From positions 310,001-374,000 of the forward strand of contig NZ_JACBFO010000001.1 of the NCBI RefSeq assembly GCF_021401135.1: DNA of 64,000 nt, given 5' to 3'. Within the stretch, counting starts at the first letter, position 1; each line of letters begins with the position of its first letter. This DNA is from Azonexus sp. R2A61. GTDB lineage: Bacteria > Pseudomonadota > Gammaproteobacteria > Burkholderiales > Rhodocyclaceae. The notes under the pieces were generated by a model. The model saw nothing but the letters and a program-made list of their open reading frames with translations. It had not been told where the DNA came from and did not search any database. Position numbers and translations under genes: made by a program. This document shows positions 1-64,000 of the stretch, one piece after another.

Positions 1-228
1 GCGCACCGCGCCGGCATCGAGCGCTTCCGGCGCAGCGGCGAGCATCTGCAGGATCGGCAGCGCAAAGGCGGCCGTCTTGCCGGTGCCGGTCTGCGCCGCG
101 GCCAGCAGGTCGCGACCGGCCAGCACGGCGGGAATCGCCTGCTGCTGGACCGGCGTCGGCGTGCGGTGGTCGAGTTCGGCCAGGGTCTGCAACAGGGCCG
201 GCACGAGGCCGAGTTCGGTAAAGCTCAT
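1..228 (-). CDS. DEAD-box ATP-dependent RNA helicase, N-terminal fragment (RhlE type)
   Basis: Only the first 76 codons lie in the window; the frame is still open at base 1. The fragment begins [19 protein letters not shown], has a Q motif ([11 protein letters not shown]) and the Walker A/motif [10 protein letters not shown] near residues 43-51, which is the standard DEAD-box helicase opening. RhlE-like proteins use ATP to remodel RNA during ribosome assembly and mRNA decay. It lies downstream of the formate dehydrogenase operon but is separated from it by a strong terminator, so it probably has its own promoter. The exact subfamily cannot be settled from 76 residues. Confidence 0.85.
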
Positions 229-244
229 CGGGGCATTCCGGGGA

Positions 245-282
245 AAAACCGGCAATTCCTGCGGTCGACCGCAGGAATCCGG
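245..282 (-). terminator. Rho-independent terminator closing the formate dehydrogenase operon
   Basis: A perfect 24-bp palindrome occupies 255-278 (arms ATTCCTGCGGTC and its complement) and is flanked by CCGG on both sides. On the minus strand the stem is followed by TTTTT, and on the plus strand the far side carries a run of As. It starts a few bases after the stop of the DsrE-like gene and ends before the helicase start at 228. The loop contains the GGTCGACC core that recurs in this genome. Confidence 0.75.
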
Positions 283-288
283 AAAAAA

Positions 289-642
289 TCAGAAGGTGAC
301 GACCTTGTCGGCGTCCAGCGTGGCCTGCGCCAGTTCGGCCAGCGTGCCGATGCTCAGGCCGGGAATCAGCGGCAGTTCGCCGAGGCCGCGGGCCAGCGCG
401 CAGGTCCGGCACAGTCGGATGTCGACGCCGTAACCGACCAGCGTCTCGACCATGCCTTGCAGACCGTTGGTCGCGCCGTCCACCTGCTTGGGCAAACCGA
501 GCACGGTGGCGTCGGACATCAGGAAAACCTTCACTGCCGGCGGGTCGTCGCGACCGGCCAGCGCGGTGGCCAGACGCAGGCCGGACAGACAGCGCTCGCT
601 ACCGTAGGGCGGTGCGTGGATGATGATCAGGACGTTCTGCAT
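289..642 (-). CDS. DsrE/DsrF-like small sulfur-relay family protein
   Basis: A 117-residue protein starting MQNVLIIIHAPPYGSERC. The start at 642 is chosen over an upstream in-frame Met because GGAG lies about 8 bases before it and the fold begins there. The MQNVLIII strand, the GSERCLSGLRLA helix and the late LCRTCALARG segment match the DsrE/YchN fold, in which the cysteine of the last segment is the usual reactive residue. Family members carry persulfide sulfur or act in small hexamers. It is the last gene of the formate dehydrogenase operon, directly after fdhE and fdhD. FdhD is a sulfurtransferase, so a role in sulfur supply to the cofactor is a reasonable inference but is unproven. Confidence 0.75.
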   Translation of the reverse strand: MQNVLIIIHAPPYGSERCLSGLRLATALAGRDDPPAVKVFLMSDATVLGLPKQVDGATNGLQGMVETLVGYGVDIRLCRTCALARGLGELPLIPGLSIGTLAELAQATLDADKVVTF

Positions 643-713
643 GGCGGACTCCGCAGGAGGAAAGTCCGCCATCTTAGCGCCGGACGGCGGATTTTTCCGC
701 CGCTTCGGCAAGC

Positions 714-1586
714 TCAGCCGTCAACCGCCTCGCCGGCCAGCAGGAAGGGATTCGGCGCGCCACGGGCGTAACCCTGCTCACCGACCAGCACGTCGATGGC
801 CAGGCTGGCCAGATCGTCGATCAACGGCTCGACCTGACGATCGTCCTTCTGGAAGTAGAGCTTGATGTAGCCGTGGCAGTGATCGCAGGCCTCGGCGCGA
901 ACCGCCGGGAAAGCATCCTCGATGCCGAAATAGGCGACCACGCCGGGATCGTCGCACAGCGTGCAGCGGGCGCGCACGGCGTTCCAGCGGGTGGCGCACA
1001 ACGAGCATTCGAGATAGCGCAGGCCGCCCTTGCCCTGCTCGGCCAGCACGACGGCGCCGACCGGCGCACTGCCGCAGCACGGGCAGGCGTGGCGATCGGC
1101 CAGCGGCAGATGGCCCTTCGGCAGAATCAGGCGCGCCGCGGCATGGGTATGAACGACCTGCAGCGCCGCGGCGACCACGACATCGGCCAGCGTGCGCTGG
1201 CCGGTCGTCGCCGCGCCTGCTAGCAGCGCACGGGCAGCGGGCAGAAGGGCGGCGGCATCGCGGCTCGGCGGAAGGTCGGGACCGACCTGTCGCAGCGTGT
1301 CATAGACATCGGCCCAGGCGGCATCGAAGCCGGATTCGGCGCCGGCGAATAGCGGTGACTGCCAGTCGAAATCGGCCGGCAACGCCAGGCCGGCGTCGGC
1401 CAGACCGGCCATTGCCGCATGCTGGGCATCGGCCAGCACGGCCAGCCAGTTCAACCATTCGGCGGCGCCGGAGCTTGACGCCAATTGGCGCAGGCGGGCG
1501 GCACGCCGCTGGAAGAGATCGCCAGTCGGCGCCACGACGGTGGACGGCTCGACGGACAGCGGCAAAGTTTGTTCGGGAAAAAGCAT
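714..1586 (-). CDS. fdhE: Formate dehydrogenase accessory protein FdhE
   Basis: A 290-residue FdhE homologue, a cytoplasmic rubredoxin-like protein needed for maturation of membrane-bound formate dehydrogenases. The C-terminal half carries the expected paired cysteine motifs (about C168/C171, C194/C197, C208/C211 and C234/C237), which bind iron in the family. The N-terminal half is helical and variable. It lies 26 bp downstream of fdhD and upstream of the DsrE-like gene on the same strand, in the order expected for a structural-then-maturation operon. The length is normal for the family and no motif is missing. Confidence 0.95.
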   Translation of the reverse strand: MLFPEQTLPLSVEPSTVVAPTGDLFQRRAARLRQLASSSGAAEWLNWLAVLADAQHAAMAGLADAGLALPADFDWQSPLFAGAESGFDAAWADVYDTLRQVGPDLPPSRDAAALLPAARALLAGAATTGQRTLADVVVAAALQVVHTHAAARLILPKGHLPLADRHACPCCGSAPVGAVVLAEQGKGGLRYLECSLCATRWNAVRARCTLCDDPGVVAYFGIEDAFPAVRAEACDHCHGYIKLYFQKDDRQVEPLIDDLASLAIDVLVGEQGYARGAPNPFLLAGEAVDG

Positions 1587-1612
1587 GTCGCCCCAGAAAA
1601 AATGTCAGGTTC

Positions 1613-2488
1613 TCACATCAAGGTCGGCGGTGCCAGCACGCCACCCGCGTCGACGATACGCTCGGCACCGGCATAGACCACCATGCCGTGCGCCCGGGCG
1701 AAGCCGACCAGCAGAAGGCCGGCGGCCTGCGCCTGGCGAACCGCCAGCGCCGTCGGCGCCGATACGGCGACCAGCGCGGGCAGGCCGGCACTGGCCGTTT
1801 TCTGCACCATTTCGTAGGAGGCACGGCTGGTCACCAGCACGAAGCCGTCCCCGGCGTCGCCGGAACGGGCCAGCGCCCCGACCAGCTTGTCGAGGGCGTT
1901 GTGCCGGCCGACATCCTCGCGTACGCAGCGGATGTTGCCGGCGGCATCGGCCCAGGCGGCAGCATGGGCCGATCCACACCGTTCGCGCATCGCCTGCCAG
2001 TGCGGCAGCTGGCGCAGCGCTTCGTGAATCGCCGCCACGGTCAGCGGCTCGCCGGCGTGCAGCGTCTTGTCCGGCATCGCCGTAACGCCGGCCAGGCTCT
2101 CGACGCCACACAGGCCGCAACCGGTGCGCCCGGTCAGCTGACGCCGCCGGTCCTTGAGCCCGACAAAGCGCTCGCTGGCAATCTCCATTTCAATGGAAAT
2201 ACCGTCGCAACCGGGTTTCACCTCGATGTCGTACAACTCGCCGGGCCGGGCCAGAATGCCCTCGGACAGGCTGAAACCCAGCGCAAAATCTTCCAGATCG
2301 GAGGGCGAAGCCAGCATCACGGCGTGGGAAATGCCGTTGTACACCAGCGCCACCGGCACTTCCTCGATCAGCTCGTCGCTGGCGGTGGACCAGAACTCGC
2401 CGCTCAGGCGGTGAACGTCGGCCAGTACCGTGGTCGGCAGGACGTCGTCAGGGTCGACTTGAGCGGCAGGTCGGATTTGCGGCTTCAT
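1613..2488 (-). CDS. fdhD: Formate dehydrogenase sulfurtransferase FdhD
   Basis: A 291-residue FdhD, which passes sulfur from a cysteine desulfurase to the molybdenum bis-MGD cofactor of formate dehydrogenase; without this step the enzyme is inactive. The reactive pair is seen in GCGLCG (C124 and C127). The conserved VREDVGRHNALDK and SRASYEMVQKT segments are present. The start at 2488 (MKPQIRPAAQ) is preferred to an in-frame Met 23 codons upstream, because the upstream residues do not resemble the family. It is followed by fdhE and preceded, after 136 bp, by the gamma subunit gene. Confidence 0.95.
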   Translation of the reverse strand: MKPQIRPAAQVDPDDVLPTTVLADVHRLSGEFWSTASDELIEEVPVALVYNGISHAVMLASPSDLEDFALGFSLSEGILARPGELYDIEVKPGCDGISIEMEIASERFVGLKDRRRQLTGRTGCGLCGVESLAGVTAMPDKTLHAGEPLTVAAIHEALRQLPHWQAMRERCGSAHAAAWADAAGNIRCVREDVGRHNALDKLVGALARSGDAGDGFVLVTSRASYEMVQKTASAGLPALVAVSAPTALAVRQAQAAGLLLVGFARAHGMVVYAGAERIVDAGGVLAPPTLM

Positions 2489-2624
2489 GTGCGTAACGTT
2501 TTCGGAAAAAAATGGGGATGCAGGAAACGAATTCCGGCAGAGCCCCAAAAAACGCAAGGTAAAGCAGAAACTTGTCGATCGCCGGGCACCGCAACGGGCG
2601 CCCGGCGGACCGGTCGGACGGCGC

Positions 2625-3245
2625 TTACTTGCCGGTGACCTGACGGTACCAGCCGCGGTGGTGCTGCTTGGCCCAGGCGCGGGTCACCGTGCCGTACCAC
2701 ATGGCGCGGATGGTGCCCTTGACCCAGATCGCGGCATAGACGTGCACCATGATCAGGCCGATCATCGTCGCGCCGGCCGCCGCATGCACCACGGCGCCGA
2801 GACGGACGATGTCCACCGGCAGGTGGAACCAGGCACGCCAGATGACGATGCCGGACAACGTCATCAGCAGCATGCTGATCGCCAGCGCCCAGAACATCAC
2901 CTTCTGGCCGCCGTTGTACTTGCCCTGTTCCGGCATGTCGTGGTCGTTGCCATCCACCATGTTCTTGGCCTTGGCCAGCCATTCCTTGTCGGCCGGCGTC
3001 ATCTTGTTCAGATGCTTGAAGCGCAGGAAGATGATCAGGAAAGCCACCGCCATCAGCACCCCGATATAGGGATGCAGGATGCGCGTCCACACCGGGCCGC
3101 CGAACAGCTGCGTCAGCGGAAAGAAGGCCGGGTGGAAGAAGGCCAGGCCAGACAGCGCCAGCAGGATGAAGGAAATGCCGACCACCCAGTGGTTGGCCCG
3201 CTCGGACGCGTTGTAGCGCTTGAGGTCCTTGGGATCACGGATCAT
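2625..3245 (-). CDS. fdnI: Formate dehydrogenase gamma subunit, cytochrome b556
   Basis: A 206-residue inner-membrane dihaem cytochrome b that anchors the complex and reduces quinone. Four hydrophobic segments are visible (about residues 21-38, 57-75, 116-137 and 149-172). Histidines suitable as haem ligands sit at H19, H58, H154 and H168, and the family signature KYNGGQK is at 109-115. It overlaps the beta subunit stop by 4 bp (ATGA), so the two are translationally coupled. The name follows E. coli FdnI/FdoI; which of the two is closer was not determined. Confidence 0.93.
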
Positions 3246-4150
3246 TTCACTTCCTCCTTGTCTTCACGCTCGATCTCTTCTTCGATTTCGCGGGATACCT
3301 CGTTCGGGCCCTTGGTCACGTAGTGGAACAGGCTGCCCAGGGCGATGCCGGCCAGGGCCAGCGTTGCCAGCGGCTTGGTGAAGCCCTTCCAGATCGAGAC
3401 CAGCGCGCTGATCGACGGATTGCTGGGCAGGCCGCTGTACAGCTCGGGACGGTCGGCGTGGTGCAGCACGTACATCACGTGCGTGCCGCCGACGCCTTGC
3501 GGATCGTACAGGCCGGCATTGGCGTAACCGCGTTCCTTGAGGTCCTTGATCCGGTCCTCGGCAACCAGCTTCATGTCTTCCTTGCTGCCGAACTGGATGG
3601 CGCCGGTCGGACAGGTCTTGACGCAGGACGGCTCCTGGCCGACGGCCAGGCGATCCGAACACAGCGTGCACTTGTAGGCCTTGTTGTCTTCCTTGTTGAT
3701 GCGCGGCACGTTGAACGGGCAGCCGGTGACGCAATAGCCGCAACCGATGCACTGCTCGGACTGGAAGTCGACAACACCGTTGGCGTACTGGATGATCGCG
3801 CCGGGCGACGGGCAGGACTTCAGGCAGCCCGGATCGGCACAGTGCATGCAGCCGTCCTTGCGGATCAGCCATTGCAGGCGGCCGCCTTCGTCCTGATGCT
3901 CGGCGAAGCGCATCACCGTCCAGCTCTTGGCGGTGAGGTCGACCGGGTTGTCGTAGATGCCGTGGTTGTGACCGACTTCGTCACGCACATCGTTCCATTC
4001 CGAACAGGCCACCTGGCAGCCCTTGCAGCCGATACAGATGGAAACGTCGATCAGCTTGGCGACTTCCAGCTTGTGGTCGCGGACCTGCGGCGGCGGCGTC
4101 AGGCTCGAGGTGGCCGAACGCCGGATGATGTCTTGGGATTGCATGGACAT
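3242..4150 (-). CDS. fdxH: Formate dehydrogenase beta subunit, four-cluster ferredoxin
   Basis: A 302-residue electron-transfer subunit linking the periplasmic catalytic subunit to the membrane cytochrome. It has four cysteine clusters typical of 4Fe-4S wiring (starting near C39, C101, C134 and C161, including [11 protein letters not shown] and [11 protein letters not shown]). A single C-terminal membrane anchor lies near residues 262-283, as in FdnH/FdoH. The start at 4150 (MSMQSQD) is chosen because upstream in-frame residues do not match the family. The gene begins 10 bp after the alpha subunit stop and its end overlaps the gamma start. Confidence 0.95.
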
Positions 4151-4160
4151 ATTGGTTTCC

Positions 4161-7100
4161 TCAGACCTTTTCAACGTTGACCAGGAAGGCCTTGTATTCC
4201 GGCGTATGGGTGTTGGCATCGCCGACGCGCGGGCTCAGGGTGTTGGCCAGGAAGCCCTTGCGGGTCGTGCCTTCGAAGCCCCAGTGCACCGGAATGCCGA
4301 CCTGCTCGACCTCCTGCCCCGCCACCTGCAGCGTCATCACGCGCTTGGTCACCACCGCCTTGCCGCGGATGTGGCCACGCTTGCTCGACACCTTGATCAG
4401 GTCGCCGGCCTTGATGCCCTTGCTGGCCGCCAGCTTCTCGCTGATCTCGACGAACTGCTCGGGCTGGACCACGGCATTGAGCAGCGAATGCTTGGTCCAG
4501 TGACGGAACATTTCGGTGATCGAGTAGGACGTCGCCACGTAGGGGAATTCCTCGCGGGAACCGAAGGACGGCTTGTCGTCCTTGAAGATGCGCGCCACCG
4601 GGCTCTTGCCACTGCCGGAATGCAGCGGATTGGCCGGGATCGGGCTTTCTTCCGGCTCGTAGTGCTCGGGGAACGGACCGTCGGTCATCGCGCCCATCGA
4701 GAACAGGTGGCCGACGCCATCCTGCAGCATGATGAACGGGCTGACGCCGCTGCCCGGTGCCGCCGTCGGCGGATAGTCGGGCACATCGGCACCGCTCCAC
4801 TTGACGCCGTCCCAGTGCAGGAACTTGCGCTTCGGATCCCACGGCTTGCCGGCCGGATCGGCCGAAGCACGGTTGTACAGCAGGCGGCGGTTGGCCGGCC
4901 AGGCGAAGCCCCAGCCCGGCGTGTTGCCGAGACCGGTGTCGGTGTTGTCGCGGCGCGCCATCATGTTGCCGGCCTGCGTCCACTGGCCGGTGTAGATCCA
5001 GCACAGGCTGGTCGTCGTGCCGTCGTCGCGCAGGTGGGCGAAGCTGGACAGCAGTTCGCCCTTCTTGGCGATCTGGTTGCCCTTGTCGTCGAACAGGTCG
5101 GCAAGTGCGTAGCCGTTGAGTTGCTTGGCGACCTCTTCCGGATGCGGATCCTTCGGATCGTGGTAATGCCAGTCCAGGTTCATCAGCGGTTCGGGACAGA
5201 CGCCGCCTTCCTTTTCGTACAACTCGCGCAGCTTCATCAGCAAGGTGCCGAGGAACTTGCCGTCGTGCCAGGCTTCGTGCGGCGGCGTCTGCGCCGCCCA
5301 GTGCCATTGCAGCCAGCGGCCGGAGTTGGCGATCGAGCCGTTTTCCTCGGCAAAGCAGGACGACGGCAGGCGGAACACGGTGGTCTGGATTTCCGCCGGA
5401 TTGACGTCATTGAACTCGCCGTGGCTCTGCCAGAACGACGAGGTTTCGGTCTGCAGCGGGTCCATCACCACCAGATACTTGAGCTTGGCCAGACCGTCAC
5501 GCACCTTGCCCGACGACGCAGCGGCAGCGATCACGTTGAAGCCCTGAACGATGTAGCCGTTGGCCTTGCCCTGAGCCATCTGCTCGACGAAGGCCATGAC
5601 GTCGTAGCTGCGGTCCCACTTCGGCAGCCAGTCGTAGCCGAAGTTGTTTTCCGGGGTGGCCTTGTCGCCGTACATGCCCTTGAGGAAGCTGACCATGAAC
5701 TTGGAGGTGTTCTTCCAGAAGTTCACCTGCTTGTCGACCAGGGTCTTCGGAGTCCGCTGTTCAAGATAGGTCTGCAGGCTTTGCTGGTTTTCGTTGGGCA
5801 GCGTCAGGTAGCCGGGCAGCATCGTGGTCAGTACGCCCAGGTCGGTGAAGCCCTGTACGTTGGAGTGGCCGCGCAGCGCGTTGATGCCGCCGCCGGGCAT
5901 GCCGATGTTGCCGAGCAGCAACTGGACGATGGCCGAGGCACGGATCATCTGCGAGCCGCCGACGTGGTGGGTCCAGCCCAGCGCGTAGAGGATGCTCGTC
6001 GTCTTGTCCGGCACGCAGGTGGCGGCCAGTTTTTCGCAGATGTGCAGGAAGTCTTCCTTGGGCGTACCGCAGATATTGCTGACCATCTCCGGCGTGTAGC
6101 GCTCGACGTGCTTCTTGAGCAGGTTGAAGACGCAGCGCGGATGCTGCAGCGTCTCATCGCGCAGCGCATAGCCGTCGGCACCCAGTTCGTAGGCCCAGGA
6201 CGAGCGATCGTAGCTGCGCTTCTCGGCGTCGTAGCCGCTGAACAGGCCATCCTCGAACTTGTAGTCCTCGCGCACGATCAGCGGCGCATTGGTGTAGGCC
6301 TTGACGTATTCGTGCTGAATCTTGTCGTTGGTCAGCAAGTAGTGAGCAACGCCGAGCAGGAAGGCCGCATCGGCGCCGGCGCGGATCGGCGAATAGAAAT
6401 CGGCGACGGCGGCAGTCCGGTTGAACCGCGGATCGACCACCATCATGTAGGCCTTGTTGCGGATCTTCGCCTCGACCGCCCACTTGAAGCCGACCGGGTG
6501 GGCTTCAGCCGGGTTGCCGCCCATCACCAGAATCACGTTGGCGTTCTTGATATCGACCCAGTTGTTGGTCATCGCGCCACGCCCGAAGGACGGGGCCAGA
6601 CCGGCCACCGACGGACCGTGGCAGAGGCGCGCCTGGTTCTCCAGGTGCACCATGCCGAGACCGCGGGCGAACTTGACGTCGAGGATGCCGGTTTCGTTGC
6701 TGGCCGCCGACGAACCGAGGAAGCCGGTGGTCGCCCAGCGATTGACCAGTTGCCCCTTCTCGTTCTTCTCGATGAAGTTGGCGTCGCGGTCATCCTTCAT
6801 CAGGCGGGCGATGCGATCGATCGCTTCGTCCCAGGAAATGCGCTTCCATTCATTGGTGCCGGCCTCGCGCACTTCCGGATATTTCAGGCGCTGCGCACTG
6901 TGAATGAAGTCGAGCACGCCGGCACCCTTCGGGCACAGCGAACCGCGGCTGACCGGATGATCCGGATCGCCTTCGACGTGGAAGATCTTTTTCTTCGCGT
7001 TCTTGGCGCCGTCGCCGAGGCTGTACATCAGGATGCCGCAGCCGACCGAACAGTAGGTGCAGTTATTGCGCGTCTCCGTGGCGCGGAACAGCTTGTATTG

Positions 7101-7208
7101 GCGGACTTCCGCCTGGGCAGCCGTGGGGGCCATGCCCATCACGGCAAGACCGGAACCGCTGAGACCGGCCGCCGAAATCTTGAAAAACTGCCGTCGATTG
7201 ATATTCAT
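4161..7208 (-). CDS. fdnG: Formate dehydrogenase alpha subunit, molybdopterin type, cysteine form
   Basis: A 1015-residue catalytic subunit that oxidises formate to CO2 at a bis-MGD molybdenum (or tungsten) centre. The N-terminus has a Tat signal (NRRQFFKIS then a hydrophobic stretch ending near residue 33), so it is exported folded. Cysteines C50, C53, C57 and C92 match the 4Fe-4S motif. The residue aligned with E. coli FdnG selenocysteine 196 is C196 here (QARLCHGPS), encoded by TGC, so no UGA recoding is needed. GGAGGGAAGGA precedes the ATG. This is the first gene of a six-gene operon and has a sigma-54 promoter just upstream. Confidence 0.96.
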
Positions 7209-7257
7209 CTTTTCCTTCCCTCCTGGACTGCGAGCTCGCCTCGCCCGAAAACTGAGG

Positions 7258-7272
7258 GCAACGACCGTGCCA
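7258..7272 (-). promoter_or_regulatory. Sigma-54 (RpoN) -24/-12 promoter of the formate dehydrogenase operon
   Basis: On the minus strand this reads TGGCACGGTCGTTGC, a full match to the TGGCACG-N4-TTGC consensus with the invariant GG and GC correctly spaced. Transcription would start near 7246, giving a leader of roughly 38 nt before fdnG. Sigma-54 promoters need an AAA+ activator bound upstream, and one is encoded by the divergent gene. Confidence 0.88.
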
Positions 7273-7338
7273 AAATCGGCAAGTTGATGAATCGAAAGGG
7301 TTCACAGCAAAAAGGGTTATAAAACCCCTTCGTCGAAA

Positions 7339-7383
7339 TGGACATTTTGTCCCGCCCGGCCTCGACATTGGACAAAATGTCCC
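7339..7383 (-). promoter_or_regulatory. Twin palindromic activator sites (UAS) upstream of the sigma-54 promoter
   Basis: Two near-identical palindromes, TGGACATTTTGTCCC (7339-7353) and TGGACAAAATGTCCC (7369-7383), share GGACA-N3-TGTCC. Their centres are 30 bp apart, about three helical turns. They lie roughly 75-110 bp upstream of the -24/-12 element, the usual place for NtrC-family enhancer sites. An AT-rich stretch at 7310-7326 between sites and promoter could bend. Binding by the adjacent regulator is inferred. Confidence 0.75.
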
Positions 7384-7488
7384 ACCTTGCCGGCCAGAAT
7401 GACCAAGCCCGGCGCCGCCGACCGAAGCACGGCGGTTTGCCGAAGTCGCGCCGAGTTTGCGATGATGCGGGGCGAAGCGGAGCAAACG

Positions 7489-8853
7489 ATGGATGACAAC
7501 ACCCCGGACGGCAACGACGCCTCCCCCCAACGACAATATTCGATCCTGGTCGTCGACGACGAACCGGGCATGATCAACTTCCTGCAACGGGCGCTGAGCC
7601 AGCGTCACGGGCAGGTCGACACCGCCGGCAGCGTCGAGGAAGCCGCACCGCGGCTGTCGCACTGCCTGTACGACCTGATCGTACTCGACATCGCGCTGCC
7701 CGGACGCAACGGCCTGGAATGGCTGCACGAGCTACGCAGCGAAGGCTACGGCGGCGATGTGATCCTGATCACCGCCTACGCCAATCTCGATACCGCCATC
7801 GACGCGCTGCGCGGCGGCGCCTCGGATTTCCTGCTCAAACCGTTTTCGGTAGCGCAGATGCTCAACGCGGTCGAACGCTGTTTCGAACGCTCGCGCCTGC
7901 GCCGCGAAAATTTCGTGCTGCGCCGCGAGGTCGAGGAACAATCCACCGCCGTCGAGGGCGTGATCTGCCAGTCGGAAGCGATGCAGGGCGTCTGCGACCG
8001 CCTCAAGCGGGTCGCCCCTTCCTCGGCGACGGTCCTGCTGACCGGTGAATCCGGCACCGGCAAGGAAGTCGCCGCCCGCGCCCTGCACAAGATGAGCCGA
8101 CGAGCCGAAGGACCTTTCGTGCCGCTCAACTGCGCGGCGATCTCGTCCGAACTGATCGAATCCGAGCTGTTCGGCCACGTCAAGGGCGCCTTCACCGGCG
8201 CCCAGGGCAAGCGCGAAGGCCTGTTCTACTACGCCCAGGGCGGCACGCTGTTCCTCGACGAAATCTCGGAACTGCCCCCCGCCGCCCAGGCCAAGCTGCT
8301 GCGCGTGCTCGAGGAAAGGCGCATCCGGCCTGTCGGTTCGGAACAGGAAATCCCCGTGGACGTGCGGGTGATCGCCGCCAGCAATCGCGACCTGCGCCAG
8401 GAAGTCGCCCAGCAGCGCTTCCGTCAGGATCTTTACTACCGGCTGCAGGTGCTGGAAATCTACCTGCCGCCGCTGCGCGAACGAACCGACGACATCGCGC
8501 TGCTCAGCCGCTATTTCCTCGACCTGCTGTCGGCGCGGCTGAATGTGCCGATGCTCGATCTCAGTCCGCGCATCCTCGCCCGCATGTCGGCCTACGACTG
8601 GCCGGGCAACGTGCGCGAACTGCGCAATTTCATCGAACGTTCGCTGATCCTCGGCTGGTTCGACCTCGGACCCGACGAACACGACATCGACAGCAACGGC
8701 GACGGCAACGACGAACTGCTCGAAGCGGTCGAGAAGCGCCACATCCTGGCCACCCTGGCACGCTGCCAGGGCAACAAATCGGAAGCCGCCCGCCGCCTGG
8801 GCATTTCGCGCAAGACGCTGGACCGCAAGTGCACGGCCTGGGGTTGCGAATGA
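7489..8853 (+). CDS. NtrC-family sigma-54-dependent response regulator
   Basis: A 454-residue activator with a receiver domain (about 17-130, phosphoacceptor D67 in YDLIVLD), a sigma-54 AAA+ domain (about 155-380) and a C-terminal Fis-type helix-turn-helix (about 412-454). Walker A is GESGTGKE (186-193), the sigma-54-contacting loop is GAFTGA (233-238) and Walker B is in GGTLFLDE (251-258). The ATG at 7489 has GGAG 8 bases upstream and is preferred to earlier in-frame Mets. Its stop overlaps the kinase start (ATGA). The divergent arrangement with the formate dehydrogenase operon, which has a sigma-54 promoter, marks that operon as its likely target. Confidence 0.92.
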   Translation: MDDNTPDGNDASPQRQYSILVVDDEPGMINFLQRALSQRHGQVDTAGSVEEAAPRLSHCLYDLIVLDIALPGRNGLEWLHELRSEGYGGDVILITAYANLDTAIDALRGGASDFLLKPFSVAQMLNAVERCFERSRLRRENFVLRREVEEQSTAVEGVICQSEAMQGVCDRLKRVAPSSATVLLTGESGTGKEVAARALHKMSRRAEGPFVPLNCAAISSELIESELFGHVKGAFTGAQGKREGLFYYAQGGTLFLDEISELPPAAQAKLLRVLEERRIRPVGSEQEIPVDVRVIAASNRDLRQEVAQQRFRQDLYYRLQVLEIYLPPLRERTDDIALLSRYFLDLLSARLNVPMLDLSPRILARMSAYDWPGNVRELRNFIERSLILGWFDLGPDEHDIDSNGDGNDELLEAVEKRHILATLARCQGNKSEAARRLGISRKTLDRKCTAWGCE

Positions 8854-10889
8854 GCGACACCGAACCGGGCGAACCCGCACCGCGGCGGCGTTCGATCCGC
8901 CGCCGGCTGCTGCTGCTGGCACTGCTGCCGCCCGGCCTGGTGCTGCCGCTGCTGACGGTATTGCTGATGCAGTGGGGCAGCGCCTACGTCGACCGCCTGC
9001 TGATCGCCAAGGCCGCCTCCGACCTGATCGTCGCCAACAGCTATTTCGAACGCGTTTCCAGCGGCATCGGCAGCTCGCTCGAAAGCCTCGCCGCCTCCAC
9101 CCGGCTGGCCCGCCATTACGCCGGCGGGCGCAATTCCGGCCATTTGCCGCTGTGGCTCGACAACGAGCGCGAACGCCTGCATCTCGACTTCCTGCTGATC
9201 CTGTCGCCCGACGGCTGCGTGCTGACGCCGCAACTGGCACCGGCCGGCCGCAAGACCTGTTTTCCCGACTGGCCGGTGATCGAAGGCGCCCGCGCCGGCG
9301 ACGGCAATAGTGCGGTCGACGTCTTTCCGGCGGAACTTTTGCGGGCCATCGACCCGCGGCTCGCCGCCCGCGCCCACACCACGCTGATCCCGACCCGCAA
9401 CGCCGCCCCCGACAGCCGGCAGGTGGAAGAACGCGGTCTGGTGGTGCATGCCGCGGCCCCGATGTTCGACGCCGACGGTCACATCGTCGCGGTACTGGCC
9501 GGCGGCGTGCTGCTCAATGGCAACCTGCCCTTCGTCGACCGGCTCAACGAGATCGTCTATCCCGACGGCACCCTGCCGCTCGGCAGTTCCGGAACGGCAA
9601 CGCTGTTCCTCGGCGACGTGCGCATCGCCACCAATGTCCGCCTGTTCGAGGACAAGCGGGCGATCGGCACGCGCGTTTCGCAGGCAGTCCGCGATGCGGT
9701 GCTCGGCCAGGGCCAGACCTGGCACAACCGCGCCTTCGTCGTCAGCGACTGGTATCTGTCCGGTTACCGACCGCTGCTCGACAGCCGCGGCGAGCGCGTC
9801 GGCATGCTCTACGTCGGCTTCCTCGACAAGCCTTTCGCCGCCGCCAAGGAAACCGCGATGGTCGTCGTCATCGGCATCTTCGCCGCGGTCATGCTGTTTG
9901 CCGCGGTCTTTGCGGTACTGCTGGCGCGCCGCGTGTTCAAGCCGATCGAACGCATGCATGCGACGATGACCGCGATCGAGAGCGGCCACCCCGACGCACG
10001 CGTCGGCCCGGTCGGCGGCCACGACGAGATCAGCGACCTGGCCAGCCATTTCGACCGCCTGCTCGAACGCCAGCAGGCGCAGGCGCAATCGCTGCAACGC
10101 TGGGGCGAATCGCTCGACAGCGAGGTCGCCCGCCGCACCGGCGAACTGCGTCAGGCACTGTCCAACCTGCGCGCCGCCCAGGGCAAGCTGGTGATGCACG
10201 AGAAAATGGCCGCCATCGGCCAGTTGACCGCAGGCGTCGCCCACGAGATCAACAATCCGATCGCCGTCATCCAGGGCAACCTGGAGCTCGCCCGCGAACT
10301 GCTCGGCGAGCAGGCCAGACCGGTCGAGGGCGAATTGCAGCTGATCGTCGACCAGGTGCACCGCATCCGGCTGATCGTCGCCAAGCTGCTACAGTTTGCC
10401 CGGCCGCAGGAATTCGTCGGCTACATCGAGCCGGTCTCGCCGCAGGCACTGATCCAGGATTGCCTACTACTGGTCGGCCACTTGCTGAAGAAGGGAAACA
10501 TCGCCATCGAACAGCGCCTGCATTCGGTGCGCCGGGTCAATTGCAACAAGAACGAGTTACAGCAGGTGCTGATCAACCTGATGGTGAACGCCATCCAGGT
10601 GATGCCGGAAGGCGGCGTACTGACTCTGTCCACCGAAGACTGGGACGAGGCCGACATGCCGATCGGCCTGAAACTGGTGGTCAGCGATACCGGGCCCGGC
10701 GTACCGCCGGAGAACCAGACCAGCATCTTCGAACCCTTCTTCACCGCCCACAAGATCGACGGCCACGGTCTCGGCCTGTGGGTCAGCCAGTCGCTAGTCG
10801 AACGCTACGACGGCCGGATCACGCTCGACAGCCCGCCGGGCCAGGGCGCCACCTTCACCGTCTGGATGCGTTGCGAGCCGCTCGGCTGA
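8850..10889 (+). CDS. Cache-domain sensor histidine kinase, partner of the NtrC-type regulator
   Basis: A 679-residue membrane kinase. TM1 is at about 19-42 and TM2 at about 336-359; the roughly 290 residues between them form a periplasmic sensor of the double/single Cache kind (PLLDSRGERVGMLYVGF is a typical Cache ending). A HAMP region (about 360-412) and a coiled segment follow, then HisKA with H465 in AGVAHEINNP and a HATPase domain with N and G boxes (about 560-675). It starts by ATGA overlap with the regulator gene, so the two form a two-component operon. The signal is unknown; a small carboxylate such as formate would fit the neighbourhood and the Cache fold. Confidence 0.9.
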   Translation: MSDTEPGEPAPRRRSIRRRLLLLALLPPGLVLPLLTVLLMQWGSAYVDRLLIAKAASDLIVANSYFERVSSGIGSSLESLAASTRLARHYAGGRNSGHLPLWLDNERERLHLDFLLILSPDGCVLTPQLAPAGRKTCFPDWPVIEGARAGDGNSAVDVFPAELLRAIDPRLAARAHTTLIPTRNAAPDSRQVEERGLVVHAAAPMFDADGHIVAVLAGGVLLNGNLPFVDRLNEIVYPDGTLPLGSSGTATLFLGDVRIATNVRLFEDKRAIGTRVSQAVRDAVLGQGQTWHNRAFVVSDWYLSGYRPLLDSRGERVGMLYVGFLDKPFAAAKETAMVVVIGIFAAVMLFAAVFAVLLARRVFKPIERMHATMTAIESGHPDARVGPVGGHDEISDLASHFDRLLERQQAQAQSLQRWGESLDSEVARRTGELRQALSNLRAAQGKLVMHEKMAAIGQLTAGVAHEINNPIAVIQGNLELARELLGEQARPVEGELQLIVDQVHRIRLIVAKLLQFARPQEFVGYIEPVSPQALIQDCLLLVGHLLKKGNIAIEQRLHSVRRVNCNKNELQQVLINLMVNAIQVMPEGGVLTLSTEDWDEADMPIGLKLVVSDTGPGVPPENQTSIFEPFFTAHKIDGHGLGLWVSQSLVERYDGRITLDSPPGQGATFTVWMRCEPLG

Positions 10890-10900
10890 GCGAACGAGGA

Positions 10901-12382
10901 TCAGGATAAAGCGCTGACCACGCTCCTGAAGCTGGCCAGCCCGGCTTCCAGATTCTCGATGATCTCGCCGGCCAGTTCGTCCGGCTCCGGCAGATTGTCG
11001 AGGTCGGCCAGGCTCTTGTCCTTCAACCAGAAAATATCCAGGCTGGTCTTGTCGCGGGCAAAAATCTGCTCGACGCTGAAGCGCCGCCAGCGGCCTTCCG
11101 GGTTGTTCGTCTCGTGCCAGGTTTCACTGCGCTCGAAACGGTTCAAGGGGCTGTAGCAGGCGACGAAATCCTGCAAATCCTCGTAGCGCAGCGGCTTCTT
11201 TTTCAGCGTGTGGTGGATGTTGGTACGGTAATCGTAGACCCAGACTTCCCTCGTCCACGGCTCGGCGCGCGCCGGCTGGTTATCAAAGAACAGCACGTTG
11301 GCCTTGACGCCGTTGGCGTAGAAGATGCCCGTCGGCAGGCGCAGGATGGTGTGCAGATCGGTCGTTTCCAGCAGCTTGCGTCGCACCGTCTCGCCGGCAC
11401 CGCCTTCAAAAAGCACATTGTCCGGCACCACCACGGCGGCGCGGCCGGTCGTCTTCAGCAGGCTGCGGATGTGCTGCACGAAATTGAGCTGTTTGTTCGA
11501 GGTCGTCGCCCAGAAATCCTGGCGGTTGTAGGTCAAATCGTCGCGATCCAGCTCGCCGTCCTCATTGGTGAACACCATGCTGCTCTTCTTGCCGAAGGGC
11601 GGGTTGGCCAGCACGTAGTCGTAACTCTCCGGCGGCGGCGCGATCAGCGCGTCGTTCGGCGAAATCGGGCTGTCGCCGTCGATCTCGCCGATGTTGTGCA
11701 AGAACATGTTCATCAGCGCCAGCCGGCGCGTCCCAGCGACGATTTCGTTGCCGAAGAAAGTGTCGTGCTTGAGGAAAGCGCGCTGCTCGCGGTCCATGCC
11801 GGGATAGGTGTCCACCAGGAAATCGTAGGCAGCGAGGAAGAAGCCGCCGGTGCCGCAGGCCGGATCGGCAATGGTCTTGTTCGGCAACGGCCGCACGCAC
11901 TCGACCATCGCCCGGATCAACGGCCGCGGCGTGAAATACTGCCCCGCCCCCGACTTCGTATCCTCGGCGTTGCGCTCCAGCAGGCCCTCGTAAATGTCGC
12001 CCTTGACGTCCGCCCCCAGCGTCACCCAATTGGTTTCATCGACCATGTCGATCAGCCGCGACAGCTTGGCCGGGTCCTGTATCTTGTTCTGCGCCTTGGT
12101 GAAAATCTGCCCGAGCAAGCCCGGCTTGTTGCCCAGCTCGCGCAGCACCGTCACGTACTGCACCTCCAGCGCCGCCCCGCGCGCGCCCTTCAGGCTCGGC
12201 CAGGCAAACTCTGCGGGGATGCCGATCTTGCGGTTATGCGGCGGCCGGCTGTACTCGTCGGCCATCTTCAGGAAAATCAGGTAAGTCAGCTGTTCGAGGT
12301 AATCGCCATAGCCGACGCCGTCGTCGCGCAGTGTGGTACAGAAGCTCCAGACACGGGAGACGATGGATGCGGTTGCGTTCAT
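10901..12382 (-). CDS. hsdM: Type I restriction-modification system methyltransferase subunit HsdM
   Basis: A 493-residue N6-adenine DNA methyltransferase subunit. An N-terminal helical HsdM domain (about 5-130) is followed by the N6_Mtase domain. The SAM-binding motif DPACGTGGF is at 173-181 and the catalytic NPPF at 260-263. The ATG at 12382 is preferred to an upstream TTG 7 codons earlier. It is the last gene of the R-S-AlbA_2-M cluster, separated from the AlbA_2 gene by 168 bp of AT-rich sequence that may hold its own promoter. Its 3' end is convergent with the kinase gene, 11 bp apart. Confidence 0.95.
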   Translation of the reverse strand: MNATASIVSRVWSFCTTLRDDGVGYGDYLEQLTYLIFLKMADEYSRPPHNRKIGIPAEFAWPSLKGARGAALEVQYVTVLRELGNKPGLLGQIFTKAQNKIQDPAKLSRLIDMVDETNWVTLGADVKGDIYEGLLERNAEDTKSGAGQYFTPRPLIRAMVECVRPLPNKTIADPACGTGGFFLAAYDFLVDTYPGMDREQRAFLKHDTFFGNEIVAGTRRLALMNMFLHNIGEIDGDSPISPNDALIAPPPESYDYVLANPPFGKKSSMVFTNEDGELDRDDLTYNRQDFWATTSNKQLNFVQHIRSLLKTTGRAAVVVPDNVLFEGGAGETVRRKLLETTDLHTILRLPTGIFYANGVKANVLFFDNQPARAEPWTREVWVYDYRTNIHHTLKKKPLRYEDLQDFVACYSPLNRFERSETWHETNNPEGRWRRFSVEQIFARDKTSLDIFWLKDKSLADLDNLPEPDELAGEIIENLEAGLASFRSVVSALS

Positions 12383-12550
12383 TTCGGTGAATCTTTCAAG
12401 CAAAAATCAAGAGTTTTAAGGCGTCCAGATAAGGAACAGTTGGCTGATTTATTGGGATTTATTTTCAGCAAAATGGGTCCGGCGTGCATCCTGAATCAAA
12501 ACACGATCAAGAAACCTACCGGTCCTGAATATCAACGAAGGCACACCGAT

Positions 12551-14506
12551 CTATTTTCCTGAATCAGCCACTTCTGCCGACATATACGCCTGCTTCGGAT
12601 TACTCGTCGATGCAAAAGCCGGAATCAAGCGCTTGGCTTGCACCATCGGGGTCAACACTCGTTTGCGCAAATCATCGGGGTCGCGCTCTAACAGATAAGA
12701 CAGCACCCTGCGTCCCAAAAAACGCCCAGTACAAAGCGCAAAAACAACATTTTGAAGCTCCTCTGGCGCAACCCGACGCTTGGGTCTGATCGGCGCGGCA
12801 ATCTCCGATAGCTCGATTTGCAACTCCGGTGACAAGTCTTCCCAATCCAGATACTGAGGCGTTAGCTCCGGTGGCATCGGGCCAAGCTCCGGTGATATAG
12901 GCCCCAGCTGCGGTGATATCACCGCAGCCAACCCCGGTGATATGGCAACAGCCTTTACTGCATTGGCGATTTCGACCCGCAGGTCGAAAAGGGCATCCTC
13001 CCGGGCCTTCTGCCACGGAAGGAAATACTCCATTCCTCGCCCTGCGCCATCGGAAAGTAACAGTCCCTCTCTCACCAGACCTGCCAGCACTTTGGAAATA
13101 TCCGCAGGATGATCGGTACAAACCTCATGCAGACGCGCATGGCTAACCACCCGCTCTGAACTTGCAATGATCAACGCCATGCGCTCCGTATCCGTTAACG
13201 AATGGAAGCGATCACCCAAATGCGCCTCCAGTTCGGCAATTACCTCCTCCGGAACCAGGCTGGTCATGCGCAATTCCATCAAGGTCTGTTCCGGCTCGCG
13301 TACTTCATAGAGAACCGGGCGACGCCAGTGCCGATTGGCCCAGTTGCTGTAAATCTTCGGAATTCCCGAGCCGGCATGATCGCCATAGCCCACCAACTGA
13401 AACATGGTTTGCAGCCGACGATTGCGGCAATCGCTAGTCCCGCCCTGAATGGCCATTTCAGGTGAAATCCGCATCAATCCGGGGTTGCGGAATCCGAACA
13501 TATCCGGGCGCTTAACCACCAGCACCGAAGCCCGGCCCGAGAAATCGGCATGGATCAGCGTATTGACCAACGCCTCCCGCAAGGCCTCATGCACCGGCGT
13601 GTCTTCAATGCGCTGGCCATCCTTGAGCTGGAACTGGATTTTCAGATCAGCCGTCAGCTTTTGATACACTTTGCGGAAAAAGTCGTAGATATTCCCCGAC
13701 CAACTGCCATCCGGCACCAGCCGGTCAACCCAGCGTTTTTCTGCCTTGGCTTCCGGGCGCTCCTGATAATCGACCATGTAATGCGGCAAGGCATCGCGGA
13801 TGACCTCGGCGCGCCCGAACATCAACAGGCCGGCCAGACGAATCCCGGAGTAACCCTCCTCTCGGTTCTTGCCGACTGCACCGATACGCTCCAGAAACTC
13901 CGGCACCGGCAAATCCGCCCAGACATGGCCGGGTTTGACCGCCGAAAAACGGTTCCGGTAAGCCGACACCGTATCCATATCCAGATCGCCGAAATCGAAT
14001 CCCTTGAGAATCCGCTCATCGCGTGAATCCTCGACCCGCTCGGCCAGCATGCGGCGCACCGATTCATCGTCGGCCGGGTAATCGCCTTCGTAACGCCGCA
14101 GATAGGTGCCGCCCAGCGGGTTGCTGCCCAGATGCACCGGCTTGGCCTGGCGCGGCGCACGCGGCACCTCGATACGCAGCACCGTCTTGCCATCGACCTT
14201 GATCGGCTGGATAGCCTGCTCGCTCAGCAGATTGATGCTGATCTGCTTACGATTGTGCAGGTTGTCCCAGATCGCCTTGCGCAGGCGTTCCACATCGGTA
14301 ATGCCCAAAGCCTTGAATTCGCCACGCGGCTTTTCCTGCACGCCGAGCAGGATGATCCCGCCATCGGCATTGGCCATGGCGCTATAGCTCTTCCAGAAAT
14401 CCTCCGGCACCTCACCGCGACCGTCCCGACCCTGGGCCGCCTTGCACTCCAGGTCGTAGGCTTCGGCCAGACCAGCGAGTTCGGAAATATCGATCAGATC
14501 ATCCAT
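12551..14506 (-). CDS. AlbA_2 (Schlafen-like) ATP-binding protein inside the type I R-M locus
   Basis: A 651-residue COG2865-type protein. The N-terminal AlbA_2 domain (about 14-150) shows LECKAAQGRDGRGEVPEDF and NADGGIILLGVQE. A HATPase_c_4-like region (about 325-425) contains HEALREALVNTLIHADF and NPGLM. The C-terminal part holds winged-helix-like segments and, near residues 518-548, tandem ISPxLGP repeats. Such proteins are often called transcriptional regulators or RecG-related, but their role in R-M loci is poorly defined. It sits between hsdS (40 bp upstream) and hsdM on the same strand, which suggests an accessory defence or regulatory role. The function is not known. Confidence 0.85.
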   Translation of the reverse strand: MDDLIDISELAGLAEAYDLECKAAQGRDGRGEVPEDFWKSYSAMANADGGIILLGVQEKPRGEFKALGITDVERLRKAIWDNLHNRKQISINLLSEQAIQPIKVDGKTVLRIEVPRAPRQAKPVHLGSNPLGGTYLRRYEGDYPADDESVRRMLAERVEDSRDERILKGFDFGDLDMDTVSAYRNRFSAVKPGHVWADLPVPEFLERIGAVGKNREEGYSGIRLAGLLMFGRAEVIRDALPHYMVDYQERPEAKAEKRWVDRLVPDGSWSGNIYDFFRKVYQKLTADLKIQFQLKDGQRIEDTPVHEALREALVNTLIHADFSGRASVLVVKRPDMFGFRNPGLMRISPEMAIQGGTSDCRNRRLQTMFQLVGYGDHAGSGIPKIYSNWANRHWRRPVLYEVREPEQTLMELRMTSLVPEEVIAELEAHLGDRFHSLTDTERMALIIASSERVVSHARLHEVCTDHPADISKVLAGLVREGLLLSDGAGRGMEYFLPWQKAREDALFDLRVEIANAVKAVAISPGLAAVISPQLGPISPELGPMPPELTPQYLDWEDLSPELQIELSEIAAPIRPKRRVAPEELQNVVFALCTGRFLGRRVLSYLLERDPDDLRKRVLTPMVQAKRLIPAFASTSNPKQAYMSAEVADSGK

Positions 14507-14546
14507 GGCGTTATCTCGGAATACCTGTTTTGCACAAAGGCTTGTA

Positions 14547-16088
14547 TCAACAATTGGTCAGCGGCTTGCTGACCAATTTTGCCTGCCGGCCCTTCGCCGG
14601 GGAAGCGCCACGGCTGGCGCGGATGCGTTCGAGCAGGGCGGTGGCGGGTTCGTCGTTTTTGTCCTGTTCGACCAGTTGACCGCAGAAAGCCTTTTTCAGG
14701 ATGGATTGGCGCAGCGCGTCGGCCTGTTGCAGCGCGGTGGTAAGGGTTTGGTCGAGTTGGTCGGCTTCGGAGAGTTTTTCCTGAATCAAGGCAATCAATT
14801 CGCGCTGCTCATCGGTGGAGCAAACCGGAATCACCACATTTTTCAGTTGTGTCGTATTGATTCGGGGGCGCCCAACGCCATGAATTTCCTCTTCAAGACG
14901 CTTATAGACTGAGCGTGTCGCCAAGAAACTCAGCGCAAAACTGTTCAAAAGCGTTTCACCAAAAAGCCGAATACAGAAGCAATCCGCCTTATTTACCGCC
15001 TTTTCAATACTTGGCGGAACCATTGCAACCCGAACATTTTCAGTAACAAACGACGAGAAAACCAAATCGCCTGGGAAAACTGTGTGCTTTTCCAACTCCA
15101 GATACTTCTCGGGAGTAACAAAAGAGAGTTTGTCCTCGATAAAGGCCATCGCACCGATATTTTCCAAGCGAATGACACGCACGCCATCTGAAACGTAGTC
15201 ACTGCTTTTCAAGTTGGAACCAAATGGCCCGTCAAAAACCTCTACGTTTGCGGCGCCCAAACGTATCCACCCCCACCCCGCCGGCAATTCAGGTAACTCG
15301 GCGAGTTCTTCGGGAGTAAGCGGTGGCAGGGGCTTGGGGGGTTTGGGTTTGGGGCCTGCTTGGCCGGCGGTTTTCCAGTCGGCGAGTTGTTGCTGGTAGC
15401 GGGCCTGGCGTTCGCGGGCGATACGTTGTTGCAGGGCGGTGGCGGTTTCAAGTTGGTCGGCGTGGGCGGCGCGCCAGGCGGCGGTGAGCTTGCCCTCGAA
15501 GGCATTCTTGAGCAGCGACTGGCGATAGACCTTGAGCTGTTCGCGGGCGGTTTTCAGGCTGGCCACGCCCTGATCGAGTTCGGAGAACAGTTCCTCGATT
15601 TTGGCGACGATGCGTTGTTGTTCGGCGAGGGGTGGAAGATTTAACGGCCACTCCTTGATGACCCCTTGGGAAATATTTGGCTGGGCACCACCTTTCCCTG
15701 CCTTGATGAGACTACGCTTCTCAGAGGCCAAGAAGTAGTACAAAAACTCGTTGTTCAAGGCTTCGCCACCAATCCCAACTGCACAGGCTTGGTTTGTTGC
15801 CGCATCAATTCCCCAGATTGATAGCTTGCCTATCGTGGCACCGTACATCGCAATGCCAACTGCCCCCTTTGGGAAAATTTTGGCGCTTGATTGAGCAATA
15901 GCAGTTTCTGAAATTCGTTCTTCAGCGTCCCGAATGTATTTGGCACCAAGCTCCCCGGTTTTAATCCAAGGAATATTCCCTCGAAAATACTCTGGCCGTG
16001 AGCGCGAAGGCGTCCCCCCCGATCCCCACGCCGCAACTTCTCCAAGAGTTGTTAACGCCCACCCCGCAGGCAACTTCCCAACACCCAT
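14547..16088 (-). CDS. hsdS: Type I restriction-modification specificity subunit HsdS
   Basis: A 513-residue specificity subunit with two target-recognition domains. The first begins LPAGWALTTLGEVAAWGSGGTPSR and ends in the coiled spacer LPPLAEQQRIVAKIEELFSELD. The second begins LPAGWGWIRLG and ends in a matching coil (LIQEKLSEADQLDQTL). A proline-rich linker (PKPKPPKPLPPLTPEEL) joins the two halves. The ATG at 16088 shares one base with the hsdR stop (TGATG); a GTG one codon earlier is possible. Each recognition domain reads half of a bipartite DNA site. The recognition sequence cannot be predicted from sequence alone. Confidence 0.94.
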   Translation of the reverse strand: MGVGKLPAGWALTTLGEVAAWGSGGTPSRSRPEYFRGNIPWIKTGELGAKYIRDAEERISETAIAQSSAKIFPKGAVGIAMYGATIGKLSIWGIDAATNQACAVGIGGEALNNEFLYYFLASEKRSLIKAGKGGAQPNISQGVIKEWPLNLPPLAEQQRIVAKIEELFSELDQGVASLKTAREQLKVYRQSLLKNAFEGKLTAAWRAAHADQLETATALQQRIARERQARYQQQLADWKTAGQAGPKPKPPKPLPPLTPEELAELPELPAGWGWIRLGAANVEVFDGPFGSNLKSSDYVSDGVRVIRLENIGAMAFIEDKLSFVTPEKYLELEKHTVFPGDLVFSSFVTENVRVAMVPPSIEKAVNKADCFCIRLFGETLLNSFALSFLATRSVYKRLEEEIHGVGRPRINTTQLKNVVIPVCSTDEQRELIALIQEKLSEADQLDQTLTTALQQADALRQSILKKAFCGQLVEQDKNDEPATALLERIRASRGASPAKGRQAKLVSKPLTNC

Positions 16089-18910
16089 CACGCCACCAAC
16101 GCCTCATTCAACTCATCGAGCAACGGGTCCATGCCCTCGCCGAACAGTTGCCACATTTTCCCCAGCCCGCCCTGGGCGTCGAAGGGGCTGTAGTCCAGAT
16201 CGCTGCGGTCGACGTGAAAAGAGTGGCAAATATGGTCGCGGAGCATGCGTAGCCAGTTCATCTGTGCTTCGTTGAATTTTTCGGTGGTGCCGGCGTGGTG
16301 CTGCATGATCCAGGTCTGGAAGTTCTTGCGCACGGTGTCAGCGAACGGGGTGATCTTTTCGTCCAGGCCGCAGACGCGGCGAATCAGGGCGACCAGCGCA
16401 GTCAGTTCCTGTTCCGGCGGGGCGCCATTGTACTGGTCGAGCTGGCCGTAGGCTTGCCAGACGCGCAGCGGGGCGAGTTTCGGTTTGTCGGCCTTGAGCT
16501 TGTCGAGCACCTGGCGCACCAGTTTCAAGGTCACTTCGCGCCGCCGCCAGGGTTGGGCGAAGAAGATGGTCAGGGCTTCGATTTCATCCCGGTTGGCGGC
16601 CAGCCAGTCGGCGAACTCAACGGTCAATGCTTCGGCCTGGGCGGTACTGTCCTGGCTCCAGCCGGCGTAGATGACGCTATCCAGGGTGTCGTGGTCGATG
16701 GTCTGTTCTTTTTCGCGGCGAATGGTGTCGATCAGTTCGATGAATTCGCCATTCAGCAGCGCGGCAGCTTCGCCAACCAGTTGTTGCTGGGCTTGGTCGC
16801 GCAGCGTGTCGCCGGGGTCGTTGCCGATGGGCAGGCCCGCCAGATCGAGGGCGCGGGCTTCGATGAGGTCGGCGTCGATGGCGTTGAAGAGTTTGCTGAC
16901 GACGTGGCTCAATTCGACGCCGCCGGCCGCTTCGCGCAGGCGGCGCTGGTCGTCGGCGTCGAGCTGCTTGTTGAGGCGGGCCAGGCGGCCGGCCAGCGAG
17001 GAAACGCTGTCGGTGTCGGTGGCGCCCATCAGGATGCCCATGGCGAGGTCTTTCAGCGGCACGCCGGGCTTGGTGATCAGCGGCTGGCTGGCGGTTTTCA
17101 GCGATTTGGTGACGCCGATGGCGTCGACGATGACGTAGTGGGTCTTGGCGGTTTTGGCGCTGGGGGTGACCTTTTGCAGGGCATCCATGTCCAGCGTGCG
17201 CGTTCCCCGGCCTTTCATCTGCTCGAAGTAGTTGCGGCTTTTGACGTCGCGCATGAAGAGCAGGCATTCGAGCGGCTTCACATCGGTGCCGGTAGCGATC
17301 ATGTCGACGGTGACGGCGATGCGCGGGTGGTATTCGTTGCGAAACTGGGCGAGGATGGATTTAGGGTCTTCGCCTTCCTGCACGCTGCCGTCGGCCAGCT
17401 TCTTGTCCTGCCCGGCGCGGTAGGTGACTTTCTTGCAGAAGGCGTTGCCTTCGCCGAATTCCTCGCGCACGGTGTTGATGATGTCGTCGGCGTGGCTGTC
17501 GGTCTTGGCGAAGATCAGAGTTTTCGGCACTTCGGCGCGACCGGGGAAGATGGCCGGCAGCTTGTCGCGGAAGGCGCGGATGACGGTGCGGATCTGGTCC
17601 GGATTGACGATGTCGCGGTCGAGCTGTTTGGCCGTGTAGGCGGCGTCTTCGTCCTGCTGCTCCCAGCGCTTTTTGCGCGTCAGGCGTTCGCGCTTTTCGA
17701 CCTGCTGCTGCGCGGCGATGACGCCGCCTTGCTGAGTGACCTGGGTGTCGATGAGGTAAATCTCGTTGCCGACGTTGACGCCATCGGCGACGGCTTTTTC
17801 ATGGCTGTAGTCGCTGACGACGTTCTTCCTGAAAAAGCCGTAGGTGCGGTTGTCGGGCGTCGCGGTGAGGCCGATCAGGCTGGCATCGAAGTAGTCGAGC
17901 ACCTGCTGCCAGAGGTTGTAGATACTGCGGTGGCATTCGTCGATGAAGATGAAATCGAAGAATTCGGGCGGGATTTTGGCGTTGTAGGCGACGGGCGGCG
18001 GGGCTTTCGGCTGCGTCAACTCGGCCGGGTTGGTTTCCTCGGCGTCCTCCGGCAATTCCTTGTCCTGCAGCAGCGAATAGAGGCGCTGGATGGTGGAAAT
18101 GCAGACGTCGGCGCCCTTGTCGACGAAGCTGTTTTTGAGCCGCTGGACGCTGTAGAGCTCGGTGAATTTGCGGTTATCGTCGATCGGCACGTAGGCCATC
18201 ATTTCCTGCTCGGCCTGCTCGCCGAGGTTCTTGGTGTCGACCAGGAAGAGCACGCGCTTGGCGTCGGCGTGCTTGAGCAATCTGTAGATGCTGGTGATCG
18301 CGGTGTAAGTCTTGCCAGCGCCTGTGGCCATCTGGATCAGCGCGCGCGGCCGGGCGTCGCGGAAGGATTGCTCCAGGTTGGTAATCGCCGTTTCCTGGCA
18401 GTCGCGCAGATGGAGTTCGCTGGCCGGCTTGTTTTCCGGATTTAGTTGCGGCAATTCGGCGAGGCGGGCGCGCAGGCTGCTGCCCTGATTCAGCCAGTCG
18501 CGTAGGGTTTCCGGGCGGTGGAAGCTGAACACCTCTCGCGAGCGCGGTTTGGGGTCGCGCGCATCGGTAAAGCGGGTAATCGCGCCGGTGGCTTCGTAAA
18601 GAAAAGGCAGCGGCGCCTTGTTATTGACCCATTTCAACTTGGCGGCGGCGTAGCCTTCGGTCTGGCTTTCGTGCACGGTGAGATGCTGACCTTCCTCCTC
18701 ACGCTTGGCTTCGATGACACCGACCGCCTGCTTGTCGATGAAGAGCACGTAGTCGGCGGGGCCGACGTCGGTTTGCCATTCGCGTACCGCCACCCCGCAG
18801 GCTGCGCCAAAGTTGACCTTGTTCTTGGCCTGAACAACCCAACCAGCAGCGCTCAGTTGTCCGTCAATGCGGTCACGTGCCTGTTGTTCTGGATTCTGGT
18901 TTTCGCTCAT
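16088..18910 (-). CDS. hsdR: Type I restriction-modification endonuclease/translocase subunit HsdR
   Basis: A 940-residue motor-nuclease subunit. The N-terminal PD-(D/E)xK nuclease shows D53 and EAK at 67-69 (GVIEAKREE). The helicase core has Walker A MATGAGKT (194-201), DECHRSIYN as motif II and later motif VI RGTRTL. The C-terminal region (about 780-930) matches the EcoEI-type assembly domain that contacts HsdM/HsdS. It is the first gene of the locus and is translationally linked to hsdS. The frame is intact and full length, so restriction is probably functional. Confidence 0.95.
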   Translation of the reverse strand: MSENQNPEQQARDRIDGQLSAAGWVVQAKNKVNFGAACGVAVREWQTDVGPADYVLFIDKQAVGVIEAKREEEGQHLTVHESQTEGYAAAKLKWVNNKAPLPFLYEATGAITRFTDARDPKPRSREVFSFHRPETLRDWLNQGSSLRARLAELPQLNPENKPASELHLRDCQETAITNLEQSFRDARPRALIQMATGAGKTYTAITSIYRLLKHADAKRVLFLVDTKNLGEQAEQEMMAYVPIDDNRKFTELYSVQRLKNSFVDKGADVCISTIQRLYSLLQDKELPEDAEETNPAELTQPKAPPPVAYNAKIPPEFFDFIFIDECHRSIYNLWQQVLDYFDASLIGLTATPDNRTYGFFRKNVVSDYSHEKAVADGVNVGNEIYLIDTQVTQQGGVIAAQQQVEKRERLTRKKRWEQQDEDAAYTAKQLDRDIVNPDQIRTVIRAFRDKLPAIFPGRAEVPKTLIFAKTDSHADDIINTVREEFGEGNAFCKKVTYRAGQDKKLADGSVQEGEDPKSILAQFRNEYHPRIAVTVDMIATGTDVKPLECLLFMRDVKSRNYFEQMKGRGTRTLDMDALQKVTPSAKTAKTHYVIVDAIGVTKSLKTASQPLITKPGVPLKDLAMGILMGATDTDSVSSLAGRLARLNKQLDADDQRRLREAAGGVELSHVVSKLFNAIDADLIEARALDLAGLPIGNDPGDTLRDQAQQQLVGEAAALLNGEFIELIDTIRREKEQTIDHDTLDSVIYAGWSQDSTAQAEALTVEFADWLAANRDEIEALTIFFAQPWRRREVTLKLVRQVLDKLKADKPKLAPLRVWQAYGQLDQYNGAPPEQELTALVALIRRVCGLDEKITPFADTVRKNFQTWIMQHHAGTTEKFNEAQMNWLRMLRDHICHSFHVDRSDLDYSPFDAQGGLGKMWQLFGEGMDPLLDELNEALVA

Positions 18911-19003
18911 GCCCGGAGAGGAGAAGACGATCAGCCGGACATCATAAGCGAAGAATCAGTGACTTGGCTTGGCAGGCGCCCTACCAACCGCTACACTTCG
19001 CCT

Positions 19004-19069
19004 CCTGCCGAGGAGCGCTGCGACCATTTCCCTGAATGGCCAGGCTCGGCAACGTTCAACGGCGCTCGC
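19004..19069 (+). promoter_or_regulatory. SAH (S-adenosylhomocysteine) riboswitch aptamer upstream of metH
   Basis: The segment contains CCGAGGAGCGCTGCGACC, then CAGGCTCGG, then ACGGCGCTC further on, the conserved core of the SAH riboswitch. P1 pairs CCGAG with CTCGG, and the pseudoknot-like pairing uses GAGCGCTG with CGGCGCTC. SAH riboswitches activate metH or ahcY when SAH accumulates. It sits about 80 bp before the metH start codon, as expected. Confidence 0.88.
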
Positions 19070-19109
19070 AAACCCTGTTTCCCGCCGGTTTGCAGCGCCG
19101 TTCGCTTTT
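19061..19109 (+). terminator. Terminator-like hairpin overlapping the SAH aptamer
   Basis: GGCGCTCGCAAACC (19061-19074) pairs with GGTTTGCAGCGCC (19087-19099) with one bulge around a 12-nt loop, then GTTCGCTTTT follows. The left arm is the 3' strand of the SAH aptamer, so aptamer and hairpin cannot form together. SAH binding would free transcription of metH, consistent with an ON switch. The U-tract is weak, so termination strength is uncertain. Confidence 0.6.
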
Positions 19110-19147
19110 GGCGGCGTCACCGGTACTTTGCTTTGCCGAGGTAAGCC

Positions 19148-22810
<3,663 letters not shown>

Positions 22811-22829
22811 TCGACTGCCGGAACACCCC

Positions 22830-23306
22830 ATGACCGACGAAATCAACTACAGCAACAACCCGCTGCACGGCGTCAGCCTGAAGCAGGTGGTCAGCGAACT
22901 TGCCCAGCACTACGGCTTCGAAATCCTCTACGCCTACCTCAACATCAACTGCTTCAAGACCAACCCGAGCACCGAATCCAGCGTCAAGTTCCTGAAGAAG
23001 ACCGACTGGGCGCGCGAGAAGGTCGAGGCCTTCTACCTCTACCAGTACAAGAGCCTGCCGCGCGCCTCGGCCGAGCAGTTCGAGCGCCCGCCGCGCGACC
23101 GCATCGTCCCGCCCGACCAGGTGCCGGGGCCGCCGGCCGTACTGAGCCTGGAAGACGCCGAACGGCTGCGCGAAAAGCGCGCCCGCAAGGCCGAGCAGCA
23201 CGACCGGGAAAGCGCACAACGCCCGGAGCGGGGTCGCCGCCCGGCGTCGCCGCGGCCGAGTCCGGCCGCCGGCAATGACGACCCTTGGGCGAAGTGGCGG
23301 AAGTAA
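22830..23306 (+). CDS. VF530-family putative DNA-binding protein with long charged tail
   Basis: A 158-residue protein starting 19 bp after metH. The first 75 residues (NNPLHGVSLKQVVSEL, YLNINCFKTNPSTESSVKFLKKTDWAREKVEAF split between conserved segments) match the VF530/DUF2132 domain, a small double helix-hairpin fold. From about residue 80 the protein is rich in Arg, Glu and Pro and looks disordered, roughly doubling the usual length. The biochemical role of the family is not established. Co-transcription with metH is possible given the short gap. Confidence 0.8.
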   Translation: MTDEINYSNNPLHGVSLKQVVSELAQHYGFEILYAYLNINCFKTNPSTESSVKFLKKTDWAREKVEAFYLYQYKSLPRASAEQFERPPRDRIVPPDQVPGPPAVLSLEDAERLREKRARKAEQHDRESAQRPERGRRPASPRPSPAAGNDDPWAKWRK

Positions 23307-23367
23307 GACGCGAGGCGCTGACGGCTTAACCGAACCAGCAAGACAAGTCGCCAGGCCCCGTTGGCGA

Positions 23368-23392
23368 GGGCTGCCGTTTTCCAGGGCAGCCC
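23368..23392. terminator. Possible bidirectional hairpin between VF530 gene and rsgA
   Basis: GGGCTGCC (23368-23375) pairs with GGCAGCCC (23385-23392) around a 9-nt loop. It lies in the 106-bp gap between convergent genes, a natural terminator position. No clear U-run follows in either direction, so the call is tentative. Confidence 0.35.
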
Positions 23393-23412
23393 CTCCGAGC
23401 ATCCATCAGCCT

Positions 23413-24531
23413 TCACCCCTTCTGGCGCCGCCCCTTCGCCTTGCCGGCAGCACGCACCAGCTTGCCGAACGCCCTGTCCTTGTCGCGTTTCTCGTGCAGG
23501 GACATCTCGTGTAACGCCGATTCCCGCAGCAGCTTCTGGTAGTTGCGGAAATGCTCGGCGTCCACTTCGCCCTCGGCGATGGCGCGCTGGATGGCGCAAC
23601 CCGGTTCGCACTCGTGGGTGCAGTCGGCGAAACGGCAATCACGCGCCAACGCCCGGATGTCGGCAAAGCTGTCAGCGATGCCCTCGCTGACATCGAGCAT
23701 GCCCAGTTGGCGCATGCCCGGCATGTCGATCAGGCTGGCACCGCCCGGCAACGGGATCAGTTGGCGGCGCGTCGTCGTGTGCCGGCCTTCACCGGACTGG
23801 CTGACCGCGCCGGTCGCCAAACCCTCGTCACCGAGCAGACGATTGACCAGCGTCGTCTTGCCGACCCCGGACGAACCGAGCAGGCAGCAGGTTTGGCCGG
23901 GCTGGATCAGCTCGCGGATCGCCGCGATGCCCTCGCCGCTGACATTGCTCAGCGCGACGACGGGGGCAGCGATGCCGGCCTGGCGTATCTGCGCGAGCAG
24001 TTCCGCCAGCGTTTCCGGACTGACCAGATCGGTCTTGGTCAGCAACAGCACCGGCTCGATCCCGCCTTCGCGGATCAGCACCAGATAGCGCTCCAGCCGG
24101 CGCACGTTGAAATCGAAGTGGCAGGACTGGACGATGAAGGCGAGGTCGATATTGGCGGCGATCATCTGGAACTCGACCGCACTGCCCGGCCGCTTCCGGC
24201 GCAGGAAGGCGCGGCGCGGCAGCACCTCAAGGATGCTGGCGTGGGCGCCGTCATCGTGCAGGCAGACCCGCAGCCAGTCGCCGACGCAGGGCAGGTCGAC
24301 AGCGGAAACACGGGTGTAGGCCGTCCGGCCGGTAAGTCGGGCCGGGACTTCGCCGGCGGCGTTGCGGATCAGGTACTGGTCACGATCAACCGCCGTCACC
24401 TGAGCAATGGTCTCGTCCGGGCCACAGGGCACGGCGGGCGGCATACCGGTTTCCCGGCAGTCGGCAGCAGAAAAAGTGGATGGGTCGGCCGGCGCGGACA
24501 AAGGCGCGGCCATCGGTTTGGAAATCGTCAT
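23413..24531 (-). CDS. rsgA: Ribosome small-subunit-dependent GTPase RsgA
   Basis: A 372-residue circularly permuted GTPase that checks late 30S maturation. An N-terminal OB fold (about 40-110) is followed by the G domain with G4 (LLTKTD) before the P-loop (GSSGVGKTTLVN), the diagnostic permutation. The C-terminal zinc-binding segment has C-x-x-x-x-C-x-H-x(5)-C spacing in CRFADCTHECEPGC. The N-terminus is about 35 residues longer than usual (MTISKPMAAPLSAP...). An internal start at M30 (MPPAVPCGPDE) is possible. Confidence 0.95.
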   Translation of the reverse strand: MTISKPMAAPLSAPADPSTFSAADCRETGMPPAVPCGPDETIAQVTAVDRDQYLIRNAAGEVPARLTGRTAYTRVSAVDLPCVGDWLRVCLHDDGAHASILEVLPRRAFLRRKRPGSAVEFQMIAANIDLAFIVQSCHFDFNVRRLERYLVLIREGGIEPVLLLTKTDLVSPETLAELLAQIRQAGIAAPVVALSNVSGEGIAAIRELIQPGQTCCLLGSSGVGKTTLVNRLLGDEGLATGAVSQSGEGRHTTTRRQLIPLPGGASLIDMPGMRQLGMLDVSEGIADSFADIRALARDCRFADCTHECEPGCAIQRAIAEGEVDAEHFRNYQKLLRESALHEMSLHEKRDKDRAFGKLVRAAGKAKGRRQKG

Positions 24532-24965
24532 GTTGGTCTTCCCATTGGCGTCATCTGAACGAACAGAAACGGCAAACCACCTGCGGGTGGTCTACCCGGT
24601 CTTTCGATCCCGATAACCTCAATCCCCTGCGGCTGCAGGGAACGGGGTTACCGGATGACGGCAATCTCCAACATCCAAACCTCAATCAAGTCAGGCGCGC
24701 CAAAACGGACAACGCTGGGGAATGGTAGCCGGGGGGAGGGGGGGAAAGCAATGATGCCGAACTAGCAGGTGCAGTCTGGCGGCAGGGCATCTGCAAATTC
24801 GCGACACCACTGGGGAATACAGGGGAGTTGGCCAGGAAAACTCCTGCTTTTGCCTTGGGGCAACTATCGACTCAACCCAGCCCTTCAAGGTTGCAGAGGG
24901 CAGCCGTTCAGGAAGGTGCTAGCTCAGGGGCGGAAGGCCGAAGGCAGCGGCGAATAGCCAGCGGC
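24532..24965. other. Intergenic region, no gene recognised
   Basis: About 430 bp between rsgA and the zinc-ribbon gene. It contains small hairpins (CCACCTGCGGGTGG near 24582 and CCCTGCGGCTGCAGGG near 24630) and a G-rich run near 24728. No convincing coding frame, tRNA or known riboswitch was seen. rsgA probably has its promoter near its left edge. Confidence 0.5.
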
Positions 24966-25337
24966 TCAATCCCAGCCGAACTTCAACAACTCTCTGCCGC
25001 ATTGGGGGCAAGGACTTCGTAGTTTGCCGATATCAATATTGGCAATATGGCAAACAGCGCAGTAAACGCCATCAGTCGGGATTGGAATCGATTCCCGTAG
25101 TTGAGACAGGCGCGAAGCAACTCGAAAGACTTCATCCGCGCTGGCGCCGACTGACGGAAGCCCCATGCTCTCCGGATCTTGAGTCATTTCGTTCAGAGGA
25201 ATGGTGGCAATCCATTCGTCCTGTGCAAGCCCTAGGTTGTCACCGAATCGCTCGGTTGTATCCACCTGGCTATAGGAAATGGAAGCAGGAGGTAGTGCTT
25301 CCGGTTGGGTTGTCTGCTTCTTTTTGAATGGCCACAT
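24966..25337 (-). CDS. Small hypothetical protein with C-terminal zinc-ribbon cysteines
   Basis: A 123-residue protein starting MWPFKKKQTTQ; the start at 25337 is chosen because upstream residues antisense to kptA look non-coding. The C-terminus carries CAVCHIANID and CPQCGRELLKFGWD, two CxxC knuckles separated by about 15 residues, consistent with a zinc ribbon. The rest is polar with no recognised domain. It follows kptA by 34 bp on the same strand and is probably co-transcribed. Base composition is lower in GC than the flanking core genes. I do not recognise the family. Confidence 0.6.
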   Translation of the reverse strand: MWPFKKKQTTQPEALPPASISYSQVDTTERFGDNLGLAQDEWIATIPLNEMTQDPESMGLPSVGASADEVFRVASRLSQLRESIPIPTDGVYCAVCHIANIDIGKLRSPCPQCGRELLKFGWD

Positions 25338-25371
25338 GGCGTAGGGTCGAGATAGAAGAATGGTCGGAATG

Positions 25372-25923
25372 TCAGGTTTGGTCTGGGAACTCAAGATAGC
25401 GAGGCGGGACAGCAGACGTAAGCCAGACGGCATTGTCGGATAGTAGGAATTCGAAGCCGTCACGGTGCATGTCCAATGCCCGAACAGCCAGCACCAACGG
25501 CTTGCCGTGTCGGGCACCTACTTCGCTCGCTGTTATCGCATTTAGCGATAGGTGCACATGCTGTCGTGAACCTGGAAGCAAACCATTCTCGCGAATGGAC
25601 CGCGCAAATCTCGTTGCCGTGCCATGAAATAGTTCGTGTGGAGGCTCCTGTGAGCTTAGGTTCAGATTCACCGCAATTGAATGTCCTTGATTGGCTCGAA
25701 TTCGGTTTTCGTCTGGAGAGATGGTGAATCGCTTCTTGTCGCTGGTCGCGGCTATCTCCAGTACGAGATCACGCGTCAGAGGTGTTCCTCTGGAATTGGC
25801 CAAAGCAACCAAGGAATCGATCTCCGTCCAACCGTGCTCGTCTAGGGTCAGGCCGATTTCCTCGGGCCTGTGGCGAAGAACAAGACTGAGAAACTTGCTT
25901 AACGATTCGAGGCGATGGGACAT
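25372..25923 (-). CDS. kptA: RNA 2'-phosphotransferase (KptA/Tpt1 family)
   Basis: A 183-residue enzyme of the Tpt1/KptA family, which removes an internal RNA 2'-phosphate using NAD+ to give ADP-ribose 1'',2''-cyclic phosphate. The N-terminal winged-helix part has LSKFLSLVLRHRPEEIGL. The ADP-ribosyltransferase part has LFHGTATRFARSIRENGL and HVHLSLN, matching the R-H-R-R catalytic arrangement of the family. Bacteria lack yeast-type tRNA splicing, so its natural substrate is unclear. The AT-richer composition and patchy family distribution suggest horizontal acquisition. Confidence 0.92.
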   Translation of the reverse strand: MSHRLESLSKFLSLVLRHRPEEIGLTLDEHGWTEIDSLVALANSRGTPLTRDLVLEIAATSDKKRFTISPDENRIRANQGHSIAVNLNLSSQEPPHELFHGTATRFARSIRENGLLPGSRQHVHLSLNAITASEVGARHGKPLVLAVRALDMHRDGFEFLLSDNAVWLTSAVPPRYLEFPDQT

Positions 25924-26118
25924 GTAGTAGATGGATGATAGTTATTCACAAGCAGAAACGTCCGGTTTGTTGCTGCGAATCGACAAAAGGAGCCAAGCTC
26001 GATTTATCGAGGAGGGTTGGATAGAACCTCTATAGCATATCCATACAGGGATCGGTTGTCTGCCAACAACAACCAACCAGAGGCGGGAATCGTTCCCGGC
26101 GTAACGGATCGCCGGCGA

Positions 26119-26727
26119 TCATTCACGCCTTTCTTTGACAGCTTTCGGCTTTCTGGTTTCATCTGCTGGCTGCACGAAGCCGATGCGACGCTTGCTAGGT
26201 TCCGGCGGGGTCATCAACTGGCGAATCGCCTCAAACACCTGCTTTAGCTGAGCGCGGGTATGGTGCGCGAAGTTGTCCTGCTGGAGGGCCAGGGCTTCGG
26301 TTTTCTCCTCCAGTTCATTGAGGCGCTCGGCCAGTTCGCCCTGGGTATTGGCCAACTCGCGGACGCGCACGAAGGTGCGCATGATCTCGATGTTGATTGC
26401 AATGGCACGCGGGCTGTTCAGTACCGACGAGAGCATGGCGACGCCTTGTTCGGTAAAGGCATATGGCGCAGTCCGGCGACCGCCATGGGTCGAACTTGAG
26501 GTCACAAATTGTGACCTCAAAACGGCAAGGTACTGTTTTTCAAGCTGAAACATGAAATCCACGGGGAAGCGCTCCAGGTTCCGTTTGACAGCCTGCACCA
26601 ACACCTTGGTCTGGACGCCATAGAGTTCTGCGAGATCGCTATCGAGCATGACTCGCTGCCCTCGTAAGACAAAAATCCGGCTACCGATCACCGCCTGCAC
26701 TGGCTCGCGTACCTGTTCCTGGCTCAT
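26119..26727 (-). CDS. ORF6N domain-containing protein
   Basis: A 202-residue protein with an N-terminal ORF6N domain (about 12-95: IFVLRGQRVMLDSDLAELYGV, FPVDFMFQL, APYAFTEQGVAMLSSVL). A coiled region (about 115-160) and a basic tail follow. The start at 26727 has a near-perfect AGGAGG about 7 bases upstream. ORF6N is a DNA-binding module of phage and mobile-element origin, often near toxin-antitoxin or anti-repressor genes. It stands alone here, between kptA and a divergent HipA-like gene. Its function is unknown. Confidence 0.85.
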   Translation of the reverse strand: MSQEQVREPVQAVIGSRIFVLRGQRVMLDSDLAELYGVQTKVLVQAVKRNLERFPVDFMFQLEKQYLAVLRSQFVTSSSTHGGRRTAPYAFTEQGVAMLSSVLNSPRAIAINIEIMRTFVRVRELANTQGELAERLNELEEKTEALALQQDNFAHHTRAQLKQVFEAIRQLMTPPEPSKRRIGFVQPADETRKPKAVKERRE

Positions 26728-26890
26728 TTCACTTCCTCCTTTCAAAAGCTGCATGACTGGCCTGCCCATGCTTCAGCAGCGCGCCAGAATATCCCTTTTG
26801 CATTTTCCAAACATCCCACCAAAGGCAATTTGTTGGAGAGAGATGGCTTTGCCAGCCAGGATTTCGTGACGCCTGGCCATTGGCCGTCTA

Positions 26891-26926
26891 GAATAGTTAT
26901 TCGTTTATTTATTCACTGATCTATTC
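26891..26926 (+). repeat. Three TATTC elements at 12-bp spacing before the HipA-like gene
   Basis: TATTC ends at 26902, 26914 and 26926, exactly 12 bp apart. The first also forms an inverted pair GAATA-GT-TATTC (26891-26902). The array ends 5 bases before the ATG at 26932, and no Shine-Dalgarno is visible. It may be promoter plus operator for a leaderless transcript, with the encoded winged helix as a candidate binder. Confidence 0.45.
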
Positions 26927-26931
26927 AAATC

Positions 26932-28236
26932 ATGTCGCGCCACGCCGACGCCATTCGCCTGCTGCTCGCTCAAGGCCCCTTGAGTGCGCGGCAACTCGTT
27001 GAAAAGACGGGGATCAGCCAGCCGACGGTGTCGCGGGCGCTGGCGGCGCTGGGTGACGAGGTGGTGCGTATCGGCGCCGGGCCGGCTATTCAGTACGCGC
27101 TGCGCGATGCCGGCCGGGCTGCCGTCGCCGCGCCGGTGTTCCGGGTCAGCGACGAAGGGCAGATCCGCGAGCTGGGCCGGCTGGTGCCGGTGCGGCCGGC
27201 GGGTTTCGTCATGGTCCAGGCCGACGGCGTCACGCTGCACAGCGACGGCCTGCCCTGGTGGCTGTTCGACATGCGGCCGCAGGGCTATCTCGGCCGCGCC
27301 TATGCCGCGGCCCACGCGGCCGGCCTCGGCCTGCCGGCGAACCCGGAGCAGTGGAGCGACGCCGAAGTCCTGCACGCGCTGCTGGCGCAGGGTCATGACG
27401 CGATTGGCAACCTGCTGATCGGCGAAGCGGCGCGCGAGCGCTTCCTGGCCATGCCGGCACCGCAGCCGGTCGAGCGGGCGACGGCCTATCCGGCGCTAGC
27501 GCGTGCCGCCAGTGCTGGCGAACTGCCCGGCTCGTCGGCCGGCGGCGAGCAGCCGAAGTTCTGTGCCTGTAGCGAGCGCGGCCATGTGCTGGTGAAGTTT
27601 TCGGCGGCCGACGACAACCCGGTCAGCGAACGCTGGCGCGACCTGCTGCTGGCCGAGCATCAGGCGCTGGCGGTGCTCGGTGTCGCCAGCGAGGTCTTCG
27701 ATTTCGCCGGCCAGCGTTTCCTGGAAGTGCCGCGCTTCGACCGCGTCGGGCAATTGGGCCGCGTCGGCGTCTTTTCGCTGCGCGCGCTCGACGCCGAATT
27801 CGTCGGCGATGCCGCCGCGCCCTGGCCATCGCTGGTCGCCCGCCTGGCGTCCGCCCGAGAAGTGGAGACGGAGGCCGTCGGCGGTGCCGCCTTGCTCTGG
27901 GCCTTCGGCACGCTGATCGGCAATACCGACATGCACGCCGGCAACCTCTCCTTCGTCAGCCTGCATGGCCGCCCTTACCAGCTGGCGCCGGCCTACGACA
28001 TGCTGCCCATGGGTTTTGCCCCGCGTTCTGGCGGCGCGCTCGTCGATACATTGGCGCCGGCGGCGCTGATCGCTGCCGTCGATGCCGATACCTGGCGGCA
28101 GGCGCTGCAACTGGCCGAGAATTTCTTCGCCCGGCTCAGCGACACCGCCGCCTTCTCTCCGCGTTTCCAGCCCTGCATCGCGGCGCTGGACCGGCATATC
28201 GACGAGGCGGCAACGCGCATCGCCCGACTGGGGTAA
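26932..28236 (+). CDS. yjjJ: HipA-family serine/threonine kinase with N-terminal winged helix (YjjJ type)
   Basis: A 434-residue protein. Residues 1-60 form a winged helix (LSARQLVEKTGISQPTVSRAL), and the rest is a HipA-like kinase. Kinase landmarks are GSSAGGEQPKF (200-210), K222, catalytic D333 in GNTDMHAGN and the metal-binding D356 in PAYDMLPM. The architecture matches E. coli YjjJ, which fuses DNA-binding and kinase parts and needs no separate HipB. All catalytic motifs are intact. No antitoxin gene is adjacent. TATTC repeats lie directly upstream. Confidence 0.88.
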   Translation: MSRHADAIRLLLAQGPLSARQLVEKTGISQPTVSRALAALGDEVVRIGAGPAIQYALRDAGRAAVAAPVFRVSDEGQIRELGRLVPVRPAGFVMVQADGVTLHSDGLPWWLFDMRPQGYLGRAYAAAHAAGLGLPANPEQWSDAEVLHALLAQGHDAIGNLLIGEAARERFLAMPAPQPVERATAYPALARAASAGELPGSSAGGEQPKFCACSERGHVLVKFSAADDNPVSERWRDLLLAEHQALAVLGVASEVFDFAGQRFLEVPRFDRVGQLGRVGVFSLRALDAEFVGDAAAPWPSLVARLASAREVETEAVGGAALLWAFGTLIGNTDMHAGNLSFVSLHGRPYQLAPAYDMLPMGFAPRSGGALVDTLAPAALIAAVDADTWRQALQLAENFFARLSDTAAFSPRFQPCIAALDRHIDEAATRIARLG

Positions 28237-28277
28237 GCTACACCGCAAGCCCGACTTCGTTCAGTCCGACACCGCCC

Positions 28278-28508
28278 TTGGCCAAACGCTTCCCCCTCCA
28301 CCCCAAGCATCCCGAGCGCATCTGCTGGGGCTGTGACAAGTATTGTCCGGCCAGGGATCTGCAATGTGGCAACGGCTCGGGCCGCACCATGCATCCCTGC
28401 GAAATGCTCGGCGACGACTGGTATACCTGGGGTGACTGGGGTATCGAACCGGACGAGAACGATCCGTCGGCAGTCGCCGCATCGCTCACCAACCCCGACC
28501 GCGGCTGA
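28278..28508 (+). CDS. DUF3079 small cysteine-rich protein
   Basis: A 76-residue protein (MAKRFPLHPKHPERICWGCD...). Cysteines in CWGCDKYC, C50-region LQCGN and HPCEML fit a small metal-binding fold, and the sequence matches the DUF3079 family known from proteobacteria. The function is unknown. It starts 41 bp after yjjJ. Confidence 0.82.
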   Translation: MAKRFPLHPKHPERICWGCDKYCPARDLQCGNGSGRTMHPCEMLGDDWYTWGDWGIEPDENDPSAVAASLTNPDRG

Positions 28509-28571
28509 TCGGGCCGGTTCCTGGCGTAACAAACGCAATCGATCCAACAGTCGTCTCCTCCCGACGGCGAT

Positions 28572-28606
28572 ATCCCGATGCCCCCTATCCGGAAAGACAT
28601 CGGGAT
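28572..28606. terminator. Possible terminator hairpin between convergent DUF3079 and pirin genes
   Basis: ATCCCGATG (28572-28580) pairs with CATCGGGAT (28598-28606) in a 9-bp perfect stem with a 17-nt loop. It lies between two convergent genes. There is no long U-run, so activity as an intrinsic terminator is uncertain. Confidence 0.4.
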
Positions 28607-28636
28607 TTCCTGGTCACACCAGGCGTTCCGGATTCC

Positions 28637-29371
28637 TCAGTAGAAATCCGTCTCCACCGGCCGCAAGTCGAAGACCAGCACTTCGGCATCGTGCCCCTGG
28701 CTCAGGCTGACGGCATCGACATGCCTGAGCTTGAGGCCGTCGCCGGCACCCAGGCGCTGACCATTGACGGTGATCTCGCCGCGCGCGACATGGACGTAGG
28801 CATGGCGGTCGCCGACCAGCGTCAGCGTGGCGCTTTCCGGGCCGTCGAACAATCCGGCATGGACACGGGCATCCTGACGGATGCGGATGCTGCCGTCAGC
28901 GCCATCCGGAGTCACGATGGGGCGCAGACGGCCGCGCTTCTCGCTGCTCGGGAAGTGCCGCTGCTGGTAGCCCGGCGGAGTATCCGAAACGGCCGGCAAG
29001 AGCCAGATCTGCAGGAAGTGCACGCTATCGCGATCCGAACCGTTGAACTCGCTGTGGGCGATGCCGGCGCCGGCGCTGATCATCTGCACGTCGCCGGGCA
29101 CGATGCGCCCGGCGTTGCCGGCGGTGTCCTTGTGTTCGAGCATGCCGTCGAGCACGTAGGAAAAGATTTCCATGTTGCGGTGCGGATGGGTGCCGAAACC
29201 GCGGCTCGGTGCGACGCGGTCGTCGTTGATCACCAGCAGGTCGGAAAAGCCGCGCTGCTCGGGATCGTCGTAATGGGCGAAGGAAAAGGTATGGCGGGAA
29301 CTCAGCCAGCCGTGTTCGGCAACCCCGCGTTGGTCGGCGGGACGGCGCTCAAGGGTAGTGATGGACATCAT
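28637..29371 (-). CDS. Pirin family protein (YhhW-like, quercetinase type)
   Basis: A 244-residue bicupin. The N-terminal cupin has the metal ligands of the family (HPHRNMEIFSYVLDGMLEHKD and SAGAGIAHSEFN); the C-terminal cupin (about 150-244) lacks metal ligands, as usual. E. coli YhhW opens quercetin in vitro, though the natural role is unclear. Translation can start at either of the first two Met codons. It lies downstream of a doxX gene on the same strand, and both are divergent from a LysR regulator that likely controls them. Confidence 0.92.
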   Translation of the reverse strand: MMSITTLERRPADQRGVAEHGWLSSRHTFSFAHYDDPEQRGFSDLLVINDDRVAPSRGFGTHPHRNMEIFSYVLDGMLEHKDTAGNAGRIVPGDVQMISAGAGIAHSEFNGSDRDSVHFLQIWLLPAVSDTPPGYQQRHFPSSEKRGRLRPIVTPDGADGSIRIRQDARVHAGLFDGPESATLTLVGDRHAYVHVARGEITVNGQRLGAGDGLKLRHVDAVSLSQGHDAEVLVFDLRPVETDFY

Positions 29372-29428
29372 GGACTCCTTTTTAGAGAAGGATGCCGGGG
29401 AGCGGCATCCGGTCGATCGGTGAAAGGG

Positions 29429-29833
29429 TCAAGCGGTGCGTCGGGCATCGAGCGAGAACTTGCCGCCGCCCAAAGCGATCACCTGCAGCAGGCCACCGGC
29501 AATGGCGATGTTCTTGAAAAAGTGGATGAACTGGTTCTGGTCGCCGAGATTGAAGTGGAAGGCGAAAGCGGTGACCAGCGTGAAACCGGCGATGCCGGCG
29601 GCGACCAGACGGGTGCGATAGCCGAGGACCAGCGCGGCGGCGAGGAACACTTCGACGAAAACGGCACCGGCGTAGGCGACTTCCGGCAGCGGCAAACCGG
29701 AGGAAGCGATGTAGCCGATGGTACCGGCCGGGTTGGCCAGCTTGCTGAAACCGGAGATCAGGAAGATCGCGGCGAGCAGCAGGCGACCGACGACGGCGGC
29801 GACATCGGTCAGGGCGTGGGTTTGGGTGTTCAT
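29429..29833 (-). CDS. DoxX family inner-membrane protein
   Basis: A 134-residue protein with four hydrophobic helices (about 7-27, 48-70, 75-93 and 101-122). GRLLLAAIFLISGFSKLANP is the typical DoxX opening. DoxX/YphA-like proteins are membrane proteins linked with redox stress and quinone metabolism. It is 57 bp upstream of the pirin gene and divergent from the LysR gene. Confidence 0.9.
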   Translation of the reverse strand: MNTQTHALTDVAAVVGRLLLAAIFLISGFSKLANPAGTIGYIASSGLPLPEVAYAGAVFVEVFLAAALVLGYRTRLVAAGIAGFTLVTAFAFHFNLGDQNQFIHFFKNIAIAGGLLQVIALGGGKFSLDARRTA

Positions 29834-29851
29834 GGCATTTCCTTTCGGGGC

Positions 29852-29926
29852 ATATCGGGTGGTGGTCAGTCCGGCTTGCGTTGGTTTCGCGGCAACCGTT
29901 GGACGAACTTTACTGTCACCCGATAT
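29852..29926. promoter_or_regulatory. Inverted ACCCGATAT elements in the doxX-lysR intergenic region
   Basis: ATATCGGGT (29852-29860) and ACCCGATAT (29918-29926) are exact inverted copies. The second extends into the palindrome CGATATATCG (29921-29930). They flank the divergent promoters, where a LysR-type regulator would bind. This is inference from position and symmetry. Confidence 0.45.
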
Positions 29927-29976
29927 ATCGAAAAAGACGCTAACATGCGATTAATTGTCTCTTTTGAATTGACAGA

Positions 29977-30870
29977 ATGAACCAGCTCGAAGACATGCGG
30001 ATGTTCGCCGTCACCGCCGACACCGGCAGCTTCACCGCTGCGGCGGAACGCCTGGGGGTTACCAAACAGTTCATCAGCCGGCGCATCATGGCGCTGGAAA
30101 AGCGCCTGGGCGCCCGCCTGCTGGTTCGCACCACGCGCAAGCTCAGCGTCACCGACACCGGCCGCAGCTACCACGAGCGGGCCGTGAAGATTCTCGAAGC
30201 GGTAGACGAGGCCGAACAGTTGGTCGCCGACCGCAACGCCGCGCCGCGCGGCTCGCTGCGGATTTCGGCGCCGATGTCCTTCGGCACGCTGCACCTCGGG
30301 CCGGCCATCGCGCAGTTCATGCGCCTGTATCCGGAAGTACGGATCGAACTGGACCTGAGCGACCGCTTCGTCGACATCGTCGGCGAAGGCTACGACCTGG
30401 CGCTACGCATCGGCGAACTGGACGACTCCTCGCTGGTCGCCCGGCAGATCGCCCTGACCCAGTTGCTGGTCTGCGCCAGCCCGGACTACCTGGCCCGGCG
30501 CGGCACGCCGCAGACGCCGGAGGACCTGCAGGACCACGACTGCCTGCTCTACGGCCACAGCCCGCACGTCGAATGGCGCTTCAAGCGCCAGGGCAAACCC
30601 TTCAATCTCACGGTCAACGGCCGTTTGCGGGCAAATAACGGCGAACTGGCCTGCGCCGCGGCGATCGCCGGCGTCGGCGTGGTCTGCCTGCCCAGCTTCA
30701 TCGTCGGCCGGGCCCTGCGCGACAACCGGCTGCACACCGTGCTCGACACCTTCCTGCCGCCGCCGCTGGCCATCAGTGCAGTCTATCCGCAGCACCGCCA
30801 GACCTCGCAGACGGTCCGCGCGTTCACCGACTTCCTGCGCAACACCTTCGGCAAGGCCGACTTTTCCTGA
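29977..30870 (+). CDS. LysR-family transcriptional regulator
   Basis: A 297-residue regulator with an N-terminal winged helix (MRMFAVTADTGSFTAAAERLGVTKQFISRRI) and a periplasmic-binding-like effector domain (about 90-290, RGSLRISAPMSFGTLHLGPAI). The opening resembles the CrgA/DmlR-like subgroup common in betaproteobacteria. It is transcribed away from doxX-pirin, the usual arrangement for a LysR regulator and its targets. The effector is unknown. Confidence 0.92.
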   Translation: MNQLEDMRMFAVTADTGSFTAAAERLGVTKQFISRRIMALEKRLGARLLVRTTRKLSVTDTGRSYHERAVKILEAVDEAEQLVADRNAAPRGSLRISAPMSFGTLHLGPAIAQFMRLYPEVRIELDLSDRFVDIVGEGYDLALRIGELDDSSLVARQIALTQLLVCASPDYLARRGTPQTPEDLQDHDCLLYGHSPHVEWRFKRQGKPFNLTVNGRLRANNGELACAAAIAGVGVVCLPSFIVGRALRDNRLHTVLDTFLPPPLAISAVYPQHRQTSQTVRAFTDFLRNTFGKADFS

Positions 30871-30926
30871 CCCGGCCGACAGCGCAAACGCGCTATCCTT
30901 CGCATCCCTTCCGCCGCTTTTCCGCC

Positions 30927-31583
30927 ATGCCCCGCTACCCGCACATCGTCTTCGACCTCGACGGCACCCTGATCGATTCGGCCCCGGCCATTCTCGCCAG
31001 CTTCCGCGACGCCTTCGCACAGACCGGCATGGCGGCGGTGCGCGCCATCGACGACAGCGTGATCGGCCCGCCGCTGACCGAGACCCTGCAACTGCTGTCG
31101 GGCAGTACCGATACAGCGCAGATCGCACGCCTGGCCGAAGCCTTCAAGGCCAGCTACGACAGTACCGGCTACCGGGCGACGGCAGCCTACGCCGGTGTCG
31201 GCGAGTTGCTGGCCGGACTGGCCGACGCCGGGCTGACGCTGTCGATCGCCACCAACAAGCGCATTCATCCGACCCGGCTGATCCTCGAGCATCTCGGCTG
31301 GGCCGGATATTTCGCCGAGGTTTATGCACTCGACCTGTTCACCCCGCGCCTGCCCGACAAGGCGGCGATGATCGCTCGCCTGCTCGCCGACCGCGGGATT
31401 CCGAGCGATCAGGCAATCTACATCGGCGACCGCAGCGAGGACGGCGAATCGGCCGACGCCAATGGCCTGCCCTTCATTGCCGTGACCTGGGGCTACGGCA
31501 GCCTGAACCGCAGCGAGATGCGCGCCGGCTGGCGTGCGGCAGCAACGCCCGAAGCCCTGGCCGGGCTGCTGCTGGCCGACTGA
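30927..31583 (+). CDS. HAD-family hydrolase, phosphoglycolate phosphatase-like
   Basis: A 218-residue HAD enzyme. Motif I is FDLDGTLIDS (nucleophile D near residue 9), motif II is the Thr in SIATNK, and motif III/IV is in YIGDRSEDGESADANGL. A helical cap (about 17-85) marks subfamily IA. It is probably a phosphatase of a small phosphoester; the exact substrate is not evident. It begins 56 bp after the LysR gene and is followed by murB 10 bp later. Confidence 0.88.
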   Translation: MPRYPHIVFDLDGTLIDSAPAILASFRDAFAQTGMAAVRAIDDSVIGPPLTETLQLLSGSTDTAQIARLAEAFKASYDSTGYRATAAYAGVGELLAGLADAGLTLSIATNKRIHPTRLILEHLGWAGYFAEVYALDLFTPRLPDKAAMIARLLADRGIPSDQAIYIGDRSEDGESADANGLPFIAVTWGYGSLNRSEMRAGWRAAATPEALAGLLLAD

Positions 31584-31593
31584 ACGGTTCCCC

Positions 31594-32601
31594 ATGCAAC
31601 ACGATATCGACCTCGCCCCCTTCAACACCCTCGCCCTGCCCGGCAAGGCGGCGCGCTACCGGCGCATCACCGAAGCCGTTCAACTGACCGATCCGGCGCT
31701 GGCCAGCGAACCACGCTTCGTCCTCGGCGGCGGCAGCAATCTGGTGCTGACCGGCGACGTGGAACGACTGGTGCTGCACATGGCCATCCCCGGCAGACGC
31801 CTGCTGCGCGAAGACGCCGACGCGGTCTATGTCGAAGCCGGTGCCGGCGAAAACTGGCACGACTTCGTGCAATGGACGCTGGCCCAGGGATGGCCCGGCC
31901 TGGAAAACCTGTCACTGATCCCCGGCACGGTCGGCGCCGCGCCGGTGCAGAACATCGGCGCCTACGGACTGGAAGTCGGCGAACGTTTATTTGCGGTCAA
32001 CGCCTGGGATTTCGAAAAAAAGGCGTTTTTTGCGGTCGACCGCGAGAATTGCCGTTTTTCCTACCGTGACAGCCTGTTCAAGCAACAGGGCTGGCATCTC
32101 GACGGCCGGGTCGCCATCGCCTCGGTAGTCTTCCGCCTGCCCAGGGCCTGGCAGCCGAACGTCGCCTACGCCGACCTGCAGCAGGAACTCGCCGGCGCCG
32201 GCATCGCGGCGCCGACGCCACGCCAGATCGCCGACGCGGTCGTCGCCGTCCGTCGACGCAAGCTGCCCGATCCGGCGCAACTGCCGAACGCCGGCAGTTT
32301 TTTCCAGAATCCGCTGGTCGACCGCAACCGCGCCGAGGCGCTCAAGGCCCGCTATCCGGCGTTGCCCAGCTACGCGCAACCCGATGGCCGCGTCAAACTG
32401 GCCGCCGGCTGGCTGATCGAACAGGCCGGCTGGAAAGGCAAATCGCTCGGCCCGGTCGGCATGTACGAAAAGCAGGCGCTGGTGCTGGTCAATCGCGGCG
32501 GCGCCTGCGGCGTCGATGTCGAACGGACGATGGCCGCGGTGCAGGCAGCGGTTCGCGAGCGCTTTGCGGTCGACCTGGTCGCCGAGCCGGTTTTCCTCTA
32601 G
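31594..32601 (+). CDS. murB: UDP-N-acetylenolpyruvoylglucosamine reductase MurB
   Basis: A 335-residue FAD enzyme that makes UDP-MurNAc for peptidoglycan. The FAD domain shows FVLGGGSNLVL and SLIPGTVGAAPVQNIGAYG. The active-site region has PNAGSFFQNP, where the Ser protonates the intermediate, and the C-terminal Glu is in the closing segment. The YRDSLFK motif indicates the type I (E. coli-like) enzyme. The ATG at 31594 follows the HAD gene by 10 bp. Confidence 0.96.
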   Translation: MQHDIDLAPFNTLALPGKAARYRRITEAVQLTDPALASEPRFVLGGGSNLVLTGDVERLVLHMAIPGRRLLREDADAVYVEAGAGENWHDFVQWTLAQGWPGLENLSLIPGTVGAAPVQNIGAYGLEVGERLFAVNAWDFEKKAFFAVDRENCRFSYRDSLFKQQGWHLDGRVAIASVVFRLPRAWQPNVAYADLQQELAGAGIAAPTPRQIADAVVAVRRRKLPDPAQLPNAGSFFQNPLVDRNRAEALKARYPALPSYAQPDGRVKLAAGWLIEQAGWKGKSLGPVGMYEKQALVLVNRGGACGVDVERTMAAVQAAVRERFAVDLVAEPVFL

Positions 32602-32605
32602 CCCC

Positions 32606-33328
32606 TCACCCGCCGGCCGCGACGCGCGGCGGCACCGACAGGCAGGCGGCCAGCCCGGTGGCCAGCGCATCGGCCATGCGCGCCTGACGTTCCGGGTCGC
32701 GCAGTTCCAGTTCCTCGTCGCGGTGCTTGATCACCCCGGCTTCGAACAGCACCGCCGGCAGCGTCGTGCGATACAGCACGACCAGGTTGTCGTAATACCA
32801 GACGCCGTTATCGCGATCCGCCGCACGGTGCTTGCGGGCATGCCAGTCGCTGGCCGTGAAACCGGCCCGGCGCAGCATGGCGCCCATCGCCGAAGCGCAG
32901 CGCAGGCTGGTTTCCGGGTCCGGATTATTGGCCGACACGAACAGCCCGAAGCCGCGCTTGACCTCCGTATGCGTGCGCTCGACGCCTTCCCAGAGCCACG
33001 GCAGCAACCAGCGTTCGTCGATCGAATCGTGGTGGATGGAGAGGAAGAAATCGCTGCCGGCTGCCGCTTTCGGACGCGCCGTCAGGCTGCCGATGGCGCC
33101 ATCGAAATTGACCCGGCGCACGCGTTCGCCGCGCGTTTCCAGTCGCTCGGCGAGGCGCTGCGCGAAATCGAGGTTGAACAGGAACTCGTCGCGGCCGCGC
33201 GCGCTGATCGCGCCGCCGTCCTTCGCCCCGTGGCCGACATCGATGGCGATCAACGGCAGCGGTGGCGGAAATTCGGCCGCCGCCGCGGTCGACCCCAGCA
33301 ACAGGCAAAAAATCAGGAAAACCGGCAT
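32606..33328 (-). CDS. N-acetylmuramoyl-L-alanine amidase (Amidase_3), exported
   Basis: A 240-residue zinc amidase that cuts the stem peptide from murein. A signal peptide (MPVFLIFCLLLGSTAAAA) is followed directly by the catalytic domain. The zinc ligands fit in IDVGHGAKDGG and SIHHDSID, and the catalytic Glu in FEAGVIKH. There is no AMIN domain, unlike AmiC, so this is a compact form. The start at 33328 is chosen for the signal peptide. It converges with murB, 4 bp apart. Confidence 0.9.
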   Translation of the reverse strand: MPVFLIFCLLLGSTAAAAEFPPPLPLIAIDVGHGAKDGGAISARGRDEFLFNLDFAQRLAERLETRGERVRRVNFDGAIGSLTARPKAAAGSDFFLSIHHDSIDERWLLPWLWEGVERTHTEVKRGFGLFVSANNPDPETSLRCASAMGAMLRRAGFTASDWHARKHRAADRDNGVWYYDNLVVLYRTTLPAVLFEAGVIKHRDEELELRDPERQARMADALATGLAACLSVPPRVAAGG

Positions 33329-33393
33329 GCGGGGATTATCGCGGCAAATTAAGATACGCGCCCATCCGCCACTGCACTTTTCCGCCCGCCGCC

Positions 33394-33756
33394 ATGCCCG
33401 AACTGACCGTCTTCTCCCGCCAGCAGATCGCACCGACCTTCGACCGCCCGCGTCCCGACCGCCTGGTCGAAGGTAATCCGGCACGCACCACCTGGGAACA
33501 TTTCACCAGCCCGCGCGGCGACCTGTCGGCCGGCATCTGGGCCTGTGAAACGGGGGCCTGGAACATCGCCTTTCCGGCGGGCAAGGACGAGTTCTTCTGC
33601 GTCATCGAAGGACGCCTCCGGATCAGCGATCACGATGGCCATGCCGCCGAATTCGGGCCCGGCGACGCAGGCGTGATTCCGGCCGGGTTTACCGGCTGTT
33701 TCGCCGTACTGGTGCCGGTGCGCAAGCATTTCGTGGTGGTCGATCGGGGATCCTGA
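33394..33756 (+). CDS. Cupin domain protein (cupin_3/DUF861 type)
   Basis: A 120-residue single cupin. GKDEFFCVIEGRLRISDHDG and FGPGDAGVIPAGFTGCF are the two cupin motifs of the DUF861/EutQ-like group. No signal or second domain is present. The enzymatic role is not predictable. It is divergent from the amidase gene. Confidence 0.85.
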   Translation: MPELTVFSRQQIAPTFDRPRPDRLVEGNPARTTWEHFTSPRGDLSAGIWACETGAWNIAFPAGKDEFFCVIEGRLRISDHDGHAAEFGPGDAGVIPAGFTGCFAVLVPVRKHFVVVDRGS

Positions 33757-33797
33757 AATTGCGTTATAGTTTTTTGCAGACTCAAGAAAACGCCAAC

Positions 33798-34367
33798 ATG
33801 AACGACGAGACCAGACTGCCGCGGGGAACCTCCGCCCACATGCCCGACCTGAACTGGAGCCAGGTCCGCGAAACCGTCCTGATGCTCGAACTGGCCGCAC
33901 TGCAGATCGAAGCGGCGATGAAGGACAGCAACGCCTCGGTCGAGGTGCTGACCCATTCGTTCACCGCCATGGCCGAAACGATGCAGCACATCTCGGCAAC
34001 CGCCGAAACCCTGCCGGCGCAAGGCGAGGCCGGTCAGGCCCGGCAGCGGCTGCTGGATGCCGCGCAGCAGGTTTCCGGCAACATGCACCAGGCCATCATC
34101 GCCTTCCAGTTCTACGACAAGCTGGTCCAGCGCCTGGCCCACGTCGGCCTCAGCCTGGGCGACCTCAGCGATCTGGTCGCCGAACCGCGTCGCCTGTTCA
34201 ATCCCGCCGAATGGGTCGGCCTGCAGGACAAGATCAAGGCAAAATATTCGACGCGCGAGGAAGTGGCGATGTTCGATGCGGTGATGCGCGGCATGCCGGT
34301 CCATGAAGCCATCGATCACTTCATGGCGGAAATGAAGGAAAAGAGCGACGACATCGAGCTGTTCTGA
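33798..34367 (+). CDS. Conserved helical protein, unknown function
   Basis: A 189-residue, largely helical protein. The central stretch MHQAIIAFQFYDKLVQRLAH recalls the FQD-type helix of CheZ and related four-helix proteins, but the resemblance is weak. No membrane segment or known catalytic motif is seen. The ATG at 33798 is preferred to one 13 codons upstream on family-like composition; the Shine-Dalgarno is weak. I do not recognise a named family. Confidence 0.65.
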   Translation: MNDETRLPRGTSAHMPDLNWSQVRETVLMLELAALQIEAAMKDSNASVEVLTHSFTAMAETMQHISATAETLPAQGEAGQARQRLLDAAQQVSGNMHQAIIAFQFYDKLVQRLAHVGLSLGDLSDLVAEPRRLFNPAEWVGLQDKIKAKYSTREEVAMFDAVMRGMPVHEAIDHFMAEMKEKSDDIELF

Positions 34368-34444
34368 CAGCCCCCGTCGCCCGTTCCCGATCGCTTCCCT
34401 TTCCCGGACAACGATCTCCGCCCGGCAGTTCGCTCCGCCGCCGA

Positions 34445-34774
34445 TCAGAAGTCGGCAGCGGCTTCCCAGACGATATGCGCCTTGTCGCCGGCCCGGGCCG
34501 TGCGTTCGAGCATGTCCATCAACGGCCAGGCACGCTGGGACAGCCCGACCGGCGGCACCGGCGGCCGGTTCTCGTCGTCATCGTCTTCCGGCTCGACATT
34601 GCGCCGGGCCTCGGCGATTGCCGCCTTGAGCTTTTCGGCGGCAGGCAGCATTTCGGGCGGCGTGAATACGCCACGGGCCGTACACGCTTTGCCGACAATC
34701 TCCAGCAGCGTCCGCGCCGTTTCGGCAAACATCAGCAGTTCGCCGGTTTCACTCGATTCGAATCGAACGATCAT
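34445..34774 (-). CDS. DUF1840 protein
   Basis: A 109-residue protein beginning MIVRFESSETGELLMFAETA, with an acidic linker (EPEDDDDENRPP) and a C-terminal LSQRAWPLMDMLERTARAGDKAHIVWEA segment split across conserved helices. It matches DUF1840, found mainly in beta- and gammaproteobacteria. The function is unknown. Confidence 0.82.
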   Translation of the reverse strand: MIVRFESSETGELLMFAETARTLLEIVGKACTARGVFTPPEMLPAAEKLKAAIAEARRNVEPEDDDDENRPPVPPVGLSQRAWPLMDMLERTARAGDKAHIVWEAAADF

Positions 34775-34840
34775 CTGTTTTCCTTGTTCGGTTGTCGCCC
34801 GTCAGCCCTTGGGGCACAATGCCCGCGGGGGGAGACAAGG

Positions 34841-35488
34841 ATGAGCATGGATACTAACGCCATTCCCTGGGAGACTGGAAACGACGAACTGGAGCGGCTG
34901 GCGCTGGAAGAATGCGTCAAGCGGCAGCGTATCGACCACCGGGTTTCGGTGCTGATCCTGCCGGCCGGCCGGTGTACGTTGGCTGCACGTTTCGCGCAAC
35001 TGGGTGCGCAAGTGACTGTCGGCGACCAGCCCGAGCGGCGCCAGGAAGTCGAAGGCCGGATTCTGGCCACCGGTTTCGGCAGCAACATCGATTTCCTGCC
35101 CTGCGATTTTCCGCAGGTACCCGACCAGACCCACCGCCCGTTCGACATCGTCGTGCTGCGCCGCGGCCTGTGCTCGCAGCCCTACGCGCAAAGCAAGAAG
35201 GCGGTACGCCAGTTGCTCAGCCAGATGAAGATCGGCGGCAAGCTGTTCATTTCGATTCTCGGCCTGCATTCCGAACTGGGCGAAAGCTATCCCGGCGGCG
35301 AACAGTCGATCTACGAGCGCTTCGGCGCGCTGTCGCCGGCGATGGCCCGCAAATACGGCATCGAGGCCCCGGTCTGCCTGTATTCCGAACGCGACCTGTT
35401 CCTGCTGCTGCTCGAATCCGGCGCCAGCGTACTGCGCACGATGACCTCCACCTGGGGCAACGTGAAAGGCGTCGCCGGCCGCGTCTGA
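34841..35488 (+). CDS. Methyltransferase-like protein (class I fold)
   Basis: A 215-residue protein. VSVLILPAGRCTLAARFAQL, VTVGDQ and PFDIVVLRRGLC occupy the positions of motifs I, II and IV of a class I SAM methyltransferase, but the usual GxGxG is replaced by LPAGRC. SAM binding is therefore doubtful. The ATG at 34841 follows GGGGGGAGACAAGG. Its stop overlaps the next start by one base (TGATG), so it is coupled to the ROK kinase gene. Confidence 0.6.
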   Translation: MSMDTNAIPWETGNDELERLALEECVKRQRIDHRVSVLILPAGRCTLAARFAQLGAQVTVGDQPERRQEVEGRILATGFGSNIDFLPCDFPQVPDQTHRPFDIVVLRRGLCSQPYAQSKKAVRQLLSQMKIGGKLFISILGLHSELGESYPGGEQSIYERFGALSPAMARKYGIEAPVCLYSERDLFLLLLESGASVLRTMTSTWGNVKGVAGRV

Positions 35489-36372
35489 TGCGTCTGGGGA
35501 TCGACCTCGGCGGCAGCAAGATCGAGATCATCGCCCTGGCGGATGACGGTACGCCGCTGCTTCGTCGCCGCGTGTCCACACCGCAGGGCGACTATCCCGC
35601 CACACTGAACACCATCGTCGAACTGGTCCGCGACTGCGAAGCCGGCCTCGGCCGGCAAGGTAGCCTCGGGATCGGAATTCCCGGCGCCGAGTCGCTGGCC
35701 GACGGCCGGATCAAGAACGCCAACTCGACCTGCCTGATCGGCCAGCCGCTGCGCCAGGACCTGACGCGTCTGCTCGAGCGCGAAGTCCGGCTGGCCAACG
35801 ACGCCAACTGCTTCGCGCTATCCGAAGCCGTGGACGGCGCCGGTCGCAATGCCCGTTGCGTGTTCGGCGTGATCCTTGGTACCGGCGTCGGCGGCGGGAT
35901 CATCATCGACCGGCAAGTGCTGATTGGCGCCAATGCCATTGCCGGCGAGTGGGGGCACAATCCGCTGCCCGGCAACGAGACCGTCTCGCCCGCCTGCTAC
36001 TGCGGCCGTCGAGGCTGCGTCGAAACCTGGCTATCCGGTCCCGGGCTGGCCGCCGACCATCGACGCCAGGGCGGCGCCGCGCTCGATGCCGCCGCCATTG
36101 CCAGCGCCGCCGATGCCGGTGACCCGGCCTGCAACGCCAGCCTGACCCGTTACATCGCACGACTGGCGCGTGCGCTGGCCGGCGTCATCAACCTGCTCGA
36201 CCCGGAGGTGATCGTGCTGGGCGGCGGTTTGTCGCGCATCCGCCGGCTTTACGACGAGTTGCCGGCAGCCTGCCGGCCGCATGTCTTTTCCGATGCCTGC
36301 TACACCAGAATCCTGCCGCCCGTCCATGGGGATTCCTCGGGGGTGCGCGGTGCCGCCTGGCTGTGGGATTGA
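35488..36372 (+). CDS. ROK-family sugar kinase (fructokinase/glucokinase-like)
   Basis: A 294-residue ROK kinase. The ATP phosphate loop is LGIDLGGSKIE, the catalytic Asp lies in LANDANCFALSEA, and the ROK zinc motif is GHNPLPG...CYCGRRGCVETW. It phosphorylates a hexose or amino sugar; the similarity to Mak/NagK does not decide which. It starts on the stop of the methyltransferase-like gene and is followed by an MFS transporter. Confidence 0.9.
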   Translation: MRLGIDLGGSKIEIIALADDGTPLLRRRVSTPQGDYPATLNTIVELVRDCEAGLGRQGSLGIGIPGAESLADGRIKNANSTCLIGQPLRQDLTRLLEREVRLANDANCFALSEAVDGAGRNARCVFGVILGTGVGGGIIIDRQVLIGANAIAGEWGHNPLPGNETVSPACYCGRRGCVETWLSGPGLAADHRRQGGAALDAAAIASAADAGDPACNASLTRYIARLARALAGVINLLDPEVIVLGGGLSRIRRLYDELPAACRPHVFSDACYTRILPPVHGDSSGVRGAAWLWD

Positions 36373-36393
36373 TGGCAGAATCGACGCCCCGAC

Positions 36394-36407
36394 GTTCCAC
36401 GTGAAAC
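36394..36407. promoter_or_regulatory. parS-like ParB binding site
   Basis: GTTCCACGTGAAAC, in the 42-bp gap between the ROK kinase and MFS genes. It differs from the perfect parS palindrome at one base. It lies about 14.5 kb from the site in metH and 14.8 kb from the one before speD. Confidence 0.7.
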
Positions 36408-36414
36408 GCGCGCC

Positions 36415-37623
36415 GTGAATTCCCCTTCGCTCTGGCTCCGGCTCTTCCTGCCGTTCGCTGCCGGCTATTTCTTGTCCTATCTGTACCGGACGGCCAATGC
36501 CGTGATCGGACCGCTGATTGCCGGTGAAATGCAGTTGCACGACAACGCGCTCGGCCTGCTGACCAGCACTTATTTCCTCGCCTTCGGCGCTGCCCAGTTG
36601 CCGCTGGGCATCCTGCTCGACCGTTACGGCCCGCGCCGTGTCGAAGCCGGATTGCTGACCGTCGCCGCGGCCGGTGCCGCGCTCTACGGACTGGCCGGCG
36701 GCCTCGGCGAACTGACCGTCGGCCGGGCGCTGATCGGTCTCGGCGTATCGGCTTGCCTGATGGCGTCGTTCAAGGCCTTTGCCCAGTGGTTCCCGCCGGA
36801 GCGGCTGGCCTCGATGACCGGCTGGATCATGGCCGCCGGCGGCCTGGGTGCGCTGGCCGCCGCCGGTCCGTTGAAGCTGGCGCTGGATATCGTCGGCTGG
36901 CGCGAGATCATGCTGGCGCTGGCCGCACTGACGCTGATCGTCGCCGTCGCCCTCTGGCGGTTCGTCCCGGACAAGCCGAGCCACGGCGAGCGCGCCGGTT
37001 TCGGCGAGCAACTGCGCGGCGTACGCGACATCCTCCGCCATCCGCATTTCTGGCGCTATGCGCCGATGGGCCTGTTTTTCACCGGCGGCTTCATGGCCGT
37101 GCAGGGCTTGTGGGCATCGCGCTGGATGAGCGTCATCGAGGCACTCGACGCCGCCGAAATCGCCGCCCGCCTGACCTGGATCGGCTCAGCCATGCTCGGC
37201 GGATTCCTGTTCATGGGTTTTTTTGCCACCCGGCTGGTTCACCGCGGCATGCCGCTCGAACGGATTTATCGCAGCGCAATGGCTACCGCCCTGGCCGCCT
37301 TCGCACTGCTGTGCGCCTTTCCGGCGCACGTCGGCAACTGGCTCTGGCCGGTGCTCGGCGCCTGTTTCTCACTGTCCAACATCGCCTATTCGCTGGTCGC
37401 CCAGGCCTTTCCGGAGCAATGGTCCGGCCGGGCCAACACGGCTTTCAACCTGTTCGTGTTCGTTGGCGCCTTCGGCCTGCAATGGGGCATCGGCGGGCTG
37501 GTCGATGTCCTGCAGGCCGGCGGCTACAGCGTGGCCCCGGCCTACCGGATCGCTTTCTGCACCTTGCTCGCTGCGCAGGCGCTGGCCTTCGGCTGGTTGC
37601 TGCTGCGCGGCCGGCAGCGCTAG
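36415..37623 (+). CDS. Major facilitator superfamily transporter
   Basis: A 402-residue membrane protein with about 12 hydrophobic segments. The motif-A-like loop LGILLDRYGPRRVE follows TM2, and FLSYLYRTANAVIGP is characteristic of anion/organic-acid type MFS members. Translation starts at GTG 36415 without a clear Shine-Dalgarno, 7 bp after a parS-like site. The substrate is unknown. Confidence 0.88.
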   Translation: MNSPSLWLRLFLPFAAGYFLSYLYRTANAVIGPLIAGEMQLHDNALGLLTSTYFLAFGAAQLPLGILLDRYGPRRVEAGLLTVAAAGAALYGLAGGLGELTVGRALIGLGVSACLMASFKAFAQWFPPERLASMTGWIMAAGGLGALAAAGPLKLALDIVGWREIMLALAALTLIVAVALWRFVPDKPSHGERAGFGEQLRGVRDILRHPHFWRYAPMGLFFTGGFMAVQGLWASRWMSVIEALDAAEIAARLTWIGSAMLGGFLFMGFFATRLVHRGMPLERIYRSAMATALAAFALLCAFPAHVGNWLWPVLGACFSLSNIAYSLVAQAFPEQWSGRANTAFNLFVFVGAFGLQWGIGGLVDVLQAGGYSVAPAYRIAFCTLLAAQALAFGWLLLRGRQR

Positions 37624-37653
37624 ACCGCACGGCAAGCCGCCAGCACGATAGGC

Positions 37654-38604
37654 TCAGACCGCCAGATCAACCTGCTGCATCAGGCCGGCCTGCCCGCTTT
37701 CGGCCAGATAGACGCCGGCCGCACGGATCTGGCCGAGCAGTTCGTTGTCGGCGGTTTTCAGTGAAAACGGTGCGTTGACCGCAGCAGTGTACAAAGCGCC
37801 GACACCGCGCTCGGCCAGAGTCTGGTAGGTGTCGCCGGACCACAACCCGAGTTGCGCCCAGGCCGCATCGGCCTCGTCGATCCAGCCATTGCCGTCATCG
37901 TCGAGTTTGGCCAGGTCGGCAAAACCGTTGCCGCTGGCGACGCCGAACAGTTCGCTGCCGTCGTCGGCCTGTCCGTTGCCGTTGCGATCCCAGACCAGGA
38001 AACAACTGTTGGTGCCGGGTTTCGGTATCCACTCGGCGCTGCCGTCGGCGTCGAGATCGAAGGACAGCCGTTCCTGGGTCAGCTCGCAGGCGGTGCCGGC
38101 GAAGGCCAGCATCAGCGGATCGCGCAACACGACGCTGCCGCTGCTTTCGCGCCAGCTTTCCTTTTCGTAGCTGCGCTGCATGTCGACCGCAAAATCGAAG
38201 GCAATCTCCCGGCCATCGCTGGTCTTGACCTTGCCCCGGCCGCAGACCGTGGTGCTTTCGGATTCGCTGACCCGCTCGCAAACGGTAGTCCGCCAGGTCA
38301 GTTCGCGGCCACCTGCGGTCGACGCCGGCAAAGCGGCATTTTTGCCGGCATCCGCCGTCAGCAGGTCGGCGGCGGCAGTTTTTTCCTCGCACGGGCGGCC
38401 ATCGATTGCCGCCAGTATCTTCTCGATCAGCGATTCGAGCAGTTGACGCACCCGCTCCTGCAGACTTGCCGCCGGATCGTTGCTGTCCTCGGCAAAGCTG
38501 TCGAAGACCTGGCGAAAGCCCATCTCCGTGTTGATTTCGACGCTGCGCGTACGCGTTGCCTCGTGGCTGGCCGAAAGATTGACCTGGGATTCCTGGATTT
38601 TCAT
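37654..38604 (-). CDS. Protein with EF-hand-like calcium motifs, unknown function
   Basis: A 316-residue protein without an obvious signal peptide. Three calcium-loop-like stretches lie in the C-terminal half: DLDADGSAEW, DRNGNGQADDGSELFG and DDDGNGWIDEADAAW. The pattern resembles EF-hand/FG-GAP-like proteins found in many betaproteobacteria. The N-terminal part is polar and likely flexible. An 8-bp hairpin covers its Shine-Dalgarno. The function is not known; type I secretion partners are not nearby. Confidence 0.75.
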   Translation of the reverse strand: MKIQESQVNLSASHEATRTRSVEINTEMGFRQVFDSFAEDSNDPAASLQERVRQLLESLIEKILAAIDGRPCEEKTAAADLLTADAGKNAALPASTAGGRELTWRTTVCERVSESESTTVCGRGKVKTSDGREIAFDFAVDMQRSYEKESWRESSGSVVLRDPLMLAFAGTACELTQERLSFDLDADGSAEWIPKPGTNSCFLVWDRNGNGQADDGSELFGVASGNGFADLAKLDDDGNGWIDEADAAWAQLGLWSGDTYQTLAERGVGALYTAAVNAPFSLKTADNELLGQIRAAGVYLAESGQAGLMQQVDLAV

Positions 38605-38605
38605 G

Positions 38606-38633
38606 ATCGCTCCTTGCGGTGTTCGGGAGCGAT
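38606..38633 (-). promoter_or_regulatory. Hairpin masking the Shine-Dalgarno of the EF-hand gene
   Basis: On the transcript ATCGCTCC pairs with GGAGCGAT (12-nt loop), and that GGAG is the ribosome-binding site directly before the ATG at 38604. Translation would be low unless the stem is opened. It could also be chance; no ligand or partner is suggested by the sequence. Confidence 0.5.
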
Positions 38634-38664
38634 TCACTGCAAGGGACGTGCCGTGTGCCCGGGA

Positions 38665-40647
38665 TCAGAATTCGAGCGGATCGACTTCCAGGTGCCAGCG
38701 CAGTTTCGCCGGCGCCTTGAGTGCCTCGATCGCTTCCCGCCAACGCGGCAGGAAGGCCTGCAGGGCCGGCCGGGAAAACGATTCGGCCAGCAGTTGACCG
38801 CGCTCCAGGCTGGCCAGCCGGGCCATGCGCATCGGCACCGGGTCATAGAGCATCACCGCATCGTGTTCGCCGATCACCGGCAGCGCCGCGGCGGTTTCGA
38901 GGAAAGCGATCGCATCGGCCATCGCCGGCGCTTCGGCACGCAGCACGGCCTGGAAGGCATATGGCGGAAAGCCCGCCTGCTCCCGCTCCTTCAGTTGAAC
39001 GGCAGCGAATCCCGGGTAATCCTGGGCGACCAGCGCGGCGAACAGCGGATGATCCGGATACTGCGTCTGGACAATCACCCGGCCCTTCAGTTCGGCCCGT
39101 CCGGCCCGCCCGGCGACCTGCATCAACTGGGCGAACAGGCGCTCCGGCGCGCGCCAGTCGGCGGCGAACAGCGCCGAATCGGCACCGAGTACGCCGACCA
39201 GCGTCAGTTTCGGGAAATCGTGTCCCTTGGCCAGCATCTGCGTGCCGATCAGGATGTCGGCCTCGCCGCCGTGGATGCGCTCCAGCACGGCTTCCCACTG
39301 CTTGCGGCTCTTCACCGAATCGCGATCGACGCGCAGGATGCGCGCCTCCGGGAATTCCTTCTGCAGCCACTCCTCGACGCGCTGTGTACCGCGGCCGAAG
39401 GGATGGATGTCCTGATTGCCGCAGGTCGGGCAGGCACGCGGTATGCGATGCTCGAAGCCGCAGTGATGGCAGCGCAGACGACGGTCGGCGGTGTGCAGCA
39501 CCAGATTGGCGGCACAACGCTGGCAGCGCGACACCCAGCCGCAGGCCGGACAGGCCAGTACCGGCGCATAGCCGCGGCGATTGAGGAAGACCAGGCTCTG
39601 TTCGCCGCGCGCCAGCCGCTCGCGGATGGCGACCACCAGCGGATCGGCAACGCCTTCGCGCAAAATCAGCCGGCGCGTGTCGAGGATGTCGACCGCCGGC
39701 AGCGATGCCTCCCGGTTGGCACGCTCCTTCAGGGTCTGCAAGGCATAGCGGCCGGCCTGCGCATTGGCCCAGGTTTCCAGCGATGGCGTCGCCGAGCCGA
39801 GCAGTACCGGCACACCGCGCTGACGGGCGCGCACGACGGCCAGATCGCGTGCCGAATAGCGCATGCCGTCCTGCTGCTTGAACGACGCATCGTGCTCCTC
39901 GTCGACGACGATCAGGCCGAGCCGCGGCATCGGCGTAAACACCGCCAGCCGCGTGCCGAGCACGATGTCCGCCTCACCGGCGAAGGCGGCCCGCCAGTGG
40001 CGCTCGCGGGCCGCCTCGGCCAGTTCGCTGTGCAGCGCGACCACGTTGCGCGCCGGAAAGCGCGAACGGACACGCGCTTCGAGCTGCGGTGTCAGATTGA
40101 TTTCGGGGACCAGCAGCAGTACCTGGCGGCCCAGGGTCAACGCCTTGTCGACCAGCCGCAGGTAAACCTCGGTCTTGCCACTGCCGGTCACGCCGAATAG
40201 AAGATTTGCCGAAAAACCGCCGTCGACCGCCAGTGCGTCGATCGCCGTCCGCTGCTCCGCCGTCAGTTCGGGCAAAGCGCCCGCCGCCTTGGCCTTGCTC
40301 GCCCGGCCGGCACGTCGATCCGGCGGATCGAGGCGCTTCAGGCCGGCCGGCAGCGCCGACAACAACACTTCGCCGAGCGGCGCCTGGTAGTAGCTGCTGG
40401 CGAAATCGGCCAGCGCAAAGAAATCCTGCGGCAGCGGCGGCAGATCGTCGAGCAGCGGACCGGCCGCTTTCAGTTGCTCGAGCGGCCAGTCACTGTGGCC
40501 GACCACCTCGACCACGATGCCGAGCTTCTCGCCCCGTCCGAATGGCACCCGCACGCGCCGCCCGACATCGGCCGGCGACGCCCCGTCCGAGCGGTAGTCG
40601 AACAGCCGGTGCAGCGGCAAATCGAGAGCGACGCGCAGGATGGCCAT
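38665..40647 (-). CDS. priA: Primosomal replication helicase PriA
   Basis: A 660-residue 3'-5' helicase that restarts stalled replication forks. The N-terminal DNA-binding domain (LPLHRLFDYRSD) is followed by Walker A GVTGSGKTEVYL, DEEHDASFKQQ, and the paired zinc clusters CPACGWVSRCQRC and CHHCGFEHRIPRACPTC. The length is slightly shorter than E. coli PriA (732). The upstream intergenic region holds DnaA-box-like sequences. Confidence 0.96.
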   Translation of the reverse strand: MAILRVALDLPLHRLFDYRSDGASPADVGRRVRVPFGRGEKLGIVVEVVGHSDWPLEQLKAAGPLLDDLPPLPQDFFALADFASSYYQAPLGEVLLSALPAGLKRLDPPDRRAGRASKAKAAGALPELTAEQRTAIDALAVDGGFSANLLFGVTGSGKTEVYLRLVDKALTLGRQVLLLVPEINLTPQLEARVRSRFPARNVVALHSELAEAARERHWRAAFAGEADIVLGTRLAVFTPMPRLGLIVVDEEHDASFKQQDGMRYSARDLAVVRARQRGVPVLLGSATPSLETWANAQAGRYALQTLKERANREASLPAVDILDTRRLILREGVADPLVVAIRERLARGEQSLVFLNRRGYAPVLACPACGWVSRCQRCAANLVLHTADRRLRCHHCGFEHRIPRACPTCGNQDIHPFGRGTQRVEEWLQKEFPEARILRVDRDSVKSRKQWEAVLERIHGGEADILIGTQMLAKGHDFPKLTLVGVLGADSALFAADWRAPERLFAQLMQVAGRAGRAELKGRVIVQTQYPDHPLFAALVAQDYPGFAAVQLKEREQAGFPPYAFQAVLRAEAPAMADAIAFLETAAALPVIGEHDAVMLYDPVPMRMARLASLERGQLLAESFSRPALQAFLPRWREAIEALKAPAKLRWHLEVDPLEF

Positions 40648-40659
40648 GGGGTCTCGGGC

Positions 40660-40860
40660 TTGTCCACAGAAGCTGTGGATAACTTTGTGGATTGCCCAGG
40701 GATAGCTGGGCTAAGTGGGCGTTTCGTAAGGCTTTTGTTACTTTGCCGAAATATTGGGCAAAGAAATAAACCATTAAAAATCAATAGCTTGAATTATCAA
40801 AACCCTGTCAAGCAGATTTCAGCACCGCCTGGACAACGGGAAACCGGACTCTGTGCATAA
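40660..40860. promoter_or_regulatory. DnaA-box cluster with AT-rich stretch between priA and hemE
   Basis: TGTGGATAA (40674-40682) is a perfect DnaA box on the minus strand and TGTGCATAA (40852-40860) fits TTATNCACA. TTGTCCACA (40660-40668) is one base off, and TGTGGATTG (40686-40694) two off. Between them, 40741-40801 is strikingly AT-rich for this genome. The region could be a DnaA-regulated promoter or an origin-like element. Confidence 0.5.
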
Positions 40861-40889
40861 GTCAAGCCCCCGCAGCCATGAATGCATCC

Positions 40890-41957
<1,068 letters not shown>

Positions 41958-42105
41958 GGTCAACTCCGCCAGAAATCGGAAAAGGGAGATTATCCGGGAT
42001 TCCTCGGGGAAGGTCACGGCTGGGAAAGGGTTTTGCGGCGTTTTTCCGCTGGCACTTCACAACGGGTTCGGCCCCATGCGCCGAACCCGGCACGTCAAGT
42101 CCGGG

Positions 42106-43560
42106 TCATTTCCGCCAGAACGCCGGCGTCAGCACCACCAGCAAGGTGAATATCTCCAGACGCCCGAGCAGCATGGCAAAGATGCAGACCCAGGTCTGGA
42201 AATCCTCGAGCACCGAGTAGTTGGATGCCGGCCCGACCAGCCCCAGCCCCGGTCCGGTGTTGTTGATGCTGGCGACGACGGCCGAAAAGGCGGTGACGAT
42301 GTCCAGCCCGGTGAAGGCCAGCAGCAGCGTCATGCTGACGATGGCAACCATGTAAACGAAACCGAAGGCCAGCACGGCAAACAGCACCGATTGCGGCGCC
42401 ACGGCACCGCCCAGACGGACGTTATAGACGGCCGACGGGTGCATCGCACGGACCAGTTCGCGGTAAACCTGCTTGTAGAGCAGCAGCGCCCGCATCATCT
42501 TGATGCCGCCGCCGGTGGAACCGGCGCTGGTTGCGAAACTGCACAGGAAAAGCATCCACAGTGCGGCAAACATCGGCCACTGGCCATAGTCGGAAATCGA
42601 GTAGCCGGTGGTCGTCGCCACCGAGACGACGTTGAACATCGCGTGCCGGAAAGCGGTGTCCATATCGTCGAAACTGCCTTCCTTCCAGATGTAATTGGCG
42701 ATCACGAAGCCGGAAACGAGCAGGATGCCGACAAACCAGCCGGCTTCCGGATCGCGGCCGTAGGGCAGCAGCGAACGGCCGGTCAGGGCGAGAAAGTGCG
42801 TCGCGTAGTTGATGCCGGAGAACAGCATGAAGGCGAAGCAGATCCATTCGATGGTCGGCGAAGCGAAGTAACCCAGGCTGGCATCGTGCGTCGAAAATCC
42901 ACCGAGCGACACCGTGGTGAAGGCATGGCAGACGGCGTCGAACCCGCTCATGCCGGCCCAGTGGTAGGCCAATGCGCAGAGGCCGGTCATCGCCACGTAG
43001 ATCAGCCACAACCCCTTGGCGGTCTGCGTCACGCGCGGCGTCAGCCGGTTGTCCTTCATCGGCCCGGGCACTTCGGTCTGCAGCATCTGCCGGCCGCCGA
43101 TGCCAAGCATCGGCATGATGGCGACGGCGAGCACGATCAGCCCCATGCCGCCCATCCACTGCATCAGGCAACGCCACAGGTTGATCGACTTCGGCAGTTG
43201 ATCGAGGCCGGCAATGATCGTCGCCCCGCTTGCGGTCAACGCCGATACCGCCTCGAAATAGGCGTCGGTATGCGTCATGCCGAGCTGGATCATGAACGGC
43301 AGCGCGGAAAACGCGGGCAGTACGGTCCACACCAGCACGACCAGCAAAAAGCCGTCGCGCACGTTCAGTTCGCGCCGGCAGTGACGGTAGCGGTACCACA
43401 GGAAAGTGCCGCTCAGCACGGTCAGCAGGAACACTTCGTCGTACACCCACTCCGCGCCATCGCTGGTCAGATGGGAGACGAGAATGGGCGCCGTCAGGGT
43501 CAGCCCGAACAGCATCAAAAGCAGGCCGAGCGCGCGGTAGACCGGAGCGAAGCGGGTCAT
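42106..43560 (-). CDS. trkH: Potassium uptake protein TrkH
   Basis: A 484-residue channel-like K+ transporter in the inner membrane. Four pore-loop repeats are seen, including LTASGATIIAG, FTTVSLGGFSTHD, TSAGSTGGGIK and NNTGPGLG. It works with TrkA, encoded 10 bp upstream on the same strand. The length and topology are normal. Confidence 0.95.
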   Translation of the reverse strand: MTRFAPVYRALGLLLMLFGLTLTAPILVSHLTSDGAEWVYDEVFLLTVLSGTFLWYRYRHCRRELNVRDGFLLVVLVWTVLPAFSALPFMIQLGMTHTDAYFEAVSALTASGATIIAGLDQLPKSINLWRCLMQWMGGMGLIVLAVAIMPMLGIGGRQMLQTEVPGPMKDNRLTPRVTQTAKGLWLIYVAMTGLCALAYHWAGMSGFDAVCHAFTTVSLGGFSTHDASLGYFASPTIEWICFAFMLFSGINYATHFLALTGRSLLPYGRDPEAGWFVGILLVSGFVIANYIWKEGSFDDMDTAFRHAMFNVVSVATTTGYSISDYGQWPMFAALWMLFLCSFATSAGSTGGGIKMMRALLLYKQVYRELVRAMHPSAVYNVRLGGAVAPQSVLFAVLAFGFVYMVAIVSMTLLLAFTGLDIVTAFSAVVASINNTGPGLGLVGPASNYSVLEDFQTWVCIFAMLLGRLEIFTLLVVLTPAFWRK

Positions 43561-43570
43561 CGCCGGTTTC

Positions 43571-45004
43571 TCAAAGGAAATGGAAGCCGACCTGGAACAG
43601 CTTCTCGACCTTCTTGACCAGTTTCTTGCGGGTACAGAAGATGATCACGTGGTCTTCCGGCTCGATCACCGTGTCGTGGTGGGCAATGACCACTTCGCCG
43701 TAGCGGGTGATCGCCGTCCAGTCATCGGTCTGCCCGACCACCATCGCCCGGTCGAAATTGCGCACCAGCGCGGCAACGGTGACGCCGTGCGGCCAATCGA
43801 CCTCATCGATGCGCCGGCCGACCACCTTGGACGTGTTGCGGTCGCCGTGGGCGACGATTTCCAGCGCTTCGGCGGCACCGCGCCGCAGCGAATGGACTTC
43901 GGTGACATCGCCCTGACGGACATAAGCGAGCAGGGTGCCGATCGATACCTGGGCCGGCGAGATGCCGATGTCGATCGGGCCGCCTTCGATCATCTCGGCA
44001 TAGGCCCGCCGGTTGATCAGCGCGACGACACGGTTGCAGCCCAGCCGCTTGGCCAGACTGCCGGCCATGATGTTGTCTTCATCGTCATTGGTCAGCGCCA
44101 GGAAGAGGTCCATTTCGGCGATGTTTTCCTGCTCGAGCAGTTCCTCGTCAGTGGCGTCGCCGAGCAGGACCAGCGTCTGATTCAGGGCGTTGGCGAGCAG
44201 TTCGGCGCGCTCGCGGCGACCTTCGATGAGCTTGATCTCGTAATGCTTCTCCAGCGCCGTGGCCAGGCGCAGGCCGATGTTGCCGCCGCCGGCGATCATG
44301 ATCCGTTCGACGCGGTTCATCATCCGCCGCAACTGCCGCAATACCGGCCGGATATGTTCGGCCGCCGCCAGCAGGAACACTTCGTCGCCGGCCTCGACCA
44401 CCGTCTCGCCATCGGGGAAAACCGGCTGGTTGCCGCGGAAGATCGCGGCAATGCGGGCATCGGTTTCCGGCGGCAGGAAATCGCGCATCTCGCGGATCGG
44501 CTTACCGACCAGCAAGCCGCCCTCGTAAGCGCGTACCGCCACCAGGCTGACCCGGCCGCGGGCGAAGTTGAGGACCTGCAAGGCCTCCGGGAACTCGATC
44601 AGGCGACTGATGTAATCGGTGATCACCTGCTCGGGGCACAGCGCGAAATCGACGGCGAACTGTTCCGGCGACAGCAGGCTTTCGTCTTCGAGAAAATCGC
44701 GCGAGCGCAACCGGGCGATACGCGTCGGGATATTGAACACACCGTGCGCCAGCTTGCAGGCCACCAGGTTGGACTGGTCGCTCTGGGTCAGCGCAATCAC
44801 CATGTCGGCATCGTCGGCGCCGGCCCGGCGCAGGATCGACGGGGTCGCCGCATCGCCGACCACCGTGCGCAGATCGAGACGATCCTGCAGATGGGCCAGC
44901 CGCGCCGCGTCCTGATCGACGATGGTGATGTCGTTTTCCTCCGATACCAGCCCCTCGGCCACGCTGGCGCCCACCTGCCCGGCGCCCAGAATGATGACCT
45001 TCAT
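43571..45004 (-). CDS. trkA: Trk system K+ regulator TrkA
   Basis: A 477-residue peripheral protein with two tandem RCK units. Nucleotide-binding GxGxxG loops are ILGAGQVGASVAEGL (start) and IAGGGNIGLRLATAL (about residue 234 on), each followed by a TrkA_C domain. It gates TrkH by binding NAD(H)/ATP. It lies between ntrX and trkH, an order shared with many proteobacteria. Confidence 0.95.
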   Translation of the reverse strand: MKVIILGAGQVGASVAEGLVSEENDITIVDQDAARLAHLQDRLDLRTVVGDAATPSILRRAGADDADMVIALTQSDQSNLVACKLAHGVFNIPTRIARLRSRDFLEDESLLSPEQFAVDFALCPEQVITDYISRLIEFPEALQVLNFARGRVSLVAVRAYEGGLLVGKPIREMRDFLPPETDARIAAIFRGNQPVFPDGETVVEAGDEVFLLAAAEHIRPVLRQLRRMMNRVERIMIAGGGNIGLRLATALEKHYEIKLIEGRRERAELLANALNQTLVLLGDATDEELLEQENIAEMDLFLALTNDDEDNIMAGSLAKRLGCNRVVALINRRAYAEMIEGGPIDIGISPAQVSIGTLLAYVRQGDVTEVHSLRRGAAEALEIVAHGDRNTSKVVGRRIDEVDWPHGVTVAALVRNFDRAMVVGQTDDWTAITRYGEVVIAHHDTVIEPEDHVIIFCTRKKLVKKVEKLFQVGFHFL

Positions 45005-45027
45005 TTCTCCCCCTTCCCGACGACCGT

Positions 45028-46293
45028 TCAGTCGTCGTTGCGCTTGCCGATCTTGATGTCGAGCTGCTTCAGCTTGCGGTACAGATGCGTCCGTTCAAGG
45101 CCGGAACGCTCGGCCAGGCGCGTCATGTTGCCAGACTCCAGCCGCAGGTGATGTTCGAAATAGAGCTTCTCGAACGCATCCCGGGCCTCGCGCAGCGGCT
45201 GGTCGAACAGCGGCAGCAGCGACTGGCCGACGCCGTCCATTTCACTGTCCGCCGGCATCACGCGGCTCACGTCGTCGCCGCCGATCTCCTCGTCCAGCGC
45301 GGTCAGCGCCAGATTGCGCACCAACGCGTGAAGCACGTTCCAAGCGCTGTCGGCGTGGTTTTTCCAGGGCAGCGTACGCAACGCGTTGAGCGCCGCCGTC
45401 GAGAAACGACGGACCGGGACTTCGCCGCGCTCGACGAAATTGCCGAGCAGCAAGCCGGCGATTTCCGGCAGATCGTCGACATGGGCGGCCAACGGCGGCA
45501 TGCCGACCCAGATTTCCCCCAGCCGGCCCAGCAGCTTGCTGTCCCAGCCCTGCTCGGCGAGTGTCGACAAAGGCTGGGCGACGGCCGCCACCAGTTGCAG
45601 ATTGAGCTTGTCGGCGCGGTCGACCGCAAAAGCCAGGTTCATTTGCTGCATCTTGCCGAGCGCCGCCAGGTCGGGCACGAACAGGATGCCGTTGCCGATT
45701 TTTTCCAGCGCTTCCTGGGTCAGCGCGCTGCTGGTCACCGACAGGTCCAGCCAGGGCGCGCGCGGCGGCAGCAAGGTCCGGGCGACGATTTCGGCCATGC
45801 CGCCGGTCGCTCCCTTGAGCAGGACCAGCGACGCCTTGGCCGCTGCCTGTTCGAGGCGGCGACGGAATTCCTTGATGAAGTTCAGCCGCGAAAAGGCCTC
45901 CAGCGTCAGCGGCGGCCGCTGCAGCGGCGTGTCGTGCTTGAGCGCCTTCTGCACCGTTGCCAGCAATTTCTGCAGTGCGATCGGCTTCTCGAGGAAATCG
46001 AAGGCACCGAAACGGGTGGCTTCGACCGCGGTGTCGATCGTGCCGTGCCCGGACATCATCACCACCGGCATCGTCAGATGGCCGCCGGCGTGCCACTCCT
46101 TGAGCAGCGAGATGCCATCGGTGTCCGGCATCCAGATGTCGAGCAGGACCAGATCGGGGCGCAGTTCCGCCCGCACCTTGCGGGCCGCCGCCGCGTGCTC
46201 GGCGAGACGGACGTCGTAACCCTCGTCGATCAGGATTTCCGACAGCAGTTCGCGAATGCCGACTTCGTCGTCAACGACCAGAATGATGGCCAT
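45028..46293 (-). CDS. ntrX: NtrX-type response regulator with degenerate AAA+ domain
   Basis: A 421-residue partner of NtrY. The receiver is intact (D52 in LVLLDIWMPD). The central domain aligns with sigma-54 AAA+ proteins but has lost key parts: Walker A GxTGSGKE is GATGGMAE (161-168, no Lys), Walker B is ILFVPDLAAL (203-212, no DE), and no GAFTGA is present. The Fis-type HTH remains at the C-terminus (NMTRLAERSGLERTHLYRKLKQL). It probably acts without ATP hydrolysis or sigma-54. It starts at 46293 and overlaps ntrY by 23 bp. Confidence 0.88.
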   Translation of the reverse strand: MAIILVVDDEVGIRELLSEILIDEGYDVRLAEHAAAARKVRAELRPDLVLLDIWMPDTDGISLLKEWHAGGHLTMPVVMMSGHGTIDTAVEATRFGAFDFLEKPIALQKLLATVQKALKHDTPLQRPPLTLEAFSRLNFIKEFRRRLEQAAAKASLVLLKGATGGMAEIVARTLLPPRAPWLDLSVTSSALTQEALEKIGNGILFVPDLAALGKMQQMNLAFAVDRADKLNLQLVAAVAQPLSTLAEQGWDSKLLGRLGEIWVGMPPLAAHVDDLPEIAGLLLGNFVERGEVPVRRFSTAALNALRTLPWKNHADSAWNVLHALVRNLALTALDEEIGGDDVSRVMPADSEMDGVGQSLLPLFDQPLREARDAFEKLYFEHHLRLESGNMTRLAERSGLERTHLYRKLKQLDIKIGKRNDD

Positions 46294-48424
46294 GCCTGGG
46301 TTCCTCCTCCCTGACCAGGGGCAGGCGGATCTCGATCCAGGCGCCGCCCTCCGGTGCATTGCTGATTTCGATGCTGCCCTGATGTTCGTCGACGATCTTT
46401 TTGACGATGGGCAATCCCAGCCCGGTTCCCCGGGCCTTGGTAGTGACATAAGGTTCGAAGATGCGCGGCAGCAGATCGACCGGGAAACCCGGGCCATTAT
46501 CGGCAATGCGCAGCCGCGCGTTGCGCCGGCCGGCTTCGGTCGTGATTTCGATCTGCCCGTCGTCGCGCCCGTCCAGCGCATCTTCGGCGTTGCGCAGCAG
46601 ATTGTGGATGATCTGCCGCAACTGCGTCGCGTCGCCGACGACCGGCGGCAGGTGCTCGGCCAGCCGACAGTCGATCCGCGCCGTGGAACTTTCATACAGG
46701 CCGAGGACTTCGCCGACCAGTGCATTGAGGTCGAGCGGCGCCAGTTCGGGGACCGGCAGCCGCGCGTAGTCGCGGAAATCGTCGACCATGCGCTTCATCG
46801 CCTGCACCTGGTTGATGATGGTCTGCGTGCCGCGTGCCAGCATGTCGGCATCGCCATTGACCAGCTTGTCGGCCAGCTTGAACTGCAGCCGTTCGGCGGA
46901 CAGCTGGATCGGCGTCAGCGGGTTCTTGATTTCGTGCGCCAGCCGGCGCGCCACCTCGCCCCAGGCTGCGCTGCGCTGGGCGGCGATCAGCCGGGTCACG
47001 TCGTCGAACACCACCACGTCGCCACCGCTCGCCTCCGGCAACCGGGATCCGCGCAACAGCAGGACCTGCGGCATGCCGTTCGCCCGCTCCAGTTCGAGTT
47101 GCGCCTGCCATTCGTTTTCGTCGGCAGCGGCGAAATGCTCGCGGATGAATTCGCCCAGCGCATGCTGGCGCGGCCAGGCCGCAGGGTCGACGCCGATCAG
47201 CCCGGAAAAATCGTCATCGAGGATGGTCAGCGCGCTTTCGTTGACCGTGCGCAACACGAAACGACGGTCGAAGACCAGCACCCCGGCCGACAGGTTGGCG
47301 AGAATCGACTCAAGATAACCACGCGCCGATTCGAGTTCGCTGCGGTGCCGCTCGGTCTCGCGGCGGGCATCGTCGAGTTGACGGGTCATCCGGTTGAAGG
47401 ACTGGGTCAGGACACCGAGTTCGTCACCGCTGTAAACCGCCTGGCGCGGCGAGAAGTCGCCCTGCGCAACAGCCTGCGTCCCTTCGGCCAGGATGTAGAG
47501 CGGCGCCGCCAGCCGACGGGCCATCAGGTAGGCCAGCGCAAAGGCGCCGAACAGCGCGACCAGCACGGTCAACGTCAGCGTCAGCGCATAAATGCGGGTC
47601 AGTCCGTCGCGCGCCAGCTGGAGTTCCTGATAGTCGCGATAGACGTCCTGCACCGCATCGGCATCCGCCGCCAGGTTGCCGGGCACCGCCTGGGTGACGA
47701 GCAGGATGCGCGGCTCTTCGAACAACAGGCGCGAATTGACCGGTACCAGCACACGCAAGGTCAGGTGCTCGCCATCGCCGTCGATGCTGTTTACCCCCAG
47801 CGATGCCCTCGCCTGCCGCAATTCGCTCTGGGTCGGCAATTCGGGCAGGGGATTGCCAAGGTCACCGGTGGCACTGGTCAGCAACTGGCCACCGACCGAG
47901 AATAATGCCGCGCTCTGCACGCCCTTTTCCTCACGCAGCCGGAACAGCGCGGAGCGCCGTCCGGGATCGCCGACATCGGACAGTTCGATGGCCATGTCGC
48001 GGGCCTTTTCCGCCAGGTCTTCCTGCAGCGAATCGAGGACCGAACGACCCAGGTGCAAGCCCGACTCCAGCGCCTTTTCGACCCGCACGTCGAACCAGCT
48101 CTCGATCGATCGGGTGACGAACTGGACCGACACGCCATAGACCAGCGCGCCCGGCAGTACGGCGATGACACCGAACATCAGCATCAGGCGCAGCTTGAGC
48201 CGGGCACCGAAGACCTGGGCCCGGTAATCCCGCCACAGCGAGCGCAACTGCCAGCCGACCAATGCCAGCATGGCAATCGCCAGCCCGATGTTGAGCACGA
48301 TCAGCAAGGGGTAATTGCGCGAGAAGACCACGGTATCCGCAGCCGTGGACATCAACAGCAGGAACCACAGGATGCCCCCGATGGTGGCAGCCAGCGCGCC
48401 CCCGGCAGCGACGAAACGCTTCAC
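46271..48424 (-). CDS. ntrY: Sensor histidine kinase NtrY
   Basis: A 717-residue membrane kinase. Several N-terminal membrane segments enclose a periplasmic part, followed by HAMP, PAS, HisKA (LAHEIKNPLTPIQ) and HATPase. It controls NtrX, which in relatives links nitrogen or redox state and envelope functions. Translation starts at GTG 48424, overlapping the DUF4390 stop (GTGA), with GGAGG upstream. Confidence 0.93.
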   Translation of the reverse strand: MKRFVAAGGALAATIGGILWFLLLMSTAADTVVFSRNYPLLIVLNIGLAIAMLALVGWQLRSLWRDYRAQVFGARLKLRLMLMFGVIAVLPGALVYGVSVQFVTRSIESWFDVRVEKALESGLHLGRSVLDSLQEDLAEKARDMAIELSDVGDPGRRSALFRLREEKGVQSAALFSVGGQLLTSATGDLGNPLPELPTQSELRQARASLGVNSIDGDGEHLTLRVLVPVNSRLLFEEPRILLVTQAVPGNLAADADAVQDVYRDYQELQLARDGLTRIYALTLTLTVLVALFGAFALAYLMARRLAAPLYILAEGTQAVAQGDFSPRQAVYSGDELGVLTQSFNRMTRQLDDARRETERHRSELESARGYLESILANLSAGVLVFDRRFVLRTVNESALTILDDDFSGLIGVDPAAWPRQHALGEFIREHFAAADENEWQAQLELERANGMPQVLLLRGSRLPEASGGDVVVFDDVTRLIAAQRSAAWGEVARRLAHEIKNPLTPIQLSAERLQFKLADKLVNGDADMLARGTQTIINQVQAMKRMVDDFRDYARLPVPELAPLDLNALVGEVLGLYESSTARIDCRLAEHLPPVVGDATQLRQIIHNLLRNAEDALDGRDDGQIEITTEAGRRNARLRIADNGPGFPVDLLPRIFEPYVTTKARGTGLGLPIVKKIVDEHQGSIEISNAPEGGAWIEIRLPLVREEEPRHGHHSGR

Positions 48425-48990
48425 TTGGCCTCCGGCAGTGGCAAGTTCACCCGCCAGCGCTTCCAGTCGGACGACAGGTTCCACTCCTTGCTGCCCAACG
48501 CACTGATCTGGAATGGGCGCGGCAGCTGGGTGATGTCCAGGCGCAGCCGCAAGGCGGCGTCGTAGCCGTCGGCGGTCATGAGGCCGCGCTCGTTCTTGTC
48601 GATCACCGGCCAGCCGCGCAACCGCGACAGCATGCGCAAGGCTTCGCCCAGCGTGTCGAAGGACTGGTGCAGACCGCCGGTACTCAAGCGGTACTGGCGC
48701 GTCAATGCATGATAGGAAAGCCGGTAAGTCCGGCTGGTCGAAGCGATCTGCTGATCCAGCCAGTACCAGCGTTCGCGTTCGAGCACGAATTCGGCCACGA
48801 AGTACAGCGTGACCCCGCGATTGACCGCTTCTTCGAGGCGCGGACTGAGTTCGAAACGAAAATCGGCCGACAGCGCGTAGCCGTCGTCTGCTGCCTGAAG
48901 CTGCGGGTCGAGAATCTCGATTTCTGCGGTCCACGCCAGGCCCGGCAAGAAAACCAGCAGCACCAGCATTCGCCGTAGAAGATCAAGCAT
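48421..48990 (-). CDS. DUF4390 exported protein
   Basis: A 189-residue protein with a signal sequence (MLDLLRRMLVLLVFLPGLAWT). The mature part (ADFRFELSPRLEEAVNRGVTLYF, LERERWYWLDQQI) matches DUF4390, which is regularly found between rsmB and ntrY in betaproteobacteria. Its function is unknown. It overlaps rsmB by 8 bp and ntrY by 4 bp. Confidence 0.87.
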   Translation of the reverse strand: MLDLLRRMLVLLVFLPGLAWTAEIEILDPQLQAADDGYALSADFRFELSPRLEEAVNRGVTLYFVAEFVLERERWYWLDQQIASTSRTYRLSYHALTRQYRLSTGGLHQSFDTLGEALRMLSRLRGWPVIDKNERGLMTADGYDAALRLRLDITQLPRPFQISALGSKEWNLSSDWKRWRVNLPLPEAK

Positions 48991-50242
48991 GCTTTTCGAG
49001 GAGACAGTAATAGAAGCCATCGTGGTCGACATCGGGCAGCAGCTGTTCCTCGTGCAGCCGGCGAGCTTGCAACTGCTCGGCGAGGAAGCGCCCGATCTGC
49101 AGTCCGTTTTCCTCCGGAAATACCGAACAGGTCGCGTAGAGCAGTTTACCGCCCGGCCGCAGGACCTGCCACAGGGCGTCGAGAATGCGCCGCTGGGCGC
49201 CGGCAAACGAGGCGATATCGGCTTCCCGGCGCAACCATTTGGCGTCCGGATTTCGCCGCACGACGCCGCTGGCGGTGCACGGCACATCGGCCAACACCGC
49301 GTCGAAGCTGCGTCCGTCCCACCAGTGGTCGAGACGCGTGCAATCGGCCGCCTTCACCTCCGCCGTCAGATGCAGACGAGCCAGACCATCGCTGATCCGG
49401 CGACAGCGCGCCGGTTTCAGATCGAGTGCCAGCAGATCGAGCGCGTTGCGCTCGAGCAGATGCGCCGTCTTGCCGCCGGGTGCTGCACAGGCATCGAGCA
49501 CGCGACTGCCGGCGGCCGGGGCCAGCAACTCGGCGGCACGCTGCGCGCCCGGATCCTGCACCGACACGTCACCGGCGAAGAAGCCGGGGAGACGGTCGAC
49601 CGGTACCGGCTGTCCCAGCGCCAGTCCGTCCTCACCTACGGCGCGGGCAACGATGCCGGCAGCGGCCAGTCGCTCGCCGTAAACATCGCGGGCCACTCGT
49701 TGGCGGTTAACCCGCAGCCCCATCGGCGGCGGCTGGTTACCGGCGGCCACGATGGCCGGCCATTGCGCCGGATAAGCTGCCTGCAAGCGCGAAAGCCACC
49801 AGGCCGGATGCTGTGCCGAAGCCACCGGATCGTCGGCCAGCGCGGCCAGCAGTTCGTCCTGGCGGCGCAGGAAGCTGCGCAGCACGCCATTGACCAGGCC
49901 GCGGAATTTTCCGCGCAGGATATCGCCGGCCGCCGACACCGCCTGGTCGACCACGGTATGCACGGCATCCGGCCGGGTTTCCAGGCGATACAACGCGACC
50001 AGAAGCAAGGCGCGCACCTCGTCGACCGCCAGCGGCCGCTCGAGCAGCCGCGACAGCAGGAAATCGCCACGACCGCAGGCGCGCAGGCTGCCATAGACCA
50101 GATCCTGAACGGCCGGCCGGGCGCCGCTGTCCACACGGCTCAACAAGCCGTCGGCCAGACTCTGGCCGGCGAACACGGCAGCATCGATGCGGGCCGCCTC
50201 GCGCAAAGCGTAGGCGAGTGAATTGGAAGGAAGACGCGACAT
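48983..50242 (-). CDS. rsmB: 16S rRNA m5C967 methyltransferase RsmB
   Basis: A 419-residue enzyme with an N-terminal NusB-like domain (about 5-135) and a C-terminal SAM methyltransferase domain. DACAAPGGKTAHLLE is the SAM motif, DVPCTASGVVRRNPD carries one catalytic Cys (DVPC) and YATCSVFPEENG the nucleophile. It is the first gene of the rsmB-DUF4390-ntrYX-trkAH run. No strong Shine-Dalgarno is seen before the ATG. Confidence 0.95.
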   Translation of the reverse strand: MSRLPSNSLAYALREAARIDAAVFAGQSLADGLLSRVDSGARPAVQDLVYGSLRACGRGDFLLSRLLERPLAVDEVRALLLVALYRLETRPDAVHTVVDQAVSAAGDILRGKFRGLVNGVLRSFLRRQDELLAALADDPVASAQHPAWWLSRLQAAYPAQWPAIVAAGNQPPPMGLRVNRQRVARDVYGERLAAAGIVARAVGEDGLALGQPVPVDRLPGFFAGDVSVQDPGAQRAAELLAPAAGSRVLDACAAPGGKTAHLLERNALDLLALDLKPARCRRISDGLARLHLTAEVKAADCTRLDHWWDGRSFDAVLADVPCTASGVVRRNPDAKWLRREADIASFAGAQRRILDALWQVLRPGGKLLYATCSVFPEENGLQIGRFLAEQLQARRLHEEQLLPDVDHDGFYYCLLEKHA

Positions 50243-50277
50243 GGGAAGGGATTATCGCACGGGGCATAATGCCGCCC

Positions 50278-51171
50278 ATGTTTCGAATGCTGCTCGCACT
50301 CATCTTCCTGACTTCCGCGTTTCCGGCGCTCGCCTGGAATGCGGCCGGCCATCGGCTCAGCGCGGTGATCGCCTGGCAGTACATGGCGCCGGCCACCCGG
50401 GCCTTCGTCGCCGACAGCCTGCGTCTACACCCGGATCACGCCGAATGGGCCAACCGCGCCGGTGCCGCGGACACTGCGCTGATCCTGGCCGAAGCGTCGA
50501 CCTGGCCCGACCGCATCCGCCACGACACCCGGTTCCACGACGAACGCCGCGAACCGCCTGCCCTGCCGGTGGCCGGCCTGTTCGACCAGGCGCGCCATGT
50601 CGACTGGCACTACGTCGACTTTCACGACGACGGCCGACGCGGCAAGGGCAATATCGACCGGGCGCTGGCCGGGCTCGTCGAAACCCTGCGGTCGACCGGG
50701 AATCCGGCCGAAATTGCCTGGGCCCTGCCCTGGCTCGTTCACCTGGTCGGCGACCTGCATCAGCCGATGCATGTCGGCCGTGCCGAGGACGCCGGTGGCA
50801 ATGACGTGCTGGTCGAGGACAGCACGTCGCCGAAAAAGCCCTTCGTCAAACTGCACGCCTGGTGGGATGAACTGCCCGGCCGCAGCGACCTGCGCGGCAA
50901 ACGCCTGAACAAGCGCGCTGGACAACTGCTGCTGTCGCAGACCGCGGCCAGCCCGGCGTTCGACATCGACCATTGGCGCGACGAGACGCACGCCCTGCTG
51001 GCTGGCGCCTATCCGCTGCAGCAAGGAAGTGTCAGCCTGCTGATCGATGCGGATTTCCGCCGCCGAGCCGAGTCGACCGCAGCAGAACGGATCGTCAGCG
51101 CCGGCCTACGGCTCGGCCGGTTGCTCGACGACATCGTGCGTCATCGCGTTTCACGTGGAACAGCGCCATGA
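50278..51171 (+). CDS. S1/P1-type zinc nuclease, exported
   Basis: A 297-residue protein. A signal peptide (MFRMLLALIFLTSAFPALA) is followed at once by WNAAGHRLSAVIAWQ, where the mature N-terminal Trp and the His are zinc ligands in S1/P1 nucleases. Further ligands fit WHYVDFHDD, HLVGDLHQPMHVG and NDV. It degrades single-stranded nucleic acid in family members. It is divergent from rsmB and ends in an ATGA overlap with speD. Confidence 0.9.
   Translation: MFRMLLALIFLTSAFPALAWNAAGHRLSAVIAWQYMAPATRAFVADSLRLHPDHAEWANRAGAADTALILAEASTWPDRIRHDTRFHDERREPPALPVAGLFDQARHVDWHYVDFHDDGRRGKGNIDRALAGLVETLRSTGNPAEIAWALPWLVHLVGDLHQPMHVGRAEDAGGNDVLVEDSTSPKKPFVKLHAWWDELPGRSDLRGKRLNKRAGQLLLSQTAASPAFDIDHWRDETHALLAGAYPLQQGSVSLLIDADFRRRAESTAAERIVSAGLRLGRLLDDIVRHRVSRGTAP
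51148..51161. promoter_or_regulatory. parS-like ParB binding site
   Basis: GTTTCACGTGGAAC at the 3' end of the nuclease gene, 6 bp before the speD start. It has the same 14-bp sequence as the site in metH. Confidence 0.7.
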
Positions 51172-51548
51172 ACGGACTGCACCTGATCGCCGATCTGTAC
51201 GACTGCCGTTGCCGGACCAGCTTCCTGCTCGACGCCGCCGGCCTGGAAAGCTATTGCGTCGATGCCAGCCGCCGCCACGGCCTGAGCGTGGTCGGTCGGC
51301 TGTTCCACGCCTTCACCGACGAAGCCGGACAAGCCGCCGGCGTCACCGGTACCGTCGTGCTGGCCGAATCGCACCTGGCGGTACACACCTGGCCAGAGCG
51401 CCAATCGGTCACCCTGGATGTTTACGTCTGCAATTTCAGCGACGACAACAGCCAACGCGCCGAAGCGCTGTTCGCCGAAGTCTGCGCGGCGTTCCAGCCG
51501 CAGCATCGGGAAATCCGCCGGGTGACGCGCGGCCTGCCCGGCGTCTGA
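51168..51548 (+). CDS. speD: S-adenosylmethionine decarboxylase proenzyme SpeD (short form)
   Basis: A 126-residue pyruvoyl enzyme. The cleavage motif AESHLAVHTWPE contains the Ser (S68) that becomes the pyruvoyl group; H73 and the Cys in VYVCNFS (C88) complete the site. It supplies decarboxylated SAM for spermidine synthesis or related propylamine transfers. No speE is adjacent. Its stop abuts the fmt stop with no gap. Confidence 0.92.
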   Translation: MNGLHLIADLYDCRCRTSFLLDAAGLESYCVDASRRHGLSVVGRLFHAFTDEAGQAAGVTGTVVLAESHLAVHTWPERQSVTLDVYVCNFSDDNSQRAEALFAEVCAAFQPQHREIRRVTRGLPGV

Positions 51549-52472
51549 TCAGACGTCGAAACGCTGGCCGACCTGCAGCGGATGGCCGGCCAGGAACTGC
51601 TGCACCGGCAAACGCTTGCCGCCGGCCTTCTGCAGTTCACTGACGGCAAGCGCCCCGTCGCCGCAGCAAATCAGGATTTCCTTGCGGTCGACCGCAAGAA
51701 TCTGCCCAATTTCTCCTGAGGTAGCGTCGGCAACCGGCCGGGCCGCCCACAGCTTGACCGTCTGCCCGCCAAACATCGCCTGAGCCCCGGGAAAAGGATT
51801 GAAGGCACGGATATGCCGATCGATCTCCGCCGCACTTTTCGACCAATCGATCAACGCTTCGGCCTTCTCGATCTTGTGCGCGTAAGTCACGCCATCGGCG
51901 GGCTGCACCTCGGCCGGCAGCGGAAGCCCGGCCAGCGCATCGACAATCAAGCGCGCGCCGCAGGCCGCCAGCTTGTCGTGCAGGCTGGCCGTGGTGTCGT
52001 CGCCGGCGATCGGAAAAGCCTCGCGCATCAGCACCGGCCCGGTATCCAGTCCGGCTTCCATCTGCATGATGCAGACACCAGTCTGCGCATCGCCGGCCAG
52101 CAAGGCCCGCTGGATCGGCGCCGCGCCTCGCCAGCGCGGCAACAGCGACGCATGAATGTTCAAGCAACCGAAAGCCGGCAGATCGAGCACCGCCTGCGGC
52201 AGGATCAGACCGTAAGCCGCCACCACCATCGCCTCGGCACCGATCGCAGCCAGACGGGCCTGCGCCTCGGGATCCTTCAGCGTCGTCGGCTGAAACACCT
52301 CGATTCCGTGCGCCAAAGCCACCTGCTTGACCGCCGACGGCTGCAGATTCATGCCGCGCCCGGCCGGGCGATCCGGCTGGGTCAGCACCAATGCCACTTC
52401 ATGCCCGGCGGCGGCGATCGCCGCCAGCGCCTGTGCCGCAAACGCCGGCGTCCCCGCGAAGATCAGCTTCAT
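51549..52472 (-). CDS. fmt: Methionyl-tRNA formyltransferase
   Basis: A 307-residue enzyme that formylates initiator Met-t[21 protein letters not shown] carries the catalytic and 10-formyl-THF-binding residues, and the C-terminal OB-like domain is complete. It overlaps def by 4 bp, the classic def-fmt pair. Confidence 0.96.
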
Positions 52473-52972
52473 GCGGTAACGCGCGCCTGCTTCGCCAGCT
52501 TGCTCTTGATCCGCCCCTGCTTCAGCTGCGACAGATGGTCGACAAACACCTTGCCGTTCAGATGATCGATTTCATGCTGGATGCAGACCGCCAGCAGGCC
52601 TTCGGCCTCGAGCACCTGCGCCCGGCCGTCGAGATCCAGATAGCGCACCGAAACACGCTCGGCCCGCTCGACCTTGTCGTAGATGCCGGGAACCGACAAG
52701 CATCCCTCTTCGCCGAGCGCGCTGCCGTCGCAAGCGACGATTTCCGGATTGACGAAAACACGCAGCTGGTTTTTCTCTTCCGACACATCGATCACCACCA
52801 CGCGCCGATGCACATCGACCTGGGTCGCGGCCAGGCCGATACCCGGCGCCTCGTACATGGTTTCGGCCATGTCGGCGGCCAGGCGACGAATGCCGTCGTC
52901 AATTTTCGTCACCGGAGCGGCAACTTTCTTCAGACGCGGGTCGGGAAAACGCAAAATGGGTAACAGGGACAT
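52469..52972 (-). CDS. def: Peptide deformylase
   Basis: A 167-residue metalloenzyme removing the N-terminal formyl group. The three motifs are GIGLAATQ (45-51), EEGCLS (88-93, metal ligand C91) and QHEIDH (132-137, ligands H133/H137 and catalytic E134). The gene is divergent from the LysM gene, with 141 bp of promoter region between them. Confidence 0.97.
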
Positions 52973-53113
52973 CGTGATAGCGGAATAAAAGCTTGCTTGC
53001 GCAAGTGATTACATGCAGAATCTAAAGCAGTTTTCGAGATGTAAACGCGCATTGCGGATGCCGATGTGACCATGAAAACCGCGGCGCGTTCCACCGGTAC
53101 GTGAGGAATATCT

Positions 53114-54142
53114 ATGGTCCGCATTATATCCGCGCTCATCCTGGCCGCCACGGCCGTTTGCGCGACAGCCGCCGAACCCCTGGAACTGGTGGACAATCCG
53201 CCCGAACGTCACGTGGTCGTCAAAGGCGACACACTCTGGGCAATTTCCGGAAAATTCCTGAAAAAACCCTGGCGCTGGCCGGAAATCTGGCAACTGAACA
53301 AGGACCAGATCAAGAATCCCCACCTGATCTACCCCGGCGACGTGGTCTGGCTCGACCTGTCGAGCGGCAATCCCCGACTGCGTCTGGGCAAACCGGTCGG
53401 CGGCGGTACCGTGAAGCTGCAACCCAAGATTTATGAATCGGTGTCCCGCGGCGCCGTTTCCAGCATTCCGGTCAACCTGATCGAACCCTTCATTTCCAAC
53501 CCGCTGATCATCGAGGAAGGCGACGACCAGTCGGTGCGCATCGTGGCGACCCAGGAAGACCGCGTGATCTCCGGCAACGGCGACAACATCTTCGCAACCG
53601 GTATTTCAGGCACCCAGGTCGTGAACTGGCATGTCTTCCGTCCCGGCAAACCGCTGAAGGATCCGGAAACCGGCAAGATCGTCGCGCATGAAGCTTTCTT
53701 CCTGGGCAGTGCCCGCCTGATCGCTCCCGGCGATCCGGCAACCCTGACCGTCACCCAGGCGAAACAGGAAATCACCCGGGGCGACTGGCTCAAGCCGGCA
53801 CCGGAGCCGGCCATCGTTGCCTACGTGCCACGCAAGCCCGACGGGCAGATCGACGCCCGCATCATGTCCATCTACGGCGGCGCCCATGAAGCCGGTGCCG
53901 GCTCGGTAGTCGCACTCAGCCGCGGCACCGCCGAAGGGGTCGAAAACGGCCATGTGCTGGCCATCTTCCGCAAGCGTGTCTCGAAGGACATCGACCTTAA
54001 CCTGCGCCGCGTCGAGACCGAAATTCCGGAGGAGCGCTATGGCCTGGCGTTTGTCTTCCGTACTTTCGAACATGTCGCCTACGCACTGATCATGGAATCG
54101 TCCAAATCGGTCATCGTCGGCGACGCAACCCGCAATCCATGA
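53114..54142 (+). CDS. LysM domain-containing exported protein
   Basis: A 342-residue protein with a signal peptide (MVRIISALILAATAVCATA) and one LysM domain (about 35-85: HVVVKGDTLWAISGKFL...IYPGDVVWL). The rest (about 100-342) is a conserved beta-rich domain seen next to dprA in betaproteobacteria. It binds peptidoglycan in the periplasm; the role beyond that is unknown. It overlaps dprA by 4 bp. Confidence 0.92.
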   Translation: MVRIISALILAATAVCATAAEPLELVDNPPERHVVVKGDTLWAISGKFLKKPWRWPEIWQLNKDQIKNPHLIYPGDVVWLDLSSGNPRLRLGKPVGGGTVKLQPKIYESVSRGAVSSIPVNLIEPFISNPLIIEEGDDQSVRIVATQEDRVISGNGDNIFATGISGTQVVNWHVFRPGKPLKDPETGKIVAHEAFFLGSARLIAPGDPATLTVTQAKQEITRGDWLKPAPEPAIVAYVPRKPDGQIDARIMSIYGGAHEAGAGSVVALSRGTAEGVENGHVLAIFRKRVSKDIDLNLRRVETEIPEERYGLAFVFRTFEHVAYALIMESSKSVIVGDATRNP

Positions 54143-55215
54143 ACGGCGATCCGGGTCTGGCCGCCTGGCTGCGGCTGACCCTGCCCGCCGGCATCGGCGG
54201 CGAAACCCAACGCAAGCTGCTGACGGCTTTCGGTTTACCGGAAGCCGTTTTTTCTGCCGGCTACAGCGCGGTACGCAGCGTGATCGGCGCCAAGGCCGAC
54301 CTGCTTTTCGATTTTTCCGATCCAGCCGCGGTCGACCGCAACATCGAATGGAGCCGACAGCCCGGCAATCGCATCCTGACGCTGGCCGACGCAGACTACC
54401 CGCCATCGCTGCTGGAAATCGCCGACCCGCCGCCCTTGCTCTACGTTCGCGGCAACCCGGCGCTGTTGCTGCAGCCGGGTCTGGCCATCGTCGGTAGCCG
54501 CAACGCAACCCCCCAGGGCAACCAGACTGCCGAGAGCTTCGCCCGCAAGCTCGCAGCAACAGGGCTGACCGTCGTCAGCGGCCTGGCACTGGGCATTGAT
54601 GCCGCCGCCCATCGCGGCGCGCTGGCCGCCGCCAGAAACACCATTGCCGTGATCGGCACCGGCCCCGATCGCATCTACCCCGCCCGCAACCGGGAACTGG
54701 CACTGCAGATCGCCGAACGCGGCGCCATCGTCTCGGAGTTTCCGATTGGCACGCCTGCCCTTGCCGCCAATTTTCCCAAACGCAACCGCCTGATCGCCGG
54801 CCTGTCGCGCGGCGTCCTGGTCGTGGAGGCCGCGACCGAAAGCGGCTCGCTGATCACCGCCCGCCTGGCGGCCGAGCAGGGGCGCGAGGTATTTGCGATT
54901 CCCGGCTCGATACATTCACCGGTTGCCCGCGGCTGCCATCGCCTGATCAAGCAGGGCGCGAAGCTGGTCGAGACCGCGGCCGACGTGCTCGAGGAACTGA
55001 CGATTTCCATCGCCTCTCCCAGCCCCGCTGCGCCCCGCCCCATCATCGACGAACATCCATTGCTCACCGCCCTCGGCCACGACCCGGCCAATCTGGACGA
55101 ACTGGTCGCCCGCACCGGCCAGGCCGCCGACCAGTTGCTGATCGCCCTGCTCGAACTCGAGTTGTCAGGACAGATCGCACCGTTGCCGGGCAACCGATAT
55201 CAGCGACTCGGCTGA
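54139..55215 (+). CDS. dprA: DNA-processing protein DprA
   Basis: A 358-residue protein that loads RecA on incoming single-stranded DNA in transformation. The Rossmann domain shows LAIVGSRNATPQG, VVSGLALGIDAAAHRGAL and FPKRNRLIAGLS, and a C-terminal winged helix (LDELVARTGQAADQLLIALLEL) is present. It is intact. Other competence genes are not in the window. Confidence 0.95.
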   Translation: MNGDPGLAAWLRLTLPAGIGGETQRKLLTAFGLPEAVFSAGYSAVRSVIGAKADLLFDFSDPAAVDRNIEWSRQPGNRILTLADADYPPSLLEIADPPPLLYVRGNPALLLQPGLAIVGSRNATPQGNQTAESFARKLAATGLTVVSGLALGIDAAAHRGALAAARNTIAVIGTGPDRIYPARNRELALQIAERGAIVSEFPIGTPALAANFPKRNRLIAGLSRGVLVVEAATESGSLITARLAAEQGREVFAIPGSIHSPVARGCHRLIKQGAKLVETAADVLEELTISIASPSPAAPRPIIDEHPLLTALGHDPANLDELVARTGQAADQLLIALLELELSGQIAPLPGNRYQRLG

Positions 55216-55290
55216 ACCCGGACTGCACCCTCTCCCTTGCCAGCGTCCGGACCTCCACATATCATGCCCGGCACCTGACAGGCAGACCCC

Positions 55291-57816
55291 ATGAGCAAAA
55301 AACTGATCATCGCCGAGAAACCCTCCGTCGCCAGCGACATCGCCAAGGCGCTCGGTGGTTTCACCAAGCACGACGAATACTTCGAAAACGACGAATACGT
55401 CGTCTCGTCGGCCGTCGGCCATTTGCTCGAACTGGCCTGTCCGGAAGAATTCGAGGTCAAGCGCGGCAAGTGGTCCTTCGCCCATCTGCCGGTGATCCCG
55501 CCGCATTTCGCACTGAATCCGATCGAGAAGAGCGCGCCGCGACTGCGCGTGCTCAACAAGCTGATCAAGCGCAAGGATGTCACCGGCCTGATCAACGCCT
55601 GTGACGCGGGGCGCGAGGGTGAGCTGATCTTCAATTACATCGCCCAGCACGCCAAGGCCGGCAAACCGGTGCAGCGGCTGTGGCTGCAGTCGATGACGCC
55701 GCAGGCGATCCGCGACGGCTTCGCGCGCCTGCGCCCGGGCAGCGAAATGCAGGGGCTGGCCGATGCCGCCGTCTGTCGCTCCGAATCCGACTGGCTGGTC
55801 GGCATCAACGGCACCCGGGCGATGACTGCCTTCAACTCGAAGACCGGCGGTTTCCACCTGACCACGGTCGGCCGCGTGCAGACGCCGACGCTGGCCATCG
55901 TCGTCGAGCGCGAGCGCAAGATTCGCGACTTCGTGCCGCGCGATTACTGGGAAGTCGAGGCCGAATTCGCCGCCAAGGCTGGTGGCTATACCGGCAAATG
56001 GTTTGATGAAGGCTTCAAAGGCAAGCAGGACGACGAGCACGCCCGCGCCGACCGCCTCTGGGAAGTCGCCCGGGCCGAAGCAATCAAGGCGGCAACCTCG
56101 GGCAAGCCCGGCATCGTCAGCGAGGAAGCCAAGCCGGAAACCCGCCTGTCGCCCCTGCTCTTCGACCTGACCAGCCTGCAGCGCGAGGCCAACAGCCGTT
56201 TCGGCTTCTCGGCCAAGACCACGCTCGGCCTGGCCCAGGCACTCTACGAAAAGCACAAGGTGCTGACCTACCCGCGGACCGACTCGCGCTGCCTGCCCGA
56301 GGACTACCTCGCCACGGTCAAGGACACGATGCGCGTGCTCACCGGCGAAGGTGCCGGCAAGGGTCACGACGAGGTCCTGCTCGCCCGTTATTCGCCGTTC
56401 GCGCATCAGATCCTGGCGCGCAACTGGGTGTTGCCGAACAAGCGCATCTTCAACAACGCCAAGGTGAGCGATCACTTCGCCATCATCCCCACGCCGCAGG
56501 CGCCGAAGAACCTCAACGAAGCCGAACAGAAGCTCTACGACTTCGTCGTCCGCCGCTTCCTGTCGGTCTTCTTCCCGGCCGCCGAGTACCTGGTAACCAC
56601 CCGCATCACCCGGGTCGAAGGCCATCCATTCAAGACCGAAGGCAAGGTTCTGGTCAATCCGGGCTGGTTGGCTGTCCATGGCAAGGAAGGCCAGACCGGC
56701 GACGAAGGCAACCTGGTTGCGGTCGACAAGGACGAAAAGGTTAAAACCGAGGAAGTCACGGTCAAGGCCAGCGCCACCAAGCCGCCGCCGCGCTATTCGG
56801 AAGCCACCCTGCTGTCGGCCATGGAAGGTGCCGGCAAGATGGTCGATGACGAGGAACTGAAGGCGGCGATGGCCGGCCGCGGCCTCGGCACGCCGGCGAC
56901 GCGCGCCCAGATCATCGAAAACCTGATCGGCGAACAGTACATGCTGCGCGAAGGTCGCGAACTGATCCCGACCGCCAAGGCCTTCAACCTGATGACGCTG
57001 TTGAATGGTCTCGGCGTCAAGGAACTGACGCAGCCGGAACTGACCGGCGACTGGGAATGGAAACTCGGCCGCATCGAGAAGGGCGAATTCACGCGTGACG
57101 AATTCATGCGCGAGATCGCCGAGATGACCCGCCACATCGTCGAGCGCGCCAAGACCTACGACAGCGATACGATTCCCGGCGACTTCGGCATCCTCAGCGC
57201 CCCCTGCCCGAAGTGCGGCGGCCTGATCCGCGAAACCTACAAGAAATTCCAGTGCAGCGACTGCGACTATTCACTGTGGAAGATGGTCGCCGGCCGCCAG
57301 TACGAACCGGCCGAAATCGAGACGCTGCTGACCGAGGGCCAGGTCGGCCCGCTGACCGGCTTCCGCAACAAGATGGGCCGCAGTTTCGCTGCGGCAATCA
57401 AGCTGAATGCCGACAAGCAGCCGGAATTCGACTTCGGTCAGGACAAGGCCGACGACGGCGATGCCGAACCAGTCGATTTCTCCAGCCAGACCAGCCTGGG
57501 TAAATGCCCGAAATGCGGCAACTCGGTTTACGACAACGGAAACGCCTACGTTTGCGAAAAATCGGTCGGCCCGGAAAAATCCTGCGACTTCCGTTCCGGC
57601 AAGATCATCCTGCAGCAGCCGGTCGACGCTGCCCAGATGCAGAAAATGCTGGAAACCGGCAAGACCGACCTGCTCAAGGAATTCGTCTCGAACCGGACCA
57701 AGCGCAAGTTTTCGGCCTACCTGGTCGTTCAGGCCGGCAAGGTCGGCTTCGAATTCGAAAAAAAGGCACCGGCTGCCAAGAAGGGCAGCGCCCGGGCAAA
57801 AGCGGCCGAAAGCTGA
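55291..57816 (+). CDS. topB: DNA topoisomerase III (type IA)
   Basis: An 841-residue type IA topoisomerase. The Toprim part has LIIAEKPSVASDIA and DAGREGELIFNYI, and the catalytic Tyr327 lies in TYPRTDSRCLPEDY. Zinc-finger-like C-terminal repeats (CPKCGGLIRETYKKFQC, CPKCGNSVYDNGNAYVC) follow. It relaxes and decatenates single-stranded regions. Its stop abuts the stop of the convergent kinase gene (TGATCA). Confidence 0.94.
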   Translation: MSKKLIIAEKPSVASDIAKALGGFTKHDEYFENDEYVVSSAVGHLLELACPEEFEVKRGKWSFAHLPVIPPHFALNPIEKSAPRLRVLNKLIKRKDVTGLINACDAGREGELIFNYIAQHAKAGKPVQRLWLQSMTPQAIRDGFARLRPGSEMQGLADAAVCRSESDWLVGINGTRAMTAFNSKTGGFHLTTVGRVQTPTLAIVVERERKIRDFVPRDYWEVEAEFAAKAGGYTGKWFDEGFKGKQDDEHARADRLWEVARAEAIKAATSGKPGIVSEEAKPETRLSPLLFDLTSLQREANSRFGFSAKTTLGLAQALYEKHKVLTYPRTDSRCLPEDYLATVKDTMRVLTGEGAGKGHDEVLLARYSPFAHQILARNWVLPNKRIFNNAKVSDHFAIIPTPQAPKNLNEAEQKLYDFVVRRFLSVFFPAAEYLVTTRITRVEGHPFKTEGKVLVNPGWLAVHGKEGQTGDEGNLVAVDKDEKVKTEEVTVKASATKPPPRYSEATLLSAMEGAGKMVDDEELKAAMAGRGLGTPATRAQIIENLIGEQYMLREGRELIPTAKAFNLMTLLNGLGVKELTQPELTGDWEWKLGRIEKGEFTRDEFMREIAEMTRHIVERAKTYDSDTIPGDFGILSAPCPKCGGLIRETYKKFQCSDCDYSLWKMVAGRQYEPAEIETLLTEGQVGPLTGFRNKMGRSFAAAIKLNADKQPEFDFGQDKADDGDAEPVDFSSQTSLGKCPKCGNSVYDNGNAYVCEKSVGPEKSCDFRSGKIILQQPVDAAQMQKMLETGKTDLLKEFVSNRTKRKFSAYLVVQAGKVGFEFEKKAPAAKKGSARAKAAES

Positions 57817-60282
57817 TCATCCCCCGTGCGGCCCCAGCCAGCGGGCCAAGGTGGCGAACAAGGCTTCCGGATCGACCGGCTTGGCGACGAAATCGACCAT
57901 GCCGACTGCCAGGCAACGGGCTCTGTCCTCAGCAAAGGCGTTCGCCGTAAACGCGATGATCGGCGTCGAAAAACCCGCCAGGCTGCGCAAACGTTCCGCC
58001 GCCTCGACCCCGGTCATGCGCGGCATCTGCAAATCCATCAGGATCAAGGCGTAGGGTCGTTCCGCGTTTTCGACGCAAGCCACCGCCTCGACGCCATCGA
58101 TCGCCTGCTCGACCTGTAGCCCAGCCCCCACCAATAGTTCGCAGGCCACTTCCCGATTGATCGGTTCATCTTCGACAAGCAGTATCCGGGCACCGGCAAA
58201 AGCCGCCAGCGGGGCCACCAGGTGATCCACTGGCCGCACAGTATCCTCAGCGCCTTGCACCGTGCAGCAACGCAAGCCGACGGTAAACCAGAAGTGACTG
58301 CCTTCGCCCAGCTTGCTTTCGACACCGGCATCGCCGCCCATCATCCGGGCAAGACGCCGGGTGATCGCCAAGCCCAGACCGGTTCCGCCAAAACGTCGCG
58401 CAGTGGACACCTCGGCCTGTTGAAACGGCATGAACAATTGATCGAGCGTCTCCTGCGCCATGCCGATGCCGGTATCGCGCACCGAAAACCGCAGCAGCGC
58501 GAAGTCTTCCCGATGCTCGATGCACTCGATCGCTATATCGACGCGCCCCCGCTCAGTAAACTTGATCGCATTGCCGGCAAGATTCAGCAGGCATTGCGCC
58601 AGGCGCCCCGGATCGCCCAGCAGGCCTGCCGGCAGGCTGCCCATCCGCCCCGCCAGCTGCACTCCCTTCGCATTTGCCGCATCGCCGAGCATGCTCAGGA
58701 TGTTTTCCAGCAAAGCTGCGGGGTCGACCGCAACAGACTCCAGCTGCAAACGACCCGCCTCGATCTTCGAAAAATCGAGCAAATCGTTGATCAGTGCGAG
58801 CAGATGGTCGGCCGCCCCGGAAATCTTGTCCAGCTTGTCGATCAGCGCCGGCGCCTCGAGCTTGCGGCGCAAGACGTGCGACATGCCGATGATGGCATTC
58901 ATCGGTGTCCGGATTTCATGGCTCATGTTCGCCAGGAAAGCGCTTTTTGCCCGATTGGCCGTTTCCGCCGCATCGCGGGCTTCCGCCAGCTGGCGGGTAC
59001 GTTCGGCCACCTGCGTTTCAAGATCGTCCCGATAGCGGCGCAGCTCCTGCTCGATCTCCCGCCGCCGAGTGATATCGCGCGCCACGCCAAGCACGCCGAT
59101 CAGCTGACCATCGGCCGCATACATCGGCGTTTTGACCGTTTCGAAAAGCCGATGCTCGCCGGTTTCGGCGAAATCCAGCCACTCCTCGTTGATCACCGGC
59201 CCGCCTGCCTCGACGGCACGAAGGTCGTGATCACGGAAAATCCCGGCCTGTGCCGCAGACACGAAGTCGGCATCGCGCCGCCCAACGATTTCCGCCTCGC
59301 CGGCGCCGTACAATTGCTCGAAACGGGCATTACAGGCGAGATATACGCCATCCACATCCTTCAGCCAGACCAGATCGGGGATCGCGCCAACCAGCGTGGC
59401 CAGCTGCGCACGCCGCATTTCGAGCTCGGCCGTACGTTGCCTGACCTGCCGTCGCAACTGGAAAACCCACAGCGCGAGCACACCGCCACCGCCGAGCAAT
59501 CCGAGCACGACCAGGCCGACGTACCGCAGATAGGGCTCCAGACTGACCGGCCGCCCCATCCATTTATCGTGCAACTCCGCCCTTTCGGCCGGCGTGATCC
59601 TGGCCATCCCCGCCTCGACGTAAGCGAGCAGCTCACCCTCACCCTTGCGCACGGCACGATGGAATTCGCCCTCGTAAGCCCGGAATGCGACACGAAACGA
59701 TTGCTGTACGCCGAGCCGGTAAAGGTAGAAAGCGGCCGGCTCCTCATCGAGGCAGAAGACCTTGATTTCCTCGTTCTGCGCAGCACGGATCATCGACGAA
59801 TAGTCGCGATAGGTCTGCAGCGCGGTAATCCGGCGTCCGTTCAGGTATTCCACGCAGGCATCACCGGCCTGAACCCCGACCAGCAAGCCTTTCAGCGTCT
59901 CCGGGCCGCTCAGCCCGCTGATCGAGGCATGGCTGTAGATCGACACATGCTGTCGGGCATAGGGACGGGAGAATTCATACAAGGCCTCGCGCGCCGGCGT
60001 ACGGAACAGCATGTCGATGACGTCCGCCCGCCCATCCCGGATACGCTGCTGCGCATCCGACCAGGCAGTTGCGGTCAACTCGACCCGGGTGCCGGTTTTC
60101 TGCTCCCAGAGTTTCCAGAGATCGACCAGATAGCCTTCGACTCGCCCTTCGACATCGCGGAACAGATACGGGGGATAGTTGTCGTCGCTGACGACCCGCA
60201 GCACGTCGGGTGCGCCGGCCGCGGGGGCGGAAATCGCCATCCAGAACGCCGGCAGCACGAGAAGGCAGGCCAGGCGTTTCAC
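57817..60282 (-). CDS. Hybrid sensor histidine kinase with periplasmic SBP_bac_3 domain
   Basis: An 821-residue protein. Signal peptide 1-24; extracytoplasmic solute-binding-like domain about 28-245 ([14 protein letters not shown]); TM about 252-275; PAS about 295-405; HisKA with H455 (NMSHEIRTP); HATPase about 550-670; receiver about 697-815 with D750 (LILMDLQMP). This is an EvgS/BvgS-like layout without the final Hpt domain. Translation starts at GTG 60282, inside a parS-like palindrome, with GAGG 6 bases upstream. The ligand is unknown and no partner regulator is adjacent. Confidence 0.9.
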
Positions 60283-60289
60283 GTGAAAC
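60276..60289. promoter_or_regulatory. parS site, perfect palindrome, at the hybrid kinase start codon
   Basis: GTTTCACGTGAAAC, an exact match to the core of the widely conserved parS consensus. It overlaps the GTG start of the hybrid kinase gene, between it and oxyR. Confidence 0.78.
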
Positions 60290-60290
60290 C

Positions 60291-61205
60291 TCAGCGTCGC
60301 GGCGAGGCGCCGGGCAACTGGCAGGACAGGATCGCCGCCCGAACGGCATCGATCGCCTGCGGTCGCGGATACGTCACCCGCCAGACCAGACCGACCGTTC
60401 GCGCCGGCGGTGTCCCGGCAAACGGCAACACGCGCACCATCGGCTCCTTTTCGATCAACGGGTCGGCTGCCGAACTCGGCATCACCGCGACGCCGGCACC
60501 GCTCGCCACCATGTAGCGGATGGTTTCGAGCGAACTGCCTTCCAGCGCGTGATCCAGCGCATCGGGCGCAGTCAGACGCGGGCAGGATTCGAGCACCTGA
60601 TCGCGGAAACAGTTGCCCTGGCCGAGCAATAACAGGTTCTGGCCGTCCAGTTCGTCGGCATCGATGGCCTCGCGCCCGACCCACGCATGGGCGGCCGGTA
60701 CGACGACACGGAACGGCTCTTCGTACACCGCCTGCGCCACCAGCCCGGGCTCGGCAAACGGCAAGGCGATGACGATCACGTCCAGCTCACCGGCCTTGAG
60801 TGCCGGAATCAGGTTGGCCGTGAAATCTTCCTTCAGGAACAGCGGCATCCGCGGTGCCTGCCTGGACAGCGCCGGAATCAGCTGCGGCAGCAGATAGGGC
60901 GCGATGGTGTAGATGATGCCGACGCGCAACTGGCCGCTCATCGGGTCGCCCGTCGCCTCGGCGATTTCCTCCAGCTTGACGGCTTCTTCCAGAACCCGTC
61001 GCGCCTGGTCGACGATGCGTTCGCCAAGGGCGGTGATCCGCACGTCGTTTGCCGTCCGTTCGAACAGCGCCGCCCCGATCTGTCCCTCGACCTTCTTCAG
61101 CGCAACGGACAAGGTCGGCTGGCTGACATGACAGGCTTCGGCCGCCCGGCCAAAGTGGCGTTCGCGGGCCAGCGCCACGATGTAGCGCATTTCGGTCAGG
61201 GTCAT
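60291..61205 (-). CDS. oxyR: Hydrogen peroxide sensor regulator OxyR
   Basis: A 304-residue LysR-type regulator. The winged helix is at 1-60 ([24 protein letters not shown]). The redox cysteines are C199 and C208 in [12 protein letters not shown], at exactly the E. coli OxyR positions, so disulfide sensing is expected. The start at 61205 overlaps the rsuA stop by 4 bp (ATGA), suggesting a shared transcript with rsuA. Confidence 0.94.
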
Positions 61206-61909
61206 CGGGAAACTCCCAGGGTTTCGCGCTCGGCTGCGGTCAACCAGCGCCAATCGCCGATTTTCAGATCGGCCGGCAGCGCCAGTCCGCCAACCATCTC
61301 GCGATGCAGCGCCTCGACGCGATTGCCGACCGCCGCGACCATGCGCTTGACCTGATGGTACTTGCCCTCGGTCACGGTCAGCCGCAACAGCCGCTCGCCG
61401 ATCGCCTCGGCCGCCGCCGCCGCAATCGGTTCGGGTTCGTCGTGCAGCAGAACGCCGGCCAGCAATTGTTCGATCTGAGCGGCGTCGACCGCATGCTTGG
61501 TCGTCGCCCGATACACCTTCGGCACCTTGCGCTTGCCGGATGACAGCTGATGATTGAGCTGGCCGTCATCGGTGATCAGCAACAGACCGGTGGTGTCCTC
61601 GTCGAGCCGGCCGATCGGCTGCACGCCCCGCTCGCGCAAGGCGGGCGGCAGCAATTCAAGCACCGACGGATGATGCTGCGGCTTGCGCGAGCATTCGTAG
61701 CCGGCCGGCTTGTGCAGCACCAGCGTGGCAAATTCGAGAAATGGCCAGTCGACGCCGTCGACCGCAAAAATCAGCCCATCGGTCGCCAGATCGACAAAAG
61801 GATCGTCCACCACCGCGCCGGCCACGGCCACCCGGCCAGCCCGGATCATCGCCCGGCAGCCCTTGCGTGTGCCGAAGCCGTGCATTTGCAGGATACGTTC
61901 GAGTTGCAT
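61202..61909 (-). CDS. rsuA: 16S rRNA pseudouridine-516 synthase RsuA-like
   Basis: A 235-residue enzyme with an N-terminal S4-like domain (LERILQMHGFGTRKGCR) and the catalytic Asp103 in GRLDEDTTGLLL. TVTEGKYHQVKRM closes the RsuA/RluB-type core. The target U516 is inferred from similarity. It precedes oxyR with a 4-bp overlap. Confidence 0.9.
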   Translation of the reverse strand: MQLERILQMHGFGTRKGCRAMIRAGRVAVAGAVVDDPFVDLATDGLIFAVDGVDWPFLEFATLVLHKPAGYECSRKPQHHPSVLELLPPALRERGVQPIGRLDEDTTGLLLITDDGQLNHQLSSGKRKVPKVYRATTKHAVDAAQIEQLLAGVLLHDEPEPIAAAAAEAIGERLLRLTVTEGKYHQVKRMVAAVGNRVEALHREMVGGLALPADLKIGDWRWLTAAERETLGVSR

Positions 61910-61931
61910 GCACGGATGCTACCATCGGGCC

Positions 61932-62402
61932 ATGAACTTCGAGCACCTGATCGCCATCAACGACCCCGGCAACCCGTTGGTCGCCTCGCTGAGCCGCGCG
62001 CAACTGTGGGAAGGCCTGCTGTTTCGCGTCGACAACCCCCTGCCTTTCCTGCCCGGTCTGGAAGCCTGCCGGATCATCGAACGCAGCCCGCAGCAAATAC
62101 GCCGCGAACTCGATTTTGGCGCCGCCCGCATCGTCGACCGCGTCACCCTGCTCGACCAGCAATGGGTACGCTTCGAGATCGAGGCCAACGAACAGCACGC
62201 CGGCGGAACCCTGACCATCTCCATCGAAGAGCCGGAGCCGGAACGGCTGTTCCTGCGTTTCACCTACGTCACCACCTTTGGCGAAGCCAGCGGATCGGAA
62301 GATCGGGCCTATATCGAATACGTCAAATCCGCCTACCAGCAATCGGACATCGATTGCGTCCGCGTCATCCGCACACTGGCCGCCGGAGGCAGCATCCAGT
62401 AA
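61932..62402 (+). CDS. DUF1857 SRPBCC-fold protein
   Basis: A 156-residue protein beginning MNFEHLIAINDPGNP, with WEGLLFRVDNPLPFLPG and a C-terminal long helix, matching the DUF1857 SRPBCC (START-like) family that binds hydrophobic ligands. No specific role is known. It is divergent from rsuA, 22 bp apart. Confidence 0.85.
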   Translation: MNFEHLIAINDPGNPLVASLSRAQLWEGLLFRVDNPLPFLPGLEACRIIERSPQQIRRELDFGAARIVDRVTLLDQQWVRFEIEANEQHAGGTLTISIEEPEPERLFLRFTYVTTFGEASGSEDRAYIEYVKSAYQQSDIDCVRVIRTLAAGGSIQ

Positions 62403-62423
62403 ATCCGCGAACGGGAGGAAACC

Positions 62424-64000
62424 GTGCCGTCGCAACCGCCGCTTCCCTTCGCTGTCAGCCAGCCGCACGCCCGCGAAGCCGGCGCCGTGCTCGACCAGCT
62501 GAACAGCTCGCCCGCCGGCCTGGACAGCGCGCAGGCCGAACAACGGCTGCGCCAGGCCGGTCCCAACAGCCTGCCGGCACCGCCACGCGACAGCCCGCTG
62601 AAACGTTTCCTGCTGCAGTTTCACGACACGCTGATCCACGTCCTGCTCGCCTCGGCGGCGATCACCGCGCTACTCGGCCACTGGGTGGACACGGCGGTCA
62701 TCGCCGGCGTGGTCACGATCAACGCAATCATCGGTTTCCTGCAGGAAGGCAAGGCCGAAGCGGCACTGGAAGGCATCCGCCGGATGCTGTCGGTGCAGGC
62801 CCAGACCCTGCGCGACGGGGAATGGCGCAACATTGACGCAGGCACGCTGGTACCTGGCGACATCGTCCGCCTGCGTGCCGGTGACCGGGTACCGGCCGAC
62901 CTGCGGCTGATCGAAACCACCGGCCTGCGGATCGAGGAATCCGCCCTGACCGGCGAATCGGTACCGGCCGACAAACAGCCGGCACCGGTTGCCGCCGACG
63001 CGCCGCTCGGCGACCGCAGCCCGCTCGCCTTTTCCGGCACCCTGGTCGCCGCCGGGCGGGCGATCGGCGTTGTCGTCGGTACCGGCACGGATACCGAAAT
63101 CGGCCGCATCAACCGCTTGATCGCCAACGTCGAAACCCTGCAAACGCCGCTCACACGGCAGATGGCCCGCTTCGGCAAGGGCCTGTCGATGATCATCGTC
63201 GGCCTGGCATTGCTGATGCTGGGCATCGGCCTGGGCCTGCATGCCTTTCCGCTCGATGAACTCTTCCTGGCCGCGATCGGCTTTGCCGTCGCCGCGATTC
63301 CCGAAGGCCTGCCGGCCATCCTGACCATCACGCTGGCGCTCGGCGTGCAACGCATGGCCCGGCGCAACGCGATCACCCGCCGGCTGAGCGCGGTCGAAGC
63401 ACTGGGCTCGGTCACCGTGATCTGCTCCGACAAGACCGGCACCCTGACCCGCAACGAAATGACCGCCCGCGAAATCGTCACGCGCGGCGGCCGCTACGCG
63501 GTCAGCGGCACCGGCTACCGGCCGGCCGGCGACATCACTCTCGACGGCGAACTGGTCGAGCTGGCCGAGCACGCCCACCTGAACGCGCTGATCGAAGTGG
63601 TTGCCATCGCCAACGACACCGAACTCGGCCAGGACGAAGACGGCGAATGGCGCATCGCCGGCGAACCGACCGAAGGCGCGCTGCGCGCCCTGGCCGGCAA
63701 AGCCGGTTTTTCCGGCGACGATCATGTCAGGCATGCGGCGATTCCCTTCGCCTCCGAGCACAAGTTCATGGCCACGCTGAACAGCACGCCGACCGGCCTG
63801 CGCCGCATCCTGCTCAAGGGCGCGCCGGACCGCCTGCTCGACCGCTGCCGGCGTGAACTGGACAGCGACGGGTTGCCGGAAATGCTGGACCGCAACTTCT
63901 GGGAAAGCGAAATCGAGCGCCTCGCCGGCCAGGGTCTGCGCGTACTCGCCGCCGCCGCACGCAGCGCCCCGGACGGGCAATCCACGCTGGCCATCGACGA
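62424..64000 (+). CDS. Cation-transporting P-type ATPase (type II, Ca2+/PMR1-like), 5' part
   Basis: About 525 codons are visible and the frame is open at the window end. It starts at GTG 62424 with GGAGG just upstream. Present are an N-terminal cation ATPase domain, the actuator motif ALTGESVP, the phosphorylated Asp336 in CSDKTGTLT, and the membrane PEGLP motif in [13 protein letters not shown], typical of type II pumps. The transported ion cannot be fixed without the C-terminal membrane helices. Confidence 0.92.

Follow-up and report, generated by a model that had tools for sequence, protein, structure and literature searches.

A conserved SAH aptamer and hairpin sharing one strand upstream of metH: a probable transcriptional ON riboswitch

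Introduction

The SAH riboswitch family was reportedly first described by Wang et al. 2008, and the work on the metH SAH riboswitch of Dechloromonas aromatica is said to be that of Ceres, Trausch and Batey 2013. The core regulon of this class consists of ahcY and metF, with metH as a taxon-specific member, according to the accessible text of PMC4239095. Natural ON riboswitches are described in section 15 of the review PMC5621056 as having a marked overlap of the aptamer with a rho-independent terminator; the same portion of that review counts the D. aromatica metH riboswitch among the two that Ceres and colleagues employed, and reports high readthrough for chimeric constructs derived from it. 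Covariation models of complete riboswitches, terminator included, are presented for several classes in a 2026 study (PMC13273304), in the accessible main text of which the word SAH is absent.

Here we describe the metH leader found in a 64-kb stretch of DNA, referred to below as the window. Compared by description with the D. aromatica riboswitch, as section 15 of the review presents it, this leader has the same gene, the same aptamer class, the same overlap of aptamer and rho-independent terminator and, as predicted here, the same direction of response, with ligand turning transcription on.

Results

The SAH aptamer and its gene

The features of the aptamer and of the transcription unit that it precedes are as follows.

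18969–18997, + strand: promoter-like TTGGCA-17-TACACT (sequence; kept across 71 genus leaders)
19004–19074, + strand: SAH riboswitch aptamer RF01057 (covariance-model match)
19006–19012/19045–19051, + strand: aptamer helix P1 (pair counts)
19024–19029/19034–19039, + strand: aptamer helix P2 (constrained fold)
19013–19018/19062–19067, + strand: aptamer pseudoknot helix P4 (pair counts)
19138–19141, + strand: Shine-Dalgarno GAGG of metH, inside the conserved word TTTGCCGAGGT (71 genus leaders)
19148–22810, + strand, ATG at 19148: metH, cobalamin-dependent methionine synthase, 1220 aa (open reading frame, Pfam)

The aptamer is the sole Rfam match above gathering in the window, scoring 66.7 bits against a gathering threshold of 37 (E 4.3e-10) and spanning the full length of the RF01057 model (positions 1–78 of 78). 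The initial annotation had placed an SAH aptamer ahead of metH, and this match bears it out. The metH product carries five Pfam domains (Met_synt_B12, S-methyl_trans, Pterin_bind, B12-binding_2 and B12-binding), which place the aptamer ahead of a gene that serves SAH recycling or methionine synthesis. In its full-length match above gathering, its helices P1, P2 and P4 and the SAH/methionine-cycle gene downstream, the leader is like other members of the family, and no departure from RF01057 was found in its aptamer.

In an alignment of 43 leaders (that of the window and 42 of the family), 99.6% of the cells of P1 and P4 are paired and 16 cells are changed on both sides, against a shuffle mean of 2.0, with none of 500 shuffles as high; P1 and the pseudoknot P4 are preserved through compensatory changes. 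The aptamer family is present in 75 of the 76 genomes of the window's genus and in 144 of the 150 genomes of the family sample.

Upstream of the aptamer is the promoter-like element. Among the 71 genus leaders, 70 or 71 agree at each TTGGC position and 61 at the following A, and the five fixed positions in TA-ACT are invariant. From the promoter spacing, the RNA is expected to start near 19004, at the first pairs of the aptamer. Divergent from this promoter is the start of an HsdR-like gene, part of a group on the − strand that comprises Type I restriction genes (HsdR-like, 16088–18910; HsdS-like, 14547–16091) and a gene for a Schlafen AlbA_2 protein (12551–14506). A 14-pair hairpin at 14548–14581 overlaps the final codons of the HsdS-like reading frame.

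The putative terminator hairpin shares a strand with the aptamer

19058–19102, + strand: terminator hairpin, arms 19058–19074 and 19087–19102 (fold, stem scan, conservation, covariation)
19101–19109, + strand: interrupted T-run TTCGCTTTT, sharing the last two stem bases (sequence)

The hairpin has 16 pairs with one bulged base (C19067), a 12-nt loop and a folding energy of −25.3 kcal/mol. The arms given in the initial annotation, 19061–19074 and 19087–19099, belong to a real stem but are only its inner part, the full stem being that listed above. The short T-run that had been noted after the hairpin is present directly 3′ of the stem, although in the window it is interrupted (6 T of 9) and weaker than in many relatives.

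None of 200 dinucleotide shuffles folds as well as segment 19055–19112 (z −3.5). In a strict scan (Watson-Crick pairs, at most one interruption, loop of 3–15) the terminator stem is the only one of at least 16 pairs in the window, and such stems number zero in each of ten first-order Markov controls. Under a looser energy control, this GC-rich window offers many minimum-energy hairpins of similar energy ahead of T-rich stretches, so it is the near-perfection of the stem and its conservation, not its energy, that carry the argument. A generic terminator scan confined to loops of 3–8 did not list the metH-leader hairpin, whose loop is longer. When the transcript is folded at successive lengths, the probability of the hairpin rises to 1.00 once 19100 has been transcribed.

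Common to P4 and to the left arm of the hairpin are bases 19062–19067, such that the terminator arm contains bases of the ligand-stabilized aptamer helix. Because both structures need these bases they are mutually exclusive, and the earlier claim that aptamer and hairpin cannot coexist holds by base identity.

Conservation of the hairpin in the genus and family

The comparison covered 238 loci, of which 128 were typed metH, 37 ahcY and 11 untyped, and 62 were without the aptamer by motif search. For the genus, 71 distinct metH leaders were obtained from 72 of the 76 genomes. Leaders identical or nearly identical to other rows were excluded before counting (L054, the same leader as L051; L159, L160, L161, L163, L164 and L188). 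Alignment A1 holds 58 of the 71 genus leaders, and L123, L152, L175 and L192 were left out of the canonical set and of alignment A2.

Of the 71 genus leaders, 69 have a terminator stem of 14 or more pairs; by recount, 68 stems start at the same base and that of L073 two bases in, and a scripted count gives shorter stems for L079 and L098. Of 121 metH leaders, 115 passed the hairpin energy-fold test (69 of 71 in the genus, 46 of 50 in the family); the failures are two from the genus and four from the family. Past the right-arm CCG, 5–8 of the next nine bases are T in all 71 genus leaders, whereas 5 or more T occur in 2.5% of 3315 flanking 9-mers. Family tails are weaker in 7 of 46 leaders, with at most 3 T in the 10 bases past the stem. 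As the aptamer itself fixes the bases that it shares with the hairpin, the conservation of those bases is no argument for the hairpin.

In the 43-leader alignment, 92.4% of terminator cells are paired and 13 cells are changed on both sides, against a shuffle mean of 4.3, with none of 500 shuffles as high; 10 of these 13 sit on one pair. For the number of further pair types in the same alignment, all 500 shuffles were as high. One pair is open in 24 of the 43 leaders, probably owing to a shifting bulge. No two-sided terminator changes were found within the genus alone. The hairpin is conserved with compensatory changes, which in the family lie mostly on one pair. Left arms pair better with their own right arms than with exchanged ones, none of 4000 permutations doing as well. 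The 27 representatives used had been chosen among leaders that pass the hairpin test, a selection that biases the set towards own pairing.

SAH riboswitches of ahcY in the genome and family

The same genome carries an ahcY SAH riboswitch (L101, G000:C5:121537-121599) of the same aptamer class and in the same pathway as that of metH. Unlike the metH leader, it has, by eye, a downstream hairpin without a T-run. A CACAGT before its Shine-Dalgarno sequence can pair, again by eye, with ACTGTG at the GTG start, and the expression platform of this copy looks translational. In two family leaders, L003 and L146, whose gene was assigned to ahcY on a short protein motif, the hairpin is of the metH terminator type, as though ahcY and metH had swapped platforms.

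A probable transcriptional ON switch

The comparisons show the aptamer, its overlap with the hairpin, and two folds that are each conserved and supported by covariation. We read the metH leader as a transcriptional ON riboswitch with a probability of about 0.85, a reading in which we infer where the RNA starts, that SAH binds, that transcription terminates at this site and how large the effect is. RNA polymerase would start at or near 19004 and transcribe the aptamer first. With SAH bound, P1, P2 and P4 would hold 19062–19067, the 16-pair hairpin could not close and transcription would read through into metH. Without SAH, 19058–19074 would pair with 19087–19102 as the latter emerges, and polymerase would be released at the T-run. 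Since P4 and the terminator compete for 19062–19067, SAH should permit readthrough. The initial annotation had likewise expected SAH to raise metH expression, an expectation that genus-wide conservation, covariation of both folds, the promoter and the review of the related metH riboswitch all support.

Alternative readings of the leader

A translational switch would place control at the ribosome-binding site. Without SAH, the 3′ strand of P1, CTCGGCAA (19045–19052), would pair with TTGCCGAG (19133–19140) over the Shine-Dalgarno sequence and block ribosomes, and SAH-bound P1 would free the site. The eight bases are exactly complementary, and partial complementarity continues as far as the start codon (76% over 17-nt arms). 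The helix appears in the minimum-energy and centroid folds of 18998–19160, and at each position of the TTGCC adjoining GAGG 67 or more of the 71 genus leaders agree. When the transcript begins at 19004, however, pair 19048–19137 of this helix has a probability of at most 0.02, and in six family loci (L128, L134, L147, L155, L174 and L181) P1 is changed to CTGAG/CTCAG while the CCGAGG upstream of the start is unchanged. A P1 strand pairs as well with an exchanged Shine-Dalgarno region as with its own (p 0.52 for 27 representatives), in a test of low power as P1 varies little. Modelled accessibility of the Shine-Dalgarno sequence in the window rises from 0.16 with the terminator closed to 0.25 with the aptamer folded, but across leaders the two states are alike, with p 0.27 for 67 genus leaders and p 0.19 for 42 family leaders. 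This analysis took in 109 of the 115 leaders that passed the hairpin test. A site hidden or free according to state, with co-variation, was not found in these comparisons, in which P1 hardly varies and permutation has little power. On the transcript folds, the six P1-changed loci, the permutation and the accessibility, we reject occlusion by the P1 strand and regard a translational switch as improbable. The word TTTGCCGAGGT that covers the Shine-Dalgarno sequence (19132–19142) is conserved in the genus far above most bases immediately 5′ of it, for which the tests made give no reason.

Marginally less probable again is a leader in which the aptamer is real and the hairpin is an anti-aptamer fold that does not terminate, control being exerted by RNA decay, Rho or another route. 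The ahcY copy of the same genome, which by eye has a hairpin 3′ of its aptamer and no T-run, speaks for this reading, as does the interrupted metH T-run of the window; against this stand the T-rich tails that follow the metH hairpin throughout the genus leaders (71/71) and the D. aromatica homologue, which section 15 of PMC5621056 treats as an ON switch working through a terminator.

We also rejected a co-varying switch formed by a local CCGG hairpin that would cover the Shine-Dalgarno sequence (permutation p 0.26).

A segment past the T-run can pair with the right arm

19110–19123, + strand: segment able to pair with the terminator right arm and loop edge (19085–19088, 19095–19102), of unproven role (folds, permutation tests)

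Within the transcriptional ON reading, this segment lies beyond the point of decision. When it pairs with the right arm, the fold leaves the T-run in a loop. For the window by itself, 11 of 200 shuffles fold as well over 19085–19123, and 11 of 100 pair as well with the right arm. In the genus this helix has 95.6% of its cells paired and no two-sided change. Exchanging segments between leaders weakens the pairing (p 0.0007 for the 27 representatives, 0.010 for 23 canonical ones), the upstream flank giving p 0.053 (27) and 0.15 (23) as a negative control. A permutation with 40 related sequences gives p 0.0026; split tests are not significant for the loop part (p 0.37) or the arm part (p 0.22), and sets too small to carry weight give p 0.06 (75% identity, 6 sequences) and p 1.0 (70%, 2 sequences). 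When the aptamer is imposed on the fold, the predicted probability that the right arm pairs downstream exceeds 0.5 in 58 of 67 leaders of the genus and in 38 of 42 of the family.

We reject the segment as a classical antiterminator: polymerase has already left the T-run behind by the time it makes the segment, which therefore cannot decide termination. The footprint of RNA polymerase enters this timing argument. A conserved late lock is conceivable, if doubtful, on these models: after readthrough the segment would pair with the right arm, stop the hairpin from re-closing and hold the aptamer and the message in the ON state. No description of a downstream pairing segment was seen in the literature searched, which lacked most subscription papers and in which it was not sought by name; section 15 of PMC5621056 mentions no segment past the T-run that pairs with the right arm in D. 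aromatica, whereas the window has a candidate one. The late-pairing segment may be a modest, uncertain and small but testable addition to the described system.

Discussion

The mechanism of the metH SAH ON switch is already known and is not new here; the present leader is a further member, clear and conserved. Judged from sequence and comparative analysis, the switch very probably stops transcription when SAH is scarce. When SAH, and hence homocysteine, accumulates, readthrough would follow and more methionine synthase would be made. In an otherwise ordinary case, the aptamer and its expression platform are open to joint study by comparative genomics: one conserved strand would serve both ligand sensing and termination throughout the genus, and can be traced in the family.
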